Assembly: GCF_000739655.1 (NCBI RefSeq)
Contig: NZ_BATR01000118.1
Coordinates: 62,001 to 126,000 of the forward strand
Reading direction: 5' to 3'
Origin: Verrucomicrobium sp. BvORR106
GTDB lineage: Bacteria; Verrucomicrobiota; Verrucomicrobiia; Verrucomicrobiales; Verrucomicrobiaceae
DNA: 64,000 nucleotides
The notes beneath the pieces were generated by a model. It saw only the letters and a program-made list of their open reading frames with translations. It searched no databases and was not told the origin of the DNA. Positions within the stretch are counted from its first letter, which is position 1. Each line of letters opens with the position of its first letter. Of this stretch, positions 1 to 64,000 are shown piece after piece. A program made the position numbers and the translations under genes.

Positions 1-654
1 GGCGCCATGAACGTTGCCAAAGGTGGCGGCGAACATGAACTGGCCAATGCCGCTGAGGGACTCGTACACTTCCACCATGTCCTCAGGGGTGGTGTAGAGT
101 TTTTCATTCGGCTGATCGCCATGGTCCACGCCGTCTTCCTCACCACCGACCACGCCGGCTTCGACTTCGAGGATGATTTCGTTGGCCACGCACTCGGCAA
201 GGAGCGCCTTGGAAAGCTTCATGTTCTCTTCAAGTGGCAGCTCAGAGGCGTCCAGCATGTGGGAGTTGAAGAGGTTGCCTTTGCCAGCGGCGCGGCGGGC
301 GGCCGTGGCGGCAATGAGGGGTTTGAGGAAAGTGTCCACCTTCTTGGGCTGGCAGTGGTCGGTATGGAGCGCCACGAGCACGTTGTAACGCTCGGCCAGG
401 GTGTGGGCGGCTTCCGCCAGCACGATGGCTCCCAGGGCCATGTCCTTGACCGAAGTTCCGGAGGCGAACTCGCCACCGCCGGTGCTCACCTGGATGATGC
501 CGTCGGACTTGGCGTCTGCAAATGCCTTGAGCGCGCCATTGATGGTCGTGATGGAGGTCACGTTGATGGCGGGATACGCATATCCGCCCTCCTGGGCGGC
601 AGCCAGCATGGCGCGGTATTGGGCAGGTGTAGCAATAGGCATAGGCCCATCCAT
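1..654 (-). CDS. fba: class II fructose-bisphosphate aldolase (partial, C-terminus outside window)
   Basis: Metal-dependent aldolase of glycolysis and gluconeogenesis, which interconverts fructose 1,6-bisphosphate with dihydroxyacetone phosphate and glyceraldehyde 3-phosphate in the cytosol. The minus-strand frame stays open to the left edge and reads as the FbaA-type family: an early YAYPAIN block, a LHTDHC metal-binding motif, NSHMLDASELPLEEN, a GVVGGEEDGVDH stretch and, last, TFGNVHG. About 218 residues are present; the C-terminal part with the remaining metal and phosphate ligands lies beyond base 1. The start could be 654 or the in-frame ATG at 642; neither has a clear Shine-Dalgarno sequence. 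The gene is divergent from the secreted protein at 782. The family call is firm; the exact start is not. Confidence 0.93.
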   Translation of the reverse strand, partial: MDGPMPIATPAQYRAMLAAAQEGGYAYPAINVTSITTINGALKAFADAKSDGIIQVSTGGGEFASGTSVKDMALGAIVLAEAAHTLAERYNVLVALHTDHCQPKKVDTFLKPLIAATAARRAAGKGNLFNSHMLDASELPLEENMKLSKALLAECVANEIILEVEAGVVGGEEDGVDHGDQPNEKLYTTPEDMVEVYESLSGIGQFMFAATFGNVHGA

Positions 655-781
655 AGAGCAGAATTCGGGCCGCCGCAACCCGCAAGACCCTTCACGAGAT
701 TGCAACTTTTCTGTTTTGGAAGTGTTTCCTCAGCTTGTGAAGATGAAGTTGCCCTTGTCCAGCGTTGCGTTTTACACCAGC

Positions 782-1639
782 ATGCTAATGGTCTTCTCCA
801 TGAGAAGAGCGGCAGCAGTAGCAGCCATGGGGATCACCTTCGTGATGATGGGAGGCCCTGCCAACTTGCCTGCTCAGGGGCCACGTACGCCAGAGGGTGG
901 ATCGGAAGGGGGCGGCCCCGGACCTGGTCCTGGACCAAGGCCCCCCAAATCCGGTATGGACGGCAAGGATCGTGACCGTGACCGGGATGGCCGGTCTGGA
1001 TTTGGCCGTGGCGGCGACCGGGATCGCATGGATGCCTTTCGCACCATGACCGAAGAAGAACGTCAGCAGGTGCGTGACGCCTTTGAAAAAGCTTGGCAGA
1101 ACCCTGCAGTCACGGCGGCGCGGGAACGGTACCAGAAAGCCAATGACGAATACCGTGAAACGCTGCAAAAGGCGCTCAAGGAAGCTGACCCTGCGGCGGT
1201 GGAATTGCTGGAGAAGCACAAGCCCAAGGGAGGTCCCTTCGGGATGATGCCGATGCCGGACCCGAATGATCCAGAGTTTGTAAAAAAAGCCGTCAACCGA
1301 CTGGGAATGGAGCTGCATGCTCTCTCCCGGTCCGAGAATCGCCGTTTCCCCACGAAGGAGATTGCGGAGAAAGTACAGGCTGATCCTGCCGTCAAAGCGG
1401 GGATTGAGGCGCTCGAGAAAGCTCCGCCTGCTGGGCGGTTAGAGGCTTGGGGCAAGCTGGTCGGTATCGTCCAGGAAGTAGCTCGCAAAGAAATGCCCGT
1501 GCAAGAAGGCGGTTGGCGTCCGGGACCGGGTGGTCCAGGACCTGGACCAGGGGGGCCTCCTGGTCCGCCGCCTTTTGATGATCGGCGCCCAGAGGGGCGT
1601 CCAGAGCCGGGCCCTGATGCAGGTCCCCGCAGCAGGTAA
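782..1639 (+). CDS. secreted Gly/Pro-rich protein of unknown function
   Basis: No family was recognised. The 285-residue product starts with a hydrophobic export signal (RRAAAVAAMGITFVMMGG, likely cut near residues 31-33), followed by a Gly/Pro-rich low-complexity stretch with RDRDRD repeats. A charged, probably helical core lies at about residues 80-200 (for example TEEERQQVRDAFEKA), and the tail is again proline- and glycine-rich. The helical core flanked by disordered arms recalls periplasmic stress proteins of the Spy type, but no defining motif was seen. Starts at 788 or 800 are also possible; the frame stays open further upstream, but that part reads as the antisense of fba. It converges on ybeY. 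Confidence 0.7.
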   Translation: MLMVFSMRRAAAVAAMGITFVMMGGPANLPAQGPRTPEGGSEGGGPGPGPGPRPPKSGMDGKDRDRDRDGRSGFGRGGDRDRMDAFRTMTEEERQQVRDAFEKAWQNPAVTAARERYQKANDEYRETLQKALKEADPAAVELLEKHKPKGGPFGMMPMPDPNDPEFVKKAVNRLGMELHALSRSENRRFPTKEIAEKVQADPAVKAGIEALEKAPPAGRLEAWGKLVGIVQEVARKEMPVQEGGWRPGPGGPGPGPGGPPGPPPFDDRRPEGRPEPGPDAGPRSR

Positions 1640-1672
1640 GAGGCTGCCCAATTCTGATCGTCCTGCGTGCTT

Positions 1673-1693
1673 GCGCCGCGCCTTGGCGGGCGC
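1673..1693. terminator. GC-rich hairpin between convergent genes
   Basis: GCGCC at 1673-1677 pairs with GGCGC at 1689-1693, and an inner CGC/GCG pair extends the stem. It lies in the 56-base gap between the stop codons of the convergent secreted-protein gene and ybeY, so it could end transcription from both sides. There is no T-run on either strand, so it is only terminator-like. Confidence 0.4.
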
Positions 1694-1695
1694 GC

Positions 1696-2136
1696 TCAGG
1701 GCGTAGGGCTCTTTGGCCAGCAGGCGTCCAGGATCTCCTCCTGGATGCGGTGCATCTCTGTGCGCTCCGCAGGCTCATAGTCGCTCCAGCCTGCTAGATG
1801 CAGGAGGCCATGTACGATGTAGCGGGCTACTTCACGCTCATAGCTCTCGCTGTGCTCGGCGGCTTGCTTCTCGGCAGTGTCGAGACTGATGAGGATCTCG
1901 CCGTGGTGAAAGGTAATCACGTCTGTCGGAGTCGGATCATCAAGAAACTCACCGTGGACCTTGGTAATGGTCCGGTCTGAAACAAGGATGAACTCCACCT
2001 CTTCCAGTTGGGAGAGTGGTGACTCGGGTTCACGAGCTGCCGCCAAGCACTTCGGGACGGCTTGGATCGCGGTGGCTTTCCAGCGGGCCGTCGCGGCGGG
2101 AGGCCGGCGATAGCGGCGGTCAATGCGAATGCGCAT
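1696..2136 (-). CDS. ybeY: YbeY-type rRNA maturation endoribonuclease
   Basis: Zinc-dependent endoribonuclease family acting in 16S rRNA 3' end maturation and 70S ribosome quality control. The 146-residue product has the family hallmarks: a DDPTPTDVITF block (residues 66-76) and the HGLLHLAGW active-site helix (109-117). The usual zinc triad is H-x3-H-x5-H; here His109 and His113 are present but the third position is Asp119 (WSDY in place of YDH). Asp can still bind zinc, but the change is worth noting. The start lies 18 bases after the stop of the HD phosphodiesterase gene, in the common phoH - HD phosphodiesterase - ybeY order, which supports the call. Confidence 0.9.
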   Translation of the reverse strand: MRIRIDRRYRRPPAATARWKATAIQAVPKCLAAAREPESPLSQLEEVEFILVSDRTITKVHGEFLDDPTPTDVITFHHGEILISLDTAEKQAAEHSESYEREVARYIVHGLLHLAGWSDYEPAERTEMHRIQEEILDACWPKSPTP

Positions 2137-2154
2137 CGGCAGAAGGGGGCCTGG

Positions 2155-3804
2155 TCAGGCCGCGTGATTGACCTTGGTCGGCTGCGGCTTCGTGCTGGTA
2201 CCGGATCCTTCAGGATCTTTGGGCTCCCTGGAGTCCTTGGCATGCTTGCGCGCCACTTCAGAAGGCGTTTCCTCACGAGGTGCCTTGGGATAGTGGATGC
2301 GGCTGTGAAGCATGCTCATAAGCGTCTTCACAAAGCTGGCCTTGATGTCACCCAGTTCTGCAAGGGTGAGGTCGCACTCATCTAGTTGATGATCGAGAAT
2401 GCGGTTGCGCACAATCTCCTCCACCAGTTGCTCCACCCGGGTCAGAGAAGGCTTGGCGAGGGTACGACTGGCGCTCTCCACAGCATCTGCCAGGGAGATG
2501 ATGGCGGCTTCCTTGAACTGAGGGCGGGGGCCGGGATAACGGAAACCATCTTCGGTGACTTCCGGCACGTCGTCCTCACGGGCCTTGTCTTCTTCCACCA
2601 GGCGCAGGATCTCCTTCTTTTGGTCCAGGGCACGACGATAGAAGAAATAGACGAGTGAGTTTCCGTGGTGCTGCTCGATGACATCGATGATCCGGGAGTT
2701 GAGCCCGTGCTTGATGGCAATGTCCACGCCGTCTTTCACGTGGGCAATCAGGACCAGGGCGCTCATACGCGCGGTGAGGTCGTCATGCGGGTTGTCATCG
2801 GGATCCATGTTCTCGATGAAATACTCCGGCTTGGTGAGCTTGCCGATATCGTGGAAATAAGCACACACGCGGCACATGCTCGCATTGGCGGAAATCGATT
2901 CCGCCGCAGCTTCGGCCAAGTTGGCGACCACCAAAGAGTGGTGATAGGTCCCTGGAGCCTCAATGCTGAGGCGCTTCATGAGCGGGTGATTGAGGTCACC
3001 CAGCTCCAACCACGAAATCGTGGTGGTCATCTGGAAGAGGGACTCAAGGGCGGGAAGAAGGGCGCCAGCCAACATTGCCGTGAGAATGCCCGAGAGCAGA
3101 GGGGACAGAAAGAGAAGGGCCTGGTGGTCACTGTTCAGGGCCACGCTCGTCTGGCTGAACAGCACCATGAAAACGGAGGCAGCAGCACCGATGTACAGGC
3201 CGCTAGTGAGCAGCCGACTGCGCCGACGGATGCGCTGGGTGACATAGACGCCGACGAACCCAACGCTCAACCCGGTCGCGATGTACGGAAGGATCGTGTC
3301 GGGCGGAACCAGGCAGGATCCAAGGAGCGTCGCGTAAACGGCACCAAAGAGGGAGATGCGGCGACCCGCCAGCATGCAAAGGATGACGGGACCCAGAGCG
3401 TGCGGAGCGAGGAGGAGGGTGTACGAGGGCGGCCAGGAGCGATGGTGACCGTAGCTCAAGACTACGCCGACTGCGGCCAGATGAAGCACTACAGCGCAGA
3501 AGACCAGTACCACGTGGCCATTCGGGCGGACATCCGCCGGCAGGCTGAGGTACCAATGCACCGCTGCGGGCAAGAAGACCGCAGCGGTGAAAATGAAGCT
3601 GGCACCTGTGGCTCCAGGGAGATTGGCCCCGAGGATCTTCAGCAGCACCGTGATGCCAATGAAGGCGGAGACAAACAGTCCGAGTCCCACCATCGGATTG
3701 CAGCGCAGAGTCTCTAAAAACTCTCCTTGCAAATGCTTACGGCGAGTCTTGCCACAAGACAAACCTTTGCGCGTAAGCTGCGCCCGCTTGATGAAATCGA
3801 ACAT
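2155..3804 (-). CDS. 7TM-HD domain phosphodiesterase (PgpH-like, probable c-di-AMP hydrolase)
   Basis: Integral membrane phosphodiesterase with a cytosolic HD domain. Characterised relatives (Listeria PgpH) degrade cyclic di-AMP; that activity here is inferred from the family. About seven hydrophobic segments lie between residues 38 and 255, followed by a catalytic HD domain with TYHHS (287-290), HDIGK (318-322) and KHG/EQHHGNS elements. Typical members carry a large extracellular 7TMR-HDED domain after the first membrane helix; here only about ten residues separate the first two helices, so that sensor is missing. The C-terminal tail is charged and Pro/Lys-rich, probably disordered. Middle gene of the phoH - HD - ybeY operon. 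Confidence 0.9.
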   Translation of the reverse strand: MFDFIKRAQLTRKGLSCGKTRRKHLQGEFLETLRCNPMVGLGLFVSAFIGITVLLKILGANLPGATGASFIFTAAVFLPAAVHWYLSLPADVRPNGHVVLVFCAVVLHLAAVGVVLSYGHHRSWPPSYTLLLAPHALGPVILCMLAGRRISLFGAVYATLLGSCLVPPDTILPYIATGLSVGFVGVYVTQRIRRRSRLLTSGLYIGAAASVFMVLFSQTSVALNSDHQALLFLSPLLSGILTAMLAGALLPALESLFQMTTTISWLELGDLNHPLMKRLSIEAPGTYHHSLVVANLAEAAAESISANASMCRVCAYFHDIGKLTKPEYFIENMDPDDNPHDDLTARMSALVLIAHVKDGVDIAIKHGLNSRIIDVIEQHHGNSLVYFFYRRALDQKKEILRLVEEDKAREDDVPEVTEDGFRYPGPRPQFKEAAIISLADAVESASRTLAKPSLTRVEQLVEEIVRNRILDHQLDECDLTLAELGDIKASFVKTLMSMLHSRIHYPKAPREETPSEVARKHAKDSREPKDPEGSGTSTKPQPTKVNHAA

Positions 3805-3865
3805 AGAGATGGCTTAGCCGGGTGGGATTCTACGGGATTCCCTTCCGAACACAACCTTTTCCTTG

Positions 3866-4828
3866 CTATTCCCCAGTTGCCCGATGGATGCGATAGGCTT
3901 CAATGATCCGTTGGACGATGGGCAAGCGCACCACATCCGTCGGTTCGAAGCGGATGAAACGCAAACCATCCACACCAGAGAGAATGTGCATGGCTTCCGC
4001 CAAGCCCGATCGAACCCCACGTTTCAAGTCTACCTGGGAGGGGTCTCCAGTGACGACACAACGTGATCCTTCTCCTAGTCGGGTCAGGAACATCAGCATC
4101 TGCTCAGTGGTGGTGTTCTGGGCCTCATCAAGGATGACGAAAGAGTTCTTTAGAGTCCGTCCCCGCATGTAGGCGAGGGGGGCGATCTCCACGATGCCTC
4201 GTTCGATCATCTTCTCGGCTTCATCCGTCTCCAGCATCTCGTAGAGAGCATCGTAGAGTGGACGAAGGTAGGGGAAGACTTTCTCATTGAGGTCTCCCGG
4301 CAGGAAGCCGAGCGCTTCGCCCGCCTCCACCGCTGGGCGGGTCAGGACCAGTCTCTGCACGGTTTTTTCGCGCAACGACTGGAGCGCCTGCGCCATGGCG
4401 AGGTAGGTTTTGCCAGTGCCTGCAGGGCCGATACCAAAGACGACCTCGTTCTCACGCATGGCGTGGAGGTAGTCGATTTGGCCGCGGGTCTTGGCGAGAA
4501 CGGGAGGCTTGCGGGAAGATCCCAGCAACTTGAGTTGCAGGATCTTTTCCGCCGGGGCCTCCGTCCAAGGCTGACGGGTATTGGCGATCACCATTTGAAG
4601 CATGCCTGGGCTGACCTCAGCCCCACCGCGGCGAACTTTCTCGAGCTCAGTCAGGACTTCCTGAGCGGCATTGATGCGGTCTTCGGGGCCGTCGAGCTTG
4701 ATCCAGCCGTCACGGGACGTGACCTGGATGTCGAAAGCCTCGGCCAGTTTTCGAAGGCTGGCGATGTCGTTTCCGATGACTGAGTGGAGAAACTGCGGAG
4801 TTTCGTATGTAAGGGTGACAGATGACAT
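3866..4828 (-). CDS. phoH: PhoH-family ATPase
   Basis: Cytosolic P-loop ATPase of the PhoH/PhoL family, usually linked to RNA metabolism and ribosome maturation and coupled genomically to ybeY. From the ATG at 4828 the product is 320 residues. An N-terminal KH-like segment (about 1-70) precedes the Walker A motif GPAGTGKT (134-141), the TRPAVEAGEALGFLPGD block and a Walker B VILDEAQN (about 231-238), then a TGDPSQVDL sensor segment. An upstream in-frame start at 4867 would add 13 residues with no family support. Its stop is 61 bases before the HD phosphodiesterase start, so it probably leads the operon. Confidence 0.93.
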   Translation of the reverse strand: MSSVTLTYETPQFLHSVIGNDIASLRKLAEAFDIQVTSRDGWIKLDGPEDRINAAQEVLTELEKVRRGGAEVSPGMLQMVIANTRQPWTEAPAEKILQLKLLGSSRKPPVLAKTRGQIDYLHAMRENEVVFGIGPAGTGKTYLAMAQALQSLREKTVQRLVLTRPAVEAGEALGFLPGDLNEKVFPYLRPLYDALYEMLETDEAEKMIERGIVEIAPLAYMRGRTLKNSFVILDEAQNTTTEQMLMFLTRLGEGSRCVVTGDPSQVDLKRGVRSGLAEAMHILSGVDGLRFIRFEPTDVVRLPIVQRIIEAYRIHRATGE

Positions 4829-4979
4829 TTTGTCAGATTGAAAGAAGCGGATTGAGGGATATGGCAATGCTTTAGCCTCTGGTCACAACGCCAGAGCTCT
4901 GTCAAAGCCACGAGGAAAACAGGAAAGACTGGACGTCAGTCTCCTGTGGAGTGCATCAAGATGTACATTGGGGGAATCC

Positions 4980-5414
4980 TCAACGGTAGCCGTAGGCGAG
5001 TGCCCACGTGACTCCGCGTTCTTTCTTGCTCTTTACGCTGAAAACGACCGTGTAGGTGCCAGTTGCTGGCGGATTCACCCGCACGGAGCAGGTGAACTTG
5101 CCGTTTTTGCGTTCCATGTGGACTGGCTGGCCCTTGGAATCGAAGACTGCGAGCTCAAGCTCACAGTCTTCGTTGGCGGTACCGAGCCAGAAAGCATATT
5201 CGTTGCCCTTGAAGAGTTGGTGACGGACGGCCAGTTTCTGGCCGGACTCCACTTCACCATTCCAGTAGTCCTCACGAACGGTGTAGCCCTGCTCCACGAA
5301 CGGCGTAGCGGCCTCCATGGCGTGATCATGTGCCTCATCCACGAAGGCATAGGCACTGGTCAGGGCCACAAAGAGAGCGCAGAAGACCGCGCACTGAAGC
5401 TTGAGCTTGTTCAT
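4980..5414 (-). CDS. small secreted protein, possible beta-sandwich
   Basis: No family was recognised. The 144-residue product has a clear signal peptide (KLQCAVFCALFVALTSAYAF, cleavage near residue 23). The mature part holds alternating hydrophobic stretches, including YAFWLGTANEDCELELAVFD and TGTYTVVFSVKSK, resembling pre-peptidase C-terminal or similar beta-sandwich domains of exported proteins; this is a resemblance only. It lies 27 bases after the stop of the secreted protein at 5442 on the same strand, so the two are probably cotranscribed. Confidence 0.72.
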   Translation of the reverse strand: MNKLKLQCAVFCALFVALTSAYAFVDEAHDHAMEAATPFVEQGYTVREDYWNGEVESGQKLAVRHQLFKGNEYAFWLGTANEDCELELAVFDSKGQPVHMERKNGKFTCSVRVNPPATGTYTVVFSVKSKKERGVTWALAYGYR

Positions 5415-5441
5415 TTGAGGAGAAGCTGGGGGGCCGGGTGA

Positions 5442-6254
5442 TTACCGGGACTTTTTGACTTGAAGGATCAAAGCCAGCAGTTCTTCGCAGGTCGTATGAA
5501 TGGTATTGATCTTTTCAGGCGTGAAGCTGCCGTCAGGAGAGTCCATAGACTTGCGGATGGTGACGAGGCCCTTGGAAATCGCCGTCACAAGGCGATTGTT
5601 CTTGGCGGAATCCGACATGCTGCCCACGGACTTGCTGAAGTGATCCACCAGCATGGGCTGGTTGAGCAACTCGGCCCTATCATTGGTGTACGCCTTGGAA
5701 ACCACGGAAGTGGCGGAGGAAGTGCCGCGGAGCCAACCACCGAGGCTGACGCACTGGGCCAGGTCGTTGTCACGCATGCGCTCCATCTCAGCCCGAACGG
5801 TGGCTTGAGTCTGGTCGAATTCTTTGCGGACCGCCTTCCAGTCATCCTTCTGCACAGCGTCCAGAATGCTCTGGGCATGCGGGCGGACGGCCTTGGTCAG
5901 GCCGAGGCTCTGGGCGATATTGATGACTTCACGGCCAATTTCCTCGACGGCCTGCTTGTCCTGGGCCTGCACGGCGACAAAGCCTTCTGCTACCACGGTG
6001 CCAAACACCAGCGATAGCTCCATCCGGTCAGAGGAGTCGGGGGTGGAGAGCTTGCGAAGTTCATCCTTCCAGTTGGGATCACCCAATTTATCCAGGACGG
6101 CAAAGATCTCACTGGGTACAGGGACAACCACTTCATCCATGACATAGCCAGGGAACTGAGCCGGGTCGAACTTCTGAGCGGTCCCCTGAGAAAAGGCGGA
6201 ACCCGCCAGCATCAGGGAGGCAAAAAGATAAAAAGTCTTCACTTTCATGGTCAT
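5442..6254 (-). CDS. secreted protein of unknown function
   Basis: No family was recognised. The 270-residue product has an export signal (FYLFASLMLAGSAFSQG; a start at the third residue, 6248, is equally plausible). The mature chain looks largely helical and reads like a periplasmic helical-repeat protein, with many Lys/Glu heptad-like stretches and the phrases VAEGFVAVQAQDKQAVEEIG and SKGLVTIRKSMDSP. It is transcribed away from the nitrilase-family gene at 6401 and is followed by a small secreted protein that is probably in the same operon. Export is well supported; the role is unknown. Confidence 0.72.
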   Translation of the reverse strand: MTMKVKTFYLFASLMLAGSAFSQGTAQKFDPAQFPGYVMDEVVVPVPSEIFAVLDKLGDPNWKDELRKLSTPDSSDRMELSLVFGTVVAEGFVAVQAQDKQAVEEIGREVINIAQSLGLTKAVRPHAQSILDAVQKDDWKAVRKEFDQTQATVRAEMERMRDNDLAQCVSLGGWLRGTSSATSVVSKAYTNDRAELLNQPMLVDHFSKSVGSMSDSAKNNRLVTAISKGLVTIRKSMDSPDGSFTPEKINTIHTTCEELLALILQVKKSR

Positions 6255-6400
6255 TCAGGCAATCTCAGACAGCGACATGCAAGAGGCTGTCATAACGAAG
6301 CGCAGAATAGTTGAGGTGCAACCGTTTTGCGGACGTTGATTCCATACACCCTTGAATCTCACCATAAGGGGGGCGTGCGCGTAAAAAGATTGGAAGTGAA

Positions 6401-7165
6401 ATGATTGTACAAATTCTGCAGACAAATCCCGTGTGGGAGGACAAGGCGGCGAGTCAGGCTGGCGTGGTGGCCATGCTGGAGCGGTTCCCCCCAGTGCCGG
6501 GGAGTCTGCTGGTACTGCCAGAGATGTATGCCACGGGTTTCAGCATGAATTTGGCGGTGACGGCCCAGAGTCAAGCCAGGGAAGATGAAGCCTTTTTGTC
6601 CCGGTTGGCGCTGGACCATCGATGCGCGGTGATGGGAGGGGTCGTGGCGCCTCCTGAGGAAGGGAGAGCGTTCAATGAATCCGTCACCATCGGGCCTGAT
6701 GGGGAGGTGCTGGCCCGCTACGCGAAGCAGCAACTTTTTAATCTGGGGGGCGAGGCGGAGTGCCACACGGCTGGTGAGGCGGTGATCGCCTTTCCGTTGG
6801 AGGGGTTTATGGTGGCCCCCTTCGTCTGCTATGATCTGCGATTCCCCGAGCTGTTCCGCGACGCCACCATGGTGGGCGCGAATCTGCTGGTGGTGATTGC
6901 CAGCTGGCCGGTGAAGCGGTACCACCACTGGCTGACGCTCCTGCAGGCCCGGGCGATCGAAAATCTCGCCTACGTGGTGGGAGTCAACCGGGCGGGAAGC
7001 GATCCGCATCTGCACTACAATGGGCGCAGCGTGGTGGTGAGCCCCCACGGACACATCATCGCCGATGCGGGTGAGTCGGCTGGGTCGGTTTCGGCCCGGC
7101 TGGATCTGGCAGAACTCCAGGCATGGCGGGAGGCCTTCCCAGCCCTGCGCGATTCTCGTTGGTAG
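6401..7165 (+). CDS. nitrilase-superfamily omega-amidase (YafV/Nit2-like)
   Basis: Cytosolic carbon-nitrogen hydrolase. Closest characterised relatives are omega-amidases that hydrolyse alpha-ketoglutaramate or alpha-ketosuccinamate in methionine salvage and amide repair. The Glu-Lys-Cys triad is visible: Glu41 in LVLPEMYATGF, Lys109 in RYAKQQLF and Cys143 in FVCYDLRFPE. The length of 254 residues is normal. The start is supported by a purine-rich GGAAGTGA just upstream. It is followed about 95 bases later by the exported methyltransferase on the same strand. Substrate is inferred from family. Confidence 0.88.
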   Translation: MIVQILQTNPVWEDKAASQAGVVAMLERFPPVPGSLLVLPEMYATGFSMNLAVTAQSQAREDEAFLSRLALDHRCAVMGGVVAPPEEGRAFNESVTIGPDGEVLARYAKQQLFNLGGEAECHTAGEAVIAFPLEGFMVAPFVCYDLRFPELFRDATMVGANLLVVIASWPVKRYHHWLTLLQARAIENLAYVVGVNRAGSDPHLHYNGRSVVVSPHGHIIADAGESAGSVSARLDLAELQAWREAFPALRDSRW

Positions 7166-7259
7166 GTCCCTGCCGAGGGAAATGGGGTGGGGAGGGTACG
7201 TCGTTTTCTGCTGGGAAAAGGGCGGCCAATTGCGTTTGATGAAGTGAATGTTTTGCTCT

Positions 7260-7985
7260 ATGCGCCTCTCCTCCCTGTCCCTCGCTGGAACTGCGATCTT
7301 GTCCCTCGCCCTGATTTTGGGGCGGGCCGATGTGCCCGCCCAGACCGTTGATCCCGCGGAGGCCTTCGCTCCTCCCGCCGTGACGGAGTATATGGGGCGC
7401 ACCGTGGCTCAGACCATGCACTGGAGCGGATCGGGTTGGCTCATCCGCCATAAGCGGGAACGGGAGGAGGCGGCAAGTTTGATGCGGGAGAAGCTGGAGC
7501 TCAAGCCGGGCATGACGGTCTGTGATCTGGGTTGCGGCAACGGCTATCACACCTTTCCCATGGGCAAGTCGGTGGCTCCTGGTGGCAAGGTGTACGGGGT
7601 GGAGATCCAGGAGCCGTATCTGCTCATGTTGAAGGAGGGAGCGGAGAAAGCGGGTGTGACCAACTTTGTGCCAGTCTTGGGCAAGCTCTATGATCCCAAT
7701 TTACCGGAGGCTACCTTCGATCTGATGTTGCTGGTGGATGTGTACCATGAGTTTTCCCATCCAGAGCAGATGCTGACGGCCATGCGCAAGGCGTTGAAGC
7801 CAGATGGCGTGGTGGTGCTGGTGGAATTTCGCGCGGAGGACGACACCGTGCCGATCAAGCCAGAGCACAAGATGACGAAGGCCCAGATCGACAAAGAAAT
7901 GACGGCCAACGGTTTCAAGCTGGTGAAGGCCTTCGACGGGCTGCCTTGGCAGCACATGCTGTGGTATGGAAAGGCCAATCCGTGA
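7260..7985 (+). CDS. exported SAM-dependent methyltransferase-like protein
   Basis: The 241-residue product joins a Sec-type signal peptide (RLSSLSLAGTAILSLALILG, cut probably after the VPAQ region) to a class I Rossmann methyltransferase fold. Motif I is DLGCGNGYHTF (89-99), then VYGVEIQEPYL (motif II), DLMLLVDVYHEFSHPEQ (motif IV region) and LKPDGVVVLVEF (motif V). A methyltransferase fold in the periplasm is odd because S-adenosylmethionine is cytosolic; such exported forms are seen in annotated genomes but their role is unclear to me. A start at 7248 would add four residues before the signal. Transcribed with the amidase upstream. Confidence 0.85.
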   Translation: MRLSSLSLAGTAILSLALILGRADVPAQTVDPAEAFAPPAVTEYMGRTVAQTMHWSGSGWLIRHKREREEAASLMREKLELKPGMTVCDLGCGNGYHTFPMGKSVAPGGKVYGVEIQEPYLLMLKEGAEKAGVTNFVPVLGKLYDPNLPEATFDLMLLVDVYHEFSHPEQMLTAMRKALKPDGVVVLVEFRAEDDTVPIKPEHKMTKAQIDKEMTANGFKLVKAFDGLPWQHMLWYGKANP

Positions 7986-8073
7986 GGATTCCTGTTAAAA
8001 TGTGAAAGTTTTGGGGAATGAAGACTGATTAGCTGATCCTTTCTCAAGCATTCCGAAACCACACCCAACTGCC

Positions 8074-8721
8074 ATGCGTCCGCTGCCTCTTTTGATCCTC
8101 TCCGCCCTCATGGGCATCACGCTTTCGTACGGGGCTGACCCCGTGACTCTGACCATTGCCGACTTTACAGATGGCAAGGGCAATCCCGCTCCGGCTGGCT
8201 GGAAGACCGAAGAGGATGGCACCATCCATCGTGTGGAAAAGGCCGGGAACATCATCTCCAAGAAGGAGTACGCCAACTTCGAGGTCGAGTGGGACTGGAA
8301 GCTGGCAGAAGGGGGCAACAGCGGCATCAAATACTGGGTGAACGAGTTCCCCAAAGGCGGCTGGCTGGGCGTGGAGTACCAGATGATCGACGACGCCAAG
8401 CATGCTGACGCAACCAAGGGGGCTGGAACCCACAGCACGGCGTCCTTCTACGACATCAAAGCTCCCGCGGCAGACAAGGCTGTGAAGCCTGCGGGCGAGT
8501 GGAACCACAGCAAAGTGGTGAGCAAGGACGGCAAGATCCAGCACTGGCTGAACGGCAAGCTCGCTGGCGAAATCGACAGCAAGTCTGAAGAATGGAAGGC
8601 GGGCATCGCCAAGAGCAAATTCAAAGCGGTGGAAGGCTTCGCCCCGGGCAAAGGCCGCTTTATGCTGACCGACCACGGCGACGAGGTCTGGTGGAAGAAC
8701 ATCAAGGTCACGGAGCTCTAG
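8074..8721 (+). CDS. secreted DUF1080 (3-keto-disaccharide hydrolase fold) protein
   Basis: Exported concanavalin-like protein of the DUF1080 family, abundant in Verrucomicrobiota, Planctomycetota and Bacteroidota. Some members hydrolyse 3-keto-glycosides. The 215-residue single-domain product has a signal peptide of about 20 residues, then family motifs: NFEVEWDWKLAEGGNSGIKYWV, LGVEYQMIDD, GEWNHSKVV, IQHWLNGKLAGE and a closing ITVTEL-like strand. A strong inverted repeat 21 bases after the stop suggests that transcription ends here. Substrate unknown. Confidence 0.92.
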   Translation: MRPLPLLILSALMGITLSYGADPVTLTIADFTDGKGNPAPAGWKTEEDGTIHRVEKAGNIISKKEYANFEVEWDWKLAEGGNSGIKYWVNEFPKGGWLGVEYQMIDDAKHADATKGAGTHSTASFYDIKAPAADKAVKPAGEWNHSKVVSKDGKIQHWLNGKLAGEIDSKSEEWKAGIAKSKFKAVEGFAPGKGRFMLTDHGDEVWWKNIKVTEL

Positions 8722-8741
8722 CCGCCTGCGGCGGAGACACA

Positions 8742-8780
8742 AGACGCAAGACCTGAGAGTGGGTCTTGCGTTTGTGTTTT
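8742..8780 (+). terminator. intrinsic terminator after the DUF1080 gene
   Basis: ACGCAAGACC (8744-8753) pairs perfectly with GGTCTTGCGT (8762-8771) around an 8-base loop, followed by TTGTGTTTT. This has stem plus T-rich tail in the right orientation for the 6401-8721 genes. Confidence 0.75.
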
Positions 8781-8859
8781 GCGGGAAGGCCGACTTGGTG
8801 GCGGCTGGTTTCGCTGGCGTTCCGGTCTTGAGTCTTGAGTCTTCCAGTCTTGTATCTTC

Positions 8860-9516
8860 TTAGCATACCCCACTGACCAGACACACAATGTCGTCTGGTG
8901 TGGTCACGATCTCTGCGGCACCGCTGGCACGGAGTTCTGCTTCACCGCGGAAGCCCCATTTGACGCCGACGGCGAGCATGCCGGCATTCACTGCCAGCTG
9001 CATGTCGATGTCCGAGTCGCCCACGTAGGCGCAGTCGGAGGGTTCCACGCCAAGGGCCTGACAGATCTCGAAGGCACCGGCGGGGTCAGGTTTCTTGGGC
9101 ACATCTGACCTGGCGCCGAGCACGATTTCGAAAGGGGTGTCAGGAAAGAAGTGTTTGCAGCAGAGCAGCGTGAAGGCGTGAGGCTTGTTGGAAAGAACCG
9201 CGAGCTTCATGCCGCGCTCGTGCAGGCCCTGGAGTGCTTCCTCGATGCCGACGTAGGGGCGGGTCTCGTTTTTCCACGTCTCGTGATAGTGCTTCTGGTA
9301 TTCGTTGACCCGGGCATCAATGTCCTCAGTGGCAAGAGTTTCGGGTGGAAGCGCGCGTTCGACGAGCGCCCGGACGCCATCTCCCACGTATTTAGGGAAG
9401 ACACCCAAGGGTTGGCGGGGATAACCCCGGGCCTGCAGCATGCGGTTGATGGCTTCAGCCAAGTCTGCCAGGGAGTCGATGAGCGTACCGTCGAGGTCGA
9501 AGATGAAAGCTTTCAT
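8860..9516 (-). CDS. gph: phosphoglycolate phosphatase-like HAD hydrolase
   Basis: Cytosolic HAD-superfamily phosphatase, closest in architecture to phosphoglycolate phosphatase, which removes 2-phosphoglycolate. The 218-residue chain shows motif I FDLDGTLIDS (Asp7 nucleophile, Asp9 acid/base), motif II VLSNKP, motif III Lys in KKPDPAGAF and motif IV YVGDSDIDMQLA. The start at 9516 puts motif I at the usual place; the in-frame ATG at 9531 would add five residues. Substrate is inferred. It is transcribed away from rppH, sharing a 172-base promoter region. Confidence 0.85.
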   Translation of the reverse strand: MKAFIFDLDGTLIDSLADLAEAINRMLQARGYPRQPLGVFPKYVGDGVRALVERALPPETLATEDIDARVNEYQKHYHETWKNETRPYVGIEEALQGLHERGMKLAVLSNKPHAFTLLCCKHFFPDTPFEIVLGARSDVPKKPDPAGAFEICQALGVEPSDCAYVGDSDIDMQLAVNAGMLAVGVKWGFRGEAELRASGAAEIVTTPDDIVCLVSGVC

Positions 9517-9688
9517 GAAATGCGAATTCACTCACCAAGCGCAGCCCGGGCAAATTGCCAACCGAAAAGGCTGGTGGGGGAGTGATGGGAGTGACAAGGT
9601 TGGCACGACTCTCGCTCAAAAGCTTCGCATCTCTTGATAAAACCGTTGCAAAAGTCTCCTGTTACAAGCATCAATTAATGTACTCACG

Positions 9689-10234
9689 ATGGCTGCGCCT
9701 TTTCCAGATGTCCATTCTGCCAGTCCGGTGAAGGCCGAGACGGGCAGCAGTGTGCCTGCGGCCGAGGTGAAGACAGTGCCGCCGGTAATCTATCGGCCCA
9801 ATGTGGCGGCCATCATCCTCAACATGGACAACTCCATGCTCGTGGCCCAGCGTTCGGGTCTGCGGAGTGCCTGGCAGTTCCCGCAAGGCGGTGTGGACCC
9901 AGGCGAGGGTCTGGAGGAAGCACTCTTCCGCGAAGTGGAGGAAGAGGTGGGAATCCGTCCGGAGGACATCCAGCTCTTGGATCGCAAAGGAGGCTATCGC
10001 TACGATTTTCCCAAGGGGCGTCTCAAATACGGGATCTACGGAGGGCAGGAGCAGGTGTACTATCTGTGCCGGTTCCTCGGTAAAGACCGGGACATCAATC
10101 TCGATACTGAACATCGCGAGTTTGACCGCTGGCGATGGATTAAGCCGGAGAAGTTCGACATGGAGTGGGTGCCGCGCTTCAAGCGTGACGTCTATCTGCG
10201 TGTGTTTCGAGACTTCTTTGGAATGGAAAAATAG
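9689..10234 (+). CDS. rppH: Nudix RNA pyrophosphohydrolase (RppH-like)
   Basis: Removes pyrophosphate from the 5' end of triphosphorylated RNA and so starts mRNA decay; related to diadenosine polyphosphate hydrolases. The complete Nudix box GX5EX7REUXEEXGU is at residues 67-89 (Gly67, Glu73, Arg81-Glu82, Glu85-Glu86, Gly88). The preceding SAWQFPQGGVDPGEG and the following RYDFPKG and GQEQVYYLC segments are RppH-like. It has an N-terminal extension of about 33 Ala/Pro-rich residues before the Nudix fold begins at PPVIYRPNVAAII, so a later start cannot be excluded, although no in-frame ATG lies between. The sulP gene follows 57 bases later. Confidence 0.88.
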   Translation: MAAPFPDVHSASPVKAETGSSVPAAEVKTVPPVIYRPNVAAIILNMDNSMLVAQRSGLRSAWQFPQGGVDPGEGLEEALFREVEEEVGIRPEDIQLLDRKGGYRYDFPKGRLKYGIYGGQEQVYYLCRFLGKDRDINLDTEHREFDRWRWIKPEKFDMEWVPRFKRDVYLRVFRDFFGMEK

Positions 10235-10280
10235 CCCCCTCGATCGCAACCTTAAGGACCGGACCTCCGGACCCAGATTC

Positions 10281-10285
10281 AGGAG
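10281..10285 (+). promoter_or_regulatory. ribosome binding site supporting a TTG start of the SulP gene
   Basis: AGGAG lies six bases before the TTG at 10292, and no upstream ATG in this frame would fit, so it decides an unusual TTG start for the SulP transporter. Confidence 0.6.
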
Positions 10286-10291
10286 CAGGCG

Positions 10292-12163
10292 TTGGACTTG
10301 AACAAGAGCATACTTCGGACCTGGGGCACCCTGGCGGGTGTTTGGGAACAGGTGAAGTCATTTGCCCTGGATCATCCCCTGGATCCGTTTCCTCTGCGTC
10401 ATACCCTGCGTGGGTACAACACAGTCAAAGCCAAGGCTGACCTCAAAGCAGGGGTGACAGTGGCGCTTCTGGATCTGCCCCAGGGGATGGCCTATGCCGT
10501 GATCGCAGGATTGCCTCTGTGGTATGGAGCCACCTGCTCTGCGGTGGCCGCTCTGGTAGGGCCGCTGCTGGCCAGCTCCCGGCATACCATTCTGGGGCCG
10601 ACGAATGCCACGGCATTTATCACGTTTTCGTTCTTCGCATCACACCCGAACATCAATCAACTCGCGTTGATGCCGATGCTGGTGTTCCTGGTGGGGGCGC
10701 TGCTGTTGCTCGGGGGCTACTTCCGGGTGGCTGATCTGGCGCAGTACATCAGCCGGACGGTGATCGTCGCCTATGTGACGGGGGCGGCGGTGCTGATCAT
10801 GGTCAACCAGCTTCCAGCCCTCCTGGGAGTGACGATCCCCAAAGGGGGCGCGTCGCGAACGTTGTTCGGTACTCTGGGGGCTCTGTGGGACCGGTTGGGG
10901 GAGGTGCAGTGGACCTCCATGGCCCTGACGGGGGCGACGCTTGCGCTGTTCGTCTTGTTAAAGCGATGGCGTCCTCAACTGCCGACCTTCGTCATCGTGC
11001 TGGTAGCGATGTCTGGGCTGGCGGTGTGGATGAAATCGGCCGGCTTCCATGTGGTGACCTATGCGGATGCCAAGTTCACCATCTATGATCTGCTGCCTCC
11101 GTTCCCGGACTTCCTTTCGAAAGATGTGGCCATTCAGTTCAGCCAGCTGTTTGGTCTGGCTGTGGCCATTGCCTTTGTGGCGACGCTGGAGCAGAGCGCA
11201 ATGTCGAAGACGATCGCGTCCCGTGGAAACTACCGCGTGGATGCCAACCAGGACATGCTTTCGCTCGGGACTGCAAACCTGGCATGTGCCTACCTGAGCG
11301 GGATGCCTGCGAGCGGGTCCCTCACGCGATCGGCGCTGAACTTCGAGAGTGGGGCGAGAACGCCACTTTCGAGCATGATCAATGGCTCGATCTGTCTGGT
11401 AGGTGCCCTCACGATTGGCCCCCTGGTTGCGTATATACCGCGGGCGGTGCTGGCCACTCTGGTGATCTGTATCGCTGTGTCTCTCATTCATCGACGGCAG
11501 ATCCGCATCTCCCTGCGGGCCACGAAGTCAGACGCATTTGTCTTTGTCGTCACCCTGGCGTCCACGCTGCTGGTGCCCTTGCACGTGGCCATCTTCACAG
11601 GTGTGGGCATTTCGATCATGCTGTACCTGCGAAAGGCCAGCCAGCCTTCGCTCGTGGAGTATGAGTTCAACAAGGAAGGGAACCTCGCCGAGGCCCAAGG
11701 GAAGGAGCGGCAGAACCCTTCCATCTCCATTGTGCACGTGGAGGGGGATCTCTTCTTTGGCGCGGCAGAGCTGTTCCGGACGCAGATCCAGAGAACCTGC
11801 TCTGATCCCAACCTCAAGATCATCATCCTACGCCTGAAGAATGCCCGGCATCTGGATGCCACCAGTGTGATGGCGCTCGAGGAGTTGATCCGGATCATGA
11901 AACAGGCGGACAGGCACCTGATCATCAGCGGCGCGATGCGGGATGTGGTCAGGGTACTGAAGAACAGTGGCCTGATCGAGGTCCTGGGCCGGGAGAATCT
12001 CTTTATGGGAAATGCTTCTAATCCCAATCTCTCCACGAGAGATGCTTTGAAGCGGGCGCAGGAAATCCTTGGCTTTCGGGAGGCCGATGTGCACATTTAC
12101 TATGATCCACGGCACAGTCGCAAGGGCGAGGGCGGCGGTTCTGCGGGTGCCCCTGCTGGCTAG
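10292..12163 (+). CDS. SulP-family anion transporter with STAS domain
   Basis: Inner-membrane transporter of the SLC26/SulP family, moving sulfate, bicarbonate or other anions. The 623-residue product has the family's N-terminal signature (LKAGVTVALLDLPQGMAYAVIAGLP), about 10-14 hydrophobic segments to residue ~450, and a C-terminal STAS domain (about 480-590: ISIVHVEGDLFFGAAELF, IIILRLKNARHLDATSVMALEEL). The start is TTG with a good AGGAG. The Gly/Ala-rich tail is unusual. Two short spacings place it between rppH and a histidine kinase on the same strand. The transported ion cannot be told from sequence alone. Confidence 0.92.
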   Translation: MDLNKSILRTWGTLAGVWEQVKSFALDHPLDPFPLRHTLRGYNTVKAKADLKAGVTVALLDLPQGMAYAVIAGLPLWYGATCSAVAALVGPLLASSRHTILGPTNATAFITFSFFASHPNINQLALMPMLVFLVGALLLLGGYFRVADLAQYISRTVIVAYVTGAAVLIMVNQLPALLGVTIPKGGASRTLFGTLGALWDRLGEVQWTSMALTGATLALFVLLKRWRPQLPTFVIVLVAMSGLAVWMKSAGFHVVTYADAKFTIYDLLPPFPDFLSKDVAIQFSQLFGLAVAIAFVATLEQSAMSKTIASRGNYRVDANQDMLSLGTANLACAYLSGMPASGSLTRSALNFESGARTPLSSMINGSICLVGALTIGPLVAYIPRAVLATLVICIAVSLIHRRQIRISLRATKSDAFVFVVTLASTLLVPLHVAIFTGVGISIMLYLRKASQPSLVEYEFNKEGNLAEAQGKERQNPSISIVHVEGDLFFGAAELFRTQIQRTCSDPNLKIIILRLKNARHLDATSVMALEELIRIMKQADRHLIISGAMRDVVRVLKNSGLIEVLGRENLFMGNASNPNLSTRDALKRAQEILGFREADVHIYYDPRHSRKGEGGGSAGAPAG

Positions 12164-12216
12164 TCACAATTTTGTTGCGGCTGTCGCTGATCGGGTGAGG
12201 ATGAATTTCCCATAGA

Positions 12217-14010
12217 ATGAAAAGATTCCGACAGTATCTGCCGCTCCCTTTGCACATCAGCCTGCCGCTGAGTGTGCTGGTATGCTGCATGGTGTTCATC
12301 GGGGTGAACACGCTGGTGCTGTTGCATCTGGGGGACAATAAGGAGCTCCGTGATCAGGCCCTGCTGGGGGGAAAGCAGGTGGCCCGACTGGCCAAGGTGG
12401 CAAGCCGGGCCTCACTTGAGAAAAAGGACCAGCTGAATTCCCACCTGGAGATTCTAGCGAGCTATAGCCGGGTGAAGTGGGCGGGCGTCTGCGATGAGCG
12501 AGGGGTGCTGGTAGCTTGCACCGACGTGTCCATGGTGGGCAAGACGGTCACCGATGCAGAAGGACCCGCTGCCGGGGCCGTGGTGATCAAGACGCTGAAC
12601 ACGGGCTCGCCCCACAAGGACCGCGTTTCCTCCGTCGGTCTGGTCATGGCCTACCCGGTCTCGGCTCAAGCACCCTCGGCCAAGCAGATGCGTGTGGCGG
12701 TGCTGGAGCGGGACATGCGGGACGTGCTGGCGGGCCAGCGGGAGAATACCATCTGGGAGGCGGGGGCCTCTGCGGCGGTGTTGTTGGTGCTGTGTGCGTT
12801 GTTTTGGTGGTGGTTGCGGAATTTCCTGCGCAAGCGCATGGACCGGGTGCTGGACCTGATCCGGAATCGTCAGGACAGCCTGACGCCCGTCAGCGTGCTG
12901 CCTGGGGCCGACGAATTCTCCCGTCTGTCGGCGGCATTGCAGGAGCAGGAGGCGCTCTTCCGTCAGATCGTGGACAACATCAACGAGGTGGTGTGGGTGC
13001 TGGATGGCAACCGTCAGGTCATCTACGTGAGTCCGGCCTATGAGCGGGTCTGGGGGCGTGATCGGGACGGCACGGTGAAGGGGAACCCGCTTTGGAATCA
13101 ATACATCCCTCAGGAGCACCTGCAGAAGCTGAAGGTGTTGTTCGAGACGCTCTACAGCGAGGGCAAAGCGGTTCACTTCGAATACCCGATCATTCGGAAA
13201 GGCGGAGAGCGTGGTTGGATCGAGGCCAGCGCCTTCCCGGTGATGGCTCCAGGCGGGGGCATCCACCGTGTGGTGGGCATCAGTCGTGATGTCACCGATC
13301 GCAAGGTGCTGGAAGAGCAGTTCCTCAACATCAGCGAACAGGAGCGCCGGCGTCTGGGACATGACCTGCATGATGACGCCTGTCAGCGTCTGGCGTCGCT
13401 GAAAATGCGGTGTGAGGTGCTGGTGGCCTCCCTGCGCAATGAACACTCGACCAGCCTGCCACTGGCGCAGGAGTTGAAGACGCAGCTCACCGGCACCTCT
13501 GCGCTGTTGCGTGACATTGCCCGTGGTCTTTCTCCGGTGGAGATGGATGGGGAGGGATTGATGCTGGCGCTGCGCAAGCTGGCTGATCTAGCGGAGACGA
13601 TTTATGAAGTGCCGTGCTTCTTTGAGTGTGAGCACACGGTGCTGGTCAGCAACACAGACGCTGCGAATCACATCTACCGCATTGCCCAGGAGTTCATCAA
13701 CAACGCGGCACGGCATGGTCATCCCACCCGGATCGACATGACGCTGGAGACTGACTGGGAGTCCGTGAGCCTGACCGTCACGAATGACGGGGTGCCCTTT
13801 AAGGAGCCGGAAAATGCGCCAGGAATGGGGCTGAAGATCATCCGCTATCGGGCAAACGCCATCGGTGCGTTCGTCAGCATCCGGCCTCGCAATCATTCTG
13901 AAGGCGGGACAATTGCGGAGTGCATTGTGTCGCAAAACGTGTGCAATCCGGATGACGGGAGAGTCGCCGAGGCGATGCGGGCTGCTGCCTCCCGGGATGT
14001 CGCGCTGTAG
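12217..14010 (+). CDS. membrane PAS sensor histidine kinase (HisKA_3 / NarL-system type), orphan
   Basis: Signal-transducing kinase. From the N-terminus: a membrane helix (about 13-37), an extracytoplasmic sensor (about 40-178), a second helix (181-200), a linker, a PAS domain (about 245-355: VDNINEVVWVLDGNRQVIYVSPAYERVWGRD) and PAC-like VGISRDVTDRK. Next comes a HisKA_3 dimerisation segment, EQERRRLGHDLHDDACQRLASL, with the phospho-accepting His at 385 (LHDD). The C-terminal ATPase has an N-box NNAARHGHP (about 491-499) and GMGLKIIRYRA. Kinases of this type pair with NarL-family regulators, but none is encoded in the window, so it is an orphan here. Confidence 0.9.
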   Translation: MKRFRQYLPLPLHISLPLSVLVCCMVFIGVNTLVLLHLGDNKELRDQALLGGKQVARLAKVASRASLEKKDQLNSHLEILASYSRVKWAGVCDERGVLVACTDVSMVGKTVTDAEGPAAGAVVIKTLNTGSPHKDRVSSVGLVMAYPVSAQAPSAKQMRVAVLERDMRDVLAGQRENTIWEAGASAAVLLVLCALFWWWLRNFLRKRMDRVLDLIRNRQDSLTPVSVLPGADEFSRLSAALQEQEALFRQIVDNINEVVWVLDGNRQVIYVSPAYERVWGRDRDGTVKGNPLWNQYIPQEHLQKLKVLFETLYSEGKAVHFEYPIIRKGGERGWIEASAFPVMAPGGGIHRVVGISRDVTDRKVLEEQFLNISEQERRRLGHDLHDDACQRLASLKMRCEVLVASLRNEHSTSLPLAQELKTQLTGTSALLRDIARGLSPVEMDGEGLMLALRKLADLAETIYEVPCFFECEHTVLVSNTDAANHIYRIAQEFINNAARHGHPTRIDMTLETDWESVSLTVTNDGVPFKEPENAPGMGLKIIRYRANAIGAFVSIRPRNHSEGGTIAECIVSQNVCNPDDGRVAEAMRAAASRDVAL

Positions 14011-14022
14011 GAGGTGGCGGAA

Positions 14023-14052
14023 CGGGCTTGTCAATGCCCGGGGGTGTTTTTA
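14023..14052 (+). terminator. weak terminator after the histidine kinase
   Basis: CGGGC (14023-14027) pairs with GCCCG (14036-14040) and is followed by GGGGTGTTTTTA. The stem is only five base pairs, but the T-tract is in the right place downstream of the kinase stop. Confidence 0.45.
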
Positions 14053-14104
14053 AGGGAATTATAGTTGTTTTCAAACCTGGGTTCCTTCCTAGGTTCGCGA
14101 CCCC

Positions 14105-15172
14105 ATGTCGATCAAGATCCGTTTCAACACCGCCGTCGCCACCGGGCTCGTGCTTGCCAAAGTAGGCAACCCCCAGCGCGACGAGCCCTTGCAGACGTCG
14201 AAGGAAGTTTTCCCTATTGAAGAAGGCGACCAAATCACGCTCACAGGCATCTTTCTCAAGCCGTTCAAGAACCTCATTCCGCATCGTTTTACGCATCACT
14301 CTTCGCTGGATCAGCATGAGATGAACACGATCGCGAAAGCGATCTTCACTGCGGGCGAAGGCCTGCTGGAGAAGGGCTGCGACATCGCCAAGCGGCTGTA
14401 TTCCAAGTCCTACCACCCCAACATCAAAGAAGGGGATCTCTGCATCTCCTTGATCAAGGACATTGAGATCGAAGGCAGCAAGGTGCAGGGGCTCTGCATC
14501 CTGAAGTCTGAGAGCGTGCAACCTTTCCTGAGCATCTCCACGCGAGATGGCGACCTCAAGCTCACGACCGAGCACGGGATCAACCCGGAGAAAATCGACA
14601 AAGGCTGCTTAATCGTCGATTTCTCACCTGAGCAGGGATACTACGTGCTGACCTTTGACCGCACGGGGACGGATTCCCGCTTCTGGGTGCGTGATTTCCT
14701 GGGCCTTCAGGCTGTGACGGACGCCGCCTTCCTGACCAAGTCCTATGCCGACATGGCCGTGGCCTTCCTGAAGCAGGAAGTGCCCCAGGAGAGCGACGCC
14801 CCCGAGGCCAAGACGACGGCTGCGCATGACGCCATCAGCTTCTTTGAAACGCGTGAAACCTTTGACCTGAAGGAGTTCGAGGAAGAAGTCCTGAAGACTC
14901 CGGACGTGGTGGCGAAGTTCGCCGAGCACCGTGCCAAGGTGGAGGAGGAGCAGGGCCAGCCGCTGGAGAAGTCCTTTGCCATCGCGAAGAAGCAGGTCTC
15001 CAAGGCGAAGAAGAAAATCGGCGGCGTGCTCAAGCTGGATGCCGGGATCGAGGTTCACCTCAAGCCCGCGTTTGGGGCCAAGGAGAACAACCCTTTGCTA
15101 GAGCGCGGCTTCGATGAAGACAAAGGGATGAAGTTCATCAAGGTGTACTTCCACAAGGAAGAAGAGGGCTGA
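14105..15172 (+). CDS. nucleoid-associated protein NdpA/YejK family
   Basis: Member of the 37-kDa nucleoid-associated protein family (NA37, PF04245), whose E. coli member YejK binds the nucleoid and topoisomerase IV. Family-like segments in the 355-residue protein include NTIAKAIFTAGEGLLEKGCDIAKRLY near residue 85, GDLCISLIKDIEIEG, a VQGLCILKSESVQPFLSI strand pair, EQGYYVLTFDRTG, and SYADMAVAFLKQ. The C-terminal half is Lys/Glu-rich with AKKQVSKAKKKIGG. It is the last plus-strand gene before a convergent pirin gene, with a strong hairpin between. Exact role in this organism is inferred. Confidence 0.8.
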   Translation: MSIKIRFNTAVATGLVLAKVGNPQRDEPLQTSKEVFPIEEGDQITLTGIFLKPFKNLIPHRFTHHSSLDQHEMNTIAKAIFTAGEGLLEKGCDIAKRLYSKSYHPNIKEGDLCISLIKDIEIEGSKVQGLCILKSESVQPFLSISTRDGDLKLTTEHGINPEKIDKGCLIVDFSPEQGYYVLTFDRTGTDSRFWVRDFLGLQAVTDAAFLTKSYADMAVAFLKQEVPQESDAPEAKTTAAHDAISFFETRETFDLKEFEEEVLKTPDVVAKFAEHRAKVEEEQGQPLEKSFAIAKKQVSKAKKKIGGVLKLDAGIEVHLKPAFGAKENNPLLERGFDEDKGMKFIKVYFHKEEEG

Positions 15173-15200
15173 TGCAGCCCGGAATTTGATGAAGAAAGGT

Positions 15201-15225
15201 CCAGGCGCTGGATGTCAGCGCCTGG
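15201..15225. terminator. bidirectional terminator hairpin between convergent genes
   Basis: CCAGGCGCTG (15201-15210) and CAGCGCCTGG (15216-15225) form a perfect 10-bp stem with a 5-base loop between the stops of the nucleoid-associated protein gene and the pirin gene. On the minus strand it is followed by ACCTTTCTTC; on the plus strand by purines. Confidence 0.65.
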
Positions 15226-15248
15226 AAGAGGAGGGAGGTTCGGGAAAC

Positions 15249-16109
15249 TCAAAGGGAACCCATCTTCCCCGCACGGACATCAGCGAATGCCTGCCGGATC
15301 TCCTGCTCGCTGTTCATGACAAAAGGACCGTTGCCTACGATGGGTTCGCGGAGAGGTTCGCCGCTCATGACCAGGAGCCTCGTTTCTTTGGTGGCGGAGA
15401 ATTGAATGTCCTCGCCCTCGCGGGTGAAGATTGCCAGCGCCCCTACTCCGGCTTTCTCGCCAGATGTGAAGGCTAGCTCACCGGACAGGATCACCAAGGC
15501 TGCGGTGTGCCCGTCTGCAAGCACAAGTGACGGGCTGGCACCCGCATTGATTTTCAGGTCCCAGAGATTGATGGGGGTAAAGGTTTTTGCCGGGCCGAAT
15601 GCACCGGAAAAGGTGCCAGAGATGACCCTGATCTCACCGGCTCCATTGGGGAGTTGCACCACAGGGATGTCCTGCCTGAGCAAGGTCTGATAGCGGGGAT
15701 GTGCGTCCTTGTCGCGGGCAGGCAGGTTCACCCATAGCTGTGCCATCTCGAACACGCCTCCCGTGCGGGTGAACTCGGCAGAGTGAAACTCCTCATGGAG
15801 CAGGCCGCTCGCGGCCGTCATCCATTGGACGTCGCCAGGGCCGATTTTGCCTCCGCCGCCGCTGGAATCCCGGTGTTCGATTTCACCCTGATAGCTGATG
15901 GTCACTGTCTCGAACCCACGATGGGGGTGGGCACCCACGCCGCGCTTTTCCGTGCCCGGAGGAAAGAGGTATGGCGCGGCATAGTCGAGCAAAAGGAAGG
16001 GATCAAGCTCTTCACCCAAGGTGTCATAGGAGAACACGGAGCGCACGGGGAAGCCGTTGCCCACCCAGTGGGTGCCGGAGCTTTGCAAGATGGATTTGAG
16101 TTGTTTCAT
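15249..16109 (-). CDS. pirin-family bicupin protein (YhhW/quercetinase-like)
   Basis: Bicupin metalloprotein; several bacterial pirins are quercetin 2,3-dioxygenases, others have regulatory roles. The 286-residue product shows the pirin signature GAHPHRGFETVTISYQGEIEHRDS (from about residue 59, with metal-ligand His61 and His63, then His78-type ligand), GDVQWMTAASGLLHEEFH, MAQLWVNLPARDKDAHPRYQ and a C-terminal cupin with ALVILSGELAF. It is on the same strand as the isochorismatase-like gene upstream, but 170 bases apart, and that gap contains a palindrome repeated near the LysR gene, so it probably has its own promoter. Confidence 0.9.
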   Translation of the reverse strand: MKQLKSILQSSGTHWVGNGFPVRSVFSYDTLGEELDPFLLLDYAAPYLFPPGTEKRGVGAHPHRGFETVTISYQGEIEHRDSSGGGGKIGPGDVQWMTAASGLLHEEFHSAEFTRTGGVFEMAQLWVNLPARDKDAHPRYQTLLRQDIPVVQLPNGAGEIRVISGTFSGAFGPAKTFTPINLWDLKINAGASPSLVLADGHTAALVILSGELAFTSGEKAGVGALAIFTREGEDIQFSATKETRLLVMSGEPLREPIVGNGPFVMNSEQEIRQAFADVRAGKMGSL

Positions 16110-16157
16110 GGAGATATCTTCGCCTCCAATTGAGTGAGGGAAAATGCTTCGCTGATC

Positions 16158-16172
16158 CGCTGAGCATGCTCA
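16158..16172. promoter_or_regulatory. palindromic candidate operator upstream of the pirin gene
   Basis: The 12-base perfect palindrome TGAGCATGCTCA is at 16161-16172, about 50-60 bases upstream of the pirin start. The 13-mer CCGCTGAGCATGC at 16158-16170 recurs exactly at 17061-17073 in front of the LysR gene. A shared transcription factor site is inferred. Confidence 0.5.
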
Positions 16173-16225
16173 AACATGATGCTTGCGCTACCTCATGTGC
16201 TCGCCCGGGCGAAAACTGGGGAGAC

Positions 16226-16254
16226 CCCACGACTCGCGTCAGAACTGTCGTGGG
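16226..16254 (-). terminator. hairpin downstream of the isochorismatase-like gene
   Basis: CCCACGAC (16226-16233) and GTCGTGGG (16247-16254) form a perfect 8-bp stem 25 bases after the stop at 16280. No T-run follows on the minus strand, so this is terminator-like only. Confidence 0.45.
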
Positions 16255-16279
16255 ACCTCCATGGCCAGCAGGTCTTTGG

Positions 16280-16912
16280 CTACTTGTTGCGAGATGCTGC
16301 GGCGCTATAGCTGGTCATGAGACAACGATAGGAGGGCAGGTGATTGGAGAAGAGCGTGCCCAGACCTTCAATGTCATTGCGCCAGTCGCGGTGCAACTCG
16401 CACGCCACCCCGAACCAGGACATCAATTGCGCGCCTGCTGCCTCCATGCGCGACCACGCCGCATTCCGGGTGGTGAGGTTGAATGTGCCCGACGCATCGG
16501 TGACGACAAACACTTCATAACCCTCCTCAAGCGCGGAGAGGGCGGGGAAGGCGACGCAGACTTCTGTGACAATGCCAGCAATCAGCAGTTGCTTCTTCCC
16601 GGTTGCCTTGACGGCTTTGACGAAGTCCTCGTTGTCCCAGGCGTTGATGTTGCCGGGACGGGCAACATAGGGGGCATCGGGAAACAACGCCTTCAGTTCC
16701 GGCACAAGGGGGCCGTTGGGGCCATCTTCAAAGCTGGTCGTCAGGATGGTGGGCAGCTTGAAGTATTTGGCGAGGTCTGCCAGGGCGAGAACGTTGTTCT
16801 TGAAGTCGTCGGGAGAGAAGTCCTGCACGAGATTGGTCAGTCCGGACTGGTGGTCGACCAGCAGGACTGCGGTGTCGTTCTTGTCGAGGCGGTTGTATTT
16901 GAAAGTGCTCAT
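16280..16912 (-). CDS. isochorismatase-like cysteine hydrolase (YcaC family)
   Basis: Cytosolic cysteine hydrolase. The 210-residue product follows the YcaC branch: an N-terminal NDTAVLLVDHQSGL with catalytic Asp20, TILTTSFEDGPNGPLVPEL, and the cis-peptide/nucleophile segment IAGIVTEVCVAFPALSALEEGYEVFVVTDASG with Cys119. The physiological substrate of YcaC-type enzymes is not established. It is divergent from a LysR regulator (184 bases between the two starts) and next to a pirin gene; LysR/pirin/isochorismatase groupings are common, and the regulator may control both. Confidence 0.88.
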   Translation of the reverse strand: MSTFKYNRLDKNDTAVLLVDHQSGLTNLVQDFSPDDFKNNVLALADLAKYFKLPTILTTSFEDGPNGPLVPELKALFPDAPYVARPGNINAWDNEDFVKAVKATGKKQLLIAGIVTEVCVAFPALSALEEGYEVFVVTDASGTFNLTTRNAAWSRMEAAGAQLMSWFGVACELHRDWRNDIEGLGTLFSNHLPSYRCLMTSYSAAASRNK

Positions 16913-17060
16913 GATGGTGGTGTTTGTGGTATTGGTTCTGTGATGATCTAACGGGACCGGTGCAGCTGCCGGATGGTGAAGGATCGCGTCGTCCTGGAGG
17001 ATGATGGCAGCCTCTCAAAGTCTAGATTTTTGAATCGATAAAAGACAATACTTCCTGCTT

Positions 17061-17073
17061 CCGCTGAGCATGC
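17061..17073. promoter_or_regulatory. second copy of the CCGCTGAGCATGC element
   Basis: An exact 13-base match to 16158-16170 lies 24 bases before the LysR start, in the divergent promoter region with the isochorismatase-like gene. A further TGCTGAGTCA at 17084-17093 is similar. Autoregulation by the LysR protein is inferred. Confidence 0.45.
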
Positions 17074-17096
17074 CGAATGGTTATGCTGAGTCAGAA

Positions 17097-18023
17097 ATGG
17101 AACTTCGTCACTTGAGGTACTTTGTTGAAGTTGCCCGGCAACAGAGCGTCACGAAGGCAGCCGCATTGCTGCATGTCTCGCAGCCAGCCCTGAGTCGGCA
17201 GATCCGGGATCTGGAGGAGGAACTTGGGGTGGGGCTCTTTGAGCATCACGCCCGATCCGTCAGGCTGACTTCGGCTGGGCAGGTCTTTCTTGAAGAGGCG
17301 CAGATCGCGCTGGATCGGGTGCAGGCGGCGGTAGATGCGGTGAAGGAATTTGCCGGAAATAGCACGGGCGAGCTTCACGTTGGTTACGCTCCTTCGCTCT
17401 CGATGGACATTCTGCCTGAGGCTCTGCGTCGGTTCCAAAGGAAGTTTCCCAACGTCAAACTGCAGCTCCAAGACCTGACGACCGAGGAAATGATCGCCAG
17501 GTTGCGTGAGGGCAGTTTGCATGCGGCGTTGTTGGTGAGACCGGCCGCGGGTTCCTTGGTTGGCGGTCTGGAGTATCGCGAAATACTGCGTCACCAACCC
17601 TGCGTGGCGATGGCAGTGACTCACGATCTGGCCGGTTCGGATGCCATCTCGGCAGGGGCGCTCGCGGGGCAGCGTCTGCTGGCGTACAACCGTGAGCATT
17701 ATCCGGAGTATCATTCCTGGATTGAGACCGTCATAAGAGGGGTGAAACCCCGCCCTCGAGTCGTCGGAGAATACGACAGTTCGTCGAGCCTGGTGGCGGC
17801 CATTGTCTCGGGGTGTGGAGTGGCTTTGGTCCATGATGGATTCAATGCGATTTCCGGGTTTCGGCTTTGCCTGCGGAAGGTTGAGGACGCATCCCAAGAC
17901 TTCTCCTTCGGTGTGGCATGGCGGCGAGATGAGCCCTCTCCTTTCACCCGTCGGTTCGTGGAGGCTACTACGACCAAGTCTACCTTTCCTGAAGACAGTC
18001 AAGTTCTCCAAGCGAAGGCGTAG
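17097..18023 (+). CDS. LysR-family transcriptional regulator
   Basis: DNA-binding regulator with an N-terminal winged helix-turn-helix (MELRHLRYFVEVARQQSVTKAAALLHVSQPALSRQIRDLEEELGV, split here as RHLRYFVEVAR then SVTKAAALLHVSQPALSRQI) and a C-terminal two-lobe effector domain (about 90-300). The length of 308 residues is normal. The ATG at 17097 gives the canonical start; an upstream in-frame ATG at 17070 adds nine residues. It is divergent from the isochorismatase-like gene, the usual layout for a LysR regulator and its target. It converges with the BatD-like gene, stops 32 bases apart. Confidence 0.92.
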   Translation: MELRHLRYFVEVARQQSVTKAAALLHVSQPALSRQIRDLEEELGVGLFEHHARSVRLTSAGQVFLEEAQIALDRVQAAVDAVKEFAGNSTGELHVGYAPSLSMDILPEALRRFQRKFPNVKLQLQDLTTEEMIARLREGSLHAALLVRPAAGSLVGGLEYREILRHQPCVAMAVTHDLAGSDAISAGALAGQRLLAYNREHYPEYHSWIETVIRGVKPRPRVVGEYDSSSSLVAAIVSGCGVALVHDGFNAISGFRLCLRKVEDASQDFSFGVAWRRDEPSPFTRRFVEATTTKSTFPEDSQVLQAKA

Positions 18024-18055
18024 CATCACCTTGAGTTTCGACGTCAGCCTTTGTG

Positions 18056-19084
18056 TCAGGGGGGATTCAGTGGTTGAAGTCGCACAGGAAGAAACAACCT
18101 GTACCAGGCCGCGATCTGCTGACGAAGGCGGTGACTGGCTGCAATCAAAACGACGAAGCAAGCCAGTGCCGCTGCCGTTATCTTGACAGGAGTGGACCAG
18201 TGTGAGGGTGCAATCGGCTCAGGGGCGGACTGCGCTGATGCCAGTGCTGGATTGGGTGCCACCTGGATGACATGAGCAGGAAGCTCAATGGTGCGCAGTG
18301 CGGAGGCATCCAGGTCCCACCAGGAGAACTTGGCTCCAGGGAGGGTGTATTGCCCGGGCTGCTGCAGCATGTAAGTGAGAGTATCGACGCGCTTGCCGAG
18401 AAGGTCGCCACGTTCGCTGTGGTCCATCACCTCTGGTTCCTTGGGGTAGATGGCGATGCCCTCAATCTTGTCCGAAGGAAAGGGCGGGAACATCATGCCG
18501 GGCATGTCCCGGGCTGTATAGGTGATGGTTCGGGTGAAGGCATCTCCGGCCTTGGCAGGCTTGGCGCCGGGGGCTGGTTTCCATTCTTCGACGACGGTGA
18601 GCTCCCTTGCACTGATGATCTGTGCTATGCCTTCGGTGCCCGGCGGTTGAGTGGTCTGAAACTTGACTTCAGGAGTATGAAGACTGGCAGGCACGCTGTC
18701 CTTATCGAGTGGAGCTCGCTTGTATTGAAAGCGAACGGTGAGGGGAGGGACCACATGGTCGCCTGCTTGAGGAGCGAGCACCGACAGTTCATGACGCTGC
18801 ACGGTGTAAGCGACATCATCCAGCGTCTCCGTGCTGACGACGGGGCTTCCCAGAGGGGGCATGATCAACAGACCCTGTGGGTCCTGAATGTCAAAAGTGG
18901 CCGCACTGGCGAAGTAGCCCGGGGCTAGAAGTTCCACCACGAGGGTGAGCTTCTGGCCCGCATAGAAGGGAGCCTTTGAGGAAAGCGCAGATCGCACCTT
19001 GGGCTCCTGGGCCATCAAGGGGGAGGCCGCCTGGCTGTACCAGAGCACGCCAGCCAGGGTGAGAAGGCAGATCAGAGTTCTCAT
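18056..19084 (-). CDS. BatD-like exported membrane-anchored protein
   Basis: Last gene of the Bat-type operon. The 342-residue product has a signal peptide (RTLICLLTLAGVLWYSQAAS), a long extracytoplasmic beta-rich region with Ig-like segments (for example FYAGQKLTLVVELLAPGYFASAATFDIQDP and TRTITYTARDMPGMMFPPFP), and one C-terminal membrane helix (about residues 296-316, ITAAALACFVVLIAAS) before a basic tail. BatD proteins of aerotolerance operons have this layout, and the segment with oxygen-type PxFP motifs matches. The start at 19084 is preferred over 19108 because it heads the signal peptide. It starts 20 bases after the stop of the large YNP-repeat protein. Confidence 0.7.
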   Translation of the reverse strand: MRTLICLLTLAGVLWYSQAASPLMAQEPKVRSALSSKAPFYAGQKLTLVVELLAPGYFASAATFDIQDPQGLLIMPPLGSPVVSTETLDDVAYTVQRHELSVLAPQAGDHVVPPLTVRFQYKRAPLDKDSVPASLHTPEVKFQTTQPPGTEGIAQIISARELTVVEEWKPAPGAKPAKAGDAFTRTITYTARDMPGMMFPPFPSDKIEGIAIYPKEPEVMDHSERGDLLGKRVDTLTYMLQQPGQYTLPGAKFSWWDLDASALRTIELPAHVIQVAPNPALASAQSAPEPIAPSHWSTPVKITAAALACFVVLIAASHRLRQQIAAWYRLFLPVRLQPLNPP

Positions 19085-19104
19085 GGAATGGGTGGCTCGA
19101 TGGA

Positions 19105-21546
19105 TCAACGCCTGCGCATGCCGCCGCCGTGCGCCCGACCTCCGCTGAATGACCTTGAACTGAAGGATGCCGAACTCGATCGATGCATGGTGGCACCGGA
19201 GATCTGGCGCTGTGGCGGCTGATAAGAACGCTCCTGATGCGCATGAAAGTCACTCCGCTGCCGGTTGAAGGACTCGCGATCCAGATGGCTCATGACTTCG
19301 CTTGACGGCTGAGTGTTGGCGCGTCTGGGAGGAGGGACGTTGTCCGGACGTCTGATCTCCTCGTGCCCTTCCCGGGAGATGCGTTGCCCGCTGCCACCTT
19401 CTCCCAAGCGGTTGGCCTGAGGATGGATCTGATCAGGGTGGTGGTCCTGATACCGGCTCCGGGCATCGTGAAGTTGGTCCTTCTTGTCGACCGAGTTCCA
19501 ATCGCCGTGGTCGAACTTGGCCCAGTTGCCGTGGTCATCGCGCCGATACACGTTGCCGTCCCGGCCTGCGTAGAAATTGCCATCGTGGACGGCGGCCCCA
19601 CCGCTGTGGTCATCTCCGCGCCATACTCGACCACCGCCCTCAGAGCCGCGCCAGCGGGCGGCCCCGCCTTCATTGGTGACCACATGACCCGCCCGTACCC
19701 AGTCATCGCCCCGGCGCACGGCGCTGGTACCCCACTGGGCAAAACCGTTGTTTCCTTGGTGCGTGGCCCATCCAGTGTTGGTGCGGGGATTGTAACCTGC
19801 GGCCCAGGTGCGAGCCCCATAGGGTCCTTCCACACGCGCGGCGCGGCCGTAGTTGCCGGTCACCGGGTTGTACCAGGCGGCACGGCCAGCGGAGGCATAG
19901 GGGCCATAGGCACGACTGCCGATGGCATAGCCGCCTGTCCAAGGATTGTAGGCGGCGGCCACCCCGTAGGTGGCTGGCCAGGGTCGAAAGATCGGCACTG
20001 GGCCGCCCCAAGCCACGTACGGCGGATAGTACCAACCGGAACCCCACACGAGGGCGGCCGTGGTGGCCACGCCTGCGACAAAGGCTCCAAAGTAGCCTTC
20101 TGTGTAGCGGCAGACCACCACATCTGCGGAGGGACCGGACTCCACGTGGACGTACGTCACTCGATGTACGGGATAGGCCGGGGGAATGGTGTAGATGACC
20201 GCAGGCACATCCAGACAGATGGACCATGGGCCTACAGGAGCCGTGGAAACAAACCAGACAGCATCCTGGCAGAGGTAATAACGTCCGCCTTCAAAAATGA
20301 CGTCAGAGCCGGTGTTGACCGCATAGGTCATGGAGGTGCCTTCCACGCCTTCGAACTTTGGCTCGCCATCGTAGGTGACTTTGGCCTTGGTCTCAGCTTC
20401 TTTGCGATTGACCACCGCCTCCTGGGGCACCTGGGCCAGCAGCACGGCGTCAGCGGCCTCTGGCGTACCCGGAACGGATGCCAGGACATCCGCGCACTCA
20501 CTGTCGGGTGGGATGTTCTTGAAATCTTCTGGCAGATTGCCGCTGGCAAAGGTCCAGGGGCCCTCCCACTTCTCAGACGTGAACCAACGTCCGCTCACCA
20601 GGAAGTAGAGCTTCCGGTCGCGGGCGTCCTCCAGCACCCAGCTTTCCGTGTTCTTGGCCCAGAGGAGGTGTGTGTCCTCCACCTCCTGCCATACCGGGCT
20701 GCCTTCGAAGACGATCAACTCCGCGGGTTCTTCAGAGTAAAAGATCTTGGGCACCGTCATCCCACGCTCCACTTTGGGAGGGATGGCTTTTTTCACGTGG
20801 TCCCACTGGTTTCCTTTGGGCAAGGTGGAGAAGTCCTTCGGCAAGGTGCTGGTCAGGGTCCACTCACCCGCGAGTTCTTTGGCGCTGAGCCAAGTCTTGT
20901 CGCTGAGCAGGTAGTAGGTCCCCGAGGCGGGATCATGCAGAAGGTCCCAGTTGGTATTGACGACGAACTCCAGCTTGGTCCCGGCAATGGGGGCCAGGAC
21001 AGGCTTGCCTTGCACGATGAGGAGGATGGCAGCCTGATTGCTGACGAAGATGCGGGGCGGATCCATTTTCAGATCCAGTGGCTTGGTTGTTTCCTTGGTG
21101 TGCTCTGCACCGGCTGCGAGACGGTCCAGGGAGACGGCCATGGACTTGCCTGGAAAGGTCTGCTTCAGCAGGGTCTCCATGGGGCCGACCTCTGCCTCCG
21201 GCAGTGAGGGGAAGCGCGCCGCAGTGATCTTCAGATCGCTGATCAAGACGGTACGGGAGGCGATGTCTGCTGTGGTGTGGCCGGCCACTTCCATGACGCC
21301 GATGGCTGGTTTGCCATCCTTGGTGGTCAGGACGAACGCGGCCCGGGCTTTAAGTTCCTTATAGTCGGTCCACGCGTCGATCTGGGGCTGATACACCGTC
21401 AGCTTCACGCCATCTTTGGTGGCTTCTCGAGGCCAGCCGGGATCGGTAGGGGTGGCACTGGTGGATTTGGCGGGGACAGGGGCTGCGAACAGCATGGCTG
21501 GGGTCAGTGCGCCAAACAGCAGTGGTAGCACAATGAACGCTTTCAT
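19105..21546 (-). CDS. large exported protein with YNP repeats, in the Bat-type operon
   Basis: An 813-residue exported protein; no catalytic family recognised. The true start is the ATG at 21546, which heads a signal peptide (KAFIVLPLLFGALTPAMLFAAP); the frame stays open far upstream but that part overlaps the TPR gene. Residues about 30-490 are a soluble region with recurrent TW/FVSGRWFTSEKWEGPW-like strands. A hydrophobic stretch, FGAFVAGVATTAALVWGSGWYY, follows. After it come Tyr/Gly/Pro-rich units such as AYNPWTGGYAIGSRAYG, AWYNPVTGNYGRAARVEG and GYNPRTNTGWATHQG. The C-terminal 200 residues are Arg/His/Ser-rich and probably disordered. Similar YNP-repeat proteins are found in other Gram-negatives with no assigned role. 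Confidence 0.8.
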   Translation of the reverse strand: MKAFIVLPLLFGALTPAMLFAAPVPAKSTSATPTDPGWPREATKDGVKLTVYQPQIDAWTDYKELKARAAFVLTTKDGKPAIGVMEVAGHTTADIASRTVLISDLKITAARFPSLPEAEVGPMETLLKQTFPGKSMAVSLDRLAAGAEHTKETTKPLDLKMDPPRIFVSNQAAILLIVQGKPVLAPIAGTKLEFVVNTNWDLLHDPASGTYYLLSDKTWLSAKELAGEWTLTSTLPKDFSTLPKGNQWDHVKKAIPPKVERGMTVPKIFYSEEPAELIVFEGSPVWQEVEDTHLLWAKNTESWVLEDARDRKLYFLVSGRWFTSEKWEGPWTFASGNLPEDFKNIPPDSECADVLASVPGTPEAADAVLLAQVPQEAVVNRKEAETKAKVTYDGEPKFEGVEGTSMTYAVNTGSDVIFEGGRYYLCQDAVWFVSTAPVGPWSICLDVPAVIYTIPPAYPVHRVTYVHVESGPSADVVVCRYTEGYFGAFVAGVATTAALVWGSGWYYPPYVAWGGPVPIFRPWPATYGVAAAYNPWTGGYAIGSRAYGPYASAGRAAWYNPVTGNYGRAARVEGPYGARTWAAGYNPRTNTGWATHQGNNGFAQWGTSAVRRGDDWVRAGHVVTNEGGAARWRGSEGGGRVWRGDDHSGGAAVHDGNFYAGRDGNVYRRDDHGNWAKFDHGDWNSVDKKDQLHDARSRYQDHHPDQIHPQANRLGEGGSGQRISREGHEEIRRPDNVPPPRRANTQPSSEVMSHLDRESFNRQRSDFHAHQERSYQPPQRQISGATMHRSSSASFSSRSFSGGRAHGGGMRRR

Positions 21547-21592
21547 ACGCTTCGGAGTTTTGGGGTAATGGGGGCACGGCACGGAACGGCAT

Positions 21593-22255
21593 TCACTCTT
21601 GGGGTGACTCATTGTCTTTGCCGGACCGTGCTGCTTGGGAGGCAAACTTGGCTTTGAGAAAATCTGCCGGGGTGGTCTGGACGCGTCGCAGCCAGGAAGC
21701 GCGGAGTTCTTCGTCAGACATCTTCTGGGCCCCCAGCTCCATGGGCTGGCCCTTCTTGTCTTCGCCCTTTTGATCAAAGACGATCTCGTCCGGTTTGTAG
21801 GCTCCGGCCTCCTCCTTGTCGCGGTCCTTGCCGGAAGCCTCAAGGCGTTGTTTCCTTGCCTCGGCGAGGGCTTTATTCTCTTCGGCTTCGCTCCATCCGG
21901 GCTTGAGAGCCAGGGCGCGGTCATAGCTCGCCATGGCAGCATCGTACTTCCCGTGCATGAGCCAGGCATTGCCCTGGTTGTAGGCTCCATCAGCCCCTGG
22001 TACCCGCGCAAAGGTCTTGGCAGCCGTCTCAAAGTCGCCGTTGCGATACTGGGCGGTGGCGATCCACCATGGGTTTGAGAAGGCTTTGGCGGCCTCGCCA
22101 TACTTTCCCTGACGATAGAGCCGCGCACCTTTCTGATCGGCGGTGAGCCAGTAGTGAGGTTGCCGGATTGACTGGACGGCCAAGATGAGCGCAACCGCGC
22201 CCAAGCCCGCCCAAGCTGCGTGCCGCAAGGTCCAGAGGTGTGAAGGTAAGTGCAT
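21593..22255 (-). CDS. TPR membrane protein of the Bat-type operon (BatC/BatE-like)
   Basis: A 220-residue protein with one N-terminal membrane segment (about 13-28, AWAGLGAVALILAVQS) and tetratricopeptide repeats: GARLYRQGKYGEAAKAF, ATAQYRNGDFETAAKTFARV and GNAWLMHGKYDAAMASYDRALALKPGWSEAEENKALAEA. A charged C-terminal tail follows. In Bat operons the BatC/BatE proteins are TPR proteins thought to work with the VWA proteins at the membrane. Its start codon shares its first base with the stop of the VWA gene before it (1-base overlap at 22255), a sign of translational coupling. Confidence 0.85.
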   Translation of the reverse strand: MHLPSHLWTLRHAAWAGLGAVALILAVQSIRQPHYWLTADQKGARLYRQGKYGEAAKAFSNPWWIATAQYRNGDFETAAKTFARVPGADGAYNQGNAWLMHGKYDAAMASYDRALALKPGWSEAEENKALAEARKQRLEASGKDRDKEEAGAYKPDEIVFDQKGEDKKGQPMELGAQKMSDEELRASWLRRVQTTPADFLKAKFASQAARSGKDNESPQE

Positions 22256-23175
22256 CAGCGGGCAGCAGTGGGGACCATCCAGCCCCGACGGAAGAAGGGC
22301 AGCATGAGCAGGGCGAGCAGGGGGACTAGGTAATAACCTCCGTCCCGCCAGCGGTTGGAGGACTCATGTGAGCCAACGTCTGAGAACTTGGCCAGCCTGG
22401 CCAGGGACTGTACATCGGCGTCATCGGCTGCCAGGGGGGTGAACGTGGCCCGCACTGGCTGGGCGCTGGTCTTCAGGGTTTCCAGCTCCGTGCCCGGCAG
22501 CAAGGGGGGCAGGATGCGAACTTCATAGTCCGACTGTTCACGCCACTGAGCGAGGGGTTTGGCCTGATCCGGCGCAATGGTGTCTGCGAGCCACAGGATG
22601 GACCCGGTGGCTGCGTCGGCCAGGGTGCGCTCGGCGAGCTGCAGGGCCTCGGCGGCGGCATCGCCTTCTTTGGGCATGATCTTGGGATGGAGCGCTCCGG
22701 CGAAGGTATTGATGATTCCTGAATCGGTGGTCAGGGGCATCACCACGTGAGCGCTGCCTGCGTAGGCGATAAGGCTCGTCTTGGCACCGGGGCGCAGTCG
22801 CAGCAGGTCTTGAATCTTTTCCGTGGCCCGGGCCAACCGGGAGGGAAGGACGTCCTCGGTTTCCATGGAGGGAGACACCTGGACGACGATGGCGAGGGCG
22901 GCCGTATCGTTGGCAAAGGGAGTGGGTTCGCGGCGCCAACTCGGTCCCGCGATTACAAATGCCCCTATCAGCCAGCCGATGGCAATGAGATCCAGGGGAG
23001 TGAACTTGGCCCGATGCTCCTTGCCACTCAGGAGGTGAGGCAGCAGGTGGGGGGCGATGATGCCCCGCCAGGGCTGAGCCGGATCGGTATGCCGCCGTAC
23101 GAGCCACCAAATGAGCACCGCTGGGATGAGAGTCAGCAGCCAGAGCGGCCGGAGGAAATGGAAGTCTTCGATCAT
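22255..23175 (-). CDS. VWA-domain membrane protein with degenerate metal site (BatB-like)
   Basis: The 306-residue protein has N-terminal membrane helices (about 8-27 and 61-77), a von Willebrand factor A domain (about 93-250) and a C-terminal helix (about 281-297). The MIDAS motif DxSxS is changed: residues 99-103 read QVSPS, so the first metal-ligand Asp is Gln. The first VWA protein of the operon keeps an intact site. The ATG at 23175 overlaps the previous stop by four bases (ATGA), which fixes the start and implies coupling; an earlier in-frame start at 23301 is inside the previous gene. Confidence 0.85.
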   Translation of the reverse strand: MIEDFHFLRPLWLLTLIPAVLIWWLVRRHTDPAQPWRGIIAPHLLPHLLSGKEHRAKFTPLDLIAIGWLIGAFVIAGPSWRREPTPFANDTAALAIVVQVSPSMETEDVLPSRLARATEKIQDLLRLRPGAKTSLIAYAGSAHVVMPLTTDSGIINTFAGALHPKIMPKEGDAAAEALQLAERTLADAATGSILWLADTIAPDQAKPLAQWREQSDYEVRILPPLLPGTELETLKTSAQPVRATFTPLAADDADVQSLARLAKFSDVGSHESSNRWRDGGYYLVPLLALLMLPFFRRGWMVPTAAR

Positions 23176-24200
23176 CCGGCTGCCTCCAGCGTTGAGGTTC
23201 CCACAGGCGAGCTCTGGCGAGTCTGTTTGCGCCCTCCGTGCAGGGCGAGTTGGAGGAGTTGTTGCGTGATTGAGAGGACGAAGAGCAGTGCCAGCGGCCA
23301 CCAGTACACATCCCTCCGGGGGCGGTGGGTGATGGTCTGGGCCTTGCGGGTTTCCAGCTTGTCTAGTTGCTGGTACACTTGTTCCAGTTGCTTGCGATCA
23401 GTGGCATGCGAGAAGAGCCCTCCCGTGGTGGTGGCTACTCCTTGGAGCGTGGCGACGTCCAGGGCATCTTCTCCAGCAGCCTTGGGATCGCCCACGGCTA
23501 CGGTGTGTATGACGATGCCCTTGTCCCTGGCGATCGCGGCGGCCTTGGCCGGTGGCACCTGACTGGCCGTGTCATTCCCATCTGTCAGGGCGATGAGGAC
23601 GCGCTCCTTCACAGTACTACGCTCGAAGACATTGATGGCGAGTCCCAGGGCATCGCCGAAGGCGGTCTGCGGGCCGGCCATCTTGGTCTGGGCTTCGTCG
23701 AGAAGCTGGCGACAGACATGGAGATCCTCCGTAAACGGCGCCTGCACAAATGGCGCTGACCCAAAGAGAATGAGCCCCACGCGATCTCCTTTGCGTCGGG
23801 TGAGAAAGTCGTCCAGCACCTCCTTCACTGCGGTGAGACGATCCACCATCTCGCCCTTTGCGTTCTTGAAGTCCTTGGTCTCCATCGAGCCCGAGAGATC
23901 CACCGCGAGCAGGAGGTCGCGGACGGCCACTTCCTTCTGGATGGGTGGTTCGATAATTTGCGGGCGGGCCAGAGCGAGGACGATCAAGGCCCAGCCGAGC
24001 AGGAGGGATGTCTTGCGCAGCAGCCGCCCCTGCAGGACCAAGGCACCCTGATGGGGACGCTGGCCTGAGTGTTCTACAAGCCGGTCGAGGAACGGCACCG
24101 TCAAGGCCTGCCGGGACTCCCGGTGAGGGGGCAGCAACCAACCCACCAAGAAGGGGAGCGGCAGCAGACAGAGCAGCCAAGGATGGGCGAGGACGGGCAT
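23172..24200 (-). CDS. VWA-domain membrane protein with intact MIDAS (BatA-like)
   Basis: The 342-residue protein of the BatA type: two N-terminal membrane helices (about 7-24 and 61-79), a VWA domain with a complete MIDAS (DLSGSM at 101-106, the Thr site in the TAFGD segment and DGND later), and a C-terminal helix (about 302-318) with a basic tail. Such proteins are proposed to form a membrane complex remodelled by MoxR ATPases. Starts in a one-base TAATG overlap with DUF4381 at 24200 and is coupled at its end to the second VWA gene. Confidence 0.92.
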   Translation of the reverse strand: MPVLAHPWLLCLLPLPFLVGWLLPPHRESRQALTVPFLDRLVEHSGQRPHQGALVLQGRLLRKTSLLLGWALIVLALARPQIIEPPIQKEVAVRDLLLAVDLSGSMETKDFKNAKGEMVDRLTAVKEVLDDFLTRRKGDRVGLILFGSAPFVQAPFTEDLHVCRQLLDEAQTKMAGPQTAFGDALGLAINVFERSTVKERVLIALTDGNDTASQVPPAKAAAIARDKGIVIHTVAVGDPKAAGEDALDVATLQGVATTTGGLFSHATDRKQLEQVYQQLDKLETRKAQTITHRPRRDVYWWPLALLFVLSITQQLLQLALHGGRKQTRQSSPVGTSTLEAAG

Positions 24201-24718
24201 TACGATGATCCTCCCGGTGGAGTGGGCACTCGATGGTGGGCCAGCCAGTCTCGCGCGGCCGTGGTGAGCTGCAGGACTTGGGTGTCATCGAGCTGGGCGC
24301 TGGTTCGAGGATCATACGCCACCGTCTCCAGGGTGGCTATTTCCGAGGGCACGCTGCCTGGTGTGCGGCTGGTACGATTGAGAAACGCCAGCCAGGAAGT
24401 GCCGGTGAGGGATGCGGTCTGCTCACGGGGAAAGGCCGTGACTGCGGTACGCTTCAAGAGCTCACTCAGGGCCACGAGCGCCGCGGTTCGTGTGGTAGGG
24501 TCTTGCAGACGATGTTGTTGGAGCGCTGCCAGATGCAAAGCCTCGCGCCGATAGCGATTGTGCTGCCAGTGGAGCAGGGCCTTGACCAGACCAATCAATG
24601 CCAGCACGAGGAGCAGGCCCAGCACCCAGTACCAACCCGGTGCTGGCGGCCACCAGGGCACCGCCGGTGGTTGTACCAGATCATGCAGGCGGTCAAGACT
24701 GGTGGGATCTGTCTTCAC
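24200..24718 (-). CDS. DUF4381 membrane protein
   Basis: The 172-residue protein has an N-terminal extracytoplasmic PPAVPWWPPAPGWYWV segment, one membrane helix (about 29-48) and a cytosolic tail with LSELLKRTAVTAFPREQTASLTGTSWLAFLN, all typical for DUF4381, which is found between DUF58 and VWA genes in MoxR/Bat operons. Function unknown; thought to be part of the same membrane assembly. It starts inside a 4-base ATGA overlap with DUF58 and ends in a 1-base overlap with the BatA-like gene. Confidence 0.88.
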   Translation of the reverse strand: MKTDPTSLDRLHDLVQPPAVPWWPPAPGWYWVLGLLLVLALIGLVKALLHWQHNRYRREALHLAALQQHRLQDPTTRTAALVALSELLKRTAVTAFPREQTASLTGTSWLAFLNRTSRTPGSVPSEIATLETVAYDPRTSAQLDDTQVLQLTTAARDWLAHHRVPTPPGGSS

Positions 24719-25689
24719 GGCTTGGGCTGTCTCTGGCCGAGTTGATGGCGAAGCTGAGCGGCCACTCCCTCCGCAGTGGTGAGCGGGAGGACCGGAGTCT
24801 CCCGGTGGAGAAGGAATTTGCGCCCGGCCGCTCGATGTTCAGCAAAGGTCTCCTGATAACGTCTGCGCAGCGACTTGTTGCTGGTGTTGACTTCCATCTG
24901 CCCGCTCTTGTCGGCGAAGATCAGGGGACCGGCATCGGGCAGTTCACACTCCAGGGGATCGTGAACAAACACGAAGAGCACGTCATTGTGCTGAGAGATG
25001 CGAGTCAGGAGACGCCGCGACTCTTCATCACTCCCCGAGGCATCACTGATGATGCAGATCAGACAGTCGTGCCGGGCCAGATTGACACAACGACGGAGAA
25101 CCTCGTTGAACATGCCCGGATTCATGCCGGCATTGGCGGCGACGTTGAGGGCATGGTTCTTCTCAAGAACGGCATTGAGGATCCTCATGACGCCAGAGCG
25201 GCTCCGGTGCGGACGTATTTCCTCGATGCCATGGTCATCAAACACCAGCGCCCCCACGCGGTCCTTCTGGGCGACCACCCGCCAGGCTGCGATGGCGGCG
25301 GCTTCGGCGGCCGTGACGGACTTCATGTTCTGCACACTGCCAAAGAACATGCTGGAGCGCTGATCCACCAGTAGGAAGACACTGCGTTCCCGCTCCTCCG
25401 TATAGACACGGCTATGAGTCTTGCGGGTGCGGATGGTGACTTTCCAGTCGATTTGCCGAATGTCGTCCCCGGGCAGGTAGCGGCGGATTTCCTCGAAGTT
25501 GAGGCCGCGGCCGCGCAGGCGGGAGGCATGCCGTCCCGCCAGCAATGAGTGGACGGGTTGCCGGGGCAGGAGGCTAAAGCCGCGGGCCTGATACTGCAAC
25601 GCCACGAGGGCGGACAGCTCCGCATAGACCCCGGCAGTAGCCGGGGCAGGTGGGGAGGCTGTACGCAAGGTGGGAGGTGGTTCAGGCAT
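24715..25689 (-). CDS. DUF58 protein (VWA-like fold) of the MoxR/Bat operon
   Basis: The 324-residue cytosolic protein carries the DUF58 signature LRGRGLNFEEIRRYLPGDDIRQIDWKVTIRT (in pieces: RGRGLNFEEIRRYLPGDD and IRQIDWK, about residues 58-88), and a VWA-like fold after it with VFLLVDQRSSMFFGS and CLICIISDASG. DUF58 proteins are steady partners of MoxR ATPases. Here moxR and DUF58 are separated by the phosphoketolase gene: the DUF58 start lies 15 bases after the phosphoketolase stop. Confidence 0.92.
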   Translation of the reverse strand: MPEPPPTLRTASPPAPATAGVYAELSALVALQYQARGFSLLPRQPVHSLLAGRHASRLRGRGLNFEEIRRYLPGDDIRQIDWKVTIRTRKTHSRVYTEERERSVFLLVDQRSSMFFGSVQNMKSVTAAEAAAIAAWRVVAQKDRVGALVFDDHGIEEIRPHRSRSGVMRILNAVLEKNHALNVAANAGMNPGMFNEVLRRCVNLARHDCLICIISDASGSDEESRRLLTRISQHNDVLFVFVHDPLECELPDAGPLIFADKSGQMEVNTSNKSLRRRYQETFAEHRAAGRKFLLHRETPVLPLTTAEGVAAQLRHQLGQRQPKP

Positions 25690-25704
25690 GGCGTTGAGAC
25701 GTAA

Positions 25705-28218
25705 TCAAACGTTGTCGGCTGAGGTGTCTGCCCGGCGCGAGGCGGCGCTGGCCGCACCGTTCTTTTTGGCATTCCACTTCCAGTCGCGGATATCGGGCAC
25801 GTCGTCACCATGCTCGCAGATGTACACCCGGTGCCGGTGGAGCTGTTCCTGGACGAACTGCAGGATGTAGCCCAGGCGGCTGCCCAGACGGGCGACGCGG
25901 CTCAACGCATCTCCCATGAGGGTGAAGCGGTCCAGTTGATTGAGCACGCACATATCAAACGGTGTGGTGGTCGTGCCTTCCTCCTTGTAGCCACGCACAT
26001 GGAGGTTGCAGTGGTTCGTCCGGCGATAGGTCAGACGGTGAATGAGCCAGGGGTAGCCGTGGAAGGCGAAGATGACGGGCTTGTCCTTCGTGAAGATGGC
26101 GTCGAACTCCCGGTCATGCAGCCCATGGGGGTGCTCCTCGACCGGCTGGAGCTTCATGAGGTCCACGACGTTTACCACTCGAACCTTCACATCCGGCGCG
26201 TGCTGGCGCATGAGCTCCACTGCCGCCAGGGTCTCCAGGGTGGGCACGTCGCCACAGCAGGCCATGACGACATCGGGCTCGCCTCCCTGATCATTGCTGG
26301 CCCAGCTCCAGATGCCCACCCCGGCGGCGCAGTGTTGGGCGGCCTCCTGCATGGTGAGCCACACCGGAGCAGGTTGTTTCCCTGCGACCACCACATTCAC
26401 ATAGTTGCGGCTGCGCAGGCAGTGGTCCGTCACGCTCAACAGGGTGTTGGCATCGGGGGGGAGATACACGCGGATGACCTCTGACTTCTTGTTGATGACG
26501 TGGTCGAGGAAGCCCGGATCCTGGTGGCTGAAGCCATTGTGATCCTGCCGCCAGACATGAGAGCTGAGCAGGTAGTTGAGTGAGGCGATGGGGCGACGCC
26601 AGGGGATGTGACGGCAGACTTTCAACCACTTCGCATGCTGGTTGAACATGGAGTCAATGATGTGGATGAACGCCTCGTAGCAACTGAAGAATCCGTGGCG
26701 TCCGGTGAGCAGATAGCCTTCCAGCCAGCCTTGGCACTGGTGCTCGGAGAGGACCTCCATGATCCGTCCATCGGGGGACAGGTGATCGTCCTCGGGCAGG
26801 ATCTCGGCAGCGTAGGCGCGTGTGGTCACCTGGAGGGCGTCCTGCCAGCGGTTCGAGTTGTTTTCATCCGGGCTAAAGAGGCGGAAGTTCTGCATCTCCA
26901 GATTGAGCTTCATCACATCCCGGAGGAAACGGCCCATCTCGCGGGTGGCCTCGGCGAAGTTCTCTCCCGGCGCCGGGCACTTGATGGCGTAGTCGCGGAA
27001 GTCTGGCAGGCGGAGATCGCGTAGCAGGAGACCGCCGTTGGTGTGAGGGTTGTCGCTCATGCGACGCGTGCCAGTTGGGGCGAGGCTGGCGATATCTTCA
27101 TGGAGATGACCTGTGGCATCAAAGAGTTCCTCGGGGCGGTAGCTCTTCATCCAGCCCTCCAGCACCCGTACATGCTCAGGCTTGTCCATGTCCCCCATGG
27201 GCACCTGGTGGGCGCGCCAGTAGCCTTCGCACTTGAGTCCATCGATCTCCTTGGGGCAGGTCCAGCCTTTGGGGGTGCGGAGCACGATCATGGGCCAGGC
27301 AGGGCGGCCCTGAAAGCCATGTTTCCGTGCGTTCTTCCAGATGGCCTGAATCTCTGTCGTTGCCTGATCCAGCGTCTCCGCCATCTGCTGGTGGAGGATG
27401 GCGGGATCATCCCCCTCTACGAACCACGGGCGGTAGCCCATGCCTTCGAAGAACTTCTGGAGCTCCTCGTGAGGAATGCGGGCGAGGAAACAAGGATTCG
27501 CGATCTTGTAGCCGTTCAGGTGGAGGATGGGCAGCACGGCACCATCGCGCACCGGGTTGATGAACTTGTTGCCGTGCCAGCCGGTGGCCAGAGGGCCTGT
27601 CTCAGCTTCTCCATCACCCACGATGGTTGGGATGATGAGGTCGGGATTGTCAAAGGCTGCCCCGTAGGCGTGAGAAAGGGAGTAACCGAGCTCGCCCCCT
27701 TCATGAATAGAGCCGGGCGTCTCCGGGGCGACGTGGCTGGGAATGCCTCCGGGAAAGGAGAATTGCTTGAAGAGGCGCTGCATGCCCACCTCATCCTCGC
27801 TGATCTCAGGATAGACTTCGCTGTACGTTCCTTCGAGGTACGTATTGGCCACAATGCCGGGGCCTCCATGCCCAGGGCCCGTGATGAGCAGCATGTTCAG
27901 GTCCTGCTCTTTGATGATCCGGTTGAGATGAACGTAGATGAAGTTCAATCCCGGCGTAGTGCCCCAGTGGCCGAGCAGGCGCGGCTTGATGTGCTCACGC
28001 TTGAGCCGCTTCGTCAGCAGGGGATTGTCCCGAAGATAGATCTGGCCGACTGAGAGATAGTTGGCCGCACGCCACCAGGCATCCATTCGTGCGAGCTGGT
28101 CATCAGAGAGCGGTCCTTTTTCCGTGCGATGCGTCGGCTTCTGCCCCTGGGTGTTTTGTTTGGCAGTCGCTGCTGAGCTGGTTTTGCCGGATGGAGATTT
28201 GCGGGAAGTTTTGCTCAT
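25705..28218 (-). CDS. xfp: D-xylulose 5-phosphate/fructose 6-phosphate phosphoketolase
   Basis: Thiamine-diphosphate enzyme that splits xylulose 5-phosphate (or fructose 6-phosphate) with phosphate to give acetyl phosphate and glyceraldehyde 3-phosphate (or erythrose 4-phosphate). The 837-residue length is in the normal range. Visible signatures are [51 protein letters not shown], the ThDP motif [20 protein letters not shown], and the C-terminal [33 protein letters not shown]. The first 35 residues are a Ser/Thr/Lys-rich extension. It lies between moxR and DUF58 with short gaps (32 and 15 bases) on the same strand, an unusual place for a carbon-metabolism gene. Confidence 0.96.
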
Positions 28219-28250
28219 GGTGGGGGATGGCTGGTGGGAAGGCGGCGATG

Positions 28251-29219
28251 CTAGATGACGGCAACCTGCTTGAGCAGTTCGTCCAGGACCGTGTCCTTGG
28301 TGGTGCCTTCCGCCTCCGCTTCATAGGTGAGGATCAGCCGGTGCCGCAGACAGGCATGGGTTACCTTTTGCACATCCTCCGGCGTGGCGGTGTCACGTCC
28401 ATCCAGCCAGGCCTTGGCCCGGGCTGCGCGGTCCAGCGCCAGGGTGCCGCGGGGACTGGCGCCCACGCGGATCCATTCTGAGAGCTTGGAGCCCTTGAAA
28501 TCCGCAGGACGGCGGGTCGCGGCAATGAGCGCTACGATGTATTTTTCCACGGCGTCAGAAATCTGGACGGCTAGCACCTCCTTGCGGGCATCCAGCACGG
28601 ATTGGGCGGCCACCTGGCCATTGGACGCCGGGGCCTGACCCGCGTCCTCACCACGTACGAGGCGGAGGATCTTGCGTTCGTCCTCGTCGCTGGAGTAACC
28701 GACGAAGACGTTCAGAAGGAAGCGATCCATCTGGGCCTCCGGCAGGGGATAGGTGCCCTCCTGTTCGATGGGGTTCTGCGTGGCGAGTACGAGGAATAAC
28801 TCAGGCAGGGGATGCGTGGTGCCTGCTACGGTGACCTGTCGCTCCTCCATGGCCTCCAGCAGGGCTGCCTGCGCCTTGGCAGGGGCGCGGTTGATTTCAT
28901 CCGCGAGAATGAGGTTGCCAAAGACGGGGCCGGGCTGGAAGACGAATTTGCCGCCCGCGCCTTCACCGGTGTACATCTCCGTACCGGTGATGTCACTCGG
29001 AAGCAGATCGGGGGTGAACTGAATGCGGCTGAACTGGCTCTCGAGATTCTTGGCCAGTGTCTTGATGGTCCGGGTTTTCGCGAGTCCTGGGAGCCCCTCC
29101 ATGAGGAGGTGGCCATTGGCCAGCAGGGCGATGAGCAACTGGTCTACCACCGCCTCCTGGCCAATCACAGATGCGGAGATGCGCTTTTTGAGATCGAGGA
29201 TCTGATCGCGGCTGCTCAT
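28251..29219 (-). CDS. MoxR-family AAA+ ATPase
   Basis: Cytosolic AAA+ chaperone-like ATPase of 322 residues: Walker A GLPGLAKT (42-49), Walker [24 protein letters not shown] (Asp-Glu near 106-107), sensor 1 [25 protein letters not shown] and a C-terminal lid ending in [17 protein letters not shown]. MoxR proteins act with VWA proteins in folding or remodelling membrane-associated complexes. It is the first gene of the long minus-strand operon 29219-18056; about 100 bases separate it from the sulfatase gene upstream. Confidence 0.94.
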
Positions 29220-29318
29220 GGCGCTGATGTCGTGGATGCTCTAGAACCTTGCTGCCGGACATCGTCCTCGACGGTTCTTGACCGCCGAAGACGATGCAGC
29301 AGATTTGTAGTGGATAAC

Positions 29319-30872
29319 TTACTTGCCCTTGGACCCGGCCTCGAGTTTCTCGATGATTTGATCAACCGAGAATGAAGCTGGACGTTGGCGGGGAGGGAAG
29401 TCCTTGTAGGTCTGCAAATACGCCCCTACTTTGGCTGCCGAAGGCAGCAGAAGGAAGGCGTGAGTAACCATGAAGTTGTCGTAGTAGGCTGACCCATCAA
29501 TGGCGTACTCATAAGGATCGCTGTTCAGGTCGATGATCTGAGGCGTGCGCAGAGTCGTCAGGGGATCGATCCATACCTGGACACCGACAGAGCGCTGCAC
29601 CTGGTAGATGTACTTGAAGCGCTCGTCACGGTAGGCCATCAGGTCCCCATCGTCACTGAAGTAGGCGAACTCTGGGCGGGCGCTCTTCTCGCTTTTGCCT
29701 GTGAGGTAGTCGAGCTGGTTGTAGCCATCCAGATGCACCTTGAAGGTCTTGTCCCCGGCAGTGACGCCTTTGGTGGCGTTTTCACGGAGTTTGGGATCGC
29801 CACCTGCTGCGGCCACCAGGGTGACCAGCCAGTCTTCTGCGCTGAAGAGGCCGGTAAAGTTCGTCCCCGGTTTGATCTTCCCGGGCCAGCGGATGAGAGC
29901 GGGCACCCGGAAGGCACCTTCCCAGTTGGTGTCCTTTTCCGAGCGGAACGGAGAGGCACCGCCATCTGGCCACATGCTCTTCATGGCACCGTTGTCGGTG
30001 GTGTAGATCACGATGGTGTTGTCGGCAATCTTGAGGTCATCGAGCTGCTTGAGCAGATCGCCTACCATGCCGTCATGCTCCACCATGCCGTCTCCCTGAG
30101 TGCCTGCGTTTGTCTTGCCCACTGAGGCTGGCTTCAAGTGGGTGTAGATGTGCATGCGGGTGGAGTTGTACCAGCAGAAGAAGGGTTTTCCCGCCTTGTG
30201 GCTGCGGTCGATGAAGTCCTTCGCTCCGGCAAGGAACTCCTCATCCACGGTTTCCATACGCTTCTTCGTGAGCGGGCCTGTATCTTCGATCTTCCCGTCG
30301 GACGTGCACTTCAACACACCGCGTGGGCCAAACTTCTTTTTGAACTCCGGATCCTTGGGGTAGTCAGGATTCTCCGGTTCCTCCTCCGCATTGAGGTGGT
30401 AGAGGTTGCCGAAGAATTCATCGAACCCATGAGCGGTGGGGAGAAATTCATCCCGGTCTCCCAGGTGATTCTTGCCAAACTGCCCGGTTTGGTAGCCGAG
30501 CGGCTTGAGGAACTCGGCAATGGTGGGGTCTTCCTTTTGCAGGCCAACATTCGCTCCTGGCAGGCCCACTTTCGTGAGGCCGGTGCGGAACGGACTTTGA
30601 CCCAAGATGAATGCCGCCCGTCCAGCCGTGCAACTCTGCTGGCCGTAGTAGCTGACAAAAACGCCCCCCTCGTTGCCAATGCGATCGATGTTGGGCGTGG
30701 TGAATCCCATCAGGCCTCGACTGTAGGCGCTGACGTTGGACTGGCCGATGTCGTCACCAAAGATGACGAGAATGTTGGGCTTCTTTGCAGAGCCCTGTGC
30801 CTGGAGCAGGCAGGGAAGGAGCAGCCCTGCCAGCAGGAGGACGGCTCTGAGTTTAGGGGTATATCGTTTCAT
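29319..30872 (-). CDS. exported arylsulfatase, Cys-type (sulfatase 1)
   Basis: Periplasmic sulfatase of the alkaline-phosphatase superfamily. From the ATG at 30872 (517 residues) there is a signal peptide (RAVLLLAGLLLPCLLQAQ), metal-binding FGDDIG with Asp40-Asp41, and active-site CTAGR beginning at Cys81, the residue turned into formylglycine by a maturase. GKNHLGD follows, then TDNGAMKSMWPDGG. Very similar to the sulfatase at 40582 (shared GQQSCTAGRAAF, GKNH.GDRDE, NLYHLNAEEEPE). The frame is open further upstream but that part is not supported. It is the last gene of the exported-protein cluster. Substrate unknown. Confidence 0.93.
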   Translation of the reverse strand: MKRYTPKLRAVLLLAGLLLPCLLQAQGSAKKPNILVIFGDDIGQSNVSAYSRGLMGFTTPNIDRIGNEGGVFVSYYGQQSCTAGRAAFILGQSPFRTGLTKVGLPGANVGLQKEDPTIAEFLKPLGYQTGQFGKNHLGDRDEFLPTAHGFDEFFGNLYHLNAEEEPENPDYPKDPEFKKKFGPRGVLKCTSDGKIEDTGPLTKKRMETVDEEFLAGAKDFIDRSHKAGKPFFCWYNSTRMHIYTHLKPASVGKTNAGTQGDGMVEHDGMVGDLLKQLDDLKIADNTIVIYTTDNGAMKSMWPDGGASPFRSEKDTNWEGAFRVPALIRWPGKIKPGTNFTGLFSAEDWLVTLVAAAGGDPKLRENATKGVTAGDKTFKVHLDGYNQLDYLTGKSEKSARPEFAYFSDDGDLMAYRDERFKYIYQVQRSVGVQVWIDPLTTLRTPQIIDLNSDPYEYAIDGSAYYDNFMVTHAFLLLPSAAKVGAYLQTYKDFPPRQRPASFSVDQIIEKLEAGSKGK

Positions 30873-30930
30873 GGCATCTTTGGTTTTGCGACTGAATGAA
30901 GTGATTGATCGAGTGAGTGACTGGGCCGTT

Positions 30931-31494
30931 TCACGCGGGAAGAGGGTGGCTGTGGCTGTGCTTCCGTAGTCTGAAGGCGAGCACAGAGAGAATGATCCCC
31001 AGGGCGATGGAGTAGGAGGCAATGATCCAGATCATGGCAATGGCCCCACCGCCCGGGAAGAGGATGACCAGGGCCCCAAAGACGACTGACGCCAGACCGG
31101 AAAGGATGAGCAGCCATTCGTTGGTTATTTCCTTGCGTAGGGCGATGGCCCCCGCGATCTCAAAGAGGCCACGCACCACGGCAGTGGCCCCCATGAAGAT
31201 GAGCAGCGCCAGGGCGCTCAGCCCCGGCCAAATTAAGACTGCGACACCTGCAGCGATGCTCACGACACCGATTAGGGCCAACCACCAGCGCGGGACGGCG
31301 GAGCCGCCCGTGATCGCCCCGACAAGAGCGAACACTCCGTCCACCAGTGCATAGGCTCCATAGAGGAGCACGAGTACCTTCAAGGTGAGCAGGGGCCACG
31401 TGAAGGCCAGGACGCCGAAGATCAGGGACAGGATGCCGCGCAGGAGCAGCCAGCCCCAGTTCCGGGACAACAGGTGGAGGAGGGATGTGTTCAT
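30931..31494 (-). CDS. HdeD-family (DUF308) membrane protein
   Basis: A 187-residue polytopic inner-membrane protein with about six hydrophobic helices; the repeated pattern of FGVLAFTWPLLTLKVLVLLYGAYALVDGV, AAGVAVLIWPGLSALALLIFMGATAVVRG and FGALVILFPGGGAIAMIWIIASYSIALG is the internally repeated HdeD/DUF308 unit. E. coli HdeD is linked to acid resistance; the role here is unknown. Start at 31494 (MNTSLLHLLSRNW) is preferred to 31527. Lies 58 bases before the sulfatase 1 start, probably same transcript. Confidence 0.88.
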   Translation of the reverse strand: MNTSLLHLLSRNWGWLLLRGILSLIFGVLAFTWPLLTLKVLVLLYGAYALVDGVFALVGAITGGSAVPRWWLALIGVVSIAAGVAVLIWPGLSALALLIFMGATAVVRGLFEIAGAIALRKEITNEWLLILSGLASVVFGALVILFPGGGAIAMIWIIASYSIALGIILSVLAFRLRKHSHSHPLPA

Positions 31495-31530
31495 AGCTTG
31501 CAGCGGGTCAGGTGGTTCGTGGCACAACTC

Positions 31531-31959
31531 TCACCACCAGAATCTTCCTGGAGCTCCGTAGCGGTAGCCGCCATAGCCCCAGGCACCGTACCAGTTCATG
31601 GCCGCAGCCTGGTTCATCTGCGCGGCTGAGTAGTTGTCCTGTGCGATCTTCTTCTGGATGGCGAGCTGCTGGTACCTTTGGTACTCGTCGTCCCCACCTA
31701 CGTAAGCCACCCCTTTGTCCTCGTCCTTGTATGCATAGAACGTCTTTCCGTTCACCGAGGCTCGATGCACCTTGTAGGAAGGCGCGGCCGCATAGGCGGC
31801 CTGCTGCTGCGGGGTTGATGGGGTCTTCACTCTAAAGCCAGCGGCGGAAAGCAGCGCTTCCTGGTTAGAGGCATCCATACTGGCGCAGCTGGATAGACCT
31901 GCCAGGCAACAGAGGCTCAGCAGGGTGCCGATGACGGCTGAAAATGAGATCGTTTTCAT
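31531..31959 (-). CDS. small lipoprotein
   Basis: A 142-residue product with a lipoprotein signal: SLCCLAGLSSCASMDA with lipobox LSSC and Cys25 as the lipidated residue. The mature chain has KTFYAYKDEDKGVAYVGGDDEYQRYQQLAIQKK, a Gln/Ala-rich helix, and a Gly/Tyr/Trp-rich C-terminus ending FWW. No family recognised. It precedes the HdeD-like gene by 36 bases on the same strand. Start at 31959 is chosen to head the signal; 31974 is also in frame. Confidence 0.78.
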   Translation of the reverse strand: MKTISFSAVIGTLLSLCCLAGLSSCASMDASNQEALLSAAGFRVKTPSTPQQQAAYAAAPSYKVHRASVNGKTFYAYKDEDKGVAYVGGDDEYQRYQQLAIQKKIAQDNYSAAQMNQAAAMNWYGAWGYGGYRYGAPGRFWW

Positions 31960-32020
31960 GGTTTTGGATTGCATGGCACTGTTTGCGTTTGTGTTTCCCT
32001 CATCCGCGGGGGCATCGCTG

Positions 32021-32893
32021 CTAGAGATCCTCGTAGGGCATTTCGAACATGCGCTTGACCGTGCCCATGTCCCCGGTCTTGAGCCCTTGAATGAACCACT
32101 TCACGCGCTGCTCCGAAGTGCCGTGCGTGTATTTCTCGGGAGAGGTGAACCGGCCCGCGCGCCGCTGCAGGCGATCATCGCCGATGGCGTTTGCGGACTT
32201 GATGGCGGACTCCACATCGCCCTCTTCGATAAAGTTGAACTGTTGCTGGCCGTAGTGCGCCCAGACGCCCGCGAGGTAGTCGGCCTGTAGTTCCAGGCGC
32301 ACGGACCAGCGGTTGAACTCCGCCTCCGGGACCGAGTCTCGCTTCTGGTCCACGAGACTGCTGTAGCCCAGCAGATTCTGCACGTGGTGACCGACTTCAT
32401 GGGCGATGACGTAGGCCTGGGAGAAGTCAGCAGCCGAGCCACCCAGCTGCTGCTGCAGTTCATTGAAGAAGGTGGGATCGAGATAGACCGTCTGATCTGC
32501 GGGGCAATAGAATGGGCCCACAGCTGCAGGGGCCAGTCCGCACCGTGTTTCAACACGCTCTGTAAACAGGACCATGCGTGGGGGATCGTACTGACGGCCG
32601 ATGCTGCGGAACTGCTGCTCCCACACCTTCTCAGTAAAGCCCAGGATGGTCGCGGCAAAACGGCGGCTGCGCACCTCCTCCGGGGTGAGCGGTCCCTGGG
32701 TCTCTGTGGTCTGCCCGGTCGGGCTGTTCTGCACGCCCTCCATGAGCTGGCTGAGCTGCTGCGGATCCACGCCTAGGAAATAACCGATGGCCAGGATCGC
32801 CAGAAGTCCCAGCCCCCCGCCCACGGCGGCCTTGGGGCGCATCCGACGGCGATCTTCGAGATTCGAGCTTTGTTCACCTTTTTCCCAGTCCAT
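32021..32893 (-). CDS. YpfJ-family putative neutral zinc metallopeptidase
   Basis: A membrane-anchored zinc protease of the PF04228 (YpfJ) family. The 290-residue protein has a cytosolic basic N-terminus (NLEDRRRMRPK), a membrane helix (about 21-41), and an extracytoplasmic domain with SRRFAATILGFTEKVWEQQF, PFYCPADQTVYLDPTFFNEL, the catalytic HEVGHHVQNLLG (HEVGH at 165-169) and the downstream ELQADYLAGVWAH zinc-ligand motif. GDDRLQRR and YTHGTSEQRVKWF are typical near the end. The start at 32893 (MDWEKG) matches the family. It is placed between the paralogue-A gene and the lipoprotein. Confidence 0.93.
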   Translation of the reverse strand: MDWEKGEQSSNLEDRRRMRPKAAVGGGLGLLAILAIGYFLGVDPQQLSQLMEGVQNSPTGQTTETQGPLTPEEVRSRRFAATILGFTEKVWEQQFRSIGRQYDPPRMVLFTERVETRCGLAPAAVGPFYCPADQTVYLDPTFFNELQQQLGGSAADFSQAYVIAHEVGHHVQNLLGYSSLVDQKRDSVPEAEFNRWSVRLELQADYLAGVWAHYGQQQFNFIEEGDVESAIKSANAIGDDRLQRRAGRFTSPEKYTHGTSEQRVKWFIQGLKTGDMGTVKRMFEMPYEDL

Positions 32894-32979
32894 GGCGGTG
32901 TCCTCCTTCGGTATGAGATGGTGGTTGCAGGTCAGTTCACGGGGGAATGGGGTGGGGGCTGCGGGGCTTTTCGTTGGAA

Positions 32980-34320
32980 TCAATTCAGCGGACCCTTGTT
33001 CTGGCGGTCCAGCAGCCGGATGCGGCGTTTTTCCATCTCCTGACGGCAACGCGGAGAGGCCGCTCCGGTGATGGCGATGGTGATCGTAGGTGGCTGCTTG
33101 CCATTGATCTGAATGGTCTGCAGCCATCGGGTGCACCGGTCGGCAAGCGGAGTCCAGCTCGCGTAGTCCCAATGCAGGGCGAGGAGGATGGAGCCATCCT
33201 TGAGAACGCAGTAGGGGGCGTTTTCATGGCGTTCGATGCGTGCGATCTGCCACTGCGCCTGTTGGAGCTGGGCCATGAGCTGTGCGGTCTCGGCGTAGAA
33301 GATGGCGTCCGTTTCCTCCGTGGTGGAGGCCGTGGCATCGCGTAGGAAGTTTTCCAGTCCGGTGACGCCTGTCAGAGCGCGGAGGGATTTGGTAAGCTGC
33401 GTTTGCTGCCACGGGGTGAACTGTCTGTTGGCGAGGAAGGCGGTGGAATCCGGAGGGCCTATGCCCAGAAGTTGCAGCTCGGTCAGGTTGCCCGTGCGCA
33501 GCGTGTTCTCATCCTTGTCGTAGATCTCCAGGGCGATCTGGGCGGCGGCGGTACCACGATTGAGCGCTGCGGCGGCCGCAACGGGATCTGCTGAAGCTTC
33601 GCCCATGACGAACTTAAACCCACCCAGCGCGAGGGCCCGGCTCATGCCATCCAGGCGACTCTGGAGTGCCGCATTGGTCGTGTAGGGATTGATGCCCAGC
33701 TTTCGACAGAGGTCACGCTTGGCCTTGGCGACGCCAGCTGTGCTTTTGATTGCGAATGACTGGTAGTCGCGGCGTTTCTCGTCGTTGTGCTCCTTCTTGA
33801 TGTCCTGACCCAGGCGTTGGAAGAACTTTCCGATGCCGGTGGTGTGTACCTCCTGCAGGGAGTCTTGAGTGGGGGGCACGTAGTCTTCAGCGGCATCTTC
33901 TTCTTCGTCGGAGGCCTCATGCAAGGCATCGCGATAGTCTTCGGTCCTCATGACATCATCCAGGCGCTTGATGGCACTGATCTCCGCAATGCGGTCCAGG
34001 AGCTGGCTGTTGCCGAAGGCGAGATAGGTGCCGTAGAAGGTGCTGTCGATGGCATAGGTGTTCACCCCCCAGTTGGTCGTCACACCCTCCCGCACCTGGA
34101 AGTGAGGGCCCGATACGAACACGGACTGAAGGATCTGGCTTGCCTTCAATGTGAGGACGTTTTCGTACTCTCCCGAATCGGGTGGCACGGGAGCGGGAAT
34201 CGGTGGCGGGAGCGGCGGATCCCCTGCCCTCTGGGGCAGGGGAGATTGGGCGCTGATCATGACGACCCCGGTGGCCAGGGTGAAGCCGCAGGCGATGAGA
34301 AAGGTGTGGGAAGTGATCAT
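32980..34320 (-). CDS. exported protein of unrecognised family, paralogue A
   Basis: A 446-residue exported protein (signal about 1-26, ending ISAQS) with a Pro-rich linker, then an unknown soluble domain. It is clearly homologous to the product at 43244-44512: both share a N-terminal YENVLTLKASQILQ/VLDAGTILQPQYVQGP region, DS.F.G/T.YA.GNS.L..RIAEI.AI, KAKRDL..+LG+.PY..N, and near the end WDYASWT followed by ITGAASPRCRQE / ITGVASPRVREE. No enzyme motif was recognised. It lies 86 bases upstream of the YpfJ gene and 18 bases after the HAD phosphatase stop. Confidence 0.85.
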   Translation of the reverse strand: MITSHTFLIACGFTLATGVVMISAQSPLPQRAGDPPLPPPIPAPVPPDSGEYENVLTLKASQILQSVFVSGPHFQVREGVTTNWGVNTYAIDSTFYGTYLAFGNSQLLDRIAEISAIKRLDDVMRTEDYRDALHEASDEEEDAAEDYVPPTQDSLQEVHTTGIGKFFQRLGQDIKKEHNDEKRRDYQSFAIKSTAGVAKAKRDLCRKLGINPYTTNAALQSRLDGMSRALALGGFKFVMGEASADPVAAAAALNRGTAAAQIALEIYDKDENTLRTGNLTELQLLGIGPPDSTAFLANRQFTPWQQTQLTKSLRALTGVTGLENFLRDATASTTEETDAIFYAETAQLMAQLQQAQWQIARIERHENAPYCVLKDGSILLALHWDYASWTPLADRCTRWLQTIQINGKQPPTITIAITGAASPRCRQEMEKRRIRLLDRQNKGPLN

Positions 34321-34338
34321 GTGGGTGGGGCTTAGTGC

Positions 34339-35316
34339 TCAATTTTCGCCCGGATAAATGGTGGCCCAGTCGTCCTTCATGCTGACCACCGTCCAGCCCT
34401 TGGCACTGGCTTCGTCCAGAGCCTTGTCCAGCTTGCCGATGTGGGACTGCCGGTCATAGGCCCACTCGCGATCAGCGTCGGTGTGGTGGACGAGCAGGGC
34501 AAAGCGCAATCCTGCACCTGCCGTGGTCCACTGTAGCATCTGCAGATCGCCGTCTGAGTTGCCGAACGCCATGAGCGGACGACGACCGATGTGGCTCTGT
34601 ATACCCGCTGGTTTGCCCTCCTTGTCGTCGATCAACTCGATCTCTGGGAGTTTCAGCAAGACAGGTTTGCCATCGCGGATCTCGTACTTGAGTTTGCCAC
34701 TTGAGCCCACGACCTGCTCTGGCGGAATGCCATAGACTCGCTCCGTCCATGGGCGCATGAACTCGATGCCACCGCCTGAGACGATGAAGGTCTTGAACCC
34801 GTTGGCCCGCAGGTAGGTGAGGAGTTCCAGCATGGGCTGATAGGTCATCTCCGTGTACAGCTTTCCGGATTTGGGATGTTTGGCCGTAGTGATCCAGTCC
34901 GTGACCGTCTGGCTGAACTCCTCCGTGGTCATGCCGGTGTGGGTGGCGGCCATGGTGGCCAGCAGGCCCTTCTCGCCCGCTGCCGCGACGCCCTTAAGGT
35001 CATTCTTCAGTACTGAGGCAAAGGGTTCCTGCGTCTGCCATTCCGGGTGCTGCGGCGCCAGGGCCTTGATGCGGTCAAAGACAAAGAAGGCCTGGAAATA
35101 GAGGGGTTGCTCTGCCCAGAGGGTGCCGTCATTGTCGAAGACGGCGATCCGTTCGGGCACGGGCACAAAGTTGGCTGATCCCTCCTTGGTCACCTTTTCC
35201 ACAAAGGCCAGGATCGCCTTCTTGGGCCCGGTGTCTTTCCAGGAGGGGAGAAGCTCATCGGCAAGCAAATGAGGGGCGCTTGCCGCCAGGGCAAGGAGGA
35301 GGATCAGAGGCTTCAT
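34339..35316 (-). CDS. exported HAD-superfamily phosphatase-like protein
   Basis: A 325-residue periplasmic HAD hydrolase: signal peptide about 1-19 (PLILLLALAASAPHLLA), motif I AVFDNDGTLW (Asp61, Asp63), a mostly helical cap (about 70-160), motif II FIVSGGGIEFM, a Lys region GSSGKLKYE, and motif IV MAFGNSDGDLQML. It resembles phosphoserine-phosphatase-like HAD enzymes often seen beside DUF1254 genes and sulfatases. The substrate is unknown. Its neighbours on both sides are exported proteins on the same strand. Confidence 0.88.
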   Translation of the reverse strand: MKPLILLLALAASAPHLLADELLPSWKDTGPKKAILAFVEKVTKEGSANFVPVPERIAVFDNDGTLWAEQPLYFQAFFVFDRIKALAPQHPEWQTQEPFASVLKNDLKGVAAAGEKGLLATMAATHTGMTTEEFSQTVTDWITTAKHPKSGKLYTEMTYQPMLELLTYLRANGFKTFIVSGGGIEFMRPWTERVYGIPPEQVVGSSGKLKYEIRDGKPVLLKLPEIELIDDKEGKPAGIQSHIGRRPLMAFGNSDGDLQMLQWTTAGAGLRFALLVHHTDADREWAYDRQSHIGKLDKALDEASAKGWTVVSMKDDWATIYPGEN

Positions 35317-35379
35317 GAGGTGATGGACTTGGTGGAGGGCGGAACTAGATGCGGTTCAGGAAACAGCGTCTGATTGACT

Positions 35380-35670
35380 TCAGCAGGTTCTCAGGAGCCT
35401 GAAGTAGCGGGAGGCATCGCGGTGATCCTCCGACTGTGATTTGATGGGGCTGTAAAAGTGGAGGAAGTGCTCGACTCGAACCGCCGCGTTCCCAGGGGCG
35501 CCGTAGAGCAGTCTGAACACCGGCGCATGAGTAAGATCGCGCTGTAGCCCGGTCACGGTGTTCGGGATCCCGTGATGGTAGGCAGGCGTGGTGAAGCTGG
35601 CACCTTCCAGAGGGGCTGTAGGGCTGCCAAGGAGGGATGCCGCGAGTGAAAGCAAATACAGGGTTGCCAT
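35380..35670 (-). CDS. small putative exported protein
   Basis: A 96-residue reading frame with a plausible signal peptide (ATLYLLSLAASLLGSPTAP) and a short mature part (HHGIPNTVTGLQRDLTHAP, EHFLHFYSP). It fits the 380-base gap between the DUF1254 gene at 35697 (26 bases) and the HAD gene (63 bases) on the cluster strand. No homologues recognised; it might be a degenerate remnant of a neighbouring gene, or no gene at all. Confidence 0.4.
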   Translation of the reverse strand: MATLYLLSLAASLLGSPTAPLEGASFTTPAYHHGIPNTVTGLQRDLTHAPVFRLLYGAPGNAAVRVEHFLHFYSPIKSQSEDHRDASRYFRLLRTC

Positions 35671-35696
35671 AAGAGGGGGGGATAGAAGTGGGGCAT

Positions 35697-36728
35697 TTAC
35701 TTCACCGGTTCCGGAGCGGGGAAGGTCCAGGTGCCATCAAGGATCTCTTTGCGCGGGCGATAGAGGCGCACCGTGTAGTTCCATCCCTTGGTGATGGGGA
35801 TGCAGTTGGGTGTCTTGCCATCGTACCCGCCGAACTGGATGGTTATGGAACCGTCTGAGCCCTTTTTGCCGGTGAGGCTGTTTATCGTATAGGCGTTGTG
35901 CTCGTTTTTCTCGTAGTAACCTTCAGCGTTGTACACACTCACTGACCAGAAGGCGTCCACCGGTACATCCTTGACGACAAGCTTGTACGCCGTTGTGCCG
36001 TCATTCTGTTTTGGGGTCACATTGAGATAGACAGCATCCTTGTCGGGATTGCCGCCCCAGGCGGCGGCGCTGGCCACGAGATGGCGAACGGGATCCACCG
36101 TCGCCTTCGTGCCGAAGGCGTTCTTAAAGTCAGGCATGGTGGAGCTCAGCACCAGCAGCGCTTCACGCACCTTCTTCTGGCTCACGGGATCCCACTGGGG
36201 CACTTCGAACTTGCCCGGACCACCTGGCTGTTCGATTTTCAGGCCATCCTGAAGGGCGTGTACGGCCGCGATGTCCTTTGGATCTGCGGGGTCCACCAGC
36301 GTGCGAATGCCTATCACGGCGTAGCGTGTGCCAGCCTTGTCCTTGTCCAGCTTGTAGGTCCCGGACTCATAGCTGACGTCCGGCACATAGTGGTCTTGAT
36401 TCACCACCATGAGGGACCGGAAGCGTTTCCCTGCGTCCGGCAGCGTGACGGTCACGGGGCCCGCATCGAGGTCGACCAAGGCTGAGGAATAGAGTGTGTC
36501 ACGGTTCAGCCGGATGATAGTCTGTTTCTCGATAGACGCCGGCTCGCGACGGTGGTTGAATTTGCCAAGCGCTCCGCCGCTGTCTTTGAGGAGGTTGCTG
36601 AAGTACAAGTCAGACTCGGCCCGGACAAAGTTGTCCACGGTCACGGGAACGGTGTCTGCAGCAGCTGCGATGGCTGTAAAGACGGCGAACAGTGTGCCGA
36701 TAACGTGCAATGCATGTGGGTGTTTCAT
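35697..36728 (-). CDS. exported DUF1254/DUF1214 protein (short form)
   Basis: A 343-residue exported protein (signal about 1-23) of the DUF1254/DUF1214 pair family. It keeps the RLNRDTLYSSALVDLDAGPVTVTLPDAGKRFRSLMVVNQDHY block of DUF1254 (around 75-115) and the C-terminal DUF1214 jelly-roll region (VDAFWSVSVYNAEGYYEKNEHNAYTINS, NCIPITKGWNYTVRLYRPRKEIL). It is shorter than its two neighbours at 36751 and 38221 because it lacks the long N-terminal part. Biochemical function of the family is not established. The start is 22 bases after the stop of the next DUF1254 gene. Confidence 0.9.
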   Translation of the reverse strand: MKHPHALHVIGTLFAVFTAIAAAADTVPVTVDNFVRAESDLYFSNLLKDSGGALGKFNHRREPASIEKQTIIRLNRDTLYSSALVDLDAGPVTVTLPDAGKRFRSLMVVNQDHYVPDVSYESGTYKLDKDKAGTRYAVIGIRTLVDPADPKDIAAVHALQDGLKIEQPGGPGKFEVPQWDPVSQKKVREALLVLSSTMPDFKNAFGTKATVDPVRHLVASAAAWGGNPDKDAVYLNVTPKQNDGTTAYKLVVKDVPVDAFWSVSVYNAEGYYEKNEHNAYTINSLTGKKGSDGSITIQFGGYDGKTPNCIPITKGWNYTVRLYRPRKEILDGTWTFPAPEPVK

Positions 36729-36750
36729 TGGCGACTTTTTTGCTTGGATT

Positions 36751-38169
36751 TTAGTCCTTCTTCTTCAGGGCCGGAGCCCTCCACTCGCCCTTCAGGGCCT
36801 CTGGCTTGGGCCAGTAGAGGCGCATGGCCATGAAGAAGGAGCCCTTGGGGGCGGGAAGCCAGTTGGGCTCCTTGTCCTTGCCCGGGGACTTGTGTTGGAT
36901 GTAGAGGGTGATGCCGCCATCCTCGTCCTTCTTCAGGGAGGGAAGCATCGGCGTATTGATGAGATAGCGGTTCAGAGCATTTGCAGAGAGCAGGCTGGCG
37001 GGGAGCTCGTACAGAGTGAGTGACCAGAACGCATGCACGGGTGGCAGCTGACCCGGAGCAAACCGCAAGGTGTAGTCATGGGCACCATCCAGTTTGTTCT
37101 TGTCGGTATCGATGAAGTAGGCGGGGTAGATCGCTTCATCCTTGGAGTTGCCGTAGATGCCCAGCACGGCGGCGGACATGCGATCGATGTAACGACCGTC
37201 CAAAAACTCGCGCGTGCCAAAGGAGTCTGCGCTGGACCGTTTTCCGGTATCGATCTGAGTTTCCTTGTACTCTTTGAAGGCGGCCCACGCGTCTGCGATG
37301 CCATCTTCCATCGCTTTCCGCACCTCTGGCTTCAATGTGTCCTGGCTGAACGGTGTGCTCGTGCCGAGTCCAACGCGGGCGAACTCGGCGCGCAGCTTTT
37401 GCTCCGAGGGGTGCTCGGGACAGAATCGCAAAACGAAATCCAGCACCTTGAAGAACTCCACCGAGGTCTTTTGTGCCTCCGGAGTGAGAGGTGTGATGAA
37501 GTCCACCTTTGTCGGAGGGGGAGGAGCCGGCTGATTGAGGAATTGAGAGAGAGGTTGGACTTTGTAGCCAGCTTGGATCTTTTTGACGGCTTCAATGTCT
37601 TCAGGATTGAAGAGCTGGGTGCGATACAAAATGAAGGCATACTCGGTCTCGCAGGGAATCACGGACTTGATTCCCGCGGGCTTGGCACCTTTCCAGCCGG
37701 GGCCGGCTAGTAGGTAGCTACCCGCCTCATTGCCAGTCGCCCGACTGCCGACGTAGGCGAAATTGAAGGTGTACTGGTCAATGAATTGCAGGGAATAGTA
37801 GCGTCCCTTCTCCACCTCTGGCACGGTGAAAACGAGCGGCTCGGCACGCAGGTCGGCGCCGACGTAGGAATACGGGGTGTCCGAGTTTGGTGTTTGGATG
37901 GCCTTGTCCTCAGGCGTGTAGACTCGTGCATTATTCACCAGTGTGTTCCAGTCCGCCTTGTACTCCTTGCCACCCTTGTCGATGAAGTAGGAGTGCTGGA
38001 TTCGATAGTTATCCACCAGTGGGAAGCCGTAGATGTAGGCCACTTTTGCGATGGCCCGAACTTCATCGAGCGTAGCAGGACCACGGGCATGTGCCGTGTC
38101 AGACACAAGAAGTGCCAGCAGCACGGCAAACAACGCCTTGAATGCGTGATGAATAAGAGAGGTTAACAT
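36751..38169 (-). CDS. exported DUF1254/DUF1214 protein (full length)
   Basis: A 472-residue exported protein (signal about 1-28, cleaved near AHA) with DUF1254 (AYIYGFPLVDNYRI near residue 46, IQTPNSDTPYSYVGADLRAEPLVFTVPEVEKGRYYSLQFIDQYTFN) and DUF1214 (FAPGQLPPVHAFWSLTLYELPASLLSANALNRYLIN, KEPNWLPAPKGSFFMAMRLYWPKPEAL). These domains are found in exported proteins of unclear activity, often near sulfatases. It is the middle of three tandem DUF1254 genes with gaps of 22 and 51 bases, probably cotranscribed. Confidence 0.93.
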   Translation of the reverse strand: MLTSLIHHAFKALFAVLLALLVSDTAHARGPATLDEVRAIAKVAYIYGFPLVDNYRIQHSYFIDKGGKEYKADWNTLVNNARVYTPEDKAIQTPNSDTPYSYVGADLRAEPLVFTVPEVEKGRYYSLQFIDQYTFNFAYVGSRATGNEAGSYLLAGPGWKGAKPAGIKSVIPCETEYAFILYRTQLFNPEDIEAVKKIQAGYKVQPLSQFLNQPAPPPPTKVDFITPLTPEAQKTSVEFFKVLDFVLRFCPEHPSEQKLRAEFARVGLGTSTPFSQDTLKPEVRKAMEDGIADAWAAFKEYKETQIDTGKRSSADSFGTREFLDGRYIDRMSAAVLGIYGNSKDEAIYPAYFIDTDKNKLDGAHDYTLRFAPGQLPPVHAFWSLTLYELPASLLSANALNRYLINTPMLPSLKKDEDGGITLYIQHKSPGKDKEPNWLPAPKGSFFMAMRLYWPKPEALKGEWRAPALKKKD

Positions 38170-38220
38170 AGATAGCGTGGGGAGGTTCTACGATGTGTGA
38201 AAATGGGACAGCACGAGGAC

Positions 38221-39639
38221 TCACTCGACCTTCTCCACATCCGGGAGCTTCCATGCCTTCTCGAAGAGCTCCTTCTTCGGGGCGTAGAGGCGGAACAGCA
38301 GTTCGAACTGTCTCTTCGGGTCCGTGGGCACCCAGTTCGATTCTTTTCCTACAGGGGCGGAGGGACCGAAATAGACGTCCACCGAGCCGTCCGCATTCTT
38401 CCGCACCGACGTGTCGTTCGAAGCGAGGCTCGGGCGTGACATGCCGACAATCAGAGCATGCGTCTCGCGGTCGTAAGCCGTCACCGACCAGTATTGCTCG
38501 ATAGGCGCATTCGGCGGTACTGTCAGGCGGTAGGTCTTGTCTCCCTCCAGCGCCTTCCCCGCGTGGTCGAAGGGGTTCATGAGATAGAACTGTCCCGCAC
38601 CAAGGACCTTGGGGCTGAAGTAGGCCATGTGATACATCACCGCGCGACCGTCCAGTCCGTACTCATTCGGGTCGGCGAACTTGTTGCCCAGCCCGTCCCT
38701 TGTTTCTGGTGGGACCGGCACGGACCAGTGCGTCCCATCGAAGAATGGAGGAACGAATCCGTTCTCATACTTCAACGCGATCACTGCGTGAGCTTCACGC
38801 GCTGCACTCTCCAGGATCTCTTTCGTCTTGGCGTCGGGTCTAAACACCTTGCCTTTTTCGATGCCGATGGTCTTCAGCGAGTCGATCATCACTTTGTCCC
38901 GCGTGAGCCACGGCTCTGCCTGGACGAATCGGTTGAGGTGTTCGAAGAATGTCGCGTCATAGGGAATCGTCGCGTCGAATGCCTTGTCATACGCATCCAC
39001 GAAGACGGTCGAGTCAGGATTGCCGCCCAGCGGGTAAACTCTCACCTTCTTACCATGATTCACGGCGGACTTGATGTCGGCATCGCTGCGGCTCTTGAAG
39101 TTCGACCGCAGGATCACGAAGCCGCGATACGTCTCGGATTGCAGTACGATGTATCCCTCGGGTGGGTTCTCCTTGTAGCCCGGCGGCAGGAGCAGATACT
39201 TGGCACCCTTGCCTTTGTCCTCGCCGGCGGGGCCCACGTCTGCGAGCGCGTTCTGCCATGCGACGTCAAAGCTGCCTACGATGACATGGTCTGCATCGGC
39301 TGGGGGGATCTCCACGACTACCGGACCTTTCGAGGTGTCGTAAAATGGATTGAGGTAGATGGTATCTGGATTGGGCGTGAGTGTCTGGTTCTTGGAGTTT
39401 ACTGGGCGCGACCAGTACACGACCTGGTTGAGTTGCCCGCCGTTGGCGATGGTGGCCTGGAGCATGCGCTCATAGTTCACTGCTGGAATACCCCAAATGA
39501 CTGCCTCGACCCCGCGGCGGTGGATGGCGCGCTTCTGGATTTCTTCCGCAGAGAGATCCTCGGCGGAAGCCACAGGGTGGAGGGCCAAAGCGGTGGCAGC
39601 GATGACAAGCAGGTTCAGCCCGTGCGAGATGCTTTTCAT
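38221..39639 (-). CDS. exported DUF1254/DUF1214 protein (full length)
   Basis: First of three tandem DUF1254 genes. From the ATG at 39639 the protein has 472 residues with a signal peptide (LNLLVIAATALALHPVASAE), then VEAVIWGIPAVNYERML, TPNPDTIYLNPFYDTSKGPVVVEIPPADADHVIVGSFDV and a long spacer. The DUF1214 half reads FDHAGKALEGDKTYRLTVPPNAPIEQYWSVTAYDRETHALI and NWVPTDPKRQFELLFRLYAPKK. The upstream in-frame start at 39681 adds 14 residues before the signal and is less likely. A barrel gene (39671) precedes it by about 31 bases. Confidence 0.93.
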   Translation of the reverse strand: MKSISHGLNLLVIAATALALHPVASAEDLSAEEIQKRAIHRRGVEAVIWGIPAVNYERMLQATIANGGQLNQVVYWSRPVNSKNQTLTPNPDTIYLNPFYDTSKGPVVVEIPPADADHVIVGSFDVAWQNALADVGPAGEDKGKGAKYLLLPPGYKENPPEGYIVLQSETYRGFVILRSNFKSRSDADIKSAVNHGKKVRVYPLGGNPDSTVFVDAYDKAFDATIPYDATFFEHLNRFVQAEPWLTRDKVMIDSLKTIGIEKGKVFRPDAKTKEILESAAREAHAVIALKYENGFVPPFFDGTHWSVPVPPETRDGLGNKFADPNEYGLDGRAVMYHMAYFSPKVLGAGQFYLMNPFDHAGKALEGDKTYRLTVPPNAPIEQYWSVTAYDRETHALIVGMSRPSLASNDTSVRKNADGSVDVYFGPSAPVGKESNWVPTDPKRQFELLFRLYAPKKELFEKAWKLPDVEKVE

Positions 39640-39670
39640 AGAAGGAGTGCGTATTGCGTGGATCCAGTTC

Positions 39671-40480
39671 CTAGAAGACAAAGGTGACCGTGAAGCTCAT
39701 GCCCCACTCGGGGCCTTCTGGGGCATGCTCGAAGAAGTAAAGACCATCGAGATTGAACTGAACGGGCTGGCTGCCGAGAGTGACGAGCTGGCTGACGCCC
39801 GCGCGGATGGGCACCGTGGCTTGAGAGTCTTCCCAGTCGTAGGTGATTTCACTCTCCAGGTTCAAGGCAAAACCGCTGGGCCAGGTATAGCTCATCCAGG
39901 GGTCGATGAAGGTGGCGTTCACGTCTCTTAGTCCAGCGCCGCCCACCGACCAGAGGTGATTCACGAGGAGGCCGAACGTCCAGCAGCCCATTTGCTTGAC
40001 CAGCACTGCGGTAGGTCCGATGCCCCACTTCTCTGGCCCAAGGAGGGGATCGGTGGTGGTGGGGAACTCGATAATGGGGCCCACACCCCAGACCAAGCTG
40101 TCCTCGCTCTTCTTGACCGGGGCGAGGAACAGACTCAGCTCCATATCACTCAGTCCAAAGGTATCGTCCAGCCTAGGGATGGAGGACTCCTGGTACACAA
40201 CGGGAGCGACGACTCGGGTGATGATGCGCCAGTCCTCGTTGAGGTTGATGGGCACGACGGGTTCGATGTTTAGCGTGGTGCCCACAGGGTGTCCTTCCCC
40301 GGAGCCGACCTCCACATTGAACTGAAAGGGGAGCAACGTGAGGCTGCTGACCGGGTTCTTCAGTTCCTTGGCGAGGTCGTGGGTGGATGTATCTGGATCA
40401 GCCCCCAAGGAATCAAGCATGCCCACACACAGGGCCATGGCCATGAGAGCAAGCTGGAGTCGTGATCGGGGGTTTTTCAT
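39671..40480 (-). CDS. outer-membrane barrel/transporter-like protein, copy 1
   Basis: A 269-residue exported protein (signal about 1-27) whose body fits the beta-barrel family annotated as transporter or neuromedin U-like and related to the phenol meta-pathway (MetA) barrels. The pattern includes LKNPVSSLTLLPFQFN, TLNIEPVVPINLNEDWRIITRVVAPV, FGLSDMELSLFLAPVKK, WGVGPIIEFPTTTDPLLGPEKWGIGPTAVLVKQ and LLVNHLWSVGG. It ends in FVF, a terminal aromatic as in outer-membrane proteins. Its paralogue is at 42334. Its spacing puts it between sulfatase 2 and the DUF1254 genes. Confidence 0.87.
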   Translation of the reverse strand: MKNPRSRLQLALMAMALCVGMLDSLGADPDTSTHDLAKELKNPVSSLTLLPFQFNVEVGSGEGHPVGTTLNIEPVVPINLNEDWRIITRVVAPVVYQESSIPRLDDTFGLSDMELSLFLAPVKKSEDSLVWGVGPIIEFPTTTDPLLGPEKWGIGPTAVLVKQMGCWTFGLLVNHLWSVGGAGLRDVNATFIDPWMSYTWPSGFALNLESEITYDWEDSQATVPIRAGVSQLVTLGSQPVQFNLDGLYFFEHAPEGPEWGMSFTVTFVF

Positions 40481-40539
40481 AAACACATTTTTCTCCCGTG
40501 CTCGGATAGGCTCGGGAGGCAGTGCGTGAGATGGTTTGT

Positions 40540-40567
40540 GCGTGGCACCTCTGGCGAGGCACCACGC
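40540..40567 (-). terminator. hairpin downstream of sulfatase 2
   Basis: GCGTGG (40540-40545) pairs with CCACGC (40562-40567), and after a 2x2 internal loop a further CCTC/GAGG pair closes the stem, 14 bases after the stop of the 40582 gene. No T-run follows on the minus strand, so termination may be partial. Confidence 0.35.
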
Positions 40568-40581
40568 GGTGACGGTGGCCG

Positions 40582-42132
40582 TTACTTGCCGCCCATTGAG
40601 GCCTCGATTTGCTTCTGGACCTTCTCGAGATTGAATGAGCCGGGTGATTGGCTGGGCGGGTAGTCCACCATGGTTTTCAGGAAGTTGCCTGCAAACACCT
40701 GCATGGGCACCAGAAGATAGACACGATCAAGGAACCAATCGTTGTAGGTGTTCGCGTTGTGCTGGGCTTTCTCGAAAGGATCCCGCTCCAGATTGAAGAG
40801 CAGGGGCACACGCAGCTCGATGAAGGGCTCGCGCCAGACTTCAAAGGCGTGGCCCCGGTTTTCGAGAAACACCGCCTTCCACGCATCGTAGCGGATGGCG
40901 ACAATCTGACCGTCATCGTTCACATACATGAACTCCCGGCGAGGCGACTCCTTGGTTTTTCCGGTGATGTAGTCGAGCTGATTGTGGCCATCGATGTAGT
41001 TGCGATACTTGCGTCCGTTCAACTCGACGCCCGCTGCGAGTTTTTCCTTGATGTCTGGTGCGCCAGCGATCGCCGCAAAAGTGGGGAGCCAGTCTTCATG
41101 GGAGACAATGCCATTGAGCACCGTGCCTGCGGGGATGTGGCCTGGCCAGCGCACATAGCAGGGCACGCGATAGGCGCCTTCCCAGTTCGAGTTCTTCTCA
41201 CTGCGGAACGGTACGGTGCCGCCATCCGGCCACGTATTGTAGTGTGGCGCGTTGTCAGTCGAATAAACTACAAGGGTGTTCTCAGTGAGATTGTTGTCGT
41301 CGAGAAACTTCAGGATATCGCCGACCATGGCGTCGTGCTCGATCATGCCGTCGGTGTATTCATCATTGCCCTTGTGACGATGCTCCTTTCTCACGTGCGT
41401 GCGGAAGTGCATGCGAGTGGTGTTGTACCAGACAAAGAAGGGTTTGCTCGCTTTGGTCTGCCTCTGTATGAAATCCTTGGCTGCGGCGAGTGTCTCGTCG
41501 TCCACAGTCTCCATGCGCTTGCGAGTCAGCGGGCCGGTGTCCTCGATCTTGCCATCAGCGGTGCATTTCAGCACGCCACGTGGACCGAACTTTTGCCGGA
41601 AGGTCTTGCCATCCGCCATCGTCATGTCACCGGGATAGTCTTCATGCTCTGGCTCCTCCTCAGCGTTGAGGTGGTAGAGGTTGCCCATGAACTCATCAAA
41701 GCCGTGCTGGGTGGGCAGATGCTCGTCACGGTCGCCCTGATGGTTCTTTCCGAACTGGCCGGTGGCATAACCTTGTGACTTCAGCACGGTGGCCATCGTC
41801 ACATCAGTCTTCTGCCAGCCCTCCTTCGCGCCGGGCATGCCTACCTTGGTCATGCCGGTGCGCACCGGTACGTTCCCGCCGATGAAAGCAGCGCGGCCAG
41901 CAGTGCAGCTCTGTTGGCCGTAGTAGTCGGTGAAGGCCACGCCCTCCTTTGCGATGCGGTCGATGTTCGGCGTTTGATATCCCATCATGCCGCGACTCCA
42001 GAAGCTGGTGTTCCAGGTCCCGATGTCGTCTCCCCAGATCACGAGGATGTTAGGTTTCTTGTCAGCTGCGTGGGCTGCTGCCGTGGCGAGCAGACCACAG
42101 AGAGCAGCCATGACTATAGATTTGGCTTTCAT
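40582..42132 (-). CDS. exported arylsulfatase, Cys-type (sulfatase 2)
   Basis: Second periplasmic sulfatase of the cluster, 516 residues from the ATG at 42132 (signal about 1-22, AAHA|ADKK). Active-site CTAGR starts at Cys76 in YYGQQSCTAGRAAF; metal-site VIWGDDIG at about 31-38; GKNHQGDRDEHLPTQHGFDEF and STDNAPHYNTWPDGG later. It is strongly similar over its length to the sulfatase at 29319. Maturation of the Cys to formylglycine needs a maturase, none of which is seen in the window. The outer-membrane barrel genes flank it on both sides. Substrate unknown. Confidence 0.94.
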   Translation of the reverse strand: MKAKSIVMAALCGLLATAAAHAADKKPNILVIWGDDIGTWNTSFWSRGMMGYQTPNIDRIAKEGVAFTDYYGQQSCTAGRAAFIGGNVPVRTGMTKVGMPGAKEGWQKTDVTMATVLKSQGYATGQFGKNHQGDRDEHLPTQHGFDEFMGNLYHLNAEEEPEHEDYPGDMTMADGKTFRQKFGPRGVLKCTADGKIEDTGPLTRKRMETVDDETLAAAKDFIQRQTKASKPFFVWYNTTRMHFRTHVRKEHRHKGNDEYTDGMIEHDAMVGDILKFLDDNNLTENTLVVYSTDNAPHYNTWPDGGTVPFRSEKNSNWEGAYRVPCYVRWPGHIPAGTVLNGIVSHEDWLPTFAAIAGAPDIKEKLAAGVELNGRKYRNYIDGHNQLDYITGKTKESPRREFMYVNDDGQIVAIRYDAWKAVFLENRGHAFEVWREPFIELRVPLLFNLERDPFEKAQHNANTYNDWFLDRVYLLVPMQVFAGNFLKTMVDYPPSQSPGSFNLEKVQKQIEASMGGK

Positions 42133-42333
42133 GCTGTAATACATTTGTCAGCGTTGGTTGGGCAGGCTTCATGGGGATGAGGCCATTGGGCGACCCAGTT
42201 TGGATCGCTTTCGCCAGGCCCAACTGGCGAACAGGAAGATGACCATGCAGCGCTTCCCTGAGTGATGTCAGGCGGCGCGGGCTGGATGAAGCAGAGCAGT
42301 GCATGGAAATGGCAGGGGAGGGCACGATTGATG

Positions 42334-43203
42334 TCACTCCGGCAGCACGACAGTGGCGGAGAAGCGGAGGCCCCACTCAGGTCCCTCTTCGGGGGCCTCG
42401 GCGTAGTAGCGGCCGCCTAGTTGAAAGCTGACGGGCAGTCTGCCGATCTTCACGAGTTGGGTGATGAAGACATTGATGGGGACGGTCCATTGCTCGTTCT
42501 CCCAGTCGTAGCCGGACTCGAGATTGAAGCCGAGCGTGGTGTGCTTAGGCGTGGTGTAGCTCAGGAAAGGCTGCAGGAAGGTGACACTGAGTTCCTGGCG
42601 GTCATTATCTCCCGCTACGGACCAAAGGTGATTGGCGAGGATACCGGCCGTCCAGCCATGGGACTGGTGAACAAAAATGAACGAAGGACCAATGGCCCAC
42701 TTCTCAGTGCCCAGCAGGTCGTCTGTGGCAGTGGGAAATTGAAGGATGGGACCAATGCCAATCGTGGGCTGCCCTTCGTGCTTCTTCTGCGGGGCCAGCC
42801 AGATGGTCGTGTTCAGATCACCCAGTCCCGTCTGATCGGTGGTGCCGATCACGTCCTTCTGGGTGATGAAGGGCAGGATGGTGCGCCAGATGATCTTCCA
42901 GTCATCATTCAGCTCAATGGGGATGACGGGCTGAATGTTGAGCTTGTATTGAAAGCCATCACCATTCGGCCCTCCGCCCCAGTCGAAGTTGTTCTGAAAT
43001 GGCAGGCTGATGAGCGAAGCCGTGGGGTCATTCAGTTTCGTGGCAATGTCTCCCATGTCACCATCTTCGTGAGAGGTCGCCAAGGACGACTGAATGGAGC
43101 CGTCAGGGACAGGGGCGGCCTCAGGTTGGGCAGCCCAGAGACTGCTCGTTGCCAGAGAGAGGGCTGCAACAACCGGCAGAGTGGTATAGGGATGGAGGGA
43201 CAT
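42334..43203 (-). CDS. outer-membrane barrel/transporter-like protein, copy 2
   Basis: A 289-residue exported protein (signal about 1-25), paralogue of the 39671 protein. Matching blocks are LNDPTASLISLPFQNNFDWG, KLNIQPVIPIELNDDWKIIWRTILPF, GLGDLNTTIWLAPQKKHEG, IGIGPILQFPTATDDLLGTEKWAIGPSFIFVHQ, ILANHLWSVAG, and EEGPEWGLRFSATVVLPE. The start is the ATG at 43203, which begins the signal peptide; the frame stays open upstream into the neighbouring gene. It lies about 200 bases upstream of the sulfatase 2 start and 40 bases after the paralogue-B stop. Confidence 0.87.
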   Translation of the reverse strand: MSLHPYTTLPVVAALSLATSSLWAAQPEAAPVPDGSIQSSLATSHEDGDMGDIATKLNDPTASLISLPFQNNFDWGGGPNGDGFQYKLNIQPVIPIELNDDWKIIWRTILPFITQKDVIGTTDQTGLGDLNTTIWLAPQKKHEGQPTIGIGPILQFPTATDDLLGTEKWAIGPSFIFVHQSHGWTAGILANHLWSVAGDNDRQELSVTFLQPFLSYTTPKHTTLGFNLESGYDWENEQWTVPINVFITQLVKIGRLPVSFQLGGRYYAEAPEEGPEWGLRFSATVVLPE

Positions 43204-43243
43204 GACGGGGGAGGTGGATGGGCCGGTTGATGCGTTGGGGGAG

Positions 43244-44512
43244 TCAGCGGAGCGGACTGGGCAGTGCCTTTTCCACAAGGGCGACCTGCTGCCGGGCGAG
43301 CTCCTCCCGTACACGGGGTGAGGCCACGCCGGTGATCACCAAGCGGTGCCCGGTGACCGGAGCGCCGCGGAAGTTGGCCGTCCTTAGGTGCTCCAGAAAG
43401 TTGGCTGCATTCTGCGTCCAGGACGCATAGTCCCACTCCAGCGGCACGATGACGGTGCCGTCTTTGGCATGACACACGGGCAGGTCCTGGGAGGTGTAGA
43501 TGGTGGCCAGCGGGGTGCCGGAATGGATCTGCGCCATGAGATGCGCGCTGCGCTGGTAGAAGAAGGCATTTGCCTCATCGTCTGCGGTGGTCGCGGCATC
43601 GAGAAAACCATCACGGCCCGCCACGCCGTTCAGTTGCTGCAGCGCCAGGACGAGCTCTGCCTGCCGGGTGGGGGAGTAGGAGGGATTGTTCAGAAAGGCC
43701 GTGGCGAGGGCATCCGGAATGCCGATCCTCGCCAGCGTCTCCGCGTGAGCGCGACGAAGGTCATTGGGACTGCTGTCGCGGATGGCATTGATGGCCGTGT
43801 CACTGACCTGCACGGTGGTGATGGCGGTACCGGCACCGCCGCCGACAGGAGCCAGCGCGGCCGTGAGGGTCATGTTGCCACCGTAGGAGGCCCAGGCGAC
43901 TCCATTGAGGGCCTTCTGGAACACCGGGTTTGCGGAATAGGGATCCACGCCCAGCCGCGATGCAAGGTCGCGCTTGGCCTTGGAGAAGCCGATGGCACCC
44001 TGGACCTTGCTGTCCTCGTAGGGACTGTGCGGGCGGTCTTCGGTGGCCTCCTTCACCGCCTGGCCGGTACGGTTGATGAACTTGAAGATCCCTTTGGGCA
44101 CGCCAGAGATGGTCTCTACCGGGTGGGTGGCGAGATTCTTGGCGAAGTTCACCGGGCTCTTGGCGGCCTTCTCCAGCGCCTTGGCGTACTCGTCCGATTT
44201 GGAGATCGTCTGGAGTTGGGCAATGGCGTTGATCTCGGCGATGCGGATGACGAGCTCGGAATTGCCCGTGGCGTAGAAGGTGCCGAACTCGGAGTCGAGG
44301 GTGTAGGCGTTCCTTCCGGCAAAGGTGGGTACCTGAGGTCTGACGGTGTGATAGGGCCCTTGCACGTACTGGGGCTGCAAGATGGTGCCCGCATCCAGGA
44401 CCGGCGGGGATTCAAACGGCGTTGGCTGCACGGGCGATTGCGCACCCGCCATCAAGGGGGCAAGTGCGGCAAGGGCGCTCCATGCGAGGCGCAGAGTGGA
44501 GGAGGGGGGCAT
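43244..44512 (-). CDS. exported protein of unrecognised family, paralogue B
   Basis: A 422-residue exported protein (signal about 1-24, MAGAQS), homologous to the 32980 protein (see that entry for shared blocks). Additional features here are HPVETISGVPKGIFKFINRTGQAVKEATED (a helical stretch near 130-160), a Gly/Ala-rich turn VGGGAGTAITT, and the C-terminal WDYASWTQNAANFLEHL. No enzyme motif recognised. It starts 21 bases after the stop of the His/Asp-rich protein gene and is followed closely by barrel copy 2. Confidence 0.84.
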   Translation of the reverse strand: MPPSSTLRLAWSALAALAPLMAGAQSPVQPTPFESPPVLDAGTILQPQYVQGPYHTVRPQVPTFAGRNAYTLDSEFGTFYATGNSELVIRIAEINAIAQLQTISKSDEYAKALEKAAKSPVNFAKNLATHPVETISGVPKGIFKFINRTGQAVKEATEDRPHSPYEDSKVQGAIGFSKAKRDLASRLGVDPYSANPVFQKALNGVAWASYGGNMTLTAALAPVGGGAGTAITTVQVSDTAINAIRDSSPNDLRRAHAETLARIGIPDALATAFLNNPSYSPTRQAELVLALQQLNGVAGRDGFLDAATTADDEANAFFYQRSAHLMAQIHSGTPLATIYTSQDLPVCHAKDGTVIVPLEWDYASWTQNAANFLEHLRTANFRGAPVTGHRLVITGVASPRVREELARQQVALVEKALPSPLR

Positions 44513-44532
44513 GGCCAGAGAAGGGGCTGAAT

Positions 44533-45210
44533 TCAGATCTTCACCGTGGTGTACACCGTGACTCCATTTTGGAAGACCGGTTGGTAATAGACCCCCTGGT
44601 GGAGGAAATAAGTCTGGCCGTTGATGACGCTTGCCGTCGCGCCGGGCGGCAGGGCGGGAACGATGACGCCTATGGGTGTGGGCTGAACCACGAAAGTGGA
44701 ACCCTGTTGGACATAGTAGGAGCCGTTGTTGTAGAAGAAGGTCTGGCCTCCAAACAGGACGGGGACTGAGCCTGGAGGGAGGGCGGCAAGGATGGCGCCC
44801 ACCGGAGCGGCGACGGCGACATAGCCTCCGGCAGGTGCCGTCTGGTAGTAGACCCCTGAGGAATAGTAGTAGGGCGTGTTGGCCACTACGACGGTGCTGT
44901 GAACAGGAGGCAGGGAGTGGACAATGGCGCCGGTAACGATGGTGGCGGCGGCACCCACGGCCACCCCGCCCCAGAAGTGATCATGGTGATCCCAATCGTA
45001 GTCACGATGGACGTCCACGTCGCGATGCACATCGCGGTGGATGTCCACATTGCCTCCGCGCCAGCCGTGGACATCCACGTTGGCTGAGCGGTGGATGCTG
45101 GCATGGCCATGCCAGTCTGAGCGCGCCGAAGGGGTGCTCAGGACGGTGACGCCGACAATGGTGGCGAAAAGCGGGATGCCCTTGGAACGGGAAAAAGAAG
45201 CGGGTTTCAT
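44533..45210 (-). CDS. exported His/Asp-rich, YY-repeat protein (DUF6515-like)
   Basis: A 225-residue exported protein. After the signal (LFATIVGVTVLSTPSARS) comes a striking His/Asp stretch (HGHASIHRSANVDVHGWRGG, then HRDVHRDVDVHRDYDWDHHDHFWGG). Next are a glycine hydrophobic segment, VAVGAAATIVTGAIV, and two similar C-terminal units: APVGAILAALPPGSVPVLFGGQTFFYNNGSYYV and TPIGVIVPALPPGATASVINGQTYFLHQGVYYQP. The start is the ATG at 45210; the frame is open further upstream into the DUF2092 gene. The repeat units resemble DUF6515-type proteins, often located next to DUF2092 genes; function unknown. Confidence 0.82.
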   Translation of the reverse strand: MKPASFSRSKGIPLFATIVGVTVLSTPSARSDWHGHASIHRSANVDVHGWRGGNVDIHRDVHRDVDVHRDYDWDHHDHFWGGVAVGAAATIVTGAIVHSLPPVHSTVVVANTPYYYSSGVYYQTAPAGGYVAVAAPVGAILAALPPGSVPVLFGGQTFFYNNGSYYVQQGSTFVVQPTPIGVIVPALPPGATASVINGQTYFLHQGVYYQPVFQNGVTVYTTVKI

Positions 45211-45229
45211 GGAATGACGCAGTCTGGAA

Positions 45230-46048
45230 TTATTTTGAAGTTGTTTCCTTTTTCGCAGCATCCCCTGGAGTGGCGGCGGCCTTGGCCTTCTCTGCCGGGA
45301 GGAAATTGATCTTGGTGGCTCCAGTCGGAGGATCGAAGTTGAAGACAAAGTCGGGCAGCTTCGTGCTGAGGTCCCAATTGGTCAGGTGCGCAGTGATCTG
45401 GGGGCTGCCCTCATCAAGCTTGAAGGTGATGATGACCTTGCGTAGCAAAGGCTTGGGACCGTCTTCCACCCAGGCCTGCCAGTCGATCGCGTCATGCTGG
45501 AAAGCGACGTGGTGGCAGGTCTTTCCAAGGATGCGCTCCTTGCCCAGGTACGAGGCAGTCTTGGCCGCCGCGGCAGGCACTACCAGAGGTTTGGTGAGGA
45601 GCAGGTCGTCCAGAGGAAAGACCACGCCCAACGCCTCTTCCAGGTGGTCGATCATGGCATCAATCTGGTCCGGTGCCGGGCTGGTGCCGTAATACCTCTC
45701 ACGGTGATCCAGCAGAGTCACGCTCTTCCCGTCGTACCAGAAGCTGCGCTTGGGCTCGGTGGTGGAGATGTCCACCTGCAACCGATTGGGGCGCCGCAGC
45801 TTCACGTCCACCTGCTTGGTGAACTGGACCTTGCTGCCCTTTCCATTCACAAGATCCTGCGAGAGGTCAATGCTCGTCGAGAACTGCTTGGAGGCAGCCA
45901 GGTACTCTGAGGCTCTTGAAACGATATCCAGGGCTCTGGCGTCCGGGATGGGGAGAGGAGTTGCTGGCGCAGCGGCTTCCTGGCCAATTGCGACAGGGGT
46001 AGCCGACAGAACTGAAAACAGAAAACAGAGGAGCGGGGAGGGCTTCAT
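45230..46048 (-). CDS. exported DUF2092 (LolA-like fold) protein
   Basis: A 272-residue exported protein (signal about 1-22). The mature part has the DUF2092 pattern: ALDIVSRASEYLAASKQFSTSIDLSQDLVNGKGSKVQFTKQVDVKLRRPNRLQVDI, RSFWYDGKSVTLLDHRERYYG, IDAMIDHLEEALGVVFPLDDLL, and a C-terminal LPDFVFNFDPPTGATKINFLPAEKAK. DUF2092 proteins fold like the lipoprotein carrier LolA, suggesting binding of a lipid or hydrophobic ligand; this is a structural analogy. It is 19 bases upstream of the His/Asp-rich protein gene. Confidence 0.9.
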   Translation of the reverse strand: MKPSPLLCFLFSVLSATPVAIGQEAAAPATPLPIPDARALDIVSRASEYLAASKQFSTSIDLSQDLVNGKGSKVQFTKQVDVKLRRPNRLQVDISTTEPKRSFWYDGKSVTLLDHRERYYGTSPAPDQIDAMIDHLEEALGVVFPLDDLLLTKPLVVPAAAAKTASYLGKERILGKTCHHVAFQHDAIDWQAWVEDGPKPLLRKVIITFKLDEGSPQITAHLTNWDLSTKLPDFVFNFDPPTGATKINFLPAEKAKAAATPGDAAKKETTSK

Positions 46049-46232
46049 GGATCAAAGGGGTTGGGAAAGGGGTTATAGGAGCCAACGAAATGAGGCCAAC
46101 AACCCCTTCCGGAGGGGGTGGGGGCGAGGGGTAGCCTGAACGGAGCGGCCCGGACCTTGGGTGCTATGGACGATTCCTCTGGGGGAGACTCAGGATCTTA
46201 ACTTGACTTGATTTGCGGATTGCGAAGATGAG

Positions 46233-46287
46233 TCCGGGTCTCAGCGAATTGCACTGACATTGCTGTCAATGCTGACTGAGGCCCGGA
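46233..46287 (-). terminator. long structured hairpin between barrel gene and DUF2092 gene
   Basis: TCCGGGTCTCAG (46233-46244) pairs with CTGAGGCCCGGA (46276-46287), 12 base pairs with one G-U, around a 31-base loop that itself contains TGACA/TGTCA. It begins 12 bases after the stop of the barrel gene at 46299. It could terminate that transcript or be a structured leader; no T-run follows on the minus strand. Confidence 0.55.
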
Positions 46288-46298
46288 TCAATAAGAGC

Positions 46299-47093
46299 CT
46301 AGAAGGTGTAGGATAGTCCGACGATGGGGCCGTAGGAGGTGGTATCCAGCTTGAACCCATCCTTGTCGTAGTCCACTCCGAGGGCGCGGTAGCCGATCAG
46401 GCCGTTAAGCTTGGGAGTGAAGCGATAGCCGAATCCAGCCAACGCCTGCCAGGTAAGGTCAGACTCGACACCGAAGCCGCCGATATCGCCCATGACCTGG
46501 ACAAACCATTTGTCATTGAGATCGCAGATGGAACGGAAGCCAACAATGGGGTCAAACCAGTCCCTGGTAAGCCCCAACGTCACGCCGGGACCGAGGTTCG
46601 TGTTGATATCGATGTCGATATCAAAATAGGTCCAGCGGAATCCAACAAAGACGTCGAACTTGTGGCGGTCCGTCTTGCTCACGGTGTACAGTAGGCGGGC
46701 AGTGATCCAGGCCTGCTGTTGCTCGAAGTCGGCGCTGCCGTTCACCGGGCCCACGGCAAAGCTGCTGCCGTCTGAGAGCTCCGCATAGATGGCATCCACT
46801 CCCAGGCTCCACCGGCCCTTGCCGAGTTCAAAGTACCCCATGTAGCCAAAGTCGAGTTCATCGACGACGTCGGAGATGCTGGTGTCCGCACTGATGGACG
46901 TGGGGCCAACTCCGGTGGTGCCATCCACCGCCGAAGTCCAGAGATAAGCCGCCACGGTAAAGTACCAGTCGTCTTGTGCGGGGGGAGTCGGAGGAATGAT
47001 GACGGACTTTTCCGACGCCGTAGGAGTGCCGGCAAATGCAGTCCAAGAGGTCGCAAAGACCAATGACAATATAGGGAGGAGGGCGGATTTCAT
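46299..47093 (-). CDS. outer-membrane beta-barrel protein
   Basis: A 264-residue exported protein (signal about 1-21, ending TAFA) with the alternating pattern of an eight-stranded-type barrel: DWYFTVAAYLWTSAVDGTTG, FGYMGYFELGKGRWSLGVDAIYAEL, AWITARLLYTVSKTDRHKFDVFVGFRWTYFDIDID, NDKWFVQVMGDIGGFGV, TWQALAGFGYRFTPKLNGLIGYRALGVDYD, ending with GLSYTF (terminal Phe). Export and barrel form are supported; substrate or role is not known. Its upstream region holds a 21-base motif shared with the barrel gene at 47416. Confidence 0.86.
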   Translation of the reverse strand: MKSALLPILSLVFATSWTAFAGTPTASEKSVIIPPTPPAQDDWYFTVAAYLWTSAVDGTTGVGPTSISADTSISDVVDELDFGYMGYFELGKGRWSLGVDAIYAELSDGSSFAVGPVNGSADFEQQQAWITARLLYTVSKTDRHKFDVFVGFRWTYFDIDIDINTNLGPGVTLGLTRDWFDPIVGFRSICDLNDKWFVQVMGDIGGFGVESDLTWQALAGFGYRFTPKLNGLIGYRALGVDYDKDGFKLDTTSYGPIVGLSYTF

Positions 47094-47415
47094 GGTGGAG
47101 ATGAGAGTCAGTTCCAGCTTCTGCCAAACCGTGTTCTACATTCAGATCCTGCGCCTCGACCCCTGATCCTGAGGGCTCTGGAATAAAGGCGGGTTATCGA
47201 AAGTGTGGTGATATTAGCACATGCCCTTGAGCGCATCTATCCAATTTCCGAAAAAGGCAGGTGAATATTTTGTGCAGGGGATTCTCGTCTTGATCTGGGA
47301 ATGCGCTCGTTAACAACCTCTTGGAGATGCTCATGGCGTGAGATGCTCCGTCCCCGGCCAGCTCCGAAATTTTGATTGGGGCCAGCCGAGGTGGAGTCGA
47401 AAAAACCATTTTGGC
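47094..47415. other. intergenic region between two barrel genes
   Basis: 322 bases with no convincing gene. It holds the promoter area of the 46299 gene (including the 47241-47261 motif) and the 3' region of the 47416 gene, where CCAAAATGG is followed on the minus strand by TTTTTTC, a weak terminator-like signal. A short open frame at 47194-47409 has no signal or family features. Confidence 0.6.
47241..47261. promoter_or_regulatory. shared 21-base upstream motif, copy 1
   Basis: CCAATTTCCGAAAAAGGCAGG matches 48270-48290 at 18 of 21 positions with no gap, in the same orientation. It lies about 148 bases upstream of the barrel gene start at 47093. A regulator-binding site is inferred, perhaps for one of the nearby AraC-type proteins. 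Confidence 0.5.
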
Positions 47416-48090
47416 CTAGAACTTGAAGGTCAACCCTGCGCCGAGGATGTTGGCAATGCCATCGTCCGCACCAGCGAAGGCGTCCACATTGTAGAGGAAG
47501 CGGTAGGAGAGATCGAGGTTGATGGTCTCCGTGATGGCGTATGCCAGCACTGCCTTGGCCTGGAAGGCAAAGTTCCAATCATCTTCAAGGAATCCCACTG
47601 GGATGCCTTCTACGGAATTGCCGTCCACCTCACTCCAGGCGATGCCTGCCCCCGCACCCAGTTGCAGGGACAACCGGTCAGTGAACTTGATGCGGTACAG
47701 CCCGCTGAAGAGAATGGGCACCTGACGGAAGTCAGCATCCACACCGAGGTCATGGCCGCGGTAGTGGAAGTCGCCGGTATCTGATTGCAGATAACCGACC
47801 TCCAGTTCGAGGGCAAATCCAGAGGCCCACTCGTAGCCTACTGCGCCACTGACGGCCCATCCGGCATCGAAGCTGAGGCTGGCACCTTCCGCCTCGACGT
47901 CCTCCAACCAGGACACGCCGCCATGAATCTGACCATACCAGAATCCGGCCGGAGGGGGAGGGGTGATGGGAGGTTCGACGGTTCCTTTTCCACTGTAGGA
48001 GACGGGTCCGGCCAAGGCGTGCCCAGAGGCAAGGGCGATGGTCGCGAGAAGGGTGAGAGTTGAGGTCTTGAGTTTCATAGGTTGCTTCAT
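47416..48090 (-). CDS. outer-membrane beta-barrel protein (OmpA-like N-terminal barrel type)
   Basis: A 224-residue exported protein (from the ATG at 48090; starts at 48078 or 48126 are possible), signal ending near GHALAG. The barrel pattern is FWYGQIHGGVSWLEDVEAEGASLSFDAGWAVSGAVGYEWASGFALELEVGYLQS, a ILFSGLYRIKFTDRLSLQLGAGAGIAWSEV strand pair and a NLDLSYRFLYNVDAF strand, closing with NILGAGLTFKF (terminal Phe). It resembles outer-membrane proteins of the OMP-b-brl group. The gene is divergent from the AraC-type gene at 48461 with a shared motif in the intergenic region. Confidence 0.86.
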   Translation of the reverse strand: MKQPMKLKTSTLTLLATIALASGHALAGPVSYSGKGTVEPPITPPPPAGFWYGQIHGGVSWLEDVEAEGASLSFDAGWAVSGAVGYEWASGFALELEVGYLQSDTGDFHYRGHDLGVDADFRQVPILFSGLYRIKFTDRLSLQLGAGAGIAWSEVDGNSVEGIPVGFLEDDWNFAFQAKAVLAYAITETINLDLSYRFLYNVDAFAGADDGIANILGAGLTFKF

Positions 48091-48460
48091 TGTTTTTAGG
48101 TTCTTTGCTTGGCTCATGCTTGCCATGTTGGCAGGGCACGACTCTGGCTCTCTTCTCAGCCCAGTGTGTTGTAGTCAGGGTGGGGGAAAGCAGGGCGGCT
48201 TCCGGCTGATTGCCGGGAGCTATATTGGATGCGCATGCAGTGTAACAAAACGATAAGCGGAAATTCTAGCCAAATTCCGAAAATAGCAGGGGAGAATGCT
48301 GTTTTCCGATGACGGAGAAGCGGGGCTGACTTATTTCATTCTGGAGGTCATCGCTCGAAGGATCCCGTCATCCGGTTGCTTCATCTGAGAGCGGCATGCC
48401 CCGATGTTTCAGCAATCGCTTGGGAAACAACTCTCAGCAGTTGCCCGCAAGATGTGGGTT
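48091..48460. other. divergent intergenic region between a barrel gene and an AraC-type gene
   Basis: 370 bases, of which the part from 48404 could be coding if an earlier ATG is used for the regulator. Besides the 48270-48290 motif, I see no other gene or RNA. Both genes are presumably controlled from here. Confidence 0.6.
48270..48290. promoter_or_regulatory. shared 21-base upstream motif, copy 2
   Basis: CCAAATTCCGAAAATAGCAGG, 18 of 21 identical to 47241-47261. It is about 180 bases from the barrel start at 48090 and about 170-190 bases from the AraC-type start at 48461, so it could serve either. Confidence 0.5.
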
Positions 48461-49471
48461 ATGAAGACGCCATATTCCTACCGGTGCACCCGGTTGAATC
48501 AGTTCTGTCCGTCTTTTCTGGCTGATGCCATGACTCAGGGCGCCTTTGAGCATTATTTGCTGGAGGGAAAATCCTGTGATCACTCTCAAGAGCACTGGCA
48601 GTACGGCGGAATTGTGCTGGATGTGATGTGTGGTGAATTTGGCGAATGGATTCGTGGGACTTTCCGCGCGGACCGGGTCTGCATCGGTTACTTCGAGTCT
48701 GCGTCGAAGGCGGCGTGGATCAATGGTTCATCGGTGGATGACCAGGTACTGCAGGTGTACACGGAGAAGTGCGAGCTGGCATGTCGGCTCTATCCGCAGA
48801 CGCGGTGGGCCCTCATTCAAGTGCCTCGTTCGTGCCTGGAAAAGCACTTCCGCGAGGTTGTAGGAAACAGTGCAAGATGGCCCTCCCTTGAGTCAGGGGG
48901 TGTCTCACTTTATTCCGGTGCGGAGGGACGTGTGGACGTAGGTGTCTGCTTTGACTTATGCACCTATCTGCTGGGGAAGGGCGGGGATCTGGCAGATCAA
49001 GGAGTGTCGATGCTTCTGGCGGCCATTTCACGGGCGATCTTGGGTGGGAAGCGTCAGGTTTCTAAAGACGAAGGGGGACGAGGCTCCCAGGCGCTTCAGA
49101 AGGTGAAGCTGGCTGAGCTCTATCTGGCGGCTCACTTGGCTGAGAGTTACTCCAGCCATGAGTTCGCACGGGCGGTGGGGCTTTCAGAACGCAGCCTGGA
49201 GCTGCAGTTCAAGAAGATCTTCGGGATGAGTCCGAAGAAATGGCGTCAGTATATGGGGCTGAACATCGCTCATCGACGACTCGGGAATGCGGGGGTGAAG
49301 CCAGGGGTGGTCGCAGAAATTGCGGCCTCCTGCGGCTTCTCTCATCCAGGACGCTTTTCGGCCGTCTATCGCGAGGTGTTTGGTGAACTACCTCTCTTCA
49401 CGAAGAATGGTGAGAGACGGGGCCATTCTTTTAGTCAGCAGGAATCGATATTTAAGACCTTTATGCATTAG
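48461..49471 (+). CDS. AraC-family transcriptional regulator, copy 1
   Basis: A 336-residue regulator with a ligand-binding-like N-terminal part (SQEHWQYGGIVLDVMCGEFGEWIRG) and a C-terminal double helix-turn-helix: LAAHLAESYSSHEFARAVGLSERSLELQFKKIFGMSPKKWRQYMGLN, then VVAEIAASCGFSHPGRFSAVYREVFGELP. The start at 48461 (MKTPYSYRCTRLNQF) aligns with the neighbouring AraC protein (MGGTTLYRTLRLHRF); upstream in-frame starts at 48404 and 48452 exist. It is followed after 62 bases by its paralogue on the same strand, and is divergent from the barrel gene. Confidence 0.9.
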   Translation: MKTPYSYRCTRLNQFCPSFLADAMTQGAFEHYLLEGKSCDHSQEHWQYGGIVLDVMCGEFGEWIRGTFRADRVCIGYFESASKAAWINGSSVDDQVLQVYTEKCELACRLYPQTRWALIQVPRSCLEKHFREVVGNSARWPSLESGGVSLYSGAEGRVDVGVCFDLCTYLLGKGGDLADQGVSMLLAAISRAILGGKRQVSKDEGGRGSQALQKVKLAELYLAAHLAESYSSHEFARAVGLSERSLELQFKKIFGMSPKKWRQYMGLNIAHRRLGNAGVKPGVVAEIAASCGFSHPGRFSAVYREVFGELPLFTKNGERRGHSFSQQESIFKTFMH

Positions 49472-49533
49472 AGACGCTTATTAGGCTAAAGTCGTATGGA
49501 CAAGGACTGACAAATTTGATATTTTTCCACGCG

Positions 49534-50562
49534 ATGGGCGGAACAACTCTCTACCGCACCCTTCGGTTGCATCGGTTTGATCCTGAAATGCTCGCGAACG
49601 TGTTGTCGCAGAGCAAGCTGGAGCACTTCCTCATGGGTAGCGATCCCTGTGATGTGGTGCATGAGCACTGGGAGGATGAGGTGGTGCTGTTGGATCACGC
49701 CAAGTACAGCTTCAAAGCGTGGGTTCGCGGAGAGTTCGGCGACGGAAGGCTGTGCATTGGATTTATTCGAGATCATATTAATCCTTGCTGGATCAACGGC
49801 ACGGAGGTGCGATCAGATGAGATCGTCGTCTTCGCCGAGCATTCCGAACTGGCCTATCGTGCGGACCGCCACACCCACTGGGTGGCTACTCAAGTGACGC
49901 GGGATTACCTACAGACGATGGCGCTGGAGTTTCTGGGGGAGGAGGTAGAGCTTCCCAGCCATGGGATGAAAAAGTACCGGCCCCTTCCCGAGACGATGGC
50001 GCAGCTCCGCCGGGTCTTTGACGACTTTACCCGTCTCGTGCGGCGCACCGAGGTGGCGGTTGAGTGCTACAAAGACATGTTCGTCTTCGCCCTTGTGGCG
50101 GCCCTGGGCGGTGTGTCAGCCCGATCGACCCCGTCTGAGACGGCGAAACTCCAGCAGGCCATGCTCACGGTGAAGCGTGCGGAGGCCTTTATTCTATCCA
50201 ATCTCGCCCATCCCTATTCCAGCAGCGACTTCGCGGGGGTGCTGAGCATGACTGAGCGGAATGTGGAGCTACAGTTCAAGCGGATGTTTGGCATGTCGCC
50301 GCACCGGTGGCGGGAGTGCTTTGGACTGAACATGGCTTATCGGCGGCTCGCCCGTGCGCGATGGAAGGCGGGCTTGGTGTCAGACGTCGCGATGGAGTGT
50401 GGCTTCTCCCATGCGGGCCGGTTCTCCTCCAGTTACGGAAAGTTGTTTCACGAACTCCCGCATGAAACTGGGCGTGGCATGGAGCCTGCAAAGCTGGCCC
50501 CGCCGGTGTTTCCAATAGAAAGGGCGCCGGAGACCGGCGCCCAGGAAGAATCGAGCGATTAG
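49534..50562 (+). CDS. AraC-family transcriptional regulator, copy 2
   Basis: A 342-residue paralogue of the regulator at 48461. It shares the N-terminal HEHWEDEVVLLDHAKYSFKAWVRGEFG/CIGFI...CWINGTEV region and the C-terminal DNA-binding domain (AHPYSSSDFAGVLSMTERNVELQFKRMFGMSPHRWRECFGLN, then VSDVAMECGFSHAGRFSSSYGKLFHELP). A TTG at 49516 could start six residues earlier, but the ATG at 49534 is preferred. Its last codons overlap the probable terminator of the convergent fabH gene. Confidence 0.9.
   Translation: MGGTTLYRTLRLHRFDPEMLANVLSQSKLEHFLMGSDPCDVVHEHWEDEVVLLDHAKYSFKAWVRGEFGDGRLCIGFIRDHINPCWINGTEVRSDEIVVFAEHSELAYRADRHTHWVATQVTRDYLQTMALEFLGEEVELPSHGMKKYRPLPETMAQLRRVFDDFTRLVRRTEVAVECYKDMFVFALVAALGGVSARSTPSETAKLQQAMLTVKRAEAFILSNLAHPYSSSDFAGVLSMTERNVELQFKRMFGMSPHRWRECFGLNMAYRRLARARWKAGLVSDVAMECGFSHAGRFSSSYGKLFHELPHETGRGMEPAKLAPPVFPIERAPETGAQEESSD
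50510..50542 (-). terminator. terminator of the plsX-fabH operon inside the end of an AraC gene
   Basis: GGGCGCCGG (50522-50530) and CCGGCGCCC (50534-50542) form a perfect 9-bp stem with a 3-base loop. On the minus strand the stem is followed by TTTCTATT. It lies 61 bases after the fabH stop and within the last codons of the AraC-type gene on the other strand. Confidence 0.65.
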
Positions 50563-50602
50563 CTGGTGGTGAGGTGGGGCAGGAGAACCTCCTGCCCTGC
50601 GG

Positions 50603-51601
50603 CTACCACTTGATCACGGTGCTGGCCCAAGTGAAGCCACCACCGAAGGCTACGAGCAAAAGGATGTCTCCCCGCTGAATGCGCCCCGACCGGTTGGCCT
50701 CGTCAAGACATACTGGAATGGTCGCGGCGCTGGTGTTGCCGTACTTGTCCAGGTTGATGAAGGTACGCTCTTCAGGCACGCCGAGGCGCTCTGCGATCGC
50801 GGAGATGATGCGAGCGTTCGCCTGGTGGGGAATCACCAGTTTCACGTCCTGTGCGGTGAGTCCCGCTTCTTTGAGCGCCTTCTCACTCGCCTGGCACATC
50901 CGGGTGACGGCGTGCTTGAAGGTCTCACGACCCTCCATGTGAATGGTGTTGGGCCGCAGATGGACGTTTTCGGCCGTGATGGGCAGGGCAGTGCCGCCGC
51001 CTGGGACCTTGAGGAGGTCGGCCAGATTGCCATCGGTACCCATGAAGCTGGAGATCACGCGTCCGGGGGCTTCGGGCTGGTCATCCCAGCGGAGCACTGC
51101 GGCCCCGGCACCATCGCCAAACAGCACGCAAGTATTGCGGTCAGTCCAGTTGATCAGACTGCTGAGCTTTTCCGCTCCAATGACGAGGGCTGTTTTGCGA
51201 GGGCCGCCGTTGATGAAGTGGCGCGCCGTCTGCAACGCGTAGAGGAAGCCGGAGCAGGCGGCGCTGATATCGAAACCCACCGCGTTGGTGGCACCAATCT
51301 TTTTCTGCACAAAGCAGGCAGTGGATGGGAAGAACATGTCCGGCGTCACCGTGGCAACGATGATGAGGTCCACTTCCTCAGGCTTGACGCCAGCGGTGTG
51401 CAGGGCTCGACGAGCGGCTTCGGCAGCCATGTCGCTCGTGGTTTCTTCTGGAGCGGCGATGCGCCGTTCCTTGATCCCCGTGCGGGTGGTGATCCATTCG
51501 TCGGAGGTCTCTACGAGCTTCTCCAGATCGTGGTTGGTCAGCACGCGGGCCGGCATGTAGCTGCCGGTACCGATGATGCTGCATTGGCAATTGTCAGACA
51601 T
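50603..51601 (-). CDS. fabH: beta-ketoacyl-ACP synthase III
   Basis: Starts fatty acid synthesis by condensing acetyl-CoA with malonyl-ACP. The 332-residue protein has the FabH triad: Cys116 in DISAACSGFLYAL, His259 in LVIPHQAN and Asn289 in KYGNTSAA, along with the N-terminal GTGSYMPARVLTN and SDEWITTRTGIKERRIA segments and the C-terminal GGGFTW. It overlaps the plsX stop by eight bases and so is coupled to it, a widespread plsX-fabH pairing. The operon ends in a terminator near 50510-50542. Confidence 0.97.
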   Translation of the reverse strand: MSDNCQCSIIGTGSYMPARVLTNHDLEKLVETSDEWITTRTGIKERRIAAPEETTSDMAAEAARRALHTAGVKPEEVDLIIVATVTPDMFFPSTACFVQKKIGATNAVGFDISAACSGFLYALQTARHFINGGPRKTALVIGAEKLSSLINWTDRNTCVLFGDGAGAAVLRWDDQPEAPGRVISSFMGTDGNLADLLKVPGGGTALPITAENVHLRPNTIHMEGRETFKHAVTRMCQASEKALKEAGLTAQDVKLVIPHQANARIISAIAERLGVPEERTFINLDKYGNTSAATIPVCLDEANRSGRIQRGDILLLVAFGGGFTWASTVIKW

Positions 51602-52607
51602 GTGCGAAAACGTGTGAAGTAATGGCGTTCTGAATGTGAGGATTCACTTCATGAGTGACGGCTTCCATGCCGACACGCAGGGCATTCATGATGGCAGTGG
51701 GGGAACTGGAGCCGTGGCCGATGATGACGACGCCCCGCACACCCAGAAGGGGGCTGCCGCCGTAGGATTCATAGCTTCCCTTGCGCTTGACGGTGCGGAA
51801 GGCCTGCTGGGCCATCAGCGCACCCATCTTGCGGATGAAGGAGGCTTCGATCTCGTGCTTCAGCCATTTGAACATGGCCTTGGCCGTGGCTTCGCAGCTC
51901 TTCAGGATGACATTCCCGGTAAAACCGTCGCAGACGATGACGTCCAGCTCAGTTTCGAAGATGTCATGCCCTTCCACATTGCCTTTGAAATTGACGGGGG
52001 CCATCTTCAGCAGCGGGAAGGTTTCCTTGGCCAGGGAATTGCCCTTGGAATCCTCCTCACCCACGTTCATGAGGCCCACCACCGGGGCGGCCTTGCCATG
52101 CACGTACTGGGCATAGGTGGAGCCCATGATGGCGTACTGCACCAGATGGCCGGGAGTCGCGTCGGGATTGGCACCGGCATCGAGGATATAACAAACCCCG
52201 TGCTCGTTCGGCATGGGGCTGGCGATGCCTGGAAAATCCACACCGTCCAGCCGGCCCAGCATAAGGGTGCCGGCTGCGACTGAGGCTCCAGTGTGACCGG
52301 CGCTGACGACGGCCTGGCACTGCCCCTGCTTGACGAGGTCCACCGCCATGGAGATGGAGGAGTTCTTTTTCCGTCGCACCGCGTCCAGACCGGAGTCAGA
52401 CATTTCCACCACCTGGGTAGAGTGCACGATTTCCACGCGTTCCCGCTGGCCGACCTCCTGGCGGTCGAGTTCGGCCTCGATCACATCCCGCGGACCGGTG
52501 AGGTAAAATTTCTTCACCAAAGGGAGACTCTCGAGGGCGAGTTTGAGGCCTCCAATTGGATTCTTCGGGGCTATATCGCCGCCCATGGCATCAAGGGCAA
52601 GGTTCAT
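51594..52607 (-). CDS. plsX: phosphate acyltransferase PlsX
   Basis: Peripheral membrane enzyme that makes acyl-phosphate from acyl-ACP for phospholipid synthesis. The 337-residue protein has the family's start LALDAMGGDIAPKNPIGG, DSGLDAVRRKKNSSISMAVDLVKQGQCQAVVSAGHTGASVAAGTLMLGR, the Ala/Asn-rich YILDAGANPDATPGHLVQYA and DVIVCDGFTGNVILKSCEA. It follows rpmF on the same strand but a strong terminator separates them, so plsX may have its own promoter or depend on readthrough. Coupled to fabH by an 8-base overlap. Confidence 0.97.
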   Translation of the reverse strand: MNLALDAMGGDIAPKNPIGGLKLALESLPLVKKFYLTGPRDVIEAELDRQEVGQRERVEIVHSTQVVEMSDSGLDAVRRKKNSSISMAVDLVKQGQCQAVVSAGHTGASVAAGTLMLGRLDGVDFPGIASPMPNEHGVCYILDAGANPDATPGHLVQYAIMGSTYAQYVHGKAAPVVGLMNVGEEDSKGNSLAKETFPLLKMAPVNFKGNVEGHDIFETELDVIVCDGFTGNVILKSCEATAKAMFKWLKHEIEASFIRKMGALMAQQAFRTVKRKGSYESYGGSPLLGVRGVVIIGHGSSSPTAIMNALRVGMEAVTHEVNPHIQNAITSHVFAHV

Positions 52608-52760
52608 GTCGTCTCAGGACCGTAGAGCATTGTCATGGCGAGGTAGCGCAGTCGGCAGGGGAGTGCAAATGCAAAGCAGCGTGAGGGAGCAGATGCGGGT
52701 GCCATCCTGCCTCCTAGCGGATGAAGGACTTACGCTTGTCGCACCGGGGGATGCGACAAC

Positions 52761-52794
52761 AAAAAATCCCCGCAACGCAAGGCGCTGCAGGGAT
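52761..52794 (-). terminator. strong intrinsic terminator between rpmF and plsX
   Basis: On the minus strand a 13-bp stem (52794-52782 with 52778-52766, counting G-U pairs) with a 3-base loop is followed directly by TTTTTT. It lies 36 bases downstream of the rpmF stop and about 150 bases before the plsX start. Confidence 0.9.
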
Positions 52795-52830
52795 CGAAGC
52801 TGTATGTCAGGAGTTGGGTAAGCCCGAGGC

Positions 52831-53013
52831 TTAGCCCGCGTCCACGTCAAGCACCTGGCGGTCGCCGTAGTAGCCGCAGGAAGGGCAGGCCACGTGGGAG
52901 GGAACAGCCGCTCCGCAGGAGGAGCAGGACTTAAGTTTGGGGGCACGCCAGCGGTTTGCGCCACGGCGCATCTTTTGACGGCTCTTCGATTGTCTGCGCT
53001 TCGGGACGGCCAT
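52831..53013 (-). CDS. rpmF: 50S ribosomal protein L32
   Basis: Small structural protein of the large ribosomal subunit, 60 residues. The family start is AVPKRRQSKSRQKMRRGANRW, and the zinc-ribbon form is shown by CSSC and CPSC pairs (residues about 31-46), which bind one zinc. It is three bases after the DUF177 stop, a common coupling (yceD-rpmF). A strong intrinsic terminator follows. Confidence 0.97.
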   Translation of the reverse strand: MAVPKRRQSKSRQKMRRGANRWRAPKLKSCSSCGAAVPSHVACPSCGYYGDRQVLDVDAG

Positions 53014-53016
53014 GAT

Positions 53017-53508
53017 TCAGTTGCGTTTAGTGTTGTTCAGTTGATCGAGTGTTCCCCACACATTTCTGTCCGCAGCTTCGTCAAGCTCAGTGCCAAGGGG
53101 CTCCGTTTCAGGGCTGAACTTGCCTTCGGCGGGACATTCTCGAGGTGTAACGTTGCCGGTTTCACAGCGAGGGTAGGTCGGAAGGGCCAGCAGGATGTCC
53201 TCTCTTAGGTAAATTGTCAAGTCGATTGGATCTTCATTTTCAATCTCTACGTCCAATCCGTAGGTCTGAAGTTCCACGCGGGTCTGGAATCGGTCCGCAC
53301 AGCGACCACAAGTCAGCTCAAAAGTGGCCGCCAGATGACCGTGCACAATGATGTCGTTCTCGTCGCGCAGGACGGTCAGCTGATACTGGAGCGGACTGAC
53401 GGGACGGGCAGGATCATCCTCAGACAGAGCGAAGATGGTCACGGGAAGCTGGCCTTCCACGTGCAGGCCTTCGGATGGGATACCGCGGGGGTCGATTTTG
53501 AGGTTCAT
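53017..53508 (-). CDS. DUF177 (YceD) family protein
   Basis: A 163-residue protein of the YceD/DUF177 family, thought to take part in rRNA or 23S assembly steps and nearly always upstream of rpmF. It has the CGRC pair in ELTCGRCADRFQTRVELQ and a late acidic segment (PIDLTIYLREDILLALPTYPRC). It is 16 bases downstream of the coaD stop and three bases before rpmF. The biochemical role is not settled for the family. Confidence 0.88.
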   Translation of the reverse strand: MNLKIDPRGIPSEGLHVEGQLPVTIFALSEDDPARPVSPLQYQLTVLRDENDIIVHGHLAATFELTCGRCADRFQTRVELQTYGLDVEIENEDPIDLTIYLREDILLALPTYPRCETGNVTPRECPAEGKFSPETEPLGTELDEAADRNVWGTLDQLNNTKRN

Positions 53509-53524
53509 AGCAAAGTTTTCCTTT

Positions 53525-54040
53525 TCAAGAAGTTACGCTGGCAGGGTCGGGGCGGGCGTTGCCGAGCTTGCGTTTTAGGGCCTCTGCGACATGGGCGGGG
53601 ACGAAGGCTCTGATGTCTCCTCCCAGCCGGGCGATTTCCTTGACGATGCGGGAGCTGATGTAGGTCAATTCCTCTTGGGGAGTGAGGAAGAGCGTCTCCA
53701 CCCGATTATCCAGTTTCCGGTTCATCAGGGCCATCTGGAACTCAAACTCAAAGTCAGAGACGGCGCGAAGACCACGGAGGACGGCACAAGCTCCCTCCCG
53801 GGCGGCGAACTCCACCAGCAGCCCTTCGAAGGGGCGTACGCTCACGTTGGTGAGTCCACTGGCCCGGGCTGCCTCTTCGATCATGGCCACCCGCTCATCC
53901 ATGCTGAACAGGGATTGTTTCTGGTTATCCCTGGCGACGGCAACCACCATCTCATCAAAAAGGCGGGCTGCTCGCTGGAGGACGTCCAGATGGCCGTTGG
54001 TAATGGGGTCGAAGCTGCCAGGGTAGAGACCTTTGCGCAT
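53525..54040 (-). CDS. coaD: pantetheine-phosphate adenylyltransferase
   Basis: Penultimate enzyme of coenzyme A synthesis: transfers AMP from ATP to 4'-phosphopantetheine. The 171-residue protein has the nucleotide-binding GLYPGSFDPITNGHLDVLQRA with the TNGH motif (residues 14-17), VRPFEGLLVEFA, LRGLRAVSDFEFEFQMALMNRKL and YISSRIVKEIARLGGDI. It probably begins the coaD-DUF177-rpmF operon, divergent from aat. Confidence 0.97.
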   Translation of the reverse strand: MRKGLYPGSFDPITNGHLDVLQRAARLFDEMVVAVARDNQKQSLFSMDERVAMIEEAARASGLTNVSVRPFEGLLVEFAAREGACAVLRGLRAVSDFEFEFQMALMNRKLDNRVETLFLTPQEELTYISSRIVKEIARLGGDIRAFVPAHVAEALKRKLGNARPDPASVTS

Positions 54041-54128
54041 GGCGGGTGATTGAGATGCCGGACCTTAAGCCGTACGCGGAGTGATGAAAGAGAAATTCTC
54101 ATGCGGAACAGGCGTCCTGATAGTTGCG

Positions 54129-54144
54129 CGAAAACGCGTTTTCG
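54129..54144. promoter_or_regulatory. 16-base perfect palindrome upstream of aat
   Basis: CGAAAACGCGTTTTCG reads the same on both strands. It lies 11 bases before the aat start and about 90 bases from coaD. A second perfect palindrome, GTGGATATCCAC, overlaps the first aat codons at 54158-54169. An operator is inferred. Confidence 0.5.
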
Positions 54145-54155
54145 ATGAATAGTGG

Positions 54156-54758
54156 ATGTGGATATCCACTGAACCTTCTGTGTCTGCGTTAGAGCCCCGA
54201 CTTCTCATCAGTGCGTACTGCAATGGGATTTTTCCCATGGGCATGGAGAACGGTCGTCTCTCCTGGTTTTCGCCCGATCCACGCGGAGTTTTGCCCATCA
54301 GGGAATATCATGTGCCCAGAAGCGTCCGGGCGGAGTTGAAGAAGCGGAAGATCGAAGTGCGGGTGAACACGGCCTTCGGCGAGGTGTTGCGCGGCTGCGG
54401 TCAGCGCCGGGAAACCTGGATCTCCAAAGAGATCATCCACAGCTATGAACTGCTGCACAAGCTGGGGTATGCCCACTCTGTGGAAGCCTGGGAAAATGAG
54501 GAACTCATCGGTGGCCTTTATGGCGTGGCCATTGGCGGAGCCTTTTTTGGAGAGTCCATGTTCAGCCGGCGTTCCGGAGGGTCCAAGGCCGCACTGGTCT
54601 GGCTGATGGACTGGCTGAAGGAAAAACAGTTCCTCCTGCACGACACACAGTGGACTACTGCGCACCTGGCCATGTTCGGCGGGCGTGAGATCGCGAGGGA
54701 GGAGTATCTCTCAGTTCTGGAAGAAGCGGTGAAGATGTCCTCCCGGTTCCTGGGTTGA
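54156..54758 (+). CDS. aat: leucyl/phenylalanyl-tRNA-protein transferase
   Basis: Adds Leu or Phe from tRNA to N-terminal Arg or Lys of proteins, marking them for ClpS/ClpAP degradation. The 200-residue product is a normal length and shows AYCNGIFPMGMENGRLSWFSPDPRGVLP, ETWISKEIIHSYELLHKLGYAHSVEAWENEELIGGLYGVAIGGAFFGESMFSRRSGGSKAALVWL and HDTQWTTAHLAMFGG. Starts with ATG at 54156 in a region of palindromes. It is divergent from coaD. Confidence 0.96.
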   Translation: MWISTEPSVSALEPRLLISAYCNGIFPMGMENGRLSWFSPDPRGVLPIREYHVPRSVRAELKKRKIEVRVNTAFGEVLRGCGQRRETWISKEIIHSYELLHKLGYAHSVEAWENEELIGGLYGVAIGGAFFGESMFSRRSGGSKAALVWLMDWLKEKQFLLHDTQWTTAHLAMFGGREIAREEYLSVLEEAVKMSSRFLG

Positions 54759-54806
54759 GCTGTGTTGGCGATAGCGAAAGTTGTTTCCTGAGTTGCCCCC
54801 CGTCAT

Positions 54807-55295
54807 CTAGACGCGGATAAAGAGGGCAGGATCAAACGGAGTATCATCGCTGCCTTCGAGAGGTGCGGCATCATCCGATGTCTGAGATCCGGCGATCAGG
54901 AGTGCCCATGCTTTTGCAGCGGCAGCGAAGTTCTGCAGGACATTGCGCAACTCCACCCCGTCCAGCCCGGCAAGGGCGAGGTCGTACATCATGATGACAT
55001 TTCCCTCTGGTGGCTCCAGCGCCATGCGTGTGCCGGAAGTATCTCTCCAGAGGTAGTTGTACTGGAGCAGGAGCTTGTGAAGCTGGCTGGCGCGTTCGTC
55101 CGTGGGTGTGCCCACATGAGTCGTCAGCACTAACTTGTCCCCCGACTTGTCCAAGAAGGCTTCCACGAGGAGTTCTTCGTTGAACATCAGGTCCCAGGAG
55201 ACTCCGTTGTCATCCTCATGCTGCACCAGCGCCTCAAGATCGAGGATGGGTGCTACTTCGGCCAGCAATGAGGCAGGCAGCGTGGAATCTTGCAT
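54807..55295 (-). CDS. CesT-like type III secretion chaperone-like protein
   Basis: A 162-residue acidic protein with no signal or membrane segment. The pattern (VSWDLMFNEELLVEAFLDKSGDKLVLTTHVGTP, LLLQYNYLWRDTSGTRMALEPPEGNVIMMYDLAL, GVELRNVLQNFAAAAKAWALLI) resembles the Tir chaperone CesT/SycE fold: a compact alpha-beta domain of about 140 residues that dimerises. No secretion-apparatus gene lies in the window, so such a role is open; family assignment is moderate. Its ATG sits in a 13-bp hairpin (55293-55324), and it follows lspA. Confidence 0.55.
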   Translation of the reverse strand: MQDSTLPASLLAEVAPILDLEALVQHEDDNGVSWDLMFNEELLVEAFLDKSGDKLVLTTHVGTPTDERASQLHKLLLQYNYLWRDTSGTRMALEPPEGNVIMMYDLALAGLDGVELRNVLQNFAAAAKAWALLIAGSQTSDDAAPLEGSDDTPFDPALFIRV

Positions 55296-55324
55296 TCCTC
55301 CATCCTACAAGGGATGGAGGAATG
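55293..55324 (-). promoter_or_regulatory. hairpin covering the start codon of the CesT-like gene
   Basis: CATTCCTCCATCC (55293-55305) and GGATGGAGGAATG (55312-55324) form a perfect 13-bp stem with a 6-base loop, 39 bases after the lspA stop. On the minus strand one arm of the stem contains the start codon's CAT complement. It could be an lspA terminator without a T-run or an RNA element blocking the ribosome site. The GGAGG in the stem is too close to the ATG to be a normal Shine-Dalgarno. Confidence 0.55.
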
Positions 55325-55363
55325 TGTCGAGAAAGACACGCGGGATTGCCCGCGTTAGCAGCG

Positions 55364-55864
55364 TTACTTGGCAGCCTCTTTGGCCTGCTCCGCGGGATCC
55401 GCGCGGAACACGCCGCTCGCCAGCAGGAGGGCGGCGATGACCACGCAGGAGTCCGCCACGTTGAAGGACGGCCACGGACTCGCAAAGGGCAAATGGAGGT
55501 CGAACGAGAGGAAGTCCACGACGTGATGATACATGAGGCGGTCGGTGAAATTTCCGCATACCCCAGCCACGATCAGGGCGATCGCAACACGATTCAGAAT
55601 CCCCGGGAAGAACCCCTTCCGATAGGCCCAGATGAAGAAGCCGAGCGCTACGAGAGCGATGCCTCCGAAAATGTAGTTCGAGTACTCGCCCCCATTGAAG
55701 CTCCCAAAGGCGACCCCTGTGTTGTCGATGTAGTGGAGGGTGAAGAACCCTTCGATGACCTCGCGGCCGGGACCGCGAAGTTCGAAGTTCCGCACCACCC
55801 ACGCCTTGGTGAGTTGATCGACGATGTACAGAGGGAGGCTCAGAAGGAGCAGGAGACGGAGCAT
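55364..55864 (-). CDS. lspA: lipoprotein signal peptidase
   Basis: Inner-membrane aspartic protease (type II signal peptidase) that cleaves prolipoproteins. The 166-residue protein has four membrane helices and the two catalytic aspartates, Asp117 in HHVVDFLSF and Asp138 in SFNVADSC, with DNTGVAFGSF and GVCGNFTDRL as family motifs. It lies 42 bases after the ileS stop on the same strand, the usual ileS-lspA order. The lipoprotein encoded at 31531 is an expected substrate. Confidence 0.97.
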   Translation of the reverse strand: MLRLLLLLSLPLYIVDQLTKAWVVRNFELRGPGREVIEGFFTLHYIDNTGVAFGSFNGGEYSNYIFGGIALVALGFFIWAYRKGFFPGILNRVAIALIVAGVCGNFTDRLMYHHVVDFLSFDLHLPFASPWPSFNVADSCVVIAALLLASGVFRADPAEQAKEAAK

Positions 55865-55906
55865 GCTGAAGAAGGGAGGGGGTCAGGAATCTACAGGGGA
55901 CCGGGA

Positions 55907-58675
55907 TTAGGCCACGGCCTCATCGCAACGGTCGCACAGGTCCGCGTGGGGTTGATGGCCGACCGCGGGGAGGTGCTTCCAGCAGCGGGCGCATTTCTGG
56001 TGGGGGGACTCCAGAACGACGGCCGAGGGTTCGGTGACGTCCGTCCGCTTGATCGTGAGTACCGAGAGAATGAAGAACTCCTCCAAGGTTGGGAGGGCCT
56101 CAAACACGGGGTGCTGGAAGCCGGACTCAGGCAGGGTGAGCTCCACCGTGGCTTCAAGATTGGAGCCGATGCGCTTCTCCTGGCGGGCCTTTTCAATGGC
56201 CTGCTGGATGACGGCGCGCACTTTGAGAAGCTCCTGGACTGCTGCGGTCGCCTCTGGGTTGACGTAGGAGGGATCGAGTTCCGGGAAATCTTCCAGGTGC
56301 ACGCTGGTCTGATGGCCCAGGTATTCCCAGGCTTCATCCGCCGTGAAGGAAAGGATGGGGGCGAGCAGGCGGCAGAGGGCATCCGTGATGCGGTGGATGG
56401 CCGTCTGGGTGGCACGGCGGCGCAGACCGCTCGTGGCATCGCAGTACAGACGGTCCTTGGTGATGTCCACATACAGGGCGCTGAGATCGACGGCGCAGAA
56501 CTGGTTGATCAGGACGAAGACCTTGCGGAAGTCGTAAGCGTCATACGCCTCGCGGCATTCCTGTTTCAAGTTCTCGAGCTGGCTCAGGATCCAGCGGTCC
56601 ACGAGCGTGAACTGGTCGGGATCCGCCGCGTCTTTTTCAGCGTCGAATCCGTCCAGATTACCCAGCAACACACGGAGGGTGTTGCGAAGGCGACGGTAGC
56701 TTTCCGACGCCTGCTGGAAGAGCTCTTCAGAGAAGGGGACCTCATTCTGGTAGTCCACAGAACTCACCCACAAGCGCACGAGGTCGGCCCCGTACTTGTT
56801 GTAGAAGTGATCTGCGGTCATGGGCTTGGCATTCTTGTCGTTGCCCTGGTCGCTCTTGGAGACCTTTTTCCCGCTCGTATCCACCACGAACCCGTGGGTG
56901 ATGACACTCTTGTACGGTGCTGCCCCACGGGCGACCACGCTAAGCATGAGGGAGCTCTGGAACCAGCCGCGATGCTGGTCGGTGGCCTCGATGTAGAGGT
57001 CGGCTGGGGAGTGCAGCTCGGGATGGCGATCCATCACGGCCACGTGGCTGCAACCGGAGTCGATCCAGACGTCGAGCGTGTCGTTTCCTTTGACCGTGCC
57101 TTCGGGAAGCCCCACGAGCTCGGCCCACTCTGCGTCGGTCTTCTCAAACCAGGCATTGGTGCCCACCTGCTCGATGATGTCCGCGACTTTCCGGGCCACC
57201 TCGGCGCTGACCACAGGGGTGCCGTCCGCGTGGTAAAACACGGGCAGCGGTACGCCCCAGGTGCGCTGGCGGCTGATACACCAGTCAGGACGGGACTCCA
57301 CGGTGCCGTGGATGCGGTTGCGGCCCCAGGCCGGCAGCCATTTGACGCGGTCGATTTCCTCCAGTGCCTTGCCACGGATCTGCTCCACGCGGATGAAGTA
57401 CTGCTCCACGGCACGGAAGATGATCGGAGTCTTGGAGCGCCAGCAATGGGGATACTGGTGGGCGTAGCTTTCGCGGGCCAGCAGGGCGCCTTTCTCGGTC
57501 AGAAGGGCGATGATGGGCTCGTTGGCCTGGAAGACGTGCTTGCCCACGAGGTCAGGCAGGCCCACTTCCGCCGTGTAGTGGCCGCGGCCATCCACCGGAG
57601 AGAGGATCTCCATGCCGTTTTCACGGCCGGCCTGGTAGTCGTCTGCACCATGCCCTGGGGCGATGTGTACCTGACCCGTCCCGGTGTCAGCGGTGACGAA
57701 GAGGCCATTGATGACCTTGGAGGTGCGAGGTAAGAACGGGTGCTGGGCCTCCAGGCCCACGAACTCGCGGCCCTTCATCTGCGCAAGTTCCGTGACCAGA
57801 CTGAACCCAGTCTTGCTGGCGAATTCGTTTAGCAGTGACTTCGCAACGACAAAACGGGCAGCCACGTTCTCAGGGTTGGTGAACTCGCCGACCACGTAGT
57901 CAAAGTCCGGATGCAGGGCGATGCCGAGGTTCGCAGGCAGCGTCCAGGGCGTCGTCGTCCAGATTACCAGGCTGGCCCCTTCCAGGGCGACGGGCAAATT
58001 GGTCGGGGCCAGGTTGAAGGCCACGTAGATGGCGGGGGAGACCTTGTCCTTGTACTCCACCTCAGCTTCCGCAAGCGCAGTACCAGCACCGTAGCTCCAG
58101 AGCACGGGCCGCTTCATGCGATAGACGAGATCCTGCTCCACCAGCTTGGCGAAGACCCGGATGATGTCGGCTTCATAGCCGGGATCCAGCGTGAGGTAGG
58201 GGTTCTCCCAGTCGCCAAAGACGCCGAGCCGCTTGAAGCTGTTGCGCTGGATGTCGATGTACTTGCGAGCGTACTCCTCCGAGCGTCGCCGGATCTCCAC
58301 CGGCGTAAGGCCCGTGCTTTCCTTGACCACACGGAACTCGATCGGCAGACCGTGACAGTCCCAGCCCGGCACAAAGGGAGCGTGCCAGCCCAGCATGGTC
58401 TTAGACTTCACCACCAGGTCCTTGAGGATCTTGTTCAAGGCGGTGCCCATGTGCACATCGCCGTTGGCGAACGGAGGACCGTCATGAAGGATGAACTTCC
58501 TGGAGCCGCGACGCTTCTCCTGGATCTGTTGATAAAGACCTTGCGCCTCCCATTTGGCGAGCCGCTGGGGCTCCCGTTCGGTGAGACTCGCCCTCATGGG
58601 AAACTCCGTCACCGGCAGGTGCAGGGTCTCTTTGTAGGGATTGGGGGCGTCTTTTTCTTTTTTCTTGTCGCTCAT
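55907..58675 (-). CDS. ileS: isoleucyl-tRNA synthetase
   Basis: Cytosolic class I aminoacyl-tRNA synthetase, 922 residues from the ATG at 58675. The HIGH motif reads HMGT (about 75-78, in DGPPFANGDVHMGTALN), the KMSKS motif reads KKVSKS, and SWASGLL-like residues are replaced by family equivalents such as WDCHGLPIEF and ATDQHRGWFQSSLM. The C-terminal zinc site is CARCWKHLP...CDRC near the end, as in bacterial IleRS. The frame is open upstream to 58765, but those residues lack family support. It leads the ileS-lspA unit. Confidence 0.97.
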   Translation of the reverse strand: MSDKKKEKDAPNPYKETLHLPVTEFPMRASLTEREPQRLAKWEAQGLYQQIQEKRRGSRKFILHDGPPFANGDVHMGTALNKILKDLVVKSKTMLGWHAPFVPGWDCHGLPIEFRVVKESTGLTPVEIRRRSEEYARKYIDIQRNSFKRLGVFGDWENPYLTLDPGYEADIIRVFAKLVEQDLVYRMKRPVLWSYGAGTALAEAEVEYKDKVSPAIYVAFNLAPTNLPVALEGASLVIWTTTPWTLPANLGIALHPDFDYVVGEFTNPENVAARFVVAKSLLNEFASKTGFSLVTELAQMKGREFVGLEAQHPFLPRTSKVINGLFVTADTGTGQVHIAPGHGADDYQAGRENGMEILSPVDGRGHYTAEVGLPDLVGKHVFQANEPIIALLTEKGALLARESYAHQYPHCWRSKTPIIFRAVEQYFIRVEQIRGKALEEIDRVKWLPAWGRNRIHGTVESRPDWCISRQRTWGVPLPVFYHADGTPVVSAEVARKVADIIEQVGTNAWFEKTDAEWAELVGLPEGTVKGNDTLDVWIDSGCSHVAVMDRHPELHSPADLYIEATDQHRGWFQSSLMLSVVARGAAPYKSVITHGFVVDTSGKKVSKSDQGNDKNAKPMTADHFYNKYGADLVRLWVSSVDYQNEVPFSEELFQQASESYRRLRNTLRVLLGNLDGFDAEKDAADPDQFTLVDRWILSQLENLKQECREAYDAYDFRKVFVLINQFCAVDLSALYVDITKDRLYCDATSGLRRRATQTAIHRITDALCRLLAPILSFTADEAWEYLGHQTSVHLEDFPELDPSYVNPEATAAVQELLKVRAVIQQAIEKARQEKRIGSNLEATVELTLPESGFQHPVFEALPTLEEFFILSVLTIKRTDVTEPSAVVLESPHQKCARCWKHLPAVGHQPHADLCDRCDEAVA

Positions 58676-58761
58676 CGGGCTGAAAATGGTGGACGCGAAG
58701 CCTAGCGGGGTTTGCGGGAAAGGCAAATGATGCCAGTCCGCGACGGTGACAATGCCACGGA

Positions 58762-58784
58762 CCAAAAGCCCCGTTGATGGGGCT
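58762..58784 (-). terminator. intrinsic terminator of the 58829-62075 operon
   Basis: AGCCCC (58767-58772) and GGGGCT (58779-58784) form a 6-bp stem with a 6-base loop, and on the minus strand the stem is followed by TTTTGG. It lies 45 bases after the stop of the chorismate-lyase-like gene. Confidence 0.7.
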
Positions 58785-58828
58785 GGCCCTCAAGGGTTTG
58801 GCTTCCTGCCAAGGTTGGCGGGAGGGCC

Positions 58829-59419
58829 TCAGTTCCCAGCAACAGGGCGCTCTGCGCCGGGCAGCACCTCCACCACCTCCGCCAGACAGGCGCCATTGGT
58901 GTGCCGCAAATCATTGCAACGACCGAAGAGGGTCTGGCCCTCCTTGGCTCCCAGCAGGGTGGCCAGCCGGTGGTCGATCTCGATGCGGAAGTAACCGCTC
59001 GGGTGGCTGGTGTGGGGCACTTGCTCTTGCTGAAGAATGCCCCCGAGCGGAATTTGCCCCTCAAGCACGAGTTGCCGGGCGTGATCATCGAACCCATCCA
59101 GATGGATGCCAATGGCACCAAACTCGACGGGGACGTCGTCGGACTGACGCTTCAGTACAGAGGCGCGCACTAGGTAGTTTCCGAGGCGGGAGCGCGCATG
59201 CACATCCAGGGCGATAATGTCATGGTGAAACTCCGCCAGGCGGGGCGTCATGTCGGTGGCATGCACGAGGAGCCAGCGTTCGGGCTCTGGCATGGACTCA
59301 GGTTCGATGAACGTCACCCGGGGGCTTTCGCTTCCCAGGCCGTAAAAGAACCGGAGCGGGGCCAGGATGTCAGTGGGCATCGCCCCGGTTTGAGGTTGGG
59401 CTTCCAGGACTTGAGTCAT
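58829..59419 (-). CDS. chorismate lyase-like fold protein
   Basis: A 196-residue cytosolic protein. The order of segments (LLVHATDMTPRLAEFHHDIIALDV, VRASVLKRQSDDVPVEFGAIGIHLDGF, EGQIPLGGILQQEQVPHTSHPSGYFRIEID) follows the UbiC/UTRA-like chorismate-lyase fold, especially the PLG.IL core and the pattern of a paired R. Real activity would yield 4-hydroxybenzoate and pyruvate; catalytic residues cannot be confirmed by eye. It is followed on the minus strand by a terminator and preceded by the HemN-like gene with a 51-base gap. Confidence 0.5.
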   Translation of the reverse strand: MTQVLEAQPQTGAMPTDILAPLRFFYGLGSESPRVTFIEPESMPEPERWLLVHATDMTPRLAEFHHDIIALDVHARSRLGNYLVRASVLKRQSDDVPVEFGAIGIHLDGFDDHARQLVLEGQIPLGGILQQEQVPHTSHPSGYFRIEIDHRLATLLGAKEGQTLFGRCNDLRHTNGACLAEVVEVLPGAERPVAGN

Positions 59420-59470
59420 GACAGGTTTCGCAAGAAACGCACAGGTCTGATCTGGATGGGATGGCGGCTT

Positions 59471-60814
59471 CTAGGTGTAGCGGGCGCTCCGATGGTGCGG
59501 CAGGAAGAACTCATGCAGCAGGCGGTCCACCTGTAGCAAGCCATCCCGGGTGAGGCGGATCTCGTCTGGTGCCAGCACGGCGAAGCCTTCATCCTGCATC
59601 CAGCCCAGTTGAGGGGCGAACCGGGTGAGTACATCCTCGCCGAACTTGGTCTGGTAGTAGCTGGGCTTCACGCTGCCGAGCTTGAGCTTCAGGATGAACT
59701 CCCGGATGAAACGCTCGTCGGGGCTGGTGGCGTAAGCGCGGAAGATGGCGCTATCACCGCGCTCGATCGTCTCAATGTAGGGGGCGATGTCCGCCTGATT
59801 CTGGAGATGGATGCCGCCCAGATGGCCGAATGAAGCCACACCGATTGGGAGGAGGTCTGCCCCTTCCCAGAGAGAGTCCCGGTAGACGAACTTGATCGTG
59901 TCGGGGTTCTTCACCACCGTGTAGGCGCTGGTGACCGTGTAGCCCGTTTTGACGAACTCTTCGAAGGCGTAGTTGACCCAGGCCCGTTTGGTCTCCCAGT
60001 CAGCGACAGGGGCTGTGACCTTGCCATCCGTCTGCATCTGCTTGTAGATGCCGGTGTTATACGGCACTTCCATTTGATAGATGGTGACGCAGTCTGGCTG
60101 CATCTCCACGGCCTTGGCCACGGCGGCTCGCCAGAGCTCCTCGGTGTCATTCATCATCCCGGCGATGAGATCGATATTGATGTGCTCGAAGCCTAGTCCC
60201 CGGGCAAAGCGGTAGGCGCGATCAATCTCTCCGCTGCGGTGAGCGCGACCGTTTGACTCCAGGATGTGGTCGTCAAAGTGCTCCACTCCCAGACTGAGAC
60301 GCGTCACTCCGATCTCGCGAATGGCTTCAAGCTTCTTCTCGTTGAGCGTCCCAGGTTCCGCTTCAAAGGCCACTTCCTCAGCCTGATCCCAAGGCATGAG
60401 GTCCTTCATGCGGTTGGTCAGCTCCTGAAGCTGCGGCACGGAGAGGTAGGACGGGGTGCCTCCGCCAAAGTAAACGAACTGAGGCTTACGTCCCTGAAGA
60501 TAGGGGCGGGCCGCGTAGCGGGCGAACTCCTCCATGCCCGCGTGGATGTATTTCCGGATCTCGGAAGCATTCTTGTCCGTGTAAACGCGGAAGTAGCAGA
60601 AGTGGCAGCGCTTCCGGCAGAAGGGGATGTGGAAGTAGACCCCCAGAGGGATCTCATGCGGTGCGGGACTGTCGAGCACCTTCTCGACGGCAAAGACCTG
60701 CTCCTTCTGCCAGAAGGAAAAGGGAGGGTAGTTGGCAACGAAGTAGTTGCCAGCCTCCGTGGCATGGTGCTTGGCCTTGGCGGCGTCGCTGGCGGGTTCT
60801 GTGACAGAAGACAT
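59471..60814 (-). CDS. HemN-like radical SAM protein (coproporphyrinogen III oxidase family)
   Basis: A 447-residue radical SAM enzyme with the CxxxCxxC cluster motif Cys66-Cys70-Cys73 in FHIPFCRKRCHFCYFRVY, followed by FVYFGGGTPSYL (SAM-binding), EVAFEAEPGTLNEKKLEAI, GVTRLSLGVEHFDDHIL and NIDLIAGMMNDTEE. This is the HemN/HemW family: oxygen-independent coproporphyrinogen III oxidase, or relatives (HemW heme chaperone, HutW-like). Which one cannot be told by eye. It sits between a beta-propeller gene and a chorismate-lyase-like gene on one strand. Confidence 0.85.
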   Translation of the reverse strand: MSSVTEPASDAAKAKHHATEAGNYFVANYPPFSFWQKEQVFAVEKVLDSPAPHEIPLGVYFHIPFCRKRCHFCYFRVYTDKNASEIRKYIHAGMEEFARYAARPYLQGRKPQFVYFGGGTPSYLSVPQLQELTNRMKDLMPWDQAEEVAFEAEPGTLNEKKLEAIREIGVTRLSLGVEHFDDHILESNGRAHRSGEIDRAYRFARGLGFEHINIDLIAGMMNDTEELWRAAVAKAVEMQPDCVTIYQMEVPYNTGIYKQMQTDGKVTAPVADWETKRAWVNYAFEEFVKTGYTVTSAYTVVKNPDTIKFVYRDSLWEGADLLPIGVASFGHLGGIHLQNQADIAPYIETIERGDSAIFRAYATSPDERFIREFILKLKLGSVKPSYYQTKFGEDVLTRFAPQLGWMQDEGFAVLAPDEIRLTRDGLLQVDRLLHEFFLPHHRSARYT

Positions 60815-60872
60815 GGAAGGGGAAAAGGGTAACGAAAGAAATCAACGGCCGGGGCAGGCGGGCGAGGGGAGC

Positions 60873-62075
60873 TTACTTGGGGGTGGCTTTGCCGTTCTTG
60901 AAGCAGTAGACGTTCCCGTCATCCGCTCCAATTAAGACATAGTCACCCGCCACGGCCGGAGCCGTTTTGACAGGAGCACCGACCTCATACCGCCAGACTT
61001 CTTCGCCTTTGGACAGGTCGAGAGCGTAAAAATAGCCGTCATTGCTACCGGCGATGACATGGACGCCAGCGCAAATGACTGGGGAGCTGTCCACGTCGCC
61101 CCGGGTACGGAATTGCCACTTTGCCTCACCTTTGGCACGGTCGAGACCATAGATACGCTTGTCGCGTCCACCCGCCACCACCCAGGCATCATTCACGGCG
61201 GGGGCAGCATAGTAGGGGAACTCGCGCTCGCCAAACTCCCAGAGCTTGGCTCCATCCCCAAAGGAGAAGGCAGAGACCCGATTTCCGTAGTGGGCGACGT
61301 AGGCCATTCCTTTGTCTGCGGCGACGTTGTTGCCGATGTAGGCACCCACCTCGATCTTTTTCACTTCCTTGCCGGTCGCGATGTCCAGGACGTACAGCAC
61401 CCCGTCACATCCACCGAAAACCACCTGATTCTCGAAGATGGCCACGGCACCGTTCACGTAGTTCGTGGTTTCGTAGTCCCATTGCTTTTGGCCGGTGGCG
61501 GCATCCAGGCAGTACAGGCGGTTGTCATAGCTGCCAATCAGGACGCGCAACTTGCCATCTGGCCCCGTCCAGTGGTTGACTCCGGCGTGGACCTCACCGT
61601 CGGTTTCAAACTTCCACACCTCTTTGCCCGTCGCGGCTTCAAAGGCATACACAAAGGCATCTCCGCAGCCGACGATCACCAGAGGGCCGGCAAAACCGGC
61701 GTTGCCTTCAAAGAAACTTTCCTTTTTGACCTTCCAGACTTCCTTGCCCGTTGCGAGGTCGAGACAGGCGAAGTTGCCGCTCTGGGAACCGACATACATC
61801 TTCCCATCACGCACGACCGGGGTGGCGATGACGCCTTCCCTCCGAGCCTTGTTCCCCAGCTCCGCCGTCCAGGCCAATTCCAGGGGGAAATGCAGCGCGG
61901 TAGGGGACTGGCCGCGCATGGCGGCATCGCCTCGCCCCAGTTGCCAGTCCTGGTCGGATGCGATAGCAGGTGCTGTGAGAAGCGCCCCCGCGAGGCCTGC
62001 CAGCACGATCTTCCGGAGAAATTCGGGGGAATTGGCTCTGGCTGAGGAGGTTTTGAAGAGGGCGAAGTTCAGCAT
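60873..62075 (-). CDS. exported PQQ-like beta-propeller protein
   Basis: A 400-residue exported protein with a late signal (RKIVLAGLAGALLTAPAIASDQ, residues about 21-40) and repeated beta-propeller blades of the PQQ/BamB type: ATGKEVWKVKKESFF, ATGKEVWKFETDGEVHAG, ATGQKQWDYETTNYVNGA, ATGKEVKKIEVGAYIG, AKGEAKWQFRTRGDVDSS and SKGEEVWRYEVGAPVKTA. Each has the W-x-W/Y... and DG..Y motif pattern. It could be a BamB-like or other scaffold. First gene of the operon with the HemN-like gene (58 bases). Confidence 0.88.
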   Translation of the reverse strand: MLNFALFKTSSARANSPEFLRKIVLAGLAGALLTAPAIASDQDWQLGRGDAAMRGQSPTALHFPLELAWTAELGNKARREGVIATPVVRDGKMYVGSQSGNFACLDLATGKEVWKVKKESFFEGNAGFAGPLVIVGCGDAFVYAFEAATGKEVWKFETDGEVHAGVNHWTGPDGKLRVLIGSYDNRLYCLDAATGQKQWDYETTNYVNGAVAIFENQVVFGGCDGVLYVLDIATGKEVKKIEVGAYIGNNVAADKGMAYVAHYGNRVSAFSFGDGAKLWEFGEREFPYYAAPAVNDAWVVAGGRDKRIYGLDRAKGEAKWQFRTRGDVDSSPVICAGVHVIAGSNDGYFYALDLSKGEEVWRYEVGAPVKTAPAVAGDYVLIGADDGNVYCFKNGKATPK

Positions 62076-62119
62076 CGGGACAAAAGAATATCAATCTAAG
62101 ACAACAACGGCGGAAAATG

Positions 62120-62182
62120 AGGCAACATTTTCTACTTTTCTACGATTCAAGCATTGCCTTTGTGGCATACTAATAGTTGCCT
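62120..62182. promoter_or_regulatory. inverted repeat in the divergent region before 62204
   Basis: AGGCAAC (62120-62126) and GTTGCCT (62176-62182) are inverted repeats 49 bases apart in the AT-rich region between the divergent beta-propeller and Cys-rich genes. A short match; possibly regulatory, possibly chance. Confidence 0.3.
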
Positions 62183-62203
62183 TAAAGGATCGCCCTACGC
62201 CCG

Positions 62204-62947
62204 ATGCCGGAACACGATCCAGACCTTGACGACGAACCCGAGCCGGAATCGGAAAAACCGATCCCCCGGGAATTTCATTCTGAGTACGAGGAGCGCCCGT
62301 TCCAGAACTGCTCCCGGTGTGGAGAGTTGTTGAGCATCTTCGACAACTACCAGATCAACAAGGCCTACCGGAACGGCGAGTGCGTCTTCGAGTATTGCTT
62401 CTGCTCTCCCTGCCGGGACTCGCTGTTGGAGGAGTTTTCCGAAGAGTCCAAGATTAACATGCTACGCCATCAGGAGGAGAATCTTCGGGAGGTTCATGGT
62501 ACGGGAGAATGCGCCTTTTGCGGGAAGTCCAAGGTGGAGACGCCCATGAAGGACTACATCATCACGGCCTTGTGCCGGGAGACGAGTCTGATCGACAGCC
62601 TCATGATCTGCGAAGGTTGCCAGCTCGGCATGCATGAATTGCTGAGTGAAAAGACCCGCGACGTGCGACGCCGATTCTTTGAAGAGCTCCCTGGGGTGCC
62701 GCCGGACTGGGAAGTCTGGACGCCCGAGGAAAGCGAGGCGACGAAAGCCGCTGCCGTCTCCAAAAGCGGAGGCAAGCCTGTCATGCCTTCCCCCGTGATG
62801 AAAGGGGAAACCGGGGACGGCCTCGTGTTTAAACCTGAAACTGGGCTACCCACGGCCAAAGGGGTGCGTCATCGCGCCGATGATGGCTGTCTGGAGCTGC
62901 TCTGGCCCGCCAAGCGGCTCGCGAATCGCAGGCGCCCCGGAGGCTAG
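62204..62947 (+). CDS. cysteine-rich zinc-binding-like protein of unknown function
   Basis: A 247-residue cytosolic protein with no recognised family. It has an acidic start (DPDLDDEPEPESEKPIPREF) and a set of cysteine pairs suited to structural zinc: CSRC (36-39), Cys60, C-F-C-S-P-C (65-70), CAFC (103-106), Cys124 and CEGC (136-139). A basic Arg-rich C-terminus (LANRRRPGG) follows a Lys/Gly-rich linker. The Cys spacing suggests two zinc ribbons or knuckles. It is divergent from the beta-propeller gene. Confidence 0.72.
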   Translation: MPEHDPDLDDEPEPESEKPIPREFHSEYEERPFQNCSRCGELLSIFDNYQINKAYRNGECVFEYCFCSPCRDSLLEEFSEESKINMLRHQEENLREVHGTGECAFCGKSKVETPMKDYIITALCRETSLIDSLMICEGCQLGMHELLSEKTRDVRRRFFEELPGVPPDWEVWTPEESEATKAAAVSKSGGKPVMPSPVMKGETGDGLVFKPETGLPTAKGVRHRADDGCLELLWPAKRLANRRRPGG

Positions 62948-62956
62948 GGCGGATCG

Positions 62957-64000
62957 CTAGCTGAGCGCTGGCAATTTCCAGTCGCCCCGGAACGGGCGCG
63001 CTTCCAGGAGCCGTGCGGCCTTGGTGTCGGTGCCAAAGCTCTCGCTCACCGGATCCCATGCCAGTTTTCTCCGGTTGCGAAGGGCGATGGAGGCGAGTTG
63101 GCAAAGGGTGTCAGACCGGACGGCGGTCTCGACGCCGCAGATCGGAGTCGACCGGGATTTGATGGCATCGAGGAAATTGCGCGTGTGGTCGGTGCTCACC
63201 GGCAGCTTGACCGGCATTACGCCTTCTTTGTTCTGCGGATCAAGCAGCAGCTTTTCGTCTGAGGCCCAAATCTTTCCCCGCTTGACCTGGATCCACCCGG
63301 CATCGCCGATGAACTTGATGCCGTGAGTGATCTCCTCGCCTTCGCTGGCAAAGGTGATGGGGGCGGCGTTGGCGTACTCATACCGGACCTTCCAGGTTTG
63401 CACCGCATTGCAGGTGCCGCTGGCCGGATAGGTGCCCTGACCTTCGACGCTCACGGGTCCCGTCTCATCCGTGCCGTTGCCCCACTGGGCGATGTCCAGG
63501 TGGTGAATGCCCCAGCATGAGATCATTCCCAGGGAGAAGTCGGTGATGTTCTCGTGGTAGCGGCGGTCCAGTTTCTTGCTGCTGAAGTGGGACTCCGGAG
63601 CAGGTCCCATCCACTGGTCCCACTGGATGTGCGTTGGGATCTTCTGGACGGGAAAGACTTCCGTCTGGATCCCACCTTCCACACCCACCTGAATCTCCTG
63701 CAGTTTGCCGATTCGGCCGTTCCGAACGAGTTCGCAAGCCCAACGGAACTTGAGGTCGCTGCGCTGCTGGGTGCCGAACTGGAAAGTCACCCGGCTGCGA
63801 CGGACAGCTTCGCGCACGTGACGCGATTCAGCGAAGGACAACGCCATCGGCTTTTCGTGGTAGATGTGCTTTCCCTTCAAGATGGCATCAGTGGAGGGGA
63901 TGCTGTGCCAGTGGACGGGTAGCGCCATCAGGACGGCGTCCACCGAGATGTCCAGATTGAGCTCCCGGAAGTCCGCGAAGGATCTCACATGGGCACCACC
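62957..64000 (-). CDS. Gfo/Idh/MocA-family oxidoreductase (partial, N-terminus outside window)
   Basis: NAD(P)-dependent sugar or inositol oxidoreductase family. The frame remains open to the right edge, so the N-terminal Rossmann GxGxxG is missing; a GTG at 63988 is not a likely start. Visible are FRELNLDISVDAVLMALPVHWHSIPSTDAILKGKHIYHEKPMALSFAES (the EKP motif), WACELVRNGRIGKLQEIQVGVEGG, DQWMGPAPE, and GMISCWGIHHLDIAQWG (His motif). Common in Verrucomicrobiota and Planctomycetota, often exported through the Tat system; that cannot be judged here. Converges with the Cys-rich gene, stops nine bases apart. Confidence 0.9.
   Translation of the reverse strand, partial: GGAHVRSFADFRELNLDISVDAVLMALPVHWHSIPSTDAILKGKHIYHEKPMALSFAESRHVREAVRRSRVTFQFGTQQRSDLKFRWACELVRNGRIGKLQEIQVGVEGGIQTEVFPVQKIPTHIQWDQWMGPAPESHFSSKKLDRRYHENITDFSLGMISCWGIHHLDIAQWGNGTDETGPVSVEGQGTYPASGTCNAVQTWKVRYEYANAAPITFASEGEEITHGIKFIGDAGWIQVKRGKIWASDEKLLLDPQNKEGVMPVKLPVSTDHTRNFLDAIKSRSTPICGVETAVRSDTLCQLASIALRNRRKLAWDPVSESFGTDTKAARLLEARPFRGDWKLPALS

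Follow-up and report, generated by a model that had tools for sequence, protein, structure and literature searches.

According to our analysis, the motif that occurs twice in the window (the whole stretch of 64 kb analyzed here, G000:C92:62001-126000), once upstream of each of two outer-membrane beta-barrel genes, is very probably the operator of an adjacent AraC/XylS-type activator. This activator is most likely AraC2 (49516-50562); its paralogue AraC1 may act there as well. The genes and sites concerned are the following, with positions in the window.

40582-42144, - strand: sulfatase of the barrel1 module (Pfam Sulfatase, E 2.9e-44)
42334-43314, - strand: Phenol_MetA_deg-type porin of the barrel1 module (Pfam)
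43244-44512, - strand: 422-aa protein of the barrel1 module (HEAT match below cut-off)
44533-45348, - strand: DUF6515 protein of the same module as barrel1 (Pfam)
45230-46048, - strand: DUF2092 protein, downstream of barrel1 (Pfam)
46299-47093, - strand: barrel1, 264-aa outer-membrane beta-barrel protein (Pfam OMP_b-brl, E 9.6e-6, below cut-off)
47211-47216, - strand: TAATAT, hexamer resembling a -10 element, 20 nt downstream of box 1; retained in G001 and G003 as TGCTAATATCACC
47236-47254, - strand: box 1, predicted AraC site of barrel1, TTTTCGGAAATTGGATAGA (box A TTCG, N6, box B GGATA)
47416-48126 (start may be 48078), - strand: barrel2, OmpA-like outer-membrane beta-barrel protein (Pfam OMP_b-brl, E 5.3e-13)
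48239-48244, - strand: TACACT, hexamer resembling a -10 element, 21 nt downstream of box 2; its counterpart in G001 is TAAGAT
48265-48283, - strand: box 2, predicted AraC site of barrel2, TTTTCGGAATTTGGCTAGA, in the intergenic region shared with AraC1
48404-49471 (start may be 48461), + strand: AraC1, AraC-family regulator (Pfam HTH_18, E 3.2e-17)
49516-50562 (start may be 49534), + strand: AraC2, AraC-family regulator and predicted likeliest binder of the boxes (Pfam HTH_18, E 5.3e-13)

Two 21-mers had been pointed out by an earlier sequence-only reading at 47241-47261 and 48270-48290, both on the + strand and identical at 18 of 21 positions, and these coordinates are exact. With up to three mismatches allowed, they are the sole matches in the 64-kb window, and each of 100 shuffles gave none. 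The genome-wide search which that reading had proposed, carried out at the same threshold over 8.69 Mb, returned one additional copy only, C150:10765, with three mismatches; this copy and its relatives in G001 and G003, which have three mismatches and identical flanks in the three genomes, were set aside as sites. Since the barrel genes lie on the - strand, the meaningful strand of the motif is the complement of the 21-mer as it was first written. The likeness of the two copies extends to 26 bases, 22 of them identical (CCTGCYWTTTTCGGAAWTTGGMTAGA, barrel strand), and ends beyond; when the two upstream regions are aligned without gaps, their best match (18/21, 22/26) exceeds the maxima of 17 and 20 reached in 500 dinucleotide shuffles. 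The conserved unit on the barrels' strand is TTTKCGGAAWNTGGMTAG, and the CCTGC end of the 21-mer, formerly counted as part of the motif, is not retained in the relatives and has to be dropped from it. The distance to the barrel starts, put at 150-180 bases, amounts to 148 bp for barrel1 (ATG 47093) and 144 bp for barrel2 (ATG 48126), or to 192 bp for barrel2 if its start is the ATG of MKLKTS, as its G001 relative suggests.

Both AraC1 and AraC2 score above the HTH_18 cut-off, which places them, by the C-terminal two-HTH domain, in the AraC/XylS family, and sequence matches in the PDB comprise two AraC DNA-binding domains, 3oio and 3mn2. Their N-terminal part has zero Pfam matches; the predicted model of AraC2 is strand-rich there, at a mean pLDDT of only 50. 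An orthologue of AraC1 is present in G001. The DUF2092 gene likely shares the transcript or module of barrel1, and its relative in G003 carries an exact box of its own. The DUF6515 gene comes after DUF2092 in G001 and in the G003 operon, the 422-aa protein (91% in G001) keeps an identical position there, relatives of the porin are found in the G003, G019, and G000:C26 clusters, and relatives of the sulfatase elsewhere are often the divergent neighbor of this AraC type. By eye, the sulfatase at 40582-42144 holds SCTAGR near its N terminus, which corresponds to the active-site signature in its CXAXR form. Between barrel2 and barrel1, G001 contains one more DUF2092-like gene (24%; L134:2694-3452) that is absent from the window.

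Conservation of the boxes was followed in a genus sample of four genomes, G000 (that of the window) to G003. The barrel1 orthologues of G001 and G003, 79 to 80% identical to barrel1, are likewise preceded by box 1, and the barrel2 counterpart of G001 (87% identity) is preceded by box 2, which there departs from the pattern at one position; in G001, each barrel gene has its box at the matching place, followed by the hexamers TAAGAT (barrel2) and TAATAT (barrel1). There is one box per barrel promoter in L001 (search at up to five mismatches), and the barrel2 paralogues (L012-L014) have none at that threshold, bar one reverse match in L012. The gene order in G003 is fabH, AraC2, box, barrel1, the AraC2 orthologue (79%) being divergent from barrel1 with the box between them; neither a good AraC1 match nor a barrel2 orthologue was found in this genome, which has only a 43% barrel2 relative about 7 kb further on. 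Because G003 thus holds AraC2, box, and barrel1 without AraC1 and a barrel2 orthologue, AraC2-box-barrel1 is probably the older arrangement and AraC1-box2-barrel2 the later one. G003 keeps the sites although AraC1 is absent, so the older partner of the boxes looks like AraC2 rather than AraC1. The recognition helices of AraC1 and AraC2 are similar, and therefore both proteins may bind the boxes. In G002 (2.5 Mb, 76% complete), AraC matches do not go beyond the HTH level, and sites at up to two mismatches are absent.

At up to three mismatches, TTTTCGGAAWYTGGMTAGA has 8, 14, 1, and 7 matches in G000, G001, G002, and G003, against 3, 4, 3, and 2 for the reversed control. Many random copies in coding DNA had been named as the outcome that would speak against a shared site; sites with zero or one mismatch are instead few family-wide. 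Ten such sites exist among 59 family genomes, only in G000, G001, and G003, the congeneric genomes that carry these AraC genes, where they precede module genes or aqpZ, while matches with two mismatches, which 14 of the remaining 55 family genomes have, represent background. The genus sites at zero to two mismatches number 13. They precede barrel1 (three genomes), barrel2 (two), aqpZ of the MIP family (three), the DUF2092-DUF6515-porin-sulfatase operon (G003), an alpha/beta hydrolase gene (G001) whose relative in G003 lies within the cluster behind the DUF2092 operon, and the gene of a 73-aa Asp/Arg-rich lipoprotein (G003 and G001; the G000 copy has three mismatches); the remaining one, in G001:C160, is without an identifiable module gene. 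From these sites, the regulon would extend beyond the two barrels. The small lipoprotein is rich in Asp-Arg and Arg-Glu, has no Pfam match, and has its own box in the window's genus (L087:1085-1306, L089, L091, L125:4644-4877, L126:4719-5000, and L129:3679-3903); it adjoins barrel1 homologues in G004, G008, and G000:C26.

In other genera and in other families, the region upstream of AraC homologues (27 to 36% identity) contains a box that is almost the same. In G019, the AraC gene lies within 19 kb of sulfatase, hydrolase, DUF2092, barrel1, and porin genes; the clusters of G004 and G008 comprise AraC, sulfatase, lipoprotein, and barrel1 and that of G015 comprises AraC, sulfatase, and barrel1, with aqpZ and barrel2 absent from the AraC clusters of all four. 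The region beside the AraC gene contains TTGTGCGCAAAATGGATAG in G004, G008, and G015 and TTTTTCGTTTAATGGATAA plus GGTTCGTTTTTTGGATAG in G019. The closest barrel1 relatives in genus g2 (G004 and G014) have no box within five mismatches. We set the prediction beforehand that AraC2-type genes elsewhere carry T[TG]CG-N6-GG[N]TA with TGGATA, and nine new loci from two other families were picked by AraC2 similarity. The pattern is present in the AraC upstream region of eight of the nine (G071, G110, G123, G135, G138, G144, G148, and G337), in the TGGATA form in seven of the nine new loci, G138 having CGGATA; the ninth, G141, fails the strict pattern and carries the relaxed form CGTTTTTCGGATAG. In 7/8 cases the box precedes a called divergent gene, which is a sulfatase gene in G110, G123, G135, G144, and G148; the gene called next in G138 is oriented the opposite way, and the box there stands before no called gene on its strand. 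The strict box has five other matches in the 110 kb of the nine test loci (L150:5696, L151:10024, L153:500, and L156:4628 and 8499). In G130, a genome found later, TTGTGCGCAAAACGGATAG lies before a gene that reads as a sulfatase by eye.

A relaxed box, CG-N5-[TC]GG[AC]TA[GA], scanned from 250 bases before to 200 bases after the called start, was present at 16/16 loci of this AraC type and at 0/21 control AraC loci, a form that was defined after G004, G008, G015, G019, and G141 had been seen, so that the prospective part consists of the 8/9 loci and G130 only. This count takes one AraC per genome, namely AraC1 for G000 and G001, the AraC2 of these two genomes being the second gene in tandem and left out; of 26 other AraC loci, 5 without a clear open reading frame (ORF) or upstream sequence were dropped, and 21 were scored as controls. 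There is one box per region, always oriented away from the AraC gene, and in G004 and G008 it falls inside the AraC ORF as called from the first possible start. In a sample of the order comprising 386 genomes, AraC2 homologues (E 1e-20) were detected in 13 and exact TTCGGAANNTGGATAG in 25 (reversed control, 10 of 386): the motif is found in 10/13 genomes with the regulator versus 15/373 without it (Fisher p 4.7e-11, with related genomes treated as independent). In the 15 motif genomes without this AraC, 11 matches lie inside ORFs and 4 are intergenic. The phylum sample of 387 genomes gave four AraC matches at E 1e-30, all within the order, with a cut-off that misses distant members such as the AraC of G008, which was in the sample, and a scan of genome contigs covering close relatives only returned three loci, two of them weak matches and the third a stretch of AraC2 at 75% in Verrucomicrobium sp. 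BvORR034. Conservation, linkage, and co-occurrence among genomes thus support, for a predicted site, the original suggestion of a common regulator site, perhaps for an AraC protein.

Some further observations concern the loci of these genomes. In two genomes of genus g2 (L135:2162-4186 and L052:218-1375), two genes that look response-regulator-like by eye stand before the closest barrel1 relative, which has no box; a change of regulator is possible there. In four g40 genomes (L164, L166, L167, and L169), a fabF-like gene (by eye) is preceded, at about 57 bp, by a conserved TTCGGAAGGTGGATAG; an AraC2 homologue was not detected in these genomes, and chance or another regulator may account for the match. 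Six sites, those of G110, G135, G138, and G148 and both of G337 (L149, L151, L152, L155, and L156 with two sites), have GTAAA 7 to 8 bases before TTCG, which the others do not have; the word may belong to the promoter of the AraC gene itself or mark a second contact.

In the 20 collected sites, which had for the most part been located with such patterns, box A is invariant at CG and box B at GG, T, and A, and the N6 gap with GG[AC]TA at a fixed distance is present in all 20. Box A is of the CGGAA type with AraC proteins whose first helix-turn-helix (HTH1) is of the F[KRQ][EKR] type, of the CGTTT type with FLAA/FLDA-type HTH1 (G019 and G141), and of the GCGCAAA type (GCGCAAAA) with HTH1 SRRELEYAF (G004, G008, G015, and G130). 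HTH2 reads H.GRF in 17/17 rows, and box B barely varies; HTH2 of G130 is HLSRF, one of the five outgroup rows has HLTRF and the other four are more divergent, and in the AraC of G148 the frame departs after HLGRF and the match holds stop codons. Because HTH1 varies with the class of box A, while HTH2 and box B are nearly constant, this comparison suggests that HTH1 reads box A and HTH2 reads box B, an assignment that is also that of XylS and MarA. The three helix/box classes are also clades, and therefore descent alone could pair them.

It is very unlikely that the boxes are instead bound by a regulator encoded elsewhere, with the AraC protein as a neighbor or target rather than the binder. 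Such a regulator would fit the constant presence of the box in the AraC upstream region, from where it could also control the AraC gene, and the sites at aqpZ and other genes that are not near an AraC gene. Three observations speak against such a regulator, however: box A changes together with HTH1 of the AraC encoded beside it, a covariation seen among three clades only; the orientation of the box is invariably away from the AraC gene; and genomes that do not have this AraC carry the motif at a frequency close to background.

Over the 20 sites, a -10-like hexamer lies 18 to 21 nt downstream of the box, with a mean best score as good in 0/2000 shuffles and with poor hexamers (score of ≤2.5) at seven sites, those of DUF2092, the hydrolase, the lipoprotein, G008, G015, and G019 (twice). 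No TTGACA-like -35 element is present at the barrel boxes, and the sole sigma-70-like TTGACA/TATAAT match in 46000-48600, at 48552-48580, is away from both. From the hexamer spacing and this lack of a sigma-70-like match at the boxes, it follows that box B covers the -35 region. The sites thereby have the layout of class II sites, overlapping -35 about 20 nt before the -10 hexamer, though with the seven poor hexamers. Transcription would start near 47204 (box 1) and 48232 (box 2). In the mechanism that we propose, HTH1 of the regulator would read box A (TTTKCG) and HTH2 would read box B (TGGMTAG), which follows after one turn and occupies about -38 to -33 with respect to the -10-like hexamer; the bound regulator, presumably in response to a signal, would replace the missing -35 element and recruit sigma-70 RNA polymerase, activating rather than repressing in the manner of class II. 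Its targets would be barrel1 and the module behind it (DUF2092, DUF6515, porin, and sulfatase), presumably up to the limits of the transcript, as well as barrel2 and, elsewhere in the genome, aqpZ and perhaps the small lipoprotein gene.

A -35 region for an alternative sigma factor of the ECF type, with GGAA as its core and the AraC genes as mere neighbors, is a very unlikely reading of the motif. The sites do lie at promoters, followed by a hexamer whose distance is fairly constant, and GGAA resembles ECF -35 cores. The hexamer, however, is sigma-70-like and about 29 nt from GGAA, which is too far for an ECF promoter, and other genera have GCAAA or GTTT in place of GGAA while GGATA is kept; the ECF reading was rejected on the spacing and the loss of GGAA, and the 16/16 versus 0/21 linkage of the relaxed box also counts against it. 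That the window copies are a nonfunctional leftover of a local duplication of AraC and its upstream region, from which AraC1-box2 may stem given the simpler G003 order, is extremely improbable, since the upstream regions are unlike outside the 26-bp unit and both boxes are kept in G001 though the bases just upstream of them differ. We therefore retain the AraC operator as the best explanation.

MarA, SoxS, and RamA are small and are not known to have a counterpart of the N-terminal part of AraC1 and AraC2. The predicted sites share with these regulators the class II layout, in which the site overlaps the promoter core (that of RamA at micF lies near -41), and two HTHs of one monomer in adjacent grooves, as partly described in PMC8811837; the consensus here is different. 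In excerpts of PMC9722767, the Pm box of XylS from Pseudomonas putida is given as TGCA-N6-GGNTA, and in those of PMC5481539 its box B is given as GGTA. Like XylS/Pm, as far as these excerpts of PMC9722767 and PMC5481539 describe it, the system identified here belongs to the AraC/XylS family and has a 15-bp asymmetric site with a 4-nt box A, a 6-nt gap, and a GGNTA-type box B. Unlike XylS, whose box A is TGCA and which has two direct repeats, it has T[TG]CG as box A in 20/20 sites, a single box per promoter, and different targets. Compared by sequence, the unit of the window resembles a XylS half-site and is not one; the kind of system is already known, and this example of regulator and operator is new.

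It is conceivable, if not quite probable, that these proteins form an order-wide AraC subfamily with one operator design across three families, in which box B would be frozen and box A would drift with HTH1, acting in the window's genus, where it is duplicated, as a regulator of scattered genes including aquaporin and being tied elsewhere to one sulfatase-membrane cluster. No description of such an AraC subfamily or regulon was found in the listed titles and abstract starts of open-licence papers. If HTH1 sets the preference, an AraC of the G004 type (SRRELEYAF) is expected to favor its own TTGTGCGCAAAATGGATAG over TTTTCGGAA boxes. To our knowledge, operators of regulators in the Verrucomicrobia are little studied. 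In the present case, a regulator type could be matched to its probable operator in 17 loci from sequence comparison alone. This yields a regulon prediction, centered on sulfatase and outer-membrane genes, that is ready for use, and the natural helix/box variants are usable to probe how AraC proteins choose DNA. If the subfamily is real, natural genomes would already hold part of a recognition code for AraC proteins.
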